Shown: positions 1 through 34,564 of the stretch, piece after piece
How the letters are laid out: each line of letters starts with the position of its first letter
Numbering within the stretch: the first letter of the stretch is position 1
Source: Bryobacteraceae bacterium
GTDB lineage: Bacteria; Acidobacteriota; Terriglobia; Bryobacterales; Bryobacteraceae
NCBI GenBank assembly: GCA_030037375.1
Contig: JASHRP010000253.1
Span: forward strand, 1-34,564
Length of the DNA stretch: 34,564 nt
Direction of reading: 5' to 3'
Position numbers and translations under genes: made by a program
Notes under the pieces: generated by a model
Databases searched by the model: none
Told to the model about the DNA's origin: nothing
Seen by the model: the letters and a program-made list of their open reading frames with translations, nothing else

Positions 1-55
1 ACCGGAGATCCAGCGCCAGGTCGCGCAATCCGTTTCTCAGTTGCTCCGTGTCCAT
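1..55 (-). CDS. N-terminus of an unidentified protein, cut by window edge
   Basis: An ATG at 55-53 opens a frame that runs off the left edge. Only 18 residues are visible (MDTEQLRNGLRDLALDLR), too few to identify a family. It lies 54 nt downstream of the substrate-binding protein gene on the same strand, so it is probably the last visible member, or a later member, of the same operon and may act on the imported compound. The spacing and strand are seen; the functional link is inferred. Confidence 0.45.
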   Translation of the reverse strand, partial: MDTEQLRNGLRDLALDLR

Positions 56-109
56 GCTTCGACTCTACACGACCGCGGGTTTCAACTTGTTGAGCGGGAT
101 CGGAAACCG

Positions 110-1039
110 TTAAAGCAGCCGGAAACACTCCTGCGCGGGAACGGTCTTCGGGATGTCGCCGAGGTCCTTCAACTGCGCGATCAGCGTCTCCCAACGCTGC
201 TGGTTCATCGTGCCGAGCTTATCCTTGCGGGTTTCCTCGGTCTCGATCAGCGGCTTCTGCGCTTCAGCGACGGCGGCGAACGTTTCGAGGTCCATCGAAG
301 GATTCAGTTGATGCATCGTCGTGTTGGCGGTAGACGGATTGTTGAGGTAGTCGCGCCATCCTTCCGCGGACGCGTCTACCATGGCCTTCACGAGTTCCGG
401 GCTCTTCTTCACCATATCGTCGCTTGTAGCAAGCACGTTGGTGTAAGGGTCGTAGCCGATATCGGAGACTGGAAAGACCTTCACCGCGACCCCTTTCTTG
501 CGCGCCGTCAAAGGCTCCGAGGTCACGAAAACCTGCTGCGCGAAGTTTGGGTCGGCGAAGAACGCGGTGAGATCGCCGCCCGGCGACGGAACCACGCGCA
601 CATGCTCCAGCCCGTACTGCTTTTCGAGCATCCGCACGTATGGAAGGCCCTTCTGCACTGCCAGCGTCCCCTCCGTCAGGACAGCGGCAATCGAATTGAC
701 GTTCCGTTCCGCATGCACCATGATTCCCATCGGGGAGTGCTGGTAAACCGCGAACAATCCGACCACCGGATTTCCGTTCGATCTCGCCACAACAATCTCA
801 TCCGCTTGGACGATGCCGAATTCTGCGGAGCCCGCGCCAACCATCTGCACCGTCGGCGTCCCCGCGCCGCCCGGCAAGATCTCGACGTCCAGGTGGTACT
901 TGCTATACTGCGCCGCGTAGAAGCCGCCGAACTCCGGCTCGGGCTTCCAGTTCAGCGCGAGCCGGATCTTCGAAGCTTTACCGCAGGCAGTGAGCAGGGC
1001 GAGCGCCGAACCAATCCCGAGAAAAGCTCTGCGATGCAT
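110..1039 (-). CDS. ABC importer substrate-binding lipoprotein, THI5/ThiY (NMT1) family
   Basis: 309 residues. The N-terminus has a twin-arginine-like start (HRRAFLG), a hydrophobic stretch and a lipobox (LTAC, Cys about 19), so it should be a lipid-anchored periplasmic binding protein. The early segment LALNWKPEPEFGGFYAAQ and the later FGIVQADEIVVAR are typical of the THI5/NMT1-like family. Members of that family bind hydroxymethylpyrimidine precursors, riboflavin or other small ring compounds. It follows the permease gene by 24 nt in one operon with an ATPase. The true ligand cannot be read from the sequence; pyrimidine or flavin-like molecules are family-based guesses, and no thiamin gene or obvious TPP riboswitch is in the window. 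Confidence 0.85.
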   Translation of the reverse strand: MHRRAFLGIGSALALLTACGKASKIRLALNWKPEPEFGGFYAAQYSKYHLDVEILPGGAGTPTVQMVGAGSAEFGIVQADEIVVARSNGNPVVGLFAVYQHSPMGIMVHAERNVNSIAAVLTEGTLAVQKGLPYVRMLEKQYGLEHVRVVPSPGGDLTAFFADPNFAQQVFVTSEPLTARKKGVAVKVFPVSDIGYDPYTNVLATSDDMVKKSPELVKAMVDASAEGWRDYLNNPSTANTTMHQLNPSMDLETFAAVAEAQKPLIETEETRKDKLGTMNQQRWETLIAQLKDLGDIPKTVPAQECFRLL

Positions 1040-1063
1040 TCATCGATCTTACCTGTGCGCCAA

Positions 1064-1822
1064 TCATGCCTGCTCGGACGCATGCCAGCGCCGCAGCGTC
1101 AACGCGCTGATCAAATTGATCAATCCGAACAAAGCCAGTCCCAGCAGGGATGCTAATAGCACCGCTGCGAAAACCTTGTCGATCCGCTGCTGCGTTCGCG
1201 CAACATCCACCACCGAGCCGAGTCCCCCGCCACCGATAAACTCGCCCACAATCGCGCCAATCACGGCAAGGCCCGACGCAACGCGCAATCCCGTCAGGAT
1301 CTGCGGCAGCGCGGCCGGAAATCGGAGTTTGAACAGCGTCACTGCCGGCGACGCTCCGTAGAGTTGGAACAGATCCCGCAGCGCGGGATCGGTTGAGAGA
1401 ATGCCTGTGAGCGTGTTAGCGATCACCGGAAAAATCGAAACCACGAATGCGGATGCGATCACGGTCTTCATCCCGTACCCGAACCAGATCACCAGAAGCG
1501 GCGCGATGGCAATGATCGGCACGGTTTGAAAGAACACCGCGTAGGGATAAAACGCTCGCTGGACCCAGCGTGAGGAGGAGAGCAACACGGCCACCGCGAT
1601 TCCGGCCAGCGTGCTCAATACAAATCCGATCAGCGCACTCGCCGAAGTTGCGAGCATCGCTTGCGCCAGCTCATCCCAGTTGTTCCAAATCGCCAGGAAT
1701 ACGGCCGACGGCGCAGGCAGCAAGAAACCACGAATTACTCCGGCCCGTACGAGGAATTCGATCGACGCGGTGATCGCGACGAACGGAATTAAAGGAGGCA
1801 GAGCCGCACGGACGATCTTCAT
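1064..1822 (-). CDS. ABC importer permease, SsuC/TauC/ThiX type
   Basis: 252 residues with about six hydrophobic segments. A cytoplasmic EAA-type loop near residues 155-185 (GASPAVTLFKLRFPAALPQI) is the ATPase contact typical of BPD-transport permeases. It should form the membrane channel of the importer with the neighbouring ATPase and lipoprotein. Its ATG overlaps the stop of the ATPase gene by 4 nt, indicating translational coupling. The family assignment is firm; the substrate is unknown and follows the binding protein. Confidence 0.9.
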   Translation of the reverse strand: MKIVRAALPPLIPFVAITASIEFLVRAGVIRGFLLPAPSAVFLAIWNNWDELAQAMLATSASALIGFVLSTLAGIAVAVLLSSSRWVQRAFYPYAVFFQTVPIIAIAPLLVIWFGYGMKTVIASAFVVSIFPVIANTLTGILSTDPALRDLFQLYGASPAVTLFKLRFPAALPQILTGLRVASGLAVIGAIVGEFIGGGGLGSVVDVARTQQRIDKVFAAVLLASLLGLALFGLINLISALTLRRWHASEQA

Positions 1823-2556
1823 TCAATTGCTCCCAGCAGCGCCTTCATCTCCACGCCGAGGCGCGGATCTCCGCGCAGCTCGTTAGTTCGTTCGTCCGGC
1901 AGCTCCATGATTCGGTCCAGCCGGATCGCGCCGCCGCCCCTCGCCATCACTACCGCGCGATCCGCCAGGAAAGCTGCCTCGGATATGGAATGCGTCACGA
2001 AGATCACCGTCATCCTTTGCGCTCGCCACAGTTCGCGAAGCTGCACGTCCAGATGAAACCGGGTGATCTCGTCGAGCGCGGCGAATGGTTCGTCCAGTAG
2101 CAGCAGCCGCGGCTCCGTTACCAGCGCCCGCGCAAGCGAAACCCGCATCTTCATGCCTCCGGAGAGCTGCGCGGGGAAGCGTTCGACCGCCTCGATCAAT
2201 CCCACCTGCTGGAGCGCGGTCCGCGCGGTCTTCTCCCGCTCCGCGCGCGCCACGCCCAGCAACTCCAAAGGGAGTGCGGCATTGTCGAGCACGTTGCGCC
2301 AAGGCAGAAGATGCGCGTCTTGAAACACGAATGCCCGCTGGTACCGGCCCGCCGCCGGTTCCGTCTCAATGCTCCCGCCGCTCGGCTGCGTCAATCCCGC
2401 GATCATTCGCAGCACGGTCGACTTCCCGCATCCGGAGGGTCCCAGCAACGCCAGAAACTCGCCAGCGCCGATACTCAGGTCCATGCCCGCGATCACCACG
2501 AGTTCCTGAAATGTTTTCCGCACGCCGCGGAGACGCAGGCTGACTCCGGCGATCAC
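1819..2556 (-). CDS. ABC importer ATP-binding protein, SsuB/TauB/ThiZ type
   Basis: 245 residues from a GTG whose last two bases, with the next A, form the TGA stop of the upstream dehydrogenase gene (4-nt overlap). The open frame continues upstream to about 2958, but that part is arginine/glycine-rich shadow of the dehydrogenase, so I reject the longer start. Visible motifs are Walker A GPSGCGKST (about 39-47), Q-loop FVFQDAHLLPWRN, signature LSGGM, Walker B LLLLDEPFAALDE and the switch histidine in FVTHS. It powers the importer formed with the next two genes. Confidence 0.9.
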   Translation of the reverse strand: MIAGVSLRLRGVRKTFQELVVIAGMDLSIGAGEFLALLGPSGCGKSTVLRMIAGLTQPSGGSIETEPAAGRYQRAFVFQDAHLLPWRNVLDNAALPLELLGVARAEREKTARTALQQVGLIEAVERFPAQLSGGMKMRVSLARALVTEPRLLLLDEPFAALDEITRFHLDVQLRELWRAQRMTVIFVTHSISEAAFLADRAVVMARGGGAIRLDRIMELPDERTNELRGDPRLGVEMKALLGAIE

Positions 2557-3281
2557 AGCAGGGTCGGGTAAAGATGCAACTCCATCACCGTCGCCCGTTG
2601 CGGCATCTTCGCCACGGACAGAATCGCTTCGGCGACATCGATGGGTTGAAGCGCCTTGACCATCGTCTCCGCCGGTGGCCGCACTGGCCGCTTCTGGAGA
2701 ATGTCCGTCTCCGTCAATCCCGGGCAAACCACGCTGGTTCGAATTCCGTTTTCTTTTTCCTCGTACCGGACCGCGTGCGCGAGGCCGAGCATACCTCGCT
2801 TGGCGGCTTGATACGCCGCACCGGAGGGATCGGCCCAGAGCGCCGAAACGGACGCGACATAAATCAAATGCCCGCGCCCGCGTTCTCGCATCCCCGGCAG
2901 CGCTGCGTGAGTTGCGTAGTAAGCCCCGTTCAGATTCACGCTCACCATCGCGTCCCAAATAGCGGGCGTAAGGCGCTTCAAGGTCCGATCCGGAGTATTG
3001 TCACCTGTGACATAAGCCACTGTGTCGATTTGGCCCAACCGCTCCCGCGTCGCTTGCATCAACGCGTCCATATCGGCTGGACGCGTGCTGTCGGCGGGAT
3101 GAATTTCGATGGGGCAGCCTGCGGTGGCCAGCTCCATCGCCAGATCCTTCAGCCGATCCTCGCGCCGCGCCGAGGCCATAACCCTGGCGCCCTCCCGCGC
3201 GAACTGCACAGCGGTCTCCCGGCCGATCCCGCTCGATGCGCCTATCACCACGACTACGCGATCTCTCAGTGAATCAGCCAT
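2553..3281 (-). CDS. Short-chain dehydrogenase/reductase (SDR), classical type
   Basis: 242 residues. It has the Rossmann nucleotide-binding motif GASSGIG (14-20), a catalytic Ser in YVASVSALW, the active-site YQAAK and the following VCPG segment. This supports an NAD(P)-dependent oxidoreductase of the classical SDR superfamily. It starts 3 nt after the preceding SDR gene and its stop is overlapped by the ATPase start. Co-transcription with an importer suggests it acts on the imported molecule or a derivative. The substrate is not identifiable. Confidence 0.87.
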   Translation of the reverse strand: MADSLRDRVVVVIGASSGIGRETAVQFAREGARVMASARREDRLKDLAMELATAGCPIEIHPADSTRPADMDALMQATRERLGQIDTVAYVTGDNTPDRTLKRLTPAIWDAMVSVNLNGAYYATHAALPGMRERGRGHLIYVASVSALWADPSGAAYQAAKRGMLGLAHAVRYEEKENGIRTSVVCPGLTETDILQKRPVRPPAETMVKALQPIDVAEAILSVAKMPQRATVMELHLYPTLL

Positions 3282-3284
3282 GGG

Positions 3285-4034
3285 TCACGCCGCCGTCAAT
3301 CCACCGTCGATCGTCGGGCACGCCCCTGTCACGAATTCCGCTTCCTTCGAGCACAAATACAGCACCATATAGGCAATCTCCCGAGGCATCCCCATGCGGC
3401 CCACAAGTTGGCGGGCGTGGAGCTCCGCGCGCGTCTTCTGGATCTCATGCGCGTGAAATTTCTTGAGGTACGCATCGACGAACGGCGTATCGACGGTTCC
3501 CGGGCATACGCAATTCACCCGCACTCGTCCCGCATAATCGAGCGCCATCTGCCGAGACAAGGCGACCACGGCTCCTTTAGTCGCGCAATAAGCGAAACGC
3601 CGCTTCAGACCGACCAGACCGGCCACGGACCCGATATTCACAATCGAACCCCGCGAAGCCAGCAGCTTCGGCATCGCCGCTTTTGTCACCAGATACAAAC
3701 CTTCCACGTTGACTCTGAATAGCCGCTGAAAATCCTCGTGCGCGGTCTCTTCCACGCTGCCAACCAGCCCGATGCCGGCATTGTTGATCAGGATGTCAAG
3801 ATGCGGAATCGCCGCGAACGCCCGATTGACGGCGTCCTCATCCGTGATATCGACCATAATCACAGACGATCCTGGAAGCTCCTTCGCTAGCGCTTCCGCG
3901 CGAGGCTGATCGATATCGGCGATGATCACCGCCGCGCCCGCGGCCGCAAGAACGCGGCACGTCTCCTCGCCGATCCCGCTGGCGCCTCCGGTAACCAGCG
4001 CGCGCAGGCCGTCCAAACGAAACGGTGTGGTCAT
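3285..4034 (-). CDS. Short-chain dehydrogenase/reductase (SDR), classical type
   Basis: 249 residues from ATG 4034, beginning MTTPFRLDGL. An in-frame GTG at 4058 would add eight residues, but the ATG gives the usual SDR start just before the first strand. Motifs: GGASGIG (16-22), NNAG, Ser in NIGSVAG, active-site YCATK, CPGTVDTPF and C-terminal TGACPTIDGG. It is the first gene of the SDR/importer operon. No Shine-Dalgarno is seen before the ATG; a TAGAAT hexamer 8 nt upstream suggests a leaderless or nearly leaderless message. It is related to the next SDR only at family level. The substrate is unknown. Confidence 0.87.
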   Translation of the reverse strand: MTTPFRLDGLRALVTGGASGIGEETCRVLAAAGAAVIIADIDQPRAEALAKELPGSSVIMVDITDEDAVNRAFAAIPHLDILINNAGIGLVGSVEETAHEDFQRLFRVNVEGLYLVTKAAMPKLLASRGSIVNIGSVAGLVGLKRRFAYCATKGAVVALSRQMALDYAGRVRVNCVCPGTVDTPFVDAYLKKFHAHEIQKTRAELHARQLVGRMGMPREIAYMVLYLCSKEAEFVTGACPTIDGGLTAA

Positions 4035-4042
4035 GAATTCGC

Positions 4043-4048
4043 ATTCTA
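4043..4048 (-). promoter_or_regulatory. Candidate -10 element of the SDR/importer operon
   Basis: On the minus strand TAGAAT (five of six matches to TATAAT) sits 8 nt before the ATG at 4034, with no Shine-Dalgarno between them. I see no convincing -35 hexamer. Transcription would begin at or one base before the start codon. Confidence 0.35.
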
Positions 4049-4095
4049 CGATACGCACTTCCCGCGGCGCGAGCGCAAGCTCACCGGCGGCAAGT

Positions 4096-5442
4096 TCAAC
4101 GGTTTCGTGCCGCCGCCGAACGCAGGCGCGTGTACCTGATTACCTTGTTCGGATCCGCATTCTTATCCACTACCACGCCGAACCACGCCACCATCATCTC
4201 TTCCCAGGTTTGATCCCCCCACCACACGTCCTTATTCGGATTTGGATTGAGCCCGTTATTCACGGAGTTATCGAAGTGCGCGGTCGCCAGCAGCTTGGTT
4301 CCCTTCGTGACCCGGATCGGCTCCTGCGCCTCGTATGCGAGTTGCCAGTTGAAATCATAGTTCGGCACCCGCAGTGCGATGCGCTTCCCGCCGTCGGGGA
4401 GCTCGAGCTCATACGTCATATCCTTGCCCCGCAGATGCATGTGCGGCAGAAACCAAACCAGATTCGCGTCCGCGTCGAACTCGACCTCCGTTGAAACCTC
4501 CCAGTTCCCATCGCCCGCCGGAATGTGGAACGCCTCCGCGTCGCGAGGCGGCGTGGGAGAGAGAGTGACGAACCGCCGCGACGGCTGCCCGCGCGCGAAC
4601 GTGAATCCGACCTCAGTCTGATCCTCGGCCTCTTCGCCAATCGTCGTGTAATGCACTTGCAGCACCAGGTCGTAGCCCGCCGGAATCAATTTCCCGGCGC
4701 CAAAGGCGCGGAAATCCATCGGAGGAGTTCCTGGAAGAAACACTGCCTCCAGCCGGTCGAAACTACCTAATAGCGATTGCCGCTTGACGTCCGTCTTCGT
4801 CAGCTTTTCGAGCTGATCGCCGTTCTCGTCGCGCGGGATCGCCAACGATTCCGGCTCTCCATAGCGCACTTTCGGATCGTGCGGGGTGAAGAAGACCGCA
4901 ACGTGATGCACCACGCGGCGATTGCCAGGCCGCACCTCGATCGACGTGATCCACGTGTCCTTCGTCAGTGCCGTCGGCAGCGTGAAGCTCGTGATCTCGA
5001 CCGTGCCCCTTGCGGGAACGCGAAACGGTCTGGGCATGCGCACGATCAGTTCCGGCGGAATCTGCCAGTCCCGCGGCCACTCGATCGGCGCGGGCCGATC
5101 GCTCGGATCGCCTTCCACTGCGCCGCTATCGGCCCAGCGCGCGAGCGTTCGCATCTCATCCCCGGTCAGCTTGCGAGCGTTGGACCAGCGCCCGTAGTTG
5201 GGATCAGCGAACCATGGCGGCATCTTGCGCGTGAGTACCGCCGCCTTGATAGCCTTGGCGTACGGACGAGTCTCTTGGTAGGTCAGGAACGGCATGGGCG
5301 CGATTTCGCCCGGCCGGTGGCAACTCTGGCAGTTCCTCTGGAGAATCGGAAGCACGTCCCGGTTGAACGTCACTGGTGGCGCTTCCGCCGCTACCGTCAG
5401 TGCGGCCATTCCAAACCCTAAGATGCCGAACCGAGTCAACAC
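4096..5442 (-). CDS. Exported c-type heme / copper type II monooxygenase-like protein
   Basis: 448 residues, with a signal peptide (about 1-20). A c-heme site CQSCH (38-42) lies in a short cytochrome-like domain with a MPPW segment. The rest resembles the peptidylglycine/dopamine monooxygenase core. Candidate copper ligands are the HH pair in VVHHVAVFF, the His in LQVHYTT, the HxH in LPHMHLRGKDM and a Met in TWEEMMVAW. The GTG start is favoured by GAGGGAAG a few bases upstream. Family knowledge suggests a periplasmic redox enzyme; its substrate is unknown. It is a paralogue of the protein at 19931-21370 but lacks that protein's EF-hand tail. Confidence 0.75.
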   Translation of the reverse strand: MLTRFGILGFGMAALTVAAEAPPVTFNRDVLPILQRNCQSCHRPGEIAPMPFLTYQETRPYAKAIKAAVLTRKMPPWFADPNYGRWSNARKLTGDEMRTLARWADSGAVEGDPSDRPAPIEWPRDWQIPPELIVRMPRPFRVPARGTVEITSFTLPTALTKDTWITSIEVRPGNRRVVHHVAVFFTPHDPKVRYGEPESLAIPRDENGDQLEKLTKTDVKRQSLLGSFDRLEAVFLPGTPPMDFRAFGAGKLIPAGYDLVLQVHYTTIGEEAEDQTEVGFTFARGQPSRRFVTLSPTPPRDAEAFHIPAGDGNWEVSTEVEFDADANLVWFLPHMHLRGKDMTYELELPDGGKRIALRVPNYDFNWQLAYEAQEPIRVTKGTKLLATAHFDNSVNNGLNPNPNKDVWWGDQTWEEMMVAWFGVVVDKNADPNKVIRYTRLRSAAARNR

Positions 5443-5519
5443 GAGCTTCCCTCGCCACGGATCTTACCACCCGGTTTGCCGGAGCCGGTCACGCCGCTAC
5501 CTCGCTTTGATTCAAGTGT

Positions 5520-5550
5520 CTAAGGTCTGATGCGTAATCTAAGGCTAATG
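5520..5550 (+). repeat. Direct repeat upstream of the lipoprotein promoter
   Basis: CTAAGG occurs at 5520-5525 and again at 5539-5544, 19 nt apart, and each is followed by a similar TCTGATG or CTAATG. The pair lies just upstream of the -35 hexamer at 5557, where an activator would bind. A regulatory role is inferred from position only. Confidence 0.3.
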
Positions 5551-5556
5551 TCCAAC

Positions 5557-5585
5557 TTGACAGTCCGCCTAGGTACCAGTATGCT
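5557..5585 (+). promoter_or_regulatory. Sigma-70 promoter giving a leaderless lipoprotein mRNA
   Basis: A perfect -35 TTGACA (5557-5562), an optimal 17-nt spacer and a -10 TATGCT (5580-5585). The GTG start codon at 5592 begins after 6 nt, exactly where transcription should start. There is no Shine-Dalgarno before the GTG. This is the best promoter I see in the window. Confidence 0.7.
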
Positions 5586-5591
5586 CTGGCC

Positions 5592-6146
5592 GTGGGGTTA
5601 CTTCGTTTATCCGCCTTTGCCGTGGCTTGTTTGGCGTTTGCCGCCACCGGCTGTGTACAGAAAGAATTTCAGGACGTTAAGGCGCAAAATATCATCTCAT
5701 CCGGACCGATTCATCTGGATGCCGAGCAGGTCACGCTCACCCAGGCCCAAGTCGATTGCGGCGTGCAAAACGAGCTGTGGGATCAGCCTAGCGGAGGCGG
5801 CGGCGTAGTCGGAGCCCCGCACGTCACTGCCCGCCTTCTGCCCGCGGGCCGCGACCTCCATTTCGACGATGACGTAGTTGTCTCCGAACCCGGATTTAGC
5901 CGGCCCTACGCGCAGATCCGCGGAGAATTCATGATGCAGTTAGCCGACGGCCCCACCATTCGTGATGAGGGCTCGGATAGCAAGCTCGTGGAAGGCAAGC
6001 TTATGGTCATCATCCCCCACACCTGTTTCAGCGACCCGCTTCCCCTTCTCGGCGTCCGCAAGGGACGTTTCACGCAGGACGCCTTGCCAATCTTGGAATT
6101 CCATCTGGGCAACAACGGCTGGCAATTCGAAAAGCTGGTTCATTAG
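5592..6146 (+). CDS. Lipoprotein of unknown function
   Basis: 184 residues from GTG 5592. The start is fixed by a good lipoprotein signal: a hydrophobic segment (residues 5-18) ending in ATGC with the lipidated Cys at 21. The mature part has no motif I recognise. It contains a second Cys in VDCGVQ, a glycine run, and a Cys in PHTCFSDP that could pair with it. The gene is 149 nt from the divergent heme/copper gene and is followed by a VWFA-related gene after 85 nt. An upstream ATG at 5530 opens another frame that lacks the lipobox frame and is not used. Function unknown. Confidence 0.75.
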   Translation: MGLLRLSAFAVACLAFAATGCVQKEFQDVKAQNIISSGPIHLDAEQVTLTQAQVDCGVQNELWDQPSGGGGVVGAPHVTARLLPAGRDLHFDDDVVVSEPGFSRPYAQIRGEFMMQLADGPTIRDEGSDSKLVEGKLMVIIPHTCFSDPLPLLGVRKGRFTQDALPILEFHLGNNGWQFEKLVH

Positions 6147-6231
6147 CCGCGCGCCCAGCGCTGGCAAAACGGCAGTGCTCCGCGCCTTGTTCGTCAATCT
6201 AAACTGAGAGACGGCGATTGGGAGGTGTCGA

Positions 6232-7683
6232 ATGGCTGTCCGCGTTGCCGGGTGTCTGCTGCTCCTTACCGCGCTCGGAGCGCCTCTCAGGGCGCCGGCG
6301 CAAGGCTCCAAACCCGATTTCGCTGAGATCCTGCGGAGTTTCCGCTTCGTCGCAACCGAAGCCAACGGTGAGCCCGTGACCGATTTGCGCCCGGAGGAGA
6401 TCCAGGTCTCCGACGAAGGCAAGCGTCATCCGCTGGTCTACTCGCGCGTGCTGCTTCACCCGGCTCCCCTCCCGGAACGATTGGGACCGCGCGAGTATTC
6501 CAATCGGAGTGCGCTCCAGTCCTCCGTCCTGATTCTTCTCGACCTTCTGAATGCGAACGTTACCGAACGCGGCTCCGCATGGAATGAAACCCTCAACTCG
6601 CTAGAAAAGCAGGAAGCGCCCGAGAACATTTTCCTCTACCTCATAACTCCAGACGCGAACCTGTACCCCGTCCGCGCATGGCAGCCCCCGCCGGCGCCTG
6701 GAGAAGCTCCGCCGCCGACGGGTGCCCCATGGACTCAGGACGCTCGCACGCGATTGAACGACGCCCTTCGCGCGGTCGAAGGAATCAAGCCCACCGACCT
6801 GACCGCCGCTCCCGGACTCACCGTCGGGCCGACGTACCAGGCGCTTTCGAATCTCGGTGGCCAATATGCTTCGTTGCCGGGCCAGAAGCGCATGATTTGG
6901 GTGACCCACGGTGTGCCCCTCACTGTTCCCACTGACCAAGGACCGGTGGATTTCACGCCTCAGCTCAAGAAACTCGGTGCGGAATTGAGCGCCGAGGGCG
7001 TCGCCATTTACACTGTGCACCAGCAAGACCGTTCCGGCACGGGCGCGGACAGCGGCGAAACCTTGCAGTTACTGCCTCCTTTCACTGGCGGACGATGGTT
7101 CGAGAACGATTCCGTTGGCCCTGCGCTTACGCAGGCTCGCGCCGATGCGCGTGGGACCTACCAGGCCGGCTACTACGTCCCCGCCAAGGAAGCCGATGGC
7201 AAGTTCCACAAGCTGCGTGTCTCGACCACGCGCAAAGGTGTTAAGATCCTCGCGCAAGATACCTACGTTGCGGCCTCCGTGCAAGACCTCGCAAACGAAC
7301 GATTCCGGCTGGTGAGCGCTCGTCCGTTCGATACAGGCGATATTGGTCTGCGAGCATCCATCAACGTCCAAGGAGGCGCCGCCCATTTTCAAATTCACTT
7401 CGATCCCCGCGACTTGGCGCTGCAACATTCTGGAAATTCCTACACCGGGGCAGTTTCTCTAAGCCTCCTCTTTTACAACGCGGACGGGACGTCGCCCCCC
7501 TCGCCCTCGGCGATCACCAACTTGAATCTGACCCAGGACCAATTCGATTCCGCCGCAAAGGACGGCTACTTGGTCACTGTCGATAAACCGCTGCCGGCGG
7601 GTACGCGAACAGTTCGAATTGTCGCCCAGGACGTTGCCTCCGGGACCGCGGGATCGCTTAGTATTCCCGTCTTCTCACCATAG
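6232..7683 (+). CDS. Exported VWFA-related acidobacterial protein (TIGR03436-like)
   Basis: 483 residues with a signal peptide (about 1-24, ending APAQG). A strong ribosome binding site GGGAGG lies 7 nt before the ATG. The order of segments matches the VWFA-related family that is abundant in Acidobacteriota: an N-terminal strand with VTDLRPEEIQVSDEGK, a von Willebrand A core from about residue 95, LPGQKRMIWVTHGVP, and a C-terminal GTYQAGYYVP followed by a beta-rich region. The metal site is degenerate: ILLDLLNAN replaces the usual DxSxS. The role is unknown, probably extracytoplasmic binding or adhesion. A smaller relative lies at 16296. Confidence 0.8.
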   Translation: MAVRVAGCLLLLTALGAPLRAPAQGSKPDFAEILRSFRFVATEANGEPVTDLRPEEIQVSDEGKRHPLVYSRVLLHPAPLPERLGPREYSNRSALQSSVLILLDLLNANVTERGSAWNETLNSLEKQEAPENIFLYLITPDANLYPVRAWQPPPAPGEAPPPTGAPWTQDARTRLNDALRAVEGIKPTDLTAAPGLTVGPTYQALSNLGGQYASLPGQKRMIWVTHGVPLTVPTDQGPVDFTPQLKKLGAELSAEGVAIYTVHQQDRSGTGADSGETLQLLPPFTGGRWFENDSVGPALTQARADARGTYQAGYYVPAKEADGKFHKLRVSTTRKGVKILAQDTYVAASVQDLANERFRLVSARPFDTGDIGLRASINVQGGAAHFQIHFDPRDLALQHSGNSYTGAVSLSLLFYNADGTSPPSPSAITNLNLTQDQFDSAAKDGYLVTVDKPLPAGTRTVRIVAQDVASGTAGSLSIPVFSP

Positions 7684-8463
7684 GTTGTAATACCCGTCCC
7701 GCTCGGCCAAGTCCAACTTCAGTCCGAAAAGCTCCGATAACCGCTCCGTGGTCAATACCTGGCGCTTCGCCTCATCCGCCACGATCTTCCCGTGCCGCAT
7801 CAGAATCACCCGCTCGATCTCAGGAATGAGATCGGAAAGAAAATGCGTCACCATCACGATCCCGATTCCCGATCCCGCCAATTTGCGGAGCGTGGCCCGA
7901 AGCTCCTGCTGCGCGAAAAGATCCAGCGCCGTGCTTGGCTCGTCCAGAATCAGCGCGCGCGGGTCATGCACCAGCGCCCGCGCCAGCAACAGCCTCCGGC
8001 CTTCCCCCGAGGACATCTGATCGGTGGTCCGTTCCGCCAGATGCCGCACCTCCAACTGATCCATGGCGCGCCACGCGCAAGCGCGCATCTCCTCGGTCAC
8101 CTCGTGATTCGGCCAGATGCCGATGCTCGAAAAAAATCCCGAAAGCACCATGTCCATGCCGGTAATGTCGCGGATGCAAAACGTCATCAGATCGCTGGTT
8201 ACGACTCCCAGCATGGACCGCAGCTCAAAAATATTCCAATGATCGCCGCCCAGGATCTTAAGCGACGATTCCTCGCGAGCCAGCGGATAGCACTCGCGCG
8301 TGATGGCTTTGATGAAGGTCGATTTTCCGCATCCGTTCGGCCCGATGATCGCGACGTGCTCCCCCGCGCCGATCTTGAGCGAAATATCGTCCAGCGCCTT
8401 GGTCTCGCCGCGCATCACCGTGACATGCTCGAACTCGATCAGAGCCGGTTCATCTATTTGCAT
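7675..8463 (-). CDS. Stand-alone ABC ATPase (YlmA/ModF-like)
   Basis: 262 residues. Walker A is GPNGCGKST (about 39-47), Walker B LILDEPSTALD, and the switch His is in MVTHF. The signature loop reads MSSGEGRR rather than LSGGQ, as in YlmA/ModF-type ATPases. No permease or binding protein adjoins it, so it either serves a transporter encoded elsewhere or is non-transport. It is divergent from the histidine phosphatase gene with 29 nt between starts, and its 3' end overlaps the VWFA gene by 9 nt in convergent orientation. Substrate unknown. Confidence 0.8.
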   Translation of the reverse strand: MQIDEPALIEFEHVTVMRGETKALDDISLKIGAGEHVAIIGPNGCGKSTFIKAITRECYPLAREESSLKILGGDHWNIFELRSMLGVVTSDLMTFCIRDITGMDMVLSGFFSSIGIWPNHEVTEEMRACAWRAMDQLEVRHLAERTTDQMSSGEGRRLLLARALVHDPRALILDEPSTALDLFAQQELRATLRKLAGSGIGIVMVTHFLSDLIPEIERVILMRHGKIVADEAKRQVLTTERLSELFGLKLDLAERDGYYNLW

Positions 8464-8492
8464 TCGAAACTTTCTATCTTAGAGGAAGCCCT

Positions 8493-9056
8493 ATGCCCGG
8501 CCAAATTTTTCTGATCCGGCACGGAGAAACCGAATGGAGCCGCTCCGGCCAGCACACCTCCCGCACTGACCTCCCGCTTACCGATGAAGGCCGCCGCCGA
8601 GCCCAAGCCGTCGGCGCGCTCCTCGCCGGAAAAAAATTTGCACTCGTGCTCGCAAGCCCCATGCGCCGCGCCCTCGACACCTGCCGCCTCGCCGGCTTTG
8701 AGCCGCAAGTCGAACCTAACCTCCACGAATGGGATTATGGCTCCTATGAGGGCCTGACCAGTCAGCAGATTCAGGAGACCGCGCCGCACTGGACCATCTG
8801 GACCGGCACGCCGCCCGGCGGAGAGTCGGCAGCGCAAGTCGCGTCTCGCGCCGATCGCGTCATCGATCGTTGCATCGATTCCGCCGGCTCCGTAGCGTTG
8901 TTCGGCCACGGCCATATGCTGCGCGTGATCGGAGCGAGATGGCTCGGCCTCGATCCCGATTCCGGCCGTTTCCTTGCTCTTTCCACCGGCTCCGTCAGCG
9001 TGCTCGGCTTTGAGCATGTAACCCGTGTCGTGAGTCTCTGGAATCAGACCGCATAA
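8493..9056 (+). CDS. Histidine phosphatase family protein (phosphoglycerate-mutase-like)
   Basis: 187 residues. The catalytic motif LIRHGETEW (about 7-15) carries the phospho-accepting His. The acid residue is probably in the HEWDYGSYEG segment, and the second active-site His in LFGHGHMLRV. These define a cytoplasmic phosphatase/mutase of branch 1 of the superfamily, which includes alpha-ribazole and sugar phosphatases. AGAGGAAG 4 nt before the ATG is a good ribosome binding site. It is the first gene of a close-packed trio with a UbiA-like membrane protein and a methyltransferase. The substrate is not deducible. Confidence 0.87.
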   Translation: MPGQIFLIRHGETEWSRSGQHTSRTDLPLTDEGRRRAQAVGALLAGKKFALVLASPMRRALDTCRLAGFEPQVEPNLHEWDYGSYEGLTSQQIQETAPHWTIWTGTPPGGESAAQVASRADRVIDRCIDSAGSVALFGHGHMLRVIGARWLGLDPDSGRFLALSTGSVSVLGFEHVTRVVSLWNQTA

Positions 9057-9063
9057 TAGAAAT

Positions 9064-9828
9064 GTGGGCGCTCGGTTGTGGCTGTGGCCGAACCTGCTGA
9101 GCTTGGATGCGCCGCTGGTGGCGCTGCTGTGGCAGACATTATTCATCCGCTGCTTCCATGCGTCGTCACAGGTTCTGACGCCCGCCCTCTTGGTCTCCGC
9201 CGTCTGGCTGATCTACGCGGCCGACCGCACGCTCGACGCCTGGAGCGGCTCCGGGCTTCGGCCGCGTCACGAGTTCTATCGCCGCCATTGGCGCGTGGTT
9301 CTTCCGGTTTGGACCGCAGTCCTCGCGCTGGCGTGTTGGCTGGCTTGGACCGGCCTTCCGCGTCCCGTCTTCGAGCACGGAGCATGGATAACGGCGGCCG
9401 TCGGCGTGTATTTCGTCGCGGTTCACGCCACGCGGCGGAAGTGGCCAAAAGAAGCCGCCGTCGCCGTCATCTTCGGTTTGGGTGCGTCGGTTGCGGCCTG
9501 GACCCGCGTGGAGACCCGCGCCGACGTGATCACCGTGATTCTGTTCTCCTGCCTGTGCTGGATCAATTGCGTTGCCATCGAGCATTGGGAAAGCGGGCGG
9601 AACGATTTTCCCGTGGCCTTGCTCTCCGCATGCGTCGGCATCGCGGCGATTGTGATTTTGGTCCGCGACCGCCCCATTCTCGGTTGCGCGGAAGCTCTTA
9701 GCGCGGCGGCCTTCGTTTTGCTCGATTTGCGGCGTCTCAAACTCTCCGCTGATGCGTTGCGCGTTCTGGCCGACGCAGCGCTGCTTAGCCCGATCTTCTT
9801 ACTCCCGCTCGCCGGAAGCGCGTTTTGA
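9064..9828 (+). CDS. Polytopic membrane protein, possibly UbiA superfamily
   Basis: 254 residues from GTG 9064, 7 nt after the phosphatase stop, with about seven hydrophobic segments. WLIYAADRTLD (about 49-59) resembles the first Asp-rich motif of UbiA prenyltransferases, but the leading N-D is missing. RPRHEFYRRH follows. A second acidic patch, IEHWESGRND (about residue 170), sits where a second Asp motif could lie. I infer a divergent UbiA-like fold that may handle a prenyl or lipid substrate; a non-enzymatic membrane protein is also possible. The stop overlaps the start of the methyltransferase gene. Confidence 0.6.
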   Translation: MGARLWLWPNLLSLDAPLVALLWQTLFIRCFHASSQVLTPALLVSAVWLIYAADRTLDAWSGSGLRPRHEFYRRHWRVVLPVWTAVLALACWLAWTGLPRPVFEHGAWITAAVGVYFVAVHATRRKWPKEAAVAVIFGLGASVAAWTRVETRADVITVILFSCLCWINCVAIEHWESGRNDFPVALLSACVGIAAIVILVRDRPILGCAEALSAAAFVLLDLRRLKLSADALRVLADAALLSPIFLLPLAGSAF

Positions 9829-10427
9829 ACTGCGACCGGATCGCTCGCGCGTACCGCTGGCTCGAATACGCGGCCTTCGGACGTGAGCTGGAGCGCCGCC
9901 GTTTCCGATACCTCGATCAAGTCACGAGCGCGCGCTGCGCCTTAATTCTGGGAGACGGCGACGGCCGCTTCCTCTCGCGCTTCCTCTCGCGATCGCACGC
10001 CTCCGTCGATTCAATCGATTCCAGCGCACGCATGCTCGAACTGTGCCGGGAACGCGTCGGCAACGAACGCGCAGCGTATCGCCACGGCGATGCTCTGAGC
10101 GTCCCCCTCGCTCCTTCGAGCTACGACCTGATCGTGACTCACTTCTTCCTCGATTGCTTCGATTCCTCAGGCCTCGGCCGGCTCGCCGCGCGAATTCGCA
10201 CCGCCGCTTGCCCCGGCGCGCTCTGGCTCATCTCGGAATTCCGCCAGCCGCTATGGGCCGCGCCGATCATTCGCGGACTCTATCTCTTCTTCCGCGTCAC
10301 CACTGGACTCCGCGTAACTCGCCTGGCCGATCATCGCCCCATCCTCCGGGCGCATGGCTTCAGCCTCTTGCGCGAAGAGACATCCTGGCGAGGTTTGCTG
10401 GCTTCGGAGTTATGGCGTCTCTCATAA
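9825..10427 (+). CDS. SAM-dependent methyltransferase, class I
   Basis: 200 residues. The start is a TTG that overlaps the previous TGA in TTGA, so translation is probably coupled. The SAM motif ALILGDGDGRFLSRFL (about 39-54) has the expected GxGxG-like loop, followed by an acidic strand end in VDSIDSSARML and YDLIVTHFFLDCF for motif IV. The sequence is compact and resembles ubiquinone/menaquinone-type methyltransferases only at superfamily level. Together with the UbiA-like neighbour, a role in quinone or lipid modification is a reasonable inference but unproven. The 3' end overlaps the aminotransferase gene. Confidence 0.78.
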   Translation: MNCDRIARAYRWLEYAAFGRELERRRFRYLDQVTSARCALILGDGDGRFLSRFLSRSHASVDSIDSSARMLELCRERVGNERAAYRHGDALSVPLAPSSYDLIVTHFFLDCFDSSGLGRLAARIRTAACPGALWLISEFRQPLWAAPIIRGLYLFFRVTTGLRVTRLADHRPILRAHGFSLLREETSWRGLLASELWRLS

Positions 10428-11528
10428 CAGCGCCAGCATTCGATCGATTTCGTCGTTAGTCATGTAGAAATGCGGCGAGGCCCGCACCCATCCCGCGCGC
10501 GACGCGGCGACGATTCGCTCTTCTCGCAACCTTGCCACAATCGCATCGGAGCTTTCCGCCGCCTTTCGGAAGCTCACGATCCCCGCCCCCGTTACCGGAG
10601 TCCGTTCGCCCAGCAACTCATATCCGCGCTGCCGCACGCCCTCCGCGATCTGATCGCCCAACTCCTGCACTCTTGGGCCGATGCGCTCCACGCCTACCTC
10701 TAAAACAAAGTTAATCGCGGCGCGCAGCCCGTAGCACCCGATCGTATTCAGCGTGCCGCACTCATAACGTCCGGCATCCGGTCTCAGCGTCAGATCGCGC
10801 ACGCCGTAATCGTTGAAATTCGCCGTATTCGTCCATCCGAACTCCACCGGTTCGACTTGTTCTTGCAGCTCCGGCGAAATGTAGAAGATCGCCTGGCCCT
10901 CCGGCCCGAACATCCACTTATGCCCGTCCGCCGCCAGCGCGCCGATCTTCGCCTTGCGCACATCCACCGGAAACACGCCGAGTCCCTGAATCCCGTCCAC
11001 AACGAAAATCGTGCCGCGCCGCGCGCAGATCTCGCCGATGGCATTCAGATCGGCTCTGTAGCCGCTTAAGAACTGCACGAAGCTCAACGCCAGCAACCGA
11101 GCGTCCTTCGCCGCCTCATCGATTCTTTCGAGCGGATCCGTCGCGCAGAGCCACGCGATTCTGACTCCCTTCGCTTGCAGCCTCTGCCACGGATACTGAT
11201 TCGCGGGAAACTCTTCTTTGAACGCGACGATCTTGTCTCCCGCGCGCCATTGCAATCCCATGGCGACCGTCGCCAGCCCCTCCGAAGTATTCTTGAGCAG
11301 CGCAATTTCGCGGGGTGACGCTCCCATCAGCCGCGCCGAACTGCGCCGCAGCGCCTCATACGTGTCCAGCCACTCGTCGTAACGCGCCGACGCCAGCTCG
11401 CATGACTCTTGCGAAAACCGGATCATCGCCTCCGCCGCCGGCTTCACCAGAGGCGCGATCGCCGCATGATTCAGCCAAATCAACTTCTGCGTGATTGGAA
11501 ATTGAGCGCGATAGTCCTCCAAGGTCAT
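10422..11528 (-). CDS. Class V aminotransferase-fold PLP enzyme
   Basis: 368 residues from ATG 11528. The open frame extends to 11732, but that part lies inside the divergent U32 gene and has no family features. Conserved features are WLNHAAIAPL near the start, the VVDGIQGLG strand with the PLP-nitrogen Asp, and ADGHKWM with the PLP-binding Lys (about residue 220). It belongs with isopenicillin-N-epimerase/cysteine-desulfurase-like enzymes. Substrate unknown. A TAAGCT hexamer is 7 nt upstream, but AAGAGA there could also serve as a weak ribosome binding site. Confidence 0.85.
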   Translation of the reverse strand: MTLEDYRAQFPITQKLIWLNHAAIAPLVKPAAEAMIRFSQESCELASARYDEWLDTYEALRRSSARLMGASPREIALLKNTSEGLATVAMGLQWRAGDKIVAFKEEFPANQYPWQRLQAKGVRIAWLCATDPLERIDEAAKDARLLALSFVQFLSGYRADLNAIGEICARRGTIFVVDGIQGLGVFPVDVRKAKIGALAADGHKWMFGPEGQAIFYISPELQEQVEPVEFGWTNTANFNDYGVRDLTLRPDAGRYECGTLNTIGCYGLRAAINFVLEVGVERIGPRVQELGDQIAEGVRQRGYELLGERTPVTGAGIVSFRKAAESSDAIVARLREERIVAASRAGWVRASPHFYMTNDEIDRMLALL

Positions 11529-11564
11529 TTCTCTTAGCTTACCCGCGTAAACGAAAATAGAAGT

Positions 11565-14030
11565 GTGAAGCCCGAAGTCTTGAGTCCCGCCGGTTATTGG
11601 CCGCAGCTTCAAGCTGCCATCGATGCCGGCGCCGACGCCGTGTACTTCGGCTTGACCCACTTCACCGCCCGCGCCAAGACCGGCTTCACCCTTGCCGAGC
11701 TTCCCGAAGCCATCCGCGCCCTGCATAGCCACGGCGTCAAAGGCTACGTCACCTACAATTCGCTCGTGTTCGATTCTGAATTAGCCGACGCCGCGCGCGG
11801 TCTCGCCTCCATCGCCGAGTCAGGCGCAGACGCCATCATCGTTCAGGATCTGGCGGTCGTGAAGCTAGCCCGCGAAATCGCTCCTGGCCTCGAAATCCAC
11901 GCGAGCACGCAGATGAGCGTCACCAACGCGGAGGGCGCTCGTTTCGCCCATGAGCTCGGCGTATCGCGTGTCGTTCTCGCTCGCGAGCTCTCGCTCGCCG
12001 AAATCCGCAAGCTCCGTGCCCAAACCGAAATCGGTCTAGAAGTCTTCGTTCACGGCGCGCTATGCGTCTCCTACTCCGGTCAATGCTTTTCTTCCGAGGC
12101 TTGGGGCGGCCGCAGCGCTAATCGAGGCCAATGCGCCCAGGCATGTCGCTTACCTTATGAAATGCTGGTCGACGGCCGCGAGCAACCGCTCGGCGACGCG
12201 CGCTACCTGCTCTCGCCCGGCGATCTATATGCTCTTCATCAGATCCCGGAGCTGGTTCAAACCGGCGTCACCGGTTTGAAGATTGAGGGCCGCTACAAAG
12301 ATGCCGAATATGTCGCGCTCGCCACGCGCGCCTACCGAAAAGCCGTCGACGAAGCGTGCGCCGGTCTTCCGCTCAGCGTTTCCCCGGGTGAAGAATCGCA
12401 ACTGGAGCAAGTTTATTCGCGGGGCCTCGGCCCGCACTTCCTCACCGGCACGAATCATCAGGCCGTAGTCAGAGGCCGTTCTCCACGCCATCGAGGCCTC
12501 CTCTGCGGACGTGTGGTCCGCGCTGGCCGCGATTCCATTACTATCGAACCGGAATCGATGGTGACGCTGAAACCCGGCGACGGCATCGTGTTCGATGCCG
12601 CCGATTGGCGCAGCCCGCAAGAGCCTGAAGAAGGCGGCCGCGTCTATCAAGCCGATCCGGTTCACGGCGGCCAAATCGAGCTCCGCTTCGCAAACGGCGC
12701 AGTCGACGCCTCACGCATCCGCCCCGGCGACTTAGTCTGGCGAACTCATGATCCGGCACTGGAGAAGACCGTCCGCGCTCAACCCGTATGCCGGCAGCCC
12801 GTGACTGTTCACGCGGTCGCTCACGCGGGCGAGCCCCTGCGCCTCACATGGACCGTGCGCGGCCGCTCCGTGGAAACCGTTTCGGACCAACCGCTCGAAT
12901 CCGCGCAGAATCGCTCGATCGACGAAGATTACCTCAGAGCCCAGCTCGGCCGCCTCGGTAACACGCCTTATGAGCTTGCTGGCGTCTCGCTCGATATCCA
13001 AGGCTCGCCCTTCGCTCCTGCCTCGCTCTTAAATCAGCTTCGCCGTCAAGCGGTCGAGGCTCTTCAGTCCCTTCAATCGGCCAGCCCGGCTATCGCTGTC
13101 TCTGATCCCGCCGCCGCGCTCCATCGGCTCTCCCCGGCTGCGGAATCGGCATCGCAACCCGCGCCCCCGCAACTCCATCTTCTGGTCCGCACACCGGAGC
13201 AACTCAAGGCCGCGATTGGCGTCCGCCCCGCTTCAATCACGCTCGATTACCTCGATCTCTACGGCCTGCTCCCGTCGATCGAACGAGTCAAATCATCGGG
13301 TATCGAGGCTCGCGTCGCCAGCCCGCGCGTTCTCAAACCCGGCGAGGAACGGATCGCCGATTTCCTCCTCAAGTGCGACTGTCCGATTCTCGTCCGCTCG
13401 GCCGGTCTTCTGGAAGCATTCGCGCACCGCCCGCACCCGCCCCTCACTGGCGATTTCAGCTTGAACGTCGCCAACGCCATCACCGCCCGCGACCTTCTCT
13501 CGCGCGGCCTCAGCCGCATCTCGCCTACTCACGATCTGAACGCGGAACAAATCGCGCAGCTCGCATGCCGAGCTGGTGCCGCAAACATCGAGGCCATCGT
13601 CTACCAGCACCTTCCCGTCTTCCACACCGAACACTGCGTCTTCTGCCGCTTCCTCTCGACCGGAACCAGCTATCGCGATTGTGGCCGTCCTTGCGAGCAC
13701 CACCGCGTCGAGCTCCGCGATTCCAACGGCCGCGCCCACCCCGTCATGGCCGACGTCGGCTGCCGCAACACCGTCTTCGGCGCGGAGGCGCAGGAGGCTT
13801 CGGCGCACCTGATGGATTGGGTCGCGGTTGGCATCCGCCATTTCCGCGCCGAGTTCGTCCACGAATCCGCCATGGCGGTCGAGCGCGTCGCCCGAGCCTT
13901 CGAAGACGCCCTCTCTCACCGCACGTCCCCATCGGACCTGCGCCACGCCCTCCGCGAAATCGCGCCCCAAGGAACCACGCAGGGCAGCCTTTACGTTCCC
14001 TCCTCCGCCGCATTCCCCGTCCTTCAGTAG
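11565..14030 (+). CDS. Tandem U32 family protein (RlhA/TrhP-like)
   Basis: 821 residues from GTG 11565. The N-terminal TIM-barrel part has the U32 signature EVFVHGALCVSYSGQC followed by GQCAQAC (about 159-195), giving cysteine spacing C-x6-C-x15-C-x3-C. In the family this quartet is linked to an iron-sulfur cluster. The middle region resembles DUF3656. A second, more divergent half carries another quartet, HCVFC and CGRPC (about 689-710). E. coli relatives hydroxylate 23S rRNA (RlhA, about 650 aa) or tRNA (TrhP, about 450 aa); RNA hydroxylation is inferred. Older annotation as a collagenase-like peptidase is doubtful. Confidence 0.85.
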   Translation: MKPEVLSPAGYWPQLQAAIDAGADAVYFGLTHFTARAKTGFTLAELPEAIRALHSHGVKGYVTYNSLVFDSELADAARGLASIAESGADAIIVQDLAVVKLAREIAPGLEIHASTQMSVTNAEGARFAHELGVSRVVLARELSLAEIRKLRAQTEIGLEVFVHGALCVSYSGQCFSSEAWGGRSANRGQCAQACRLPYEMLVDGREQPLGDARYLLSPGDLYALHQIPELVQTGVTGLKIEGRYKDAEYVALATRAYRKAVDEACAGLPLSVSPGEESQLEQVYSRGLGPHFLTGTNHQAVVRGRSPRHRGLLCGRVVRAGRDSITIEPESMVTLKPGDGIVFDAADWRSPQEPEEGGRVYQADPVHGGQIELRFANGAVDASRIRPGDLVWRTHDPALEKTVRAQPVCRQPVTVHAVAHAGEPLRLTWTVRGRSVETVSDQPLESAQNRSIDEDYLRAQLGRLGNTPYELAGVSLDIQGSPFAPASLLNQLRRQAVEALQSLQSASPAIAVSDPAAALHRLSPAAESASQPAPPQLHLLVRTPEQLKAAIGVRPASITLDYLDLYGLLPSIERVKSSGIEARVASPRVLKPGEERIADFLLKCDCPILVRSAGLLEAFAHRPHPPLTGDFSLNVANAITARDLLSRGLSRISPTHDLNAEQIAQLACRAGAANIEAIVYQHLPVFHTEHCVFCRFLSTGTSYRDCGRPCEHHRVELRDSNGRAHPVMADVGCRNTVFGAEAQEASAHLMDWVAVGIRHFRAEFVHESAMAVERVARAFEDALSHRTSPSDLRHALREIAPQGTTQGSLYVPSSAAFPVLQ

Positions 14031-14083
14031 GCAGCTCTTGATATGTCTGACCCTGAGAACAGCACATTCGAGGAGGTGAAGCG

Positions 14084-14308
14084 ATGATCTGGAAATCCGC
14101 TGTAATCTTCGAGCAGGCCGAGACCAATTGGGCGGCCTATGTTCCCGACTTGCCGGGCTGCGTCAGTACCGGAGAAACCCTGGAAGAAACCGAGCGCAAC
14201 GTCCGTGAAGCGATCTCCGGCCACCTCCAGACCCTCCGCGAATTCGGCGAGCCCGTCCCGGAACCCACCAGCGTCGTGAAGGAGATCGAAATCACTCCCG
14301 CCGCGTAG
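14084..14308 (+). CDS. HicB-family small protein, no HicA beside it
   Basis: 74 residues with a strong ribosome binding site GGAGGTGAAGCG before the ATG. The sequence NWAAYVPDLPGCVSTGETLEE, followed by VREAISGHLQTLREFGEPVPEP, is the typical HicB partial-RNase-H fold. HicB proteins usually neutralise the HicA mRNA interferase, but neither flank holds a HicA-like frame, and there is no added DNA-binding domain. It is therefore an orphan. It lies 53 nt after the U32 gene and 39 nt before acsA. Family firm, role unknown. Confidence 0.8.
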   Translation: MIWKSAVIFEQAETNWAAYVPDLPGCVSTGETLEETERNVREAISGHLQTLREFGEPVPEPTSVVKEIEITPAA

Positions 14309-14331
14309 GGCTCTGCCGAACATACCCCTCC

Positions 14332-14340
14332 TGATACAAT
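14332..14340 (+). promoter_or_regulatory. Extended -10 promoter of acsA, leaderless
   Basis: TGATACAAT is an extended -10 (TGn plus TACAAT, five of six). The ATG at 14348 follows after 7 nt, so the transcript should begin at the start codon. There is no purine-rich ribosome binding site and only a weak -35, as expected for an extended -10 promoter. Confidence 0.55.
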
Positions 14341-14347
14341 CCGTTCG

Positions 14348-16279
<1,932 letters not shown>

Positions 16280-16295
16280 TATAGGCGGTAGTGAC

Positions 16296-17414
16296 ATGAG
16301 GCTACCTGCTGCCATCGCAATCGCGGTTGTTCCGGCAGCGGTTTACGCACAGACGCCGCCTGCGCACCCCGACACGGTCATTCGTGCGACCACCAGACTT
16401 GTCGAAGTTCATGTAGTCGCTCGCGACGCCCAGGGGAGACACGTAACCAATCTCCGAAGCGAGGACTTCAAAGTCTTTGACGACGGCACAGCGCGACCGG
16501 TTGTCTCCTTTTCCATGGATGACACCTCCTCCGCAAGCGAAAAGTCCTCACCCGCTCGCGACTCCGGCCGGGGAGCGAACAACCGTGCGGCCGAAACGCC
16601 AATGGGCTATTCCGCGATCCTTCTGGACTGGCTCAATAGTTCCTTTTCTGACCGTCTACGCGGCGATGATGCGGTCCGAAAAGTGTTCAGTACGATTCCC
16701 GTGCGCCAACTGGTCGCCGTCTACGTCCTCGGCACTGAGCCGCCAAATTCGAAACATCCGCTGGCTCTGTTTAGCAATTTCAGCGACGACCAGGCCGATA
16801 TCGCGAGCATTATCGATGACCCTCTCGTCCTCCCGGGCCCTGATCTCGCGGAGTCACATGGAATCTTCGATGCACGGTACAGCGCCAGTGCACAAGGCGC
16901 CAGTGTGCAGCAGCAGGTGTTCGACTGGGACAACCGAATCATGGACACAGTGCGGGCCCTCTCGGATCTGGCGGACCGGATGGCTCGCCTGCCCGGCAGA
17001 AAGAGCGTGATCTGGCTCACCACCGGTTTTCCGGCGATCATCGATGCCAAAGTCATCCCAGGTATCAAAACGCCCGAAGGCATTTATCTCAAGGAAATCG
17101 ACCGAGTCTTGGCGAGGTTCAATCAGTTAAACATCGCTGTTCACACTGTCAACACGAAGGGGCTATCGGCAAGTGGTGGGCGCAGCTACGACGACACGTT
17201 AAAGGAATTCGCCGATCGCACCGGCGGCACGATGTTCTCGGACCGAAATGATATAGACACGGGCGTGCAGGTCGCGCTCGAAGACATGCACGATGGCTAC
17301 ACTCTAGGTTTTCTCGTGCCCGATGGAGCCCCCGCTGGCATGCACCGGATTAAAGTTCGGACCAGCAGGCGAAACGTGAACCTCGCCTACCGCGAGTCCT
17401 ACTATCCGAATTAA
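16296..17414 (+). CDS. Exported VWFA-related acidobacterial protein, short form
   Basis: 372 residues with a signal peptide (about 1-19, ending VYAQ). Segments VTNLRSEDFKVFDDG, LPGRKSVIWLTTGFP and YTLGFLVPDG match the VWFA-related acidobacterial family. As in the protein at 6232, the metal site is altered: ILLDWLNSSF stands where DxSxS would be. Unlike that paralogue it ends soon after the A domain and lacks the C-terminal beta region. AGGCGG 7 nt before the ATG is an acceptable ribosome binding site. It follows acsA by 16 nt. Probably extracytoplasmic; function unknown. Confidence 0.78.
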   Translation: MRLPAAIAIAVVPAAVYAQTPPAHPDTVIRATTRLVEVHVVARDAQGRHVTNLRSEDFKVFDDGTARPVVSFSMDDTSSASEKSSPARDSGRGANNRAAETPMGYSAILLDWLNSSFSDRLRGDDAVRKVFSTIPVRQLVAVYVLGTEPPNSKHPLALFSNFSDDQADIASIIDDPLVLPGPDLAESHGIFDARYSASAQGASVQQQVFDWDNRIMDTVRALSDLADRMARLPGRKSVIWLTTGFPAIIDAKVIPGIKTPEGIYLKEIDRVLARFNQLNIAVHTVNTKGLSASGGRSYDDTLKEFADRTGGTMFSDRNDIDTGVQVALEDMHDGYTLGFLVPDGAPAGMHRIKVRTSRRNVNLAYRESYYPN

Positions 17415-17452
17415 GCTACGATCCGGAGTGAGGCGCTGAACGTGATTTCAAG

Positions 17453-18088
17453 TCAGCGAACAACTTCGGTGAGTCGCGGCTCGCTGACAACCTCGTCCGG
17501 CTCAGTCCACATCTCAATCACCTGGGGCAGAGAGATGACGAAGACGACCAGCCATGAAATGATCACCGGGCTGTCCGTCAACATGTCCCTCCACCCGCCC
17601 GCCGGCATCCACAGCCACACTGCCCAGTAACCTGCCGCGAACCCAAGGAGAGCTTTTCGAAGAAATCGAAACGCAGCATCGTTGGCCTGCAGCCGCGCCG
17701 CCTCTTGCCGCTCATCCGGAGTCTCGTCGAGCAGGCGGCCGCCCACCTGATACCTCCGAAGGATCTCCTTCTGTTCGGCGGCGGAGAGCTCCTCGAAGTT
17801 GAGTCCATGCGCGACCTGTGCCCGATCGTCGAGACTCGACACGCAGCGCCATCTTCGGAAGGACCAGCGGGACCAATCTTTCAGCGCCGTGAGCGCAGCC
17901 ATCGCGGGAAGCAATAGCGCCCATTGGAGCTCAAGGAAGCGGTGATGGTCGCTGCCCAGCGTTATCAGCGCGCCTAGCAGCATGGTTACGTAAAACCACA
18001 AGACCTGACGCCGCCTGTATCGTCTGGTTCGCCACTTCAACGCCATCCGCAACCGTGAGCTTGCCTTCGATTTTTGAACTTCCATCAT
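17453..18088 (-). CDS. Membrane protein of unknown function, coupled to an XRE regulator
   Basis: 211 residues. A very basic N-terminus (about 1-28) precedes two hydrophobic segments (about 29-70), a soluble acidic loop containing LNFEELSAAEQKEILRRYQ, and two more hydrophobic segments (about 145-195). Its ATG overlaps the stop of the regulator gene by 4 nt, so the two are co-translated. I do not recognise a family. Small regulator/membrane protein pairs are common in bacteria, but nothing here fixes a role. Confidence 0.7.
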   Translation of the reverse strand: MMEVQKSKASSRLRMALKWRTRRYRRRQVLWFYVTMLLGALITLGSDHHRFLELQWALLLPAMAALTALKDWSRWSFRRWRCVSSLDDRAQVAHGLNFEELSAAEQKEILRRYQVGGRLLDETPDERQEAARLQANDAAFRFLRKALLGFAAGYWAVWLWMPAGGWRDMLTDSPVIISWLVVFVISLPQVIEMWTEPDEVVSEPRLTEVVR

Positions 18089-18333
18089 GCGGGCCTCTTT
18101 TCGATCGTATACACCTGTTCGCTTAAGGGCCGGAACGGGTCGGGGGAAAACACTGCTTCCATGGGAAGCTGAAAAAACCGGCTGATTTTGAACGCGAGTT
18201 CGAGGGACGGGATGTAGTCACCGCGTTCGAGAAAGCCTATCGTCTGAGGATTTACACCCACATTTTCCGCAAGCTTCGCTCGCGAGAGATTCCTCTCGGC
18301 TCGCAACACGGCGATGCGGTTGTGAATCGACAT
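18085..18333 (-). CDS. Small XRE-family transcriptional regulator
   Basis: 82 residues, almost entirely a helix-turn-helix of Cro/CI type: RNLSRAKLAENVGVNPQTIGFLERGDY is the HTH core (about 14-40), followed by PSLELAFKISRFFQLP. The short single-domain form resembles YozG-like regulators. It is co-translated with the membrane protein after it. A TAGAAT -10 lies 6 nt before the ATG without a ribosome binding site, and an inverted repeat overlaps the likely -35, which suggests autoregulation. Confidence 0.9.
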   Translation of the reverse strand: MSIHNRIAVLRAERNLSRAKLAENVGVNPQTIGFLERGDYIPSLELAFKISRFFQLPMEAVFSPDPFRPLSEQVYTIEKRPA

Positions 18334-18339
18334 GCTTCT

Positions 18340-18370
18340 ATTCTAAAGCGAAGCGTTGCGTATCCGCAAC
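18340..18370 (-). promoter_or_regulatory. Leaderless promoter and candidate operator of the XRE gene
   Basis: On the minus strand TAGAAT (18345-18340) lies 6 nt before the ATG at 18333. TTGCGG, 18 nt further upstream, could be the -35. That hexamer is inside a perfect inverted repeat GTTGCG-tatc-CGCAAC (18355-18370). Binding of the small regulator there would block its own promoter; this is inferred from position. Confidence 0.45.
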
Positions 18371-18380
18371 ATGGCGCGCC

Positions 18381-18738
18381 TTAGCGTGGCGCTCGCACTC
18401 CGGCGTGTGAGCGCCGTTCATCCAGTGCAATCAGCATCCGTTTCAGAGCCACCAGCCGATAGCTGCGTTCCACAAGCCCCTTGACCACGTTCCAATCGAA
18501 GGTCTTATCGATCCACACGCTCAGCCATTGCCCGCGACCGTATGGAGTCGGAAAGAATAGAGGATTTCGAGACAGGCGCTCGGTATCGCCTTGGCCTAAC
18601 CGGAAGGCGATCGAGGGCCTGCCCTTGAATTGCCCGAAGGTTGCAAATGTCTTCTTGCCCGCCGCGAAATTCGGATGGTCGAACGAGCCCCGTTCCGCCA
18701 GGCAGCGCGAGGCACAACGTCCGCAGCTCTTCGAGCAC
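18381..18738 (-). pseudogene. MmcQ/YjbR-family gene broken by a frameshift
   Basis: The first frame, from GTG 18738, reads VLEELRTLCLALPGGT. The family signature then continues in the +1 frame as ERGSFDHPNFAAGKKTF, then GQGDTERLSRNPLFF, PYGRGQWLSVW and a C-terminal helix, to a TAA at 18381. Joined, they give a normal protein of this family (double-wing DNA-binding-like fold, function unclear), so the reading frame has shifted near 18690. The sequence GGAACGGGG at the junction would restore the frame if one GAACG unit were duplicated. Either a real slippage mutation or a sequencing or assembly error. Confidence 0.75.
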
Positions 18739-18795
18739 TCCTTCGGCTGAAGGGACCAGGTCTACTCCTTTTCGGCAGCAAATTGCGGTGCGCCT

Positions 18796-19158
18796 CTAAT
18801 TCCGGAACCCGCCCTCCAGCGCGAACCATTGCGGGTTCAGATTCCCCATCGGGGACTGCCGGATCTTATCCAGCTCCGCCTGCGGCCCGTGGACCTCCAG
18901 CCGCTCCACGTCGGAGATCTTCAGCGCCTCTTGCAGCAAGTCGCCGATATTTTCCGCGTGCTTCAGCAGCGCCGCCGCATCGGTATATCCTTCGCGGCAA
19001 TGCACGATGTCTCCGTTGAATGTGAAGGCGTAGTACAGGCACTCCGGTTCGGTCTTAGTCTTCTCCACGAACCGTTTGCACAAAGCCTTGAACTCTTCCA
19101 TCTTGCCGCTATGGATCTTGAAGTAAGGGTAAAGCGCGACGCACGCGTCTTGAGTCAT
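18796..19158 (-). CDS. Small ABM-fold (YgiN-like) monooxygenase-family protein
   Basis: 120 residues. VALYPYFKIHSGKMEEFKAL, ECLYYAFTFNGD, REGYTDAAALLKHAEN and VERLEVHGPQAELDKIR fit the dimeric alpha/beta-barrel (antibiotic biosynthesis monooxygenase) fold. These are small cytoplasmic proteins, some acting as cofactor-free oxygenases on quinone-like substrates. The gene begins 3 nt after plsC and ends the folC run. The enzymatic activity is not certain. Confidence 0.78.
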   Translation of the reverse strand: MTQDACVALYPYFKIHSGKMEEFKALCKRFVEKTKTEPECLYYAFTFNGDIVHCREGYTDAAALLKHAENIGDLLQEALKISDVERLEVHGPQAELDKIRQSPMGNLNPQWFALEGGFRN

Positions 19159-19161
19159 GGT

Positions 19162-19923
19162 CTATTCCTCTCGAAAGGACTCAACTTTACCACAGGCCGC
19201 CTTTGTCATAGTAAGCAACTCCGCCAGTTGATTTCGCGCATTCTCCGTGAGCGTTCCGCGATCCTTCACTGTCATTCCTACCGTCGGAATCGGCTCTCCG
19301 ATACGAACCTTCACCCGGCCGCTGCGGATGAGCACTGCGCCCATAGGCAAAATCTCGCGAGCCCCAATCAGCGCCACGGGCACCAACGGAGCCTGCGCCT
19401 TGATCGCGATGTACGCCGCTCCTTCCTTGAACTCCTGAAGCTTTCCATCGGCGCTGCGCCCGCCTTCGGAAAAGAAGAACGCGGACGTGCCGTCGGATTC
19501 AATCAGCTTGGCCGTCTGGCCCAGCGTTCGCACCGCGCCTCTGGGATCGTCCAAAGGGACCGCGATGTGCCCTGCCGTCTTCAGGTGCCAGCCGATGAAC
19601 ACCCACGGAAACTTGAACAGCTCCTCCTTCGCCAAGAAGCGGAACTGCACCGGAATGCTGGCAAGAATGATCGGAGTATCCGCGTAACTCAGATGGTTCG
19701 CCGAAAACACGTACGGCCCCGACGCTCGCAAATGCTCCAGTCCCTCCACATCCAGCCGCACATTCGCGAAAAACATGAGCGAGCGGGCCCACATCCTCGC
19801 GATCGCGATTTGCGCGCGTTCCGTTCGCCGGAACAGCGCTACGGCCGCGCTCATTACGCCGAAGAAGGCCGTCGAAACAAGAACTGCCGGAAGGACGAAT
19901 CCCAGGCTCCACGCCTTTGTCAT
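19162..19923 (-). CDS. plsC: 1-acyl-sn-glycerol-3-phosphate acyltransferase
   Basis: 253 residues. It has a hydrophobic N-terminal membrane segment (about 8-30), the catalytic NHLSYADTP (H-x4-D, about 77-85) and the substrate-binding EGGRSADGKLQEFKEGA, plus the VPVALIG segment. It should acylate lysophosphatidate to phosphatidate at the inner membrane during phospholipid synthesis. It starts 7 nt after the heme/copper gene and is followed closely by the ABM protein. The family is certain; it could serve another lipid acceptor. Confidence 0.88.
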   Translation of the reverse strand: MTKAWSLGFVLPAVLVSTAFFGVMSAAVALFRRTERAQIAIARMWARSLMFFANVRLDVEGLEHLRASGPYVFSANHLSYADTPIILASIPVQFRFLAKEELFKFPWVFIGWHLKTAGHIAVPLDDPRGAVRTLGQTAKLIESDGTSAFFFSEGGRSADGKLQEFKEGAAYIAIKAQAPLVPVALIGAREILPMGAVLIRSGRVKVRIGEPIPTVGMTVKDRGTLTENARNQLAELLTMTKAACGKVESFREE

Positions 19924-19930
19924 TAAGTGG

Positions 19931-21370
19931 CTATTGTAAGCGTGCGCGCAAAAAATCCATTAGCGTCTTGCGCTCCTCATCGTCCAGCTTGCCGTCATGA
20001 TTGCGGTCGAACAAGCTGATCGCCATCGACAGGCGAGCTCGCGCCTGCGGACTGATCTCCGGCGGGAAGTCGTTCAGATTATCGGCCTGCGCCAGGAACT
20101 CATTGATAAATTCCAGGCCGATCTGCTTCTGAAACAGTGCCTGGTCGTCCATCGATTTCAGCTTCACGCTCAAGAACGCCACCGCCATCTCATCTGTCGT
20201 CTGTTCGCCCCAATGCACGTTCACCGGCGGATGCGACGGGTTGCGGATATTCGCCACAGAGTTGTCGTAGGTGTACTCGATCTCCACTCGAGTGCCCTTC
20301 GGAAGCTTTACCGGCTCCTTGTAGCGGTACTGTCCCTGCCAGTTGAAATCCCAATCCTTGATCCAGATCATATGCTGCACGGTTCCATCCGGCAGTTTCG
20401 CGTCGATCTTCATGTCCTTGCCCAGGTAGTGGGCGTGCGGCGTGATACCTAGCACCTCCACATCCTGCGGAATCGTGATTCCCGCCTTGACCACGTAATG
20501 CGACTCTCCCGCTGGAATGTGAATCGCCCGCGAGTTGATGAACACCATTCCGCGCCCGACCGTCGGCGGATCGCCGAACGTCATCCCCAGCGAGGATTGG
20601 TCTTGCTCCGCCTTCCCCGATGGATGATAGTGAATCTGCAACACCAAATCGCTGCCCTTAGGAACCGTCAGCGACATTCCCGGTCCGGCCACGCTTGGGC
20701 TTCCGCCGGGAGCCCAGCCGGCCACCATGCTGATCGGCGCGAATCCCGGCCCACCAAAACACGGGTAGCTATTTCCGTTTCGAGCCAGCCTGCGCGCGTT
20801 CCCGTCGGGATCGCTGAACACGATCGCATGATGCACGATCTTGCGATTGTCCGGCCGGAACTCGAACGATTTTACGTACGCGTCGTGATCCAGGTTCATC
20901 GGAATCACGAAGCAGCGGTATTGATCCGGCCCGTCAGCGGGAAGCGAATACGCCTGCTCCAGCTTGAACACCTTGTCCGGCTGCCCTGCCTGCCAGCCGT
21001 CAGTGAATGTCGGCGGCGTGGGCTTCTCCGAAGCGTTCCCTTCCGGAGCGCCATTCGCTGCCCAATCCTTCAGGGTCGCGATCTGCGCGTCGCTCAGCCG
21101 CCGCTCATTCTGGAACTCGCCGTAGCCTGGCTCCGCCTTCCATGGCGGCATGAAGCGGCTTTGCGTCACCGTCGCGATCTGTTTAGCTCGCTTGGCCGCG
21201 TCCTGATACGTCAGCAGCGAAAACGGCGCGACCTCCCCCGGCCGGTGGCACGTCGCGCAATTGCTGTACAGAATCGGCGCGATGTCATGATTGAAAGTCG
21301 GAGTCGCAGCCGCGGCTGCCATCGCACCGGCCAAGCCGGCCCAAATCAAATTGCGCATCGAATGTCTCAC
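19931..21370 (-). CDS. Exported c-type heme / copper type II monooxygenase-like protein with EF-hand
   Basis: 479 residues, paralogue of the protein at 4096. Signal peptide about 1-22; c-heme site CATCH (38-42); a MPPW segment; then probable copper ligands in IVHHAIVFSD, LQIHYHPSG, TPHAHYLGKDM and TTDEMAVAF. The C-terminus adds a calcium EF-hand loop, DRNHDGKLDDEE (about 455-466), absent from the paralogue. The GTG start forms GTGA with the redoxin stop; an ATG at 21358 is the alternative. It is translationally coupled to a redoxin that may donate or tune electrons. Substrate unknown. Confidence 0.77.
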   Translation of the reverse strand: MRHSMRNLIWAGLAGAMAAAAATPTFNHDIAPILYSNCATCHRPGEVAPFSLLTYQDAAKRAKQIATVTQSRFMPPWKAEPGYGEFQNERRLSDAQIATLKDWAANGAPEGNASEKPTPPTFTDGWQAGQPDKVFKLEQAYSLPADGPDQYRCFVIPMNLDHDAYVKSFEFRPDNRKIVHHAIVFSDPDGNARRLARNGNSYPCFGGPGFAPISMVAGWAPGGSPSVAGPGMSLTVPKGSDLVLQIHYHPSGKAEQDQSSLGMTFGDPPTVGRGMVFINSRAIHIPAGESHYVVKAGITIPQDVEVLGITPHAHYLGKDMKIDAKLPDGTVQHMIWIKDWDFNWQGQYRYKEPVKLPKGTRVEIEYTYDNSVANIRNPSHPPVNVHWGEQTTDEMAVAFLSVKLKSMDDQALFQKQIGLEFINEFLAQADNLNDFPPEISPQARARLSMAISLFDRNHDGKLDDEERKTLMDFLRARLQ

Positions 21371-21948
21371 TTAACTGGAATAATGGAACAACCGACCGGC
21401 TGCACAAACGCCTTCGCTACCGGTTTTCCGGTGAGGCTCGCGTCGATCGCATCCCGCAGCTCATGCACCGTGGCCTGATTCCGAGCCTGCCCGAATCCTT
21501 CCACGCGATTGTCGATCCGTCCCAAATACACCAACCCGGACCGCGGAGAAATGACCGCAGACTCAGGATTCGTATCGGCGTTCGTATACTTCACCAGAAT
21601 TTGCGTTGGATCGATCAGCACCGGGAACATGTACGCGAAATCCTTCACGTGCTTGCGAAGATCGGCGAGCGGCACGCTCGTATCCGTCATCACTCCGTAG
21701 AACCGCACGCCGCGCGACCCATACTCCTTCGCGATGCGATTCATCTCCGGGACATACCCATTGCTGATCGGGCAGTCAGTGGTGAGGAAGAACAGCACCA
21801 CGTTTGAGCCCTTCCACTCCGCGTCGGTATGCGTCGCCCCCGAGGTATCCTGTAGCGAAAACCGCGGCGCCTCCTTGATCAAAGACGCGCCCCAACCGCT
21901 CATCGCCAAACTCGCGGCGAAAAAAACTATCGCACTACGGCATCCCAT
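21367..21948 (-). CDS. Exported thioredoxin-fold redoxin (AhpC/TSA type)
   Basis: 193 residues with a signal peptide (about 1-20). The active-site segment FFLTTDCPISNGYVPEMNRI has a single Cys in DCPIS instead of CxxC. A second Cys close to the end (VGCSI) could form a disulfide with it. The fold is that of the AhpC/TSA redoxins. The gene overlaps the folC end by 22 nt, and its stop overlaps the heme/copper gene start. The coupling suggests redox partnership outside the cytoplasm; this is inferred. Confidence 0.8.
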   Translation of the reverse strand: MGCRSAIVFFAASLAMSGWGASLIKEAPRFSLQDTSGATHTDAEWKGSNVVLFFLTTDCPISNGYVPEMNRIAKEYGSRGVRFYGVMTDTSVPLADLRKHVKDFAYMFPVLIDPTQILVKYTNADTNPESAVISPRSGLVYLGRIDNRVEGFGQARNQATVHELRDAIDASLTGKPVAKAFVQPVGCSIIPVK

Positions 21949-23219
21949 AACTGACCTCTACAACTAGAATACGCAAGCCGCGCCTCGCCGATCAGAAAAA
22001 GTGATCCCGTCACCACCACCACATCGTCAGCGGACACTTCGGAGTTCACCAACTCCATGGCGGCGCTAAAGTTCTCCGCGGTCCAACCCTTCCCCGCCAG
22101 CTCTCGCAGAGCCTCCGGACGCACTGCTCGCGACCCTTCGGGTGCTGTAAGAACCAGCTCATCCGCCAATGGAAACAGAACCTCCGCGATCTCCTCCACG
22201 GACTTGTCTCGCATCGCCCCGTAAATCATCCACAGCTTCTTTCCCGCGTAGAACCGTTCGAGATAGCGCCGCAGCGCCCGCGCCCCCGCCGGATTATGCG
22301 CCCCATCCAGGATCACATCCGGATTCGGCGCGACGCACTCCAGTCTCCCTGGCCATCGCGCCTCCGCGATTCCATCCGCCGGCACTCCGAGCTCCCATAA
22401 AACCAGCACCGCGGTAACCGCGTTATCCACTTGATGCTCTCCGGCCAGAGGACACCGCAGCCCGTTGAAGCTGCACCCGCGCGCATCGATCTCAAGATCC
22501 CGAATCTCGAAATCCGCGGCCCGGATCACTCGGATTCCCAACTCCCGCGCCCGCTCCTCCAGCACCGATTCCGCCTCCGGCCGCTGCTTCGCGAACACCG
22601 CCGGAACTCCCGGCTTGAGAATCCCCGCCTTCTCGCCCGCGATCGCCTCGATCGTATGGCCCAGATACGCCTCATGATCGAAGTCGATCGCAGTGATCGC
22701 CGTCACCGCGGGCACGATCACATTCGTCGCATCCAGCCTTCCCCCGAGCCCCGTCTCGATCACCGCCGTCTCCACGCCCAGCTCGCGAAACAGCCAAAAT
22801 CCCATCGCCGTCACGGTCTCGAAATACGTGGGATGGCAATCCAGATCCAGCTTCTCCGAGGTCTCGTGCACCACTTCGAACGCTCTCCGGAACTGCTCCT
22901 TTGTTACCGGAATCCCGTCGATTTGAATCCGCTCGACTGGCTCGATCAAATGCGGCGACGTAAACAATCCCGTGCGCACGCCCGCCGCCCGCAGCCCGGC
23001 CTCGACCATCGCGCACGTCGAGCCTTTCCCATTCGTCCCCGCAACGTGCACCGTCCGGTAAGCATTCTGCGGATCGCCCAGCGCCTTCAAAACCGCGCGA
23101 ATCCGCTCCAGCCCCAGTTTCGCCGTCTTGATCTCGTTGCCGAGCGCGTATAGAAAATTTACTGAGTCGGGATAATCCAAATGGCAGGTCTCAACCGTAG
23201 AATAGTCCAATGAGCACAT
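21927..23219 (-). CDS. folC: Folylpolyglutamate synthase / dihydrofolate synthase
   Basis: 430 residues from ATG 23219; 417 from a TTG at 23180. The TTG fits the usual FolC beginning (LDYPDSVNFLYALGNE) and avoids a 10-nt overlap with the divergent methyltransferase, so I slightly favour it. Motifs: P-loop AGTNGKGST (about 60), GLGGRLDATN, FDHEAYLG and the C-terminal domain GAHNPAGAR. It adds glutamate to dihydropteroate and folates in the cytoplasm. The C-terminus extends past the usual GSLFLIGEAR by about 17 residues into the redoxin start. It leads the run folC, redoxin, copper protein, plsC, ABM. Confidence 0.9.
   Translation of the reverse strand: MCSLDYSTVETCHLDYPDSVNFLYALGNEIKTAKLGLERIRAVLKALGDPQNAYRTVHVAGTNGKGSTCAMVEAGLRAAGVRTGLFTSPHLIEPVERIQIDGIPVTKEQFRRAFEVVHETSEKLDLDCHPTYFETVTAMGFWLFRELGVETAVIETGLGGRLDATNVIVPAVTAITAIDFDHEAYLGHTIEAIAGEKAGILKPGVPAVFAKQRPEAESVLEERARELGIRVIRAADFEIRDLEIDARGCSFNGLRCPLAGEHQVDNAVTAVLVLWELGVPADGIAEARWPGRLECVAPNPDVILDGAHNPAGARALRRYLERFYAGKKLWMIYGAMRDKSVEEIAEVLFPLADELVLTAPEGSRAVRPEALRELAGKGWTAENFSAAMELVNSEVSADDVVVVTGSLFLIGEARLAYSSCRGQLWDAVVR
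23198..23204 (+). promoter_or_regulatory. Overlapping divergent -10 elements
   Basis: TAGAAT (23198-23203, plus) lies 6 nt before the ATG at 23210, with no ribosome binding site, so the methyltransferase mRNA is probably leaderless. The opposite strand of the same bases reads TATTCT (23204-23199), a possible -10 for folC if that gene starts at the TTG at 23180. Confidence 0.4.
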
Positions 23220-24229
23220 CCCCTCAAACCATCCCGCCGCATGCCGCCATGATGCAACTGCTGATGGGCGGCATGATTAGCGGAGCCGTATCGGCGCTTG
23301 CGCGCCTCGGCGTGCCCGATCACCTCGGTTCGACGCCGCAATCCGCCGACGAACTCGCGCTGAAAGTCGGCGCTGAGGCCGTACCGCTTTATCGCCTGAT
23401 GCGGGCCTGCGCCGCCGTCGGTGTTCTCGCCGAGGGCTCCGATGGCAAATTTTCGCAAACGCCGCTGTCCGAGCTTCTGCGCAGCAACGGACCGGTCAGT
23501 CTTCGCGGCTGGGCCATGATGAATTCGCAAGAATGGCACATGCGTGGCTGGGAGCACCTGGAGTATTGCGTGCGTACCGGGAAGCAGGCGCTCGACAAGA
23601 TCTACGGCAAACCCGCGTTTGAGTTGCTCAACGAGCGTCCCGAGATCGCATCCGTTTTCAATCACGCGATGACCGATCTCTCGCGGCTGGACAGTCCCGC
23701 GGTTGCCGAGGCTTATTCCTTCGAAGGCATCGGACACATAACCGACGTCGGCGGCGGCCACGGTCTCCTTTTGGCCACGATCCTGGAGCGCCACCTGCAC
23801 CTGCGCGGGACTCTCTATGAAACTCCGAAAGTGATCGAAGGCGCCCACACCGGTCCACTCGCGCTGGTCATGGACCGTTGCACGCTCATCGGCGGAGACA
23901 TGTTCACGTCGATCCCGCCTGGAGCGGATGCCTACATCATGAAGCACATCATTCACGATTGGCCCGATGAGCTAAGCCTCAAAATCTTGCGGGGCTGCCG
24001 CGCTGGGATCGATCCCGGCGGTAAATTGCTCGTGGTCGATCAAGTCATTCAACCCGGCAACGACTTCGATCCCGGCAAATTCCTCGACCTCGAAATGCTC
24101 ATCTTCCCCGGCGGCCACGAGCGCACCGAAAAGCAATTCCGCGATCTCTTCGGTGCCTCCGGCTGGCGCTTGAACCGCATTATCCCGACGCCCGCCGGAA
24201 TCTCGATCGTCGAGGGCCGCCCGGCCTAA
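23210..24229 (+). CDS. O-methyltransferase of the acetylserotonin/hydroxyindole type
   Basis: 339 residues. An N-terminal helical dimerisation domain (about 10-100, with ISGAVSALARLGVPDHLG) precedes a Rossmann SAM domain. Motif I is ITDVGGGHGLLLATIL (about 174-189), and a conserved MKHIIHDWPDE segment holds the His that acts as base in plant and bacterial small-molecule O-methyltransferases. Probably methylates a hydroxyl on a secondary metabolite or quinone-like compound; the substrate is unknown. The gene stands alone, its stop overlapping the convergent TrmO-like gene by 4 nt. Confidence 0.85.
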   Translation: MSTSPQTIPPHAAMMQLLMGGMISGAVSALARLGVPDHLGSTPQSADELALKVGAEAVPLYRLMRACAAVGVLAEGSDGKFSQTPLSELLRSNGPVSLRGWAMMNSQEWHMRGWEHLEYCVRTGKQALDKIYGKPAFELLNERPEIASVFNHAMTDLSRLDSPAVAEAYSFEGIGHITDVGGGHGLLLATILERHLHLRGTLYETPKVIEGAHTGPLALVMDRCTLIGGDMFTSIPPGADAYIMKHIIHDWPDELSLKILRGCRAGIDPGGKLLVVDQVIQPGNDFDPGKFLDLEMLIFPGGHERTEKQFRDLFGASGWRLNRIIPTPAGISIVEGRPA

Positions 24230-24693
24230 CGCGTCTTCCAGTACTCCGCCATCAACTCGCGCGACCAAGCGGGTTCCCGGATTTCGCCTCGCGGCAGGAA
24301 CCCGCTCATTACCGGCTTGATGTCGAGCACGGGAGTCCCATCAATCGCGTCCAATTCGGCGACCACCAACGTCCGCCCCTCCCGCCGCATAATCCGGCAC
24401 ACGGTGCTGCCGATCCGGTTCGGCCGCTCCTTCTTACGCTGAGCGAAAATCCCGACCGCGGGCCACTCCGGATTCCCACGCGGATGCCACGCGCCCGTCA
24501 CGATTTTCCCCGCATCCACGCGATCGAAATGAAAAATCACCTCCGCGTGCGAGAACTCTTCGATTCCCGCGAGCGCCTCCGGCCCGAACCGCTCGTCTAA
24601 AACAATCCGCGATTCGCTTCCGCCCCAATAATCGTCCTTCGCCTCCGTCCGCGAAGCCTCGACCCTGCCGATCGGCATCATCTCAATGCGCAT
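24226..24693 (-). CDS. trmO: TrmO/TsaA-family SAM-dependent tRNA methyltransferase
   Basis: 155 residues. Family motifs of the UPF0066 (YaeB/VirR) fold are present: PIGRVEASRTEAKDDYWGG at the N-terminus, HPRGNPEWPAVGIFAQRKKERPNRIG in the middle and AIDGTPVLDIKP after it. E. coli TrmO methylates N6-threonylcarbamoyladenosine at position 37 of tRNA-Thr. This version is a single domain without the C-terminal extension. It has a leaderless-type promoter. Some family members may have another target, so the symbol is tentative. Confidence 0.82.
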   Translation of the reverse strand: MRIEMMPIGRVEASRTEAKDDYWGGSESRIVLDERFGPEALAGIEEFSHAEVIFHFDRVDAGKIVTGAWHPRGNPEWPAVGIFAQRKKERPNRIGSTVCRIMRREGRTLVVAELDAIDGTPVLDIKPVMSGFLPRGEIREPAWSRELMAEYWKTR

Positions 24694-24700
24694 GCCGCTG

Positions 24701-24706
24701 AGTATA
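24701..24706 (-). promoter_or_regulatory. Leaderless -10 of the TrmO-like gene
   Basis: On the minus strand TATACT (five of six to TATAAT) sits 7 nt before the ATG at 24693. The 7-nt spacer cagcggc is not a ribosome binding site, so the message should start at the ATG. No good -35 is seen. Confidence 0.5.
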
Positions 24707-24732
24707 CTGAAAACGTCGCGTCCGACCCCTAA

Positions 24733-24885
24733 GACCCTCCCGCGCCAGGATTCGCCAAGGCATGTTCCCGCGTGGCCAACAATCCGGATTTAAAGAACTT
24801 CCAGTTCCCTCCGACCGTCAGCATCACCATGCAAGTCAATGGCGTCAGCAGCCAGATCGGCGTGGCTCTCTCGATCTCCCCGTAG
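24733..24885 (+). pseudogene. Decayed C-terminal fragment of a secreted acidobacterial protein
   Basis: An open stretch after TAA 24730 runs to TAG 24885 without a start codon near its beginning. Its last part reads VSITMQVNGVSSQIGVALSIS, which resembles the closing beta-strands of the TIGR03437-like C-terminal domains found on many Solibacter exported proteins. No upstream part of such a gene is present. I take it as a remnant of a lost or rearranged gene, with modest certainty. The rest of the region between the TrmO-like and Uma2 genes shows nothing else. Confidence 0.35.
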
Positions 24886-24887
24886 TT

Positions 24888-25406
24888 TTAGGCGTCCCGG
24901 TCAAACGCGCTTTCGAGCGGAATGTCAATATCCGGATTCTCCGCGCGCAGCGTCGCTGCGGCCATCCCCTCCGGATGCTGGCGCGAATAAATGAGTGCCG
25001 CCTTCTCCTCCGGATCAATCACCCAGACCCATTCCACGCCGATGGAAAGATAATCCTCAATCTTCGGAACTATCCGCACCATCCGATCTTCGGGCGACAA
25101 TATCTCGACGGCGAGGAACGGAGGAACCGTAGGAATATGGGTACCGATGTTATCGTCACGCCAGACCGAAATATCGGGAACTCTAAAGCGGCGAGGATGT
25201 ATCTGGACCCTGAGCTCTGTCATCACGCGGATTCCCAGCGTTTTCCGGAACCGCCATAACAAGCGGTACAAGTTGCCCTGAACATCGGCATGCGGAATTT
25301 CGCCCATATTCCTCTCGACCACTTCGCCATCAACGTATTCGCAATCTGGGCCCTCAAAGCTGGTTCGAAGGTACTCTTCGACATCCATCAGGACTTTGGT
25401 GCTCAT
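24888..25406 (-). CDS. Uma2 family (DUF820) PD-(D/E)xK nuclease-like protein
   Basis: 172 residues. The family pattern is visible: YVDGEVVERNMGE near the start, VPDISVW with the metal-binding Asp, FLAVEILSPEDR with the second acid, and GVEWVWVIDPEEK. These proteins have a restriction-endonuclease-like fold and are multiplied in cyanobacteria and Acidobacteriota; their role is unknown. GAGG lies 5 nt before the ATG. The gene is divergent from the sigma factor operon with 103 nt between. Confidence 0.85.
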   Translation of the reverse strand: MSTKVLMDVEEYLRTSFEGPDCEYVDGEVVERNMGEIPHADVQGNLYRLLWRFRKTLGIRVMTELRVQIHPRRFRVPDISVWRDDNIGTHIPTVPPFLAVEILSPEDRMVRIVPKIEDYLSIGVEWVWVIDPEEKAALIYSRQHPEGMAAATLRAENPDIDIPLESAFDRDA

Positions 25407-25416
25407 CGGAACCTCA

Positions 25417-25443
25417 TTGGCATTATCCCACCCACGCTACACT
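25417..25443 (+). promoter_or_regulatory. Possible sigma-70 promoter of the sigma factor/secretion operon
   Basis: TTGGCA (25417-25422, five of six) and TACACT (25438-25443, four of six) are separated by 15 nt, shorter than ideal. GGAAC at 25408-25412 resembles an ECF -35, but I find no fitting -10 GTC at the right distance. CGGAG precedes the GTG start at 25510. Confidence 0.3.
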
Positions 25444-25509
25444 CGGAAAAAGATGTCCCCCTCCGACTTTTTCCACACCTCCCTCGTCTCTACCAACGGA
25501 GCCATTTGA

Positions 25510-26055
25510 GTGATCTTCCGGGAAGTCGAAGATCGCGACCTGATCGCTAAAGCGCGGCGGGGAGACGTGGAGGCCTTCAACCTCCTTGTGTCCCGGTGGG
25601 AGAAGCGCGTCTTCAACTACCTGCTGCGCCTGCTCGCGAACCGGGAGGATGCGCTCGATGTGACCCAGGACGTGTTCTTGAAGGCATACCAGAACTTATC
25701 TAAGCTGGACGACGCGGCCCGTTTCGCCGGGTGGCTGTTCCGGATTGCTCATAACGAAGCTTTCTCCTTGCTTCGCCGTAAGCGTCCGGAGAGTGAGCTT
25801 CCTCTCGAGCTCAAACCCGCCGAAACGGGCCGCCTTCTTCCGCTCGAGCTCTCCTTGGCCGTCGAAAGCGCCCTCAAGCGCCTCAATGAGGATCAGCGCG
25901 AGGCCGTCCTCCTCAAGGTCTATCAAGGCTTCAAGTTCGACGAGATCGCCGAAATTCTGGACTGCCCGGTCTCAACCGTCAAGTCTCGTGTCTACACCGC
26001 GCTGGAGCTTTTGAAAACGGTGCTCGCTCCTAGCGTAATAAGAGGGGAACTATGA
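25510..26055 (+). CDS. ECF-type RNA polymerase sigma factor
   Basis: 181 residues from GTG 25510. Region 2 (about 15-85) contains LVSRWEKRVFNYLLRLL, the DALDVTQDVFLKAYQNL helix for core binding and the -10-binding FAGWLFRIAHNEAF. Region 4 (about 120-170) has LNEDQREAVLLKVYQGFKF and the helix-turn-helix EIAEILDCPVSTVKSRV. It has no region 1 or 3, hence group IV (ECF). The next gene encodes its probable zinc anti-sigma (4-nt ATGA overlap). It heads a run that continues into the type II secretion genes, which it may control. Confidence 0.92.
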   Translation: MIFREVEDRDLIAKARRGDVEAFNLLVSRWEKRVFNYLLRLLANREDALDVTQDVFLKAYQNLSKLDDAARFAGWLFRIAHNEAFSLLRRKRPESELPLELKPAETGRLLPLELSLAVESALKRLNEDQREAVLLKVYQGFKFDEIAEILDCPVSTVKSRVYTALELLKTVLAPSVIRGEL

Positions 26056-26519
26056 GTTGTCAATACGATTGGAAATCTTACGCGCTCGGCGAAATGGATC
26101 GCTCCGCGCGCCGCGAGGCCGAGGCCCATGCCAACGCCTGCCCCGCTTGCCGTGAAGAGCTGGCGTCGACGCGCCTGACTCTCGACGCCTTGTCCACCCT
26201 GCGCGAGGAAGAAATCCCCCGCCGGATCGCCTTCGTCTCCGACCAGATTTTCGAGCCGCGCTGGTACCAGCGAGCCTTCCGATCTCTGTGGAGCCCGAAT
26301 TTCGCCGCCGCTTGTGTGGTCGCCGGAGCAATTCTGTTCCACGCCTTTCGCGGCACGCCGGACCAGGCCGTGGTGAACGCGCAGATCGATGCCGCGGTGA
26401 GTAAAGCGGTCGCCGTGGAAGACGCCCGCTATGCCGAGCAGTTCGAAAGGCTGGCGAGCCAGGTGAATGCTCGCAGCGAGGTCTTCACCAGGACTGTGAA
26501 CAGGGAGGTTCGGCAATGA
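26052..26519 (+). CDS. Zinc-finger anti-sigma factor, single membrane span
   Basis: 155 residues. HANACPACREEL (about 26-37) is the H-x3-C-x2-C zinc anti-sigma (ZAS) motif that holds the sigma factor. A hydrophobic segment NFAAACVVAGAILF (about 83-96) is probably the one membrane span, with a largely alpha-helical C-terminal region on the outer side of the membrane. Start and stop both overlap neighbouring genes by 4 nt. It should sequester the sigma factor at the membrane until a signal releases it; the signal is unknown. Confidence 0.88.
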   Translation: MSCQYDWKSYALGEMDRSARREAEAHANACPACREELASTRLTLDALSTLREEEIPRRIAFVSDQIFEPRWYQRAFRSLWSPNFAAACVVAGAILFHAFRGTPDQAVVNAQIDAAVSKAVAVEDARYAEQFERLASQVNARSEVFTRTVNREVRQ

Positions 26520-27055
26520 GAGCCTTCATTCTGGCCGGTTTTGTAATTGCCCTGGGAGCCACCGCGGGAGCAATCGCGGATACGCCCGCCGTCCCTCGCA
26601 CGGCGATTCGAGCGGCGGAGCTAAGTCTCGACGAACGGCTGCAGCGCATTTTCCCGGATACGCCATCCGCATTGGTGGGCACCACGCGAGGTATTTATCT
26701 GGAGGGCTATGGCGCAGTATTTACGGCGGAGATGGAGCCGGTCACCGACGGAACTAGCCTGATGAACTCGGTTCTGCGGCCGGAGCAAAAGGTCGAAGTC
26801 CTGAAGAAGAAAGTCGGCCGCATCCCCGACCTGCGCAAAGCCATGGAGAGCGCGCTGGTGGAGACCGCCGCATCGCTCGACTCGGTCCCGCTCGATGAGC
26901 AGGTGGTTCTGGAAGTCGTGATCGACCGTTTCCTCTGGGAAGACGGCAAGGGCTATCCGGCAGAGCTGATGGTGCAAGCGCCGCGCCGCAAGCTGCTCGA
27001 CATAAAGCATGCCAATGGCGCAGGCATGGAAGCCATCCGCGTGACCCAGCGGTAA
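26516..27055 (+). CDS. Exported protein of unknown function between anti-sigma and gspE
   Basis: 179 residues with a signal peptide (about 1-22, ending AIADTP). The mature part has GTTRGIYLEGYGAVFTAEMEPV (about 57-78, shown in part) and VPLDEQVVLEVVIDRFLWED. It has no catalytic motif I know. The pattern resembles hypothetical proteins I associate with acidobacterial sigma/anti-sigma loci, but I cannot name a family. It overlaps the anti-sigma stop by 4 nt and is 9 nt from gspE. It could sense periplasmic state for the anti-sigma or assist secretion; both are guesses. Confidence 0.72.
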   Translation: MRAFILAGFVIALGATAGAIADTPAVPRTAIRAAELSLDERLQRIFPDTPSALVGTTRGIYLEGYGAVFTAEMEPVTDGTSLMNSVLRPEQKVEVLKKKVGRIPDLRKAMESALVETAASLDSVPLDEQVVLEVVIDRFLWEDGKGYPAELMVQAPRRKLLDIKHANGAGMEAIRVTQR

Positions 27056-27064
27056 TCCGGGACC

Positions 27065-28699
<1,635 letters not shown>

Positions 28700-28700
28700 A

Positions 28701-29915
28701 ATGGCGACGGCTTATTTCTTCAAAGCGGTCGCCTCCGACGGCAAAACGCGCACCGGAACACTCACGGCTGAATCCGAGCGCCTCGTCGCCGCCGAGCTGC
28801 GCCGTCAAGGCCTCGTTCCGGTCCAGGTCAGCGCCCAGGCGCCGAAGAAGGGCATCCAGATCAATCTTCCGGTGCTCGACGGCGGCCGGCGCCGCGACGT
28901 CCTCTTCTTCACCTCCGAAGTTTCAACTCTGTTGAACGCCGGCGTTCCGCTTGACCGCACGCTTTCCGTCACTGCCCAGTTGAGTGAGCGCGCCAGCTTC
29001 CGCGCCCTCGTCACCGACATCCTGCGCATTTTGAAGAGCGGCAAATCTCTCGCCGACAGCCTCGCCGCGCATCCCGGGCATTTCTCCGAGCTCTACGTCA
29101 ACATGGTGCGCGCCGGCGAAGCCTCCGGCTCGCTCGCGCTCATCTTCGAAAGGCTTGCCGAATTCGAGCGCACCCGTGATGACCTGCGCGGCTATATCGT
29201 CAGCTCGATGATCTATCCGTGCCTGCTCACCTCGGTCGGCATCGCGTCCATCATCGTGTTGCTCGAATTCGTGGTTCCGCGCTTCGCCTTGATCTTCTCC
29301 GATCCGCATATGAAGATCCCCACTCCCACGCTTCTGATGATGCAGGCGAGCGCGATCATCCAGACCTGGTGGCTCCCGTTCGTCATCGCCCTCGCGGCGG
29401 CCATCATCGCGTTCACCACGTATATTCGCACTGTGCCCGGGAGACTGTGGTGGGATACTCTTCGCCTCCGCATCCCGCTGATCGGAGACGCTCTGCGCAA
29501 GGCCGAAACCTCGCGTTTCGCGCGCGCCATGGGCACTCTCGTCGCATCAAGTGTTCCGCTGGTCACCGCCATCGGCATCTCCGGAGGCATTCTCAACAAC
29601 CGGCTCATGGCCGGTTCCCTCGAAACCGTCGCGCAAGGGGTGAAGCGCGGTGAAGGCATTTCCCAGCCGCTTCAGAAGACCGGCGCATTTCCTCCGCTCG
29701 CCGGATATCTGCTCGCGGTGGGCGAGGAAACCGGCCATCTCGATTCCATGTTCTACCGCATGGCCGATATCTACGAAAACGAAACGCGCACGTCTATCCG
29801 CCGTTTCACTTCGCTGTTCGAGCCGCTCATCATCCTGACGATGGGCATTGTCATCGGCAGCCTAATCTTAAGCTTGCTGCTCGCCATCACGAGCATTAAC
29901 AACGTGGACCTATGA
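28701..29915 (+). CDS. gspF: Type II secretion inner-membrane platform protein GspF
   Basis: 404 residues. Two GspF cytoplasmic domains repeat: about 65-190 with FFTSEVSTLLNAGVPLDRTL, and about 265-390 with FARAMGTLVASSVPLVTAI. Three membrane segments are visible (about 170-195, 220-245, 375-400). It forms the platform on which GspE works. Its N-terminus YFFKAVASDGKTRTGTL is the usual start of the family. The stop overlaps the gspG start by 4 nt. Confidence 0.94.
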   Translation: MATAYFFKAVASDGKTRTGTLTAESERLVAAELRRQGLVPVQVSAQAPKKGIQINLPVLDGGRRRDVLFFTSEVSTLLNAGVPLDRTLSVTAQLSERASFRALVTDILRILKSGKSLADSLAAHPGHFSELYVNMVRAGEASGSLALIFERLAEFERTRDDLRGYIVSSMIYPCLLTSVGIASIIVLLEFVVPRFALIFSDPHMKIPTPTLLMMQASAIIQTWWLPFVIALAAAIIAFTTYIRTVPGRLWWDTLRLRIPLIGDALRKAETSRFARAMGTLVASSVPLVTAIGISGGILNNRLMAGSLETVAQGVKRGEGISQPLQKTGAFPPLAGYLLAVGEETGHLDSMFYRMADIYENETRTSIRRFTSLFEPLIILTMGIVIGSLILSLLLAITSINNVDL

Positions 29916-30355
29916 AACGAATCCTTTCCCGCAAACGACGCCAGCGAGGTGTCACTTTGATCGAGATGCTCGTGGTGGTGGTCATCATGGGCCTGTTCGT
30001 CGGCCTTGTCGGCGTAAGCCTCTTTCGCCGCGCCGACGAAGCCAAGCGCACCGCCGCGCGCACTCAGATCGACTCCTTTATGACCGCCCTCGGAGCCTAC
30101 AAACTCGACACCGGCAACTTCCCCAACACCGATCAGGGTCTCAAAGCTCTGCTAGTCAAACCCGAAGGCGTCGATCAATGGTCCGGTCCCTATTTGCCGA
30201 AGGATGTTCCCCTCGACCCGTGGGGCCACACCTACTGGTACAAATATCCGGGCGAGCACGGCGATCAGCCTGACTTGATCTCCTATGGCGCGGACGGCCA
30301 GCCAGGCGGCGAAGGAAATAATGCCGACATCGAGAGCTGGTCGAATTCGAAATAA
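29912..30355 (+). CDS. gspG: Major pseudopilin GspG
   Basis: 147 residues. A short basic leader ends RG, followed by VTLIEMLVVVVIMG: prepilin peptidase cleavage after Gly with Glu at +5. The C-terminus YGADGQPGGEGNNADIESW is the calcium-binding loop typical of GspG. It polymerises into the pseudopilus after processing by a prepilin peptidase (not in this window). Confidence 0.95.
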   Translation: MKRILSRKRRQRGVTLIEMLVVVVIMGLFVGLVGVSLFRRADEAKRTAARTQIDSFMTALGAYKLDTGNFPNTDQGLKALLVKPEGVDQWSGPYLPKDVPLDPWGHTYWYKYPGEHGDQPDLISYGADGQPGGEGNNADIESWSNSK

Positions 30356-30926
30356 GCTTCCCGCACAACGGAGCCTCGCGCGGCTACGTCGGTCAGGGCG
30401 GGTCCGAATCGGAGCGTCCGCGCGGGCCCTGTGCGGTCCGCCGAAGGGGGTTCGTGGGCGGCGCGGTGTTACGCTCATTGAGCTGCTGTTGGTGGTCACC
30501 ATCATGGCCCTGCTCGCAGCAGTGACTTATCCCACTGCTGCTTCCGGCCTTGACTCCCTCCGCCTCCGCACCGCTTCCGAGCGCGTCATGGCCCTGCTCA
30601 ATCTCGCGCTCGACCGCGCGGATCAACTCCAGCAGGTCATCGAAATCCGCATCTCGCCGGCCGATAACGCAATCTCTGCACGCTCCGTCGACCTGGCCTT
30701 GAACCGAACTTTGGAAATTCCCTCGCCGATCCGCATCGTCTCCGCCGGCCCTCCCCTGCCGAATCAAATTCCCGCGCCGACGGAAATGCGCCGCTATCTC
30801 CTCTATCCCGGCGGCTCGCCGCCACGCATCGGCATCGAACTTGAATCGCCCGAAGGCCGGCGCCGCCGCATCTCCGCCGACCCGATCACCGGCACGCTCC
30901 ATTCCGAGGTCGTCGCATCGCAATGA
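30321..30926 (+). CDS. gspH: Pseudopilin GspH with an unusually long leader
   Basis: 201 residues if it starts at ATG 30321, which has GAAGG 5 nt upstream and overlaps gspG by 35 nt. The prepilin site GRRG/VTLIELLLVV is then at residue 49, a long Arg-rich leader where 6-20 is normal. No ATG, GTG or TTG occurs between. A CTG at 30429 would give a normal 13-residue leader but has no ribosome binding site. The mature protein (about 152 residues) has the GspH-like hydrophobic helix and variable beta region. Its stop overlaps gspI by 4 nt. Confidence 0.8.
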   Translation: MPTSRAGRIRNKLPAQRSLARLRRSGRVRIGASARALCGPPKGVRGRRGVTLIELLLVVTIMALLAAVTYPTAASGLDSLRLRTASERVMALLNLALDRADQLQQVIEIRISPADNAISARSVDLALNRTLEIPSPIRIVSAGPPLPNQIPAPTEMRRYLLYPGGSPPRIGIELESPEGRRRRISADPITGTLHSEVVASQ

Positions 30927-31375
30927 ATTTTTCCACGACGCGTCGCCGCAGAGCCAAGCGAGGGTTTACCCTGCTGGAGGTTCTCGTCGCCGCGGTCATC
31001 ATGGGCGTCGCCGTCGCCGGGCTCATGAGCGGACTTTCGGCGTCCACCCGCAACGCTGCCCGCCTTTCGCAGTTCGACCGCGCCACGCTGTTCGCGCAGC
31101 AAAAGATGGATGAGCTTCTGGTCGCCTCTGAGATCCATCGTGGCCAACCCCTCCAAGGCATCTTCGATCCAGCCGTGACCGGCGGCCAGCAAATCGGCTG
31201 GGACGCTGTGATCCTCCCGTTTGAGACAGCGCCAGGCGCCGGGCCGGGCATGTGGGTGCTGGATCGCGTGCAGCTCGAAATCTGGTGGATGGATGGGCAA
31301 ACCCGCCGCTCATTTTCGCTCGAAGGCTTCCGCCGTGGAATCCTCCAGAACGGAGATCCCACTCATGTGCCGTAA
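30923..31375 (+). CDS. gspI: Minor pseudopilin GspI
   Basis: 150 residues. Leader with basic residues ending KRG, cleavage before FTLLEVLVAAVIMG, Glu at +5. ARLSQFDRATLFAQQKMDELL is the conserved region downstream of the GspI helix. It forms part of the pseudopilus tip with GspJ and GspK. Its end overlaps the gspJ start by 11 nt, so translation is coupled. Confidence 0.88.
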   Translation: MNFSTTRRRRAKRGFTLLEVLVAAVIMGVAVAGLMSGLSASTRNAARLSQFDRATLFAQQKMDELLVASEIHRGQPLQGIFDPAVTGGQQIGWDAVILPFETAPGAGPGMWVLDRVQLEIWWMDGQTRRSFSLEGFRRGILQNGDPTHVP

Positions 31376-32078
31376 GAGGCCCCGTATATCCCGGGCGCGA
31401 TCCGCAGGCTTCACGCTGATCGAAATGATCATCGCCGTGACGCTGGTCGCCGCGATCATCTCCGGCCTGCTGATTTCCATGCGCACCGGTCTCTCGGCTT
31501 ATCAACGGGTGAATCAGCGCCTGGAGGACAATCGCCGCGCCATGGGACTTGACCAGGCTCTGCATCGCCAGCTCGGGGGAATGATGCCCGTGAGCGCTCC
31601 TTGCGGACCCGGCTCGGCCAGGATTCCGGTGTTCGACGGCGCTCCGTCCTGGCTGCGCTTCGTGAGCAGCTCATCGCTTGCCGAAGGCGCGCGCGGCTAT
31701 CCGCGCATCGTCGAATACTTGGTCGATAACGACCCTCGCGGCGGCGTGCGCCTGATGATGAATGAGCGCATCTACACGGGCCCGGCGAGTCTCCTGCCAT
31801 TGTGCGCCAATAATTCCTTTGTCCCGGTCACGCTGAATCCGCAATCCTTCGAAATGGCCGGCCGCCTGGCGTATTGCCGCTTCGGCTATCGCGTGACCGC
31901 TCCGGATTTCGTCAGCGGAGGCGATTGGCTGCCGCTTTGGCAAGCCCCCAATCTTCCCCGGGCCGTACGCATCGAAATGGCGCCCCTCGACTCCGGCCCA
32001 TCCCGGCTTCCGATGCTCAGCGTGAATGTCCCGGTCCACATCACCCGCGACGTGCTTGGCCCTTATGCGGACAATTAA
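31365..32078 (+). CDS. gspJ: Minor pseudopilin GspJ
   Basis: 237 residues from ATG 31365, which has CGGAG 9 nt upstream. The open frame extends back to 31221, but that part lies inside gspI. Leader MCRKRPRISRARSAG, cleavage before FTLIEMIIAVTLVAA with Glu at +5. RLEDNRRAMGLDQAL is typical of GspJ. Its end overlaps gspK by 14 nt. Confidence 0.86.
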   Translation: MCRKRPRISRARSAGFTLIEMIIAVTLVAAIISGLLISMRTGLSAYQRVNQRLEDNRRAMGLDQALHRQLGGMMPVSAPCGPGSARIPVFDGAPSWLRFVSSSSLAEGARGYPRIVEYLVDNDPRGGVRLMMNERIYTGPASLLPLCANNSFVPVTLNPQSFEMAGRLAYCRFGYRVTAPDFVSGGDWLPLWQAPNLPRAVRIEMAPLDSGPSRLPMLSVNVPVHITRDVLGPYADN

Positions 32079-33123
32079 ACGTCCCGGCCGGCGTGGCAGC
32101 GCGCTTCTCGCCGTTATGTGGATTGCGGCGGCGCTCGCCGCGATCGCCTTCGCGCTCTCCTCCACGGTCCGGTCCGAAATCAATCGCGTGGGAGGCTCAG
32201 CCGACGGTCTGCGAACTTCCTACCTCGCCAGCGGCTCAGTCGAACGCGGCATCCAATGGATGCTGTGGGGGTGGACCGGCTACAACCAGACCAATCCCGA
32301 CGGCACGCCGCGCTTCTGGCTTCCCGGCACGCCTCGCATGGTCATGCACTATCCCAGCGGCGACGCTGTGGTTGAACTGATTCCCGACTCGGCCAAGCTC
32401 AATATAAACTCCGCCAGCCCCGATGAGCTCCTTCGAGTCATCACCGCCGTCAGCGGCGATCCGGCTCTCGCCCGCAACATCGCCGAGGCCATCATCGACT
32501 GGCGAACCCCGCCCGCGGGCGGCTCTAGCCCCTTGGATTCGTTCTATTTGTCGCTTGGGCCGACTTTCCTACCCCGGCACGCGTCCTTTGAGGAGATTGA
32601 AGAATTATTGCTGGTGCGCGGCGTGACCCCGGAACTCTTCTATGGCAACTTCGTGAGCGACGCGGAAGGCCGCTTGTTCGCCCGGGGCGGTCTTCGCGAT
32701 TGCCTGTCGGTCTGGGGCAGTCACGGCCCTTACGACATCAACACTGCCAGCCCCGCGCTGATGGAAGCAGCCGGCGTGCCGGCGAATTCGATCTCCCAGA
32801 TCCTGCAGCGCCGCACGATCCGGCCGTTTCACGACATGGGTGAGGTTCAGAGTCTCGGCATCGCCGCGCCGGGCCTCATGGTCGGAGGCAATCTGATCTG
32901 GACACTCCGCGCCACGGCGCGATTGCGCCGCGCTGACGGCTCGCCCTCCGATGTGCTTCGCACTTCATCGGCGACGGTGAAGTTGCTCGATGTCAGGCGC
33001 TTCCCGCAGATGCCGTTACACGTTCTGCGTTATTACGACGATGCCTGGAGCGAGTTAGAACTCGCACCGCCGGCGCGGCCTCTTGCGCCCGCCGCGCCGG
33101 TCCTCGGAGCCGCGCTGCCATGA
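32065..33123 (+). CDS. gspK: Tip pseudopilin GspK
   Basis: 352 residues from ATG 32065; the longer open frame to 32026 lies inside gspJ. Leader MRTIKRPGRRG, then SALLAVMWIAAALAAIAFAL. As usual for GspK, the Glu at +5 is absent, which marks it as the tip subunit. The large periplasmic part includes LNINSASPDELLRVI and DINTASPALMEAAGVP helix-hairpin-helix-like segments seen in GspK. The stop overlaps gspL by 4 nt. Confidence 0.88.
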   Translation: MRTIKRPGRRGSALLAVMWIAAALAAIAFALSSTVRSEINRVGGSADGLRTSYLASGSVERGIQWMLWGWTGYNQTNPDGTPRFWLPGTPRMVMHYPSGDAVVELIPDSAKLNINSASPDELLRVITAVSGDPALARNIAEAIIDWRTPPAGGSSPLDSFYLSLGPTFLPRHASFEEIEELLLVRGVTPELFYGNFVSDAEGRLFARGGLRDCLSVWGSHGPYDINTASPALMEAAGVPANSISQILQRRTIRPFHDMGEVQSLGIAAPGLMVGGNLIWTLRATARLRRADGSPSDVLRTSSATVKLLDVRRFPQMPLHVLRYYDDAWSELELAPPARPLAPAAPVLGAALP

Positions 33124-34406
33124 TTCCCGGTGGTCTCAAAAAGGCGCTGGCTTTCGGCAGCGGAGTCGGCATCCAGATCGCCGGTTCTCCGGGCGGAGAG
33201 TCGCTCCGCATCGCTGCCGTCCGCGTCCGTCCGAACGGCGCGCGTCTCGTCGAGACGCTTTTCATAGAGGACTTCCAGCGTCAGCCCGCCGGGGTCTGGG
33301 GCGCCGATTACGGAGCCTTTCTGCGCAAACTCGGCATGCGCCAAGCCGTCGCGGTGGTGTTATTGCCCCGCGCGGCCGTGACTTTGCGCCCGATCTCGCT
33401 GCCCGGCGTCTCCGACAGCGATCTCGCCAACGCCGTCCGCTTTCAGATGGACGGCTTGCATCCCTATAGCGAAGACGATGTGTACTCCGGCTGGACGCGC
33501 CTTCCCGGAACGTCGACCGTGCTGGTCGCAGTCGCGCGCCGCCCGGTCGTCGACCGCTATGAGGCATTGTTTGAAGAAGCCGGCATTCGCGTGAGCGGAT
33601 TCACTTGCTCGGCCGCCGCTATCTATTCCGCGCTTCGGTTTTTCGGAGCCGCGCCTCCAGCCGAAATACTCGCGGTCGACGATTCCAGCGGCGCGCTCGA
33701 ATTTTACGGTGAAAGTCCCGCGCGTCCGCTCTTCTCCGCGAGCTTCGACGCCTCGAATGATCGCGCGTCAGCGCTCGCCGCGGCGGAGCTGCGCATTTCT
33801 CCAGGCGCTGAACCTGTCACGCTCTCGAAGCTCCTCGGCTCGGACCATCCGCTGCCCTTCGCCGCCGCGCTCTCTTCCGCCTGCCCGCTACTGTCGCTGC
33901 CCTTGAATCTTCTGCCGGCCGACCGCCGCCAGGCTAGTTCGCGCCTTCGCTGGGCGCCGACCGTCGCTCTCGGAACCGCCGCGCTCGCCCTTGCCGCCAT
34001 GTTCATCGGCTTCCCGGCTTACGAAAACCACAAATACATCAGATCGCTCGAAGGGCAGATCAAGGCCGTCACTCCAGCCGCAGACCGCGCCGCGGCCATC
34101 GATAAGCAAGTGGCGGCCGTGCGCGGCCGGATCCAGCTTCTCGACGACTGGCGTCGTCATCCCAAGGCCGACATGGACGTTCTCGCCGAGCTTACCCGCA
34201 TCCTGCCTCCGCCCACTTGGGTCAATCTCATGCAGATTTCGCCCAAGCAAGTGATCGTCGGCGGCGAAACGCCGGAGGCCGCGCCTCTGCTCTCCGTGCT
34301 CGACAATTCGCGGTTGTTCGAAGGCTCCGAGTTTCAGGCTGCTCCCATACGCGTTACCGGCGGCGAGCAGTTCCGCATCAGGACCAATCGCGAAGGGGTG
34401 AAGTAG
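33120..34406 (+). CDS. gspL: GspL/PilM-PilN-like inner-membrane assembly protein
   Basis: 428 residues. The N-terminal part (about 1-270) is actin/PilM-like with GSGVGIQIAG and LPGVSDSDLANAVRFQMDG. One membrane segment follows (about 278-300, with LGTAALALAAMFIG). The periplasmic part (about 305-428) has a coiled-coil-like stretch and a PilN/GspL-like LPPPTWVNLMQISPKQVIVGG. The layout combines PilM and PilN as GspL does. It links GspE to the platform. The gspM-like gene starts 3 nt later. Confidence 0.8.
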   Translation: MIPGGLKKALAFGSGVGIQIAGSPGGESLRIAAVRVRPNGARLVETLFIEDFQRQPAGVWGADYGAFLRKLGMRQAVAVVLLPRAAVTLRPISLPGVSDSDLANAVRFQMDGLHPYSEDDVYSGWTRLPGTSTVLVAVARRPVVDRYEALFEEAGIRVSGFTCSAAAIYSALRFFGAAPPAEILAVDDSSGALEFYGESPARPLFSASFDASNDRASALAAAELRISPGAEPVTLSKLLGSDHPLPFAAALSSACPLLSLPLNLLPADRRQASSRLRWAPTVALGTAALALAAMFIGFPAYENHKYIRSLEGQIKAVTPAADRAAAIDKQVAAVRGRIQLLDDWRRHPKADMDVLAELTRILPPPTWVNLMQISPKQVIVGGETPEAAPLLSVLDNSRLFEGSEFQAAPIRVTGGEQFRIRTNREGVK

Positions 34407-34409
34407 AGG

Positions 34410-34564
34410 ATGGAAATCACCGCTCGGGAACGCCGGTCTCTTGCCTGGCTGGGCGTCTCGCTGGTGCTCTCCGCAGCCTGGTATTTCATTCAATCGTCCG
34501 GGAGCAGCACGCCCGTCGTCTCTGCTTCAGTGGACTCCGCGGCTCTCGACGAACGGCGCTTGGC
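34410..34564 (+). CDS. gspM: GspM-like protein, N-terminus, cut by window edge
   Basis: An ATG at 34410 opens a frame that runs off the right edge. Visible are a basic cytoplasmic start (MEITARERRSLAWLG), one hydrophobic segment (VSLVLSAAWYFI) and the beginning of a periplasmic part. The topology and position after gspL fit GspM, the partner of GspL; too little is present for certainty. Confidence 0.6.
   Translation, partial: MEITARERRSLAWLGVSLVLSAAWYFIQSSGSSTPVVSASVDSAALDERRL

What the first reader, a model, noticed from the sequence alone, without database searches (positions are those of the whole stretch)
25510..34564. ECF sigma / zinc anti-sigma / exported protein embedded at the head of a type II secretion operon
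Eleven or twelve genes run in one direction with overlaps of 4 to 35 nt or gaps of 1 to 9 nt, from the sigma factor into gspE-F-G-H-I-J-K-L-(M). This implies that the secretion machine is co-transcribed with, and probably switched by, its own membrane-held sigma factor. A small exported protein between anti-sigma and gspE could report envelope or secretion state. GspC, GspD and the prepilin peptidase are not in the visible part.
Basis: partly seen in the sequence, partly recalled or inferred. Interest (0 to 1): 0.72.

Follow-up and report, generated by a model that had tools for sequence, protein, structure and literature searches.

The report
Secretion machine with its own sigma factor

Summary
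Window 25510-34564 (+) reads ECF sigma / zinc-motif anti-sigma / unassigned exported protein ("EXP") / gspE-F-G-H-I-J-K-L-M, tightly packed. (1) The block sigma-anti-sigma-EXP-gspE...L is conserved across the class and, in most type II secretion (T2SS) lineages sampled, across the phylum. All 94 GspG-positive genomes of 299 in the class also carry EXP. (2) An ECF-type promoter, GACTTTTT-N12-CGTC, lies about 45 nt before the sigma gene in nearly all orthologs. Its exact match occurs once in the own genome, at window 25465-25488. (3) Natural experiments: gspF never has its own copy when linked (0/82) but always does when cut off from gspE by more than 1 kb or relocated (4/4). Relocated gspH and gspL clusters carry one too. 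(4) The same promoter is embedded in the gspK coding sequence (58/62 orthologs; window 32562-32585, weaker). It accounts for the strongest synonymous-codon constraint in the operon. So this is a dedicated, self-activating sigma switch for one T2SS. The signal, and EXP's role in it, remain inferred. The closest precedent is Pseudomonas VreI/VreR beside the hxc T2SS, which uses a different kind of anti-sigma. No expression data exist.

The parts
25465..25488 (+). P1: predicted promoter of the operon's own ECF sigma factor (GACTTTTT-N12-CGTC)
   Evidence: Exact motif, only exact copy in the 5.8 Mb own genome; aligned copies in nearly all orthologous loci with constant spacing; 87 of 94 sigma genes score above threshold
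25510..26055 (+). ECF sigma factor (sigma2 and sigma4 domains only, 181 aa, GTG start)
   Evidence: Pfam Sigma70_r2 59.6 bits, Sigma70_r4_2 57.3 bits; in-frame TGA just upstream of the GTG
26052..26519 (+). class I (zinc-motif) anti-sigma factor: cytoplasmic anti-sigma domain, near-invariant PRRIAFVSDQIFEP linker, one TM helix, periplasmic helix
   Evidence: Profile matches RslA 3hug E 1.8e-6; Foldseek to RslA prob 0.96; AlphaFold model; alignment A2
26516..27055 (+). EXP: small exported protein, unassigned family, predicted a-b-b-a-b-b-a-b fold
   Evidence: No Pfam/NCBIfam family; model pLDDT 90.5; single-copy orthologs in 98 of 299 class genomes
27065..28699 (+). gspE, T2SS ATPase with N-terminal MshEN/c-di-GMP-binding repeats
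   Evidence: T2SSE 471.8 bits, MshEN 66.2 bits; NF053729 61.4 bits, cut-off 38
28701..29915 (+). gspF
   Evidence: T2SSF 170 bits
29912..30355 (+). gspG, major pseudopilin
   Evidence: TIGR01710 151 bits, cut-off 88.85
30285..30926 (+). gspH, minor pseudopilin (start uncertain, probably later than 30285)
   Evidence: N_methyl 27.4 bits, best NCBIfam gspH
30923..31375 (+). gspI, minor pseudopilin
   Evidence: N_methyl 33.3 bits; XpsI/GspI
31365..32078 (+). gspJ, minor pseudopilin
   Evidence: N_methyl 25.8 bits; PRK08808 protein J
32026..33123 (+). gspK (start may be about 40 nt later)
   Evidence: T2SSK_1st 29.4 bits
32562..32585 (+). P2: predicted internal sigma promoter embedded in the gspK coding sequence (GACTTTCC-N12-CGTC; weaker than P1 in this genome)
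   Evidence: Found at 2 mismatches; conserved at this place in 58 of 62 orthologs; strongest synonymous constraint of 2,973 codon columns
33120..34406 (+). gspL (PilM-like plus PilN-like)
   Evidence: PilN 27.2 bits, PilM_2 24.3 bits
34410..34564 (+). gspM, 5' part, cut by the contig end
   Evidence: Open frame MEITARERRSLAWLG...; its ortholog in L031 is T2SSM_b

Best explanation
This is a dedicated, autoregulated ECF sigma switch for one type II secretion system of Acidobacteriota. In the off state the class I anti-sigma factor, anchored in the inner membrane by one helix, holds the sigma factor through its cytoplasmic domain. A periplasmic cue relieves this. The free sigma factor directs RNA polymerase to P1 (GACTTTTT-N12-CGTC) before its own gene, giving positive feedback and read-through into anti-sigma, EXP and gspE-L. 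In Bryobacterales it also uses P2 inside gspK, which would boost gspL-M-C-D. The periplasmic part of the anti-sigma factor is only one helix of about 50 residues, so a partner probably supplies the sensing. The co-encoded exported protein EXP is the best candidate and would tell the anti-sigma factor about secretion load or envelope state. Shown by computation: gene content, conserved linkage, P1, P2, promoter copies on displaced gsp clusters, the anti-sigma family. Inferred: that the sigma factor recognises P1/P2, that release is proteolytic or conformational, and EXP's role.
For: Block conserved in order in 35 of 35 relative loci, in families f1-f12 of the class and in nine loci of other classes. 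EXP in 94 of 94 GspG-positive genomes of 299. P1 conserved with constant spacing; one exact copy in the own genome, one-mismatch hits at reversed-control level. Of 24 strict hits in 61 relatives, 20 lie before the sigma gene and 1 before a relocated gspH, against 6 control hits. PWM copies before gspF: 0/71 at gap <=200 nt, 0/11 at 200-1000, 4/4 at >1000 or unlinked; before gspE 0/96. Relocated H-I-J-K in G125 and H-I-J in G049, and gspL directly after gspG in G125 and G066, each have a copy. P2: gspK codon 171 third base T 59/61 against 7.4 expected, z 20.7, top of 2,973 columns; gene-wide synonymous shuffles reach the observed score in a median below 1 in 400. Anti-sigma domain matches RslA and ChrR structures. 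T2SS loci lacking the sigma gene also lack EXP.
Against: No transcript, binding or mutant data. Orthologs are not phylogenetically independent, so z-scores and counts overstate certainty. P2 is weak in this genome (score 18.2, 2 mismatches; shuffle p 0.02). Some operons with insertions of 0.4-0.8 kb carry no extra promoter. Some T2SS lineages of the phylum lack the module, so it is not essential to the machine. Nothing shows that EXP touches the anti-sigma factor.
Confidence: 0.83

Rival explanations
1. EXP is a structural or assembly factor of this T2SS lineage (pilotin-like or inner-membrane accessory), not a signalling protein; sigma and anti-sigma alone sense the cue.
For: EXP is exported, single copy and present in every GspG-positive genome of the class. 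A T2SS pilotin (6i2v) is among the weak Foldseek hits, E 0.14.
Against: Other T2SS loci of the phylum that lack the sigma gene also lack EXP, so EXP follows the regulatory module. It always sits between anti-sigma and gspE. No confident structural match (best Foldseek E 0.11).
Confidence: 0.3
2. EXP is a substrate of the machine: while secretion is adequate it leaves the periplasm, and when capacity falls short it accumulates and triggers release of the sigma factor, a secretion-coupled feedback like FlgM export in flagella.
For: Sec-type signal peptide without lipobox; always co-encoded with both the machine and a membrane anti-sigma factor that has almost no periplasmic domain of its own.
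Against: No evidence that EXP leaves the cell or binds the anti-sigma factor; T2SS secretion signals cannot be predicted.
Confidence: 0.2
3. The linkage is ancestral gene order without control: the sigma factor regulates itself, and the gsp genes are merely neighbours expressed from a housekeeping promoter.
For: Autoregulation of ECF operons is common (PMC8103513); a few loci have 100-290 nt between EXP and gspE where another promoter could sit.
Against: Displaced gsp clusters carry the sigma promoter; the same promoter is embedded and codon-constrained in gspK; only 9 nt between EXP and gspE here, and no sigma-70-like or terminator signal above chance.
Confidence: 0.08
4. The gspK motif P2 is a by-product of protein conservation (P-S/T-F-x-x-R-H-A-S-F) and not a promoter.
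For: The residues are conserved in Bryobacterales GspK; P2 is weak in this genome.
Against: Rare codons TCT/ACT are used in 59 of 61 orthologs; the boxes and 12-nt spacer persist where the protein between them changes; synonymous shuffles rarely reach the score; strict genome searches pick out gspK copies in G191 and G195.
Confidence: 0.12

Closest known systems
Pseudomonas aeruginosa VreA-VreI-VreR (PUMA3) next to the hxc type II secretion cluster (PMC2729926, PMC7035377)
   Same: An ECF sigma factor with a transmembrane anti-sigma factor lies beside a T2SS cluster and raises its expression.
   Different: VreR is a cell-surface-signalling (CSS) regulator paired with the receptor-like VreA, and the regulon is wider and PhoB-dependent. 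Here the anti-sigma factor is of class I (RslA/ChrR type), sigma, anti-sigma and a new exported protein head the gsp operon itself, the motif-defined regulon is essentially that operon, and there is a promoter inside gspK.
Class I anti-sigma factors RslA (M. tuberculosis) and ChrR (R. sphaeroides)
   Same: Three-helix anti-sigma domain with Hx3Cx2C, followed by a linker (PMC7406223).
   Different: The segment after the bundle is a near-invariant PRRIAFVSDKVFEP motif, whereas helix-4 contacts are reported as poorly conserved even within groups (PMC7406223). Zinc ligands are lost in 21 of 99 orthologs.
EcfK-PknS of Xanthomonas citri (ECF control of a type VI secretion system; PMC8103513)
   Same: ECF sigma factor linked to a secretion system.
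   Different: Activated by a kinase, and a different secretion system.
Canonical ECF promoters (AAC at -35, CGT at -10; PMC8103513)
   Same: CGTC at -10, fixed spacing, autoregulation.
   Different: -35 is G(A/T)CTTTTT, not AAC; variants drift with the lineage (AGTC or GCATC at -10 in other families).

Membership tests
ECF sigma factor | sigma2 and sigma4 domains only, no sigma3 | tested here: met
   Pfam r2 and r4_2 above cut-off, 181 aa, nothing else
ECF sigma factor | co-encoded anti-sigma factor and autoregulated promoter | tested here: met
   Anti-sigma gene overlaps by 4 nt; conserved P1 upstream; autoregulation itself not measured
Class I (ASDI / zinc) anti-sigma factor | N-terminal three-helix anti-sigma domain | tested here: met
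   RslA 3hug E 1.8e-6, Foldseek prob 0.96, ChrR also listed
Class I (ASDI / zinc) anti-sigma factor | Hx3Cx2C zinc motif (not obligatory in the family) | tested here: met
   Present in the window protein and in 78 of 99 orthologs
Class I (ASDI / zinc) anti-sigma factor | binds and inhibits the sigma factor | not testable with these tools
   needs a binding or transcription assay
Type II secretion system | GspE, GspF, GspG and minor pseudopilins H-K, GspL, GspM | tested here: met
   TIGR01710 over cut-off, T2SSE, T2SSF, T2SSK; M seen as a frame here and as T2SSM_b in the relative
Type II secretion system | secretin GspD and GspC | tested here: inconclusive
   Beyond the contig end here; in the nearest relative a secretin (141.8 bits) and a GspC-like frame follow gspM
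VreI/PUMA3-type cell-surface-signalling system | CSS (FecR-like) anti-sigma factor and TonB-type signalling receptor | tested here: not met
   Anti-sigma matches only zf-HC2/class I models; no receptor gene in the operon
Known periplasmic co-regulators or pilotins (for EXP) | sequence family membership | tested here: not met
   No match for the window protein in Pfam or NCBIfam and no consistent Pfam family over 31 orthologs; no PDB sequence match below E 0.39
Known periplasmic co-regulators or pilotins (for EXP) | shared fold | tested here: inconclusive
   Best VIA Z 8.5 (CamS C-terminal domain, 3ib5), FliF ring domain 5.8, pilotin 6i2v Foldseek E 0.14; all within the range of common arrangements

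The most novel reading that the evidence does not exclude
A whole bacterial phylum wires a type II secretion system to a self-contained secretion-state sensor: EXP, an unassigned exported protein, reports secretion capacity to a membrane anti-sigma factor, and the released sigma factor drives the machine from P1 and from a second promoter hidden in the gspK coding sequence, so that the sigma promoter follows the gsp genes whenever the operon breaks up.
Probability: 0.3. Interest if true: 0.85.

Novelty: new variant of a known kind. Interest (0 to 1): 0.68.

Why it matters
Acidobacteriota are abundant soil bacteria and few can be grown, so how they control enzyme export is largely unknown. The pattern gives a direct handle: one promoter sequence, one sigma gene and one unassigned exported protein, conserved with the T2SS over several classes. 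Broken-up operons show that natural selection kept the sigma promoter with the gsp genes, which is unusually strong in-silico evidence for a regulon. The promoter inside gspK is a clear example of a regulatory site imposing synonymous codon choice. If EXP is the sensor, the question of how a bacterium measures T2SS demand becomes testable in a four-gene module.

Tried and rejected
A wider regulon: strict motif hits outside the operon do not exceed the reversed-pattern control; single stray hits were inspected and had no operon genes nearby. The one exception is a divergent glycosyltransferase-like frame in one family (L179). G096 looked like a split operon but is best read as contig ends between gspE and gspF; no promoter copy there. 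Apparent co-occurrence exceptions (EXP without GspG: G044, G098, G101, G118) are sub-threshold or fragmented genomes, G044 having a diverged gspG by BLAST. Fold searches for EXP gave only middling matches of the a-b-b-a-b-b arrangement: no fold is claimed, and the absence of a family from those lists excludes nothing. The idea that zinc is the sensor was dropped, since 21 of 99 orthologs lack the ligands. The back-translated scan with alignment A1 could not run. Paper searches found no report of this linkage in Acidobacteriota, but the library lacks subscription journals and may lack the main ECF classification papers.
Full report
What is there. The window is a whole contig (G000:C532) of a 5.8 Mb draft genome. 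Contigs of several same-genus genomes match in length contigs labelled Bryobacteraceae, Terriglobia or Candidatus Sulfopaludibacter in the public set, so the source is a Bryobacterales acidobacterium. From 25510 to the end, all genes run on the + strand: ECF sigma, anti-sigma, a 179-aa exported protein (called EXP here), gspE, F, G, H, I, J, K, L and the start of gspM, with 4-nt overlaps or gaps of 1-9 nt at most junctions. In the nearest relative the operon goes on with gspM, a GspC-like frame and the secretin gspD. No terminator or sigma-70 signal stands above chance in the stretch.

Is the linkage conserved? Yes. EXP orthologs occur in 45 of 61 relatives, and in the 35 loci of up to 20 kb fetched around them the order sigma / anti-sigma / EXP / E / F / G / H / I / J / K / L holds wherever the contig reaches; three anti-sigma genes missed by BLAST were found by profile. 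An unbiased scan with the sigma protein gave 80 public contigs. Nearly all of the roughly 50 closest, from Acidobacteria or Bryobacterales metagenome assemblies, sit in this block. More distant sigma factors, 44% identity or less, mostly from other phyla, do not. Profile searches extend the block to families f1-f12 of the class. In 299 genomes of the class, all 94 genomes with a GspG below E 1e-20 also carry EXP, and only four genomes have EXP without it. Across the phylum, EXP lies about 3.5 kb from GspG in 19 of 20 EXP-positive genomes outside the class. Nine T2SS loci of other classes with the orthologous sigma gene have EXP; five without it (L240, L243-L246) and one with an unrelated sigma/anti-sigma pair (L241) have none. 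EXP therefore follows the regulatory module rather than the T2SS as such.

The promoter. Upstream of the sigma gene in the window and its orthologs lies (C)GACTTTTT-N12-CGTC, starting usually 43-60 nt before the start codon; the spacing is constant in nearly all. It is of ECF type: CGTC at -10, with G(A/T)CTTTTT in place of the canonical AAC at -35 (PMC8103513). The exact motif occurs once in the own genome, here; with one mismatch it reaches only the level of the reversed control. In 61 relatives a stricter pattern hits 24 times against 6 control hits; 20 hits are before sigma genes and one before a relocated gspH. In 299 class genomes a still stricter pattern gives 37 hits against 6 control hits, most of them inside this operon. 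Other families show drifted boxes at the same place.

Natural experiments. If the sigma factor really controls gsp, broken operons should need a new copy of the promoter. They have it. Before gspF, a copy occurs in 0 of 71 loci with a gap up to 200 nt, 0 of 11 with 200-1000 nt, and 4 of 4 where gspF lies more than 1 kb away or elsewhere in the genome (L111, L135, L197, L199). In G049 the gspH-I-J genes lie on another contig with their own copy. In G125 gspH-K are relocated with a copy, and gspL, now directly after gspG, has one too, as in G066. gspE, which never leaves the sigma block, has none in 96 loci.

A promoter inside gspK. A scan with the position matrix found a cluster of matches about 500-620 nt before gspL, inside gspK. 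They encode P-(S/T)-F-x-x-R-H-A-S-F, so protein conservation had to be ruled out. Across 2,973 codon columns of the eleven genes, the S/T codon here is the strongest synonymous outlier: third base T in 59 of 61, expected 7.4 from each locus's own codon use. Neighbouring motif codons are also outliers, and most other top outliers lie at gene starts and ends. Synonymous shuffles within each gene reach the observed score in a median below 1 in 400; 58 of 62 orthologs have the site. The spacing is the same 12 nt. I read this as a second sigma promoter (P2) for gspL-M-C-D. In the window itself P2 (32562-32585) is weak. Family f5 instead has a copy at the start of gspH.

The anti-sigma factor. Its domain matches RslA and ChrR, so it is a class I anti-sigma factor. 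In the model, helices 7-52 form the bundle, residues 53-70 are unstructured, then come a short helix, one TM helix (82-99) and one periplasmic helix (105-154). The unstructured segment holds the best conserved motif of the protein, PRRIAFVSDQIFEP. By position it corresponds to the linker and fourth helix that bind sigma2 in known complexes (PMC7406223); that is inference. Zinc ligands are lost in 21 of 99 orthologs, so zinc is not the sensor.

EXP. It has a signal peptide and no lipobox, and no known family. The model is confident (pLDDT 90.5), with an a-b-b-a-b-b-a-b order that resembles several unrelated small domains at middling scores, so no relationship is claimed. Because the anti-sigma factor has almost no periplasmic domain, EXP is the natural candidate for the sensing partner; an assembly-factor role is the main rival.

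gspE also carries two N-terminal MshEN-type repeats of the c-di-GMP-binding kind (NF053729 61.4 bits, cut-off 38), which suggests a second, post-translational level of control.

Compared with what is known. ECF control of an adjacent T2SS has one clear precedent, VreI/VreR and hxc in Pseudomonas aeruginosa (PMC2729926, PMC7035377). This system differs in its anti-sigma class, in being built into the gsp operon, in its apparently single-operon regulon, in the embedded promoter, in EXP, and in its phylum-wide depth. I therefore call it a new variant of a known kind. All conclusions are comparative. No transcript has been measured, orthologs are not independent, and most genomes are metagenome assemblies.

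Noticed in passing
L179:2690-2717 (+), G065 of family f12: A near-perfect copy of the sigma promoter points away from the sigma gene toward a frame that looks like a family 2 glycosyltransferase, the only likely regulon member seen outside the gsp operon.
   Followed up: partly
window 26208-26258 (anti-sigma residues 53-69) and orthologs: EEEIPRRIAFVSDQIFEP is better conserved than the zinc ligands yet predicted unstructured in the monomer.
   Followed up: partly
window 25510 and orthologs: The sigma gene starts with GTG or TTG in every full-length ortholog examined, never ATG, often with an in-frame stop just upstream; perhaps kept for low translation.
   Followed up: partly
window 25606-25611 (sigma codons 33-34): Codons 33-34 of the sigma gene show a moderate synonymous bias across orthologs that is not explained by the promoter motif.
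   Followed up: no
window 27065-27230: gspE begins with two MshEN-type c-di-GMP-binding repeats, so the ATPase may be controlled by c-di-GMP as well.
   Followed up: partly
window 24888-25406 (-), L031:548-1063 (-): A frame that looks like a Uma2-type nuclease gene lies upstream of the sigma gene in the window and in the closest relative (other genes intervene there).
   Followed up: no
L241:10351-11421 (-), family f28: A different ECF sigma and zinc anti-sigma pair sits before gspE in another class, without EXP; possibly an independent recruitment.
   Followed up: partly
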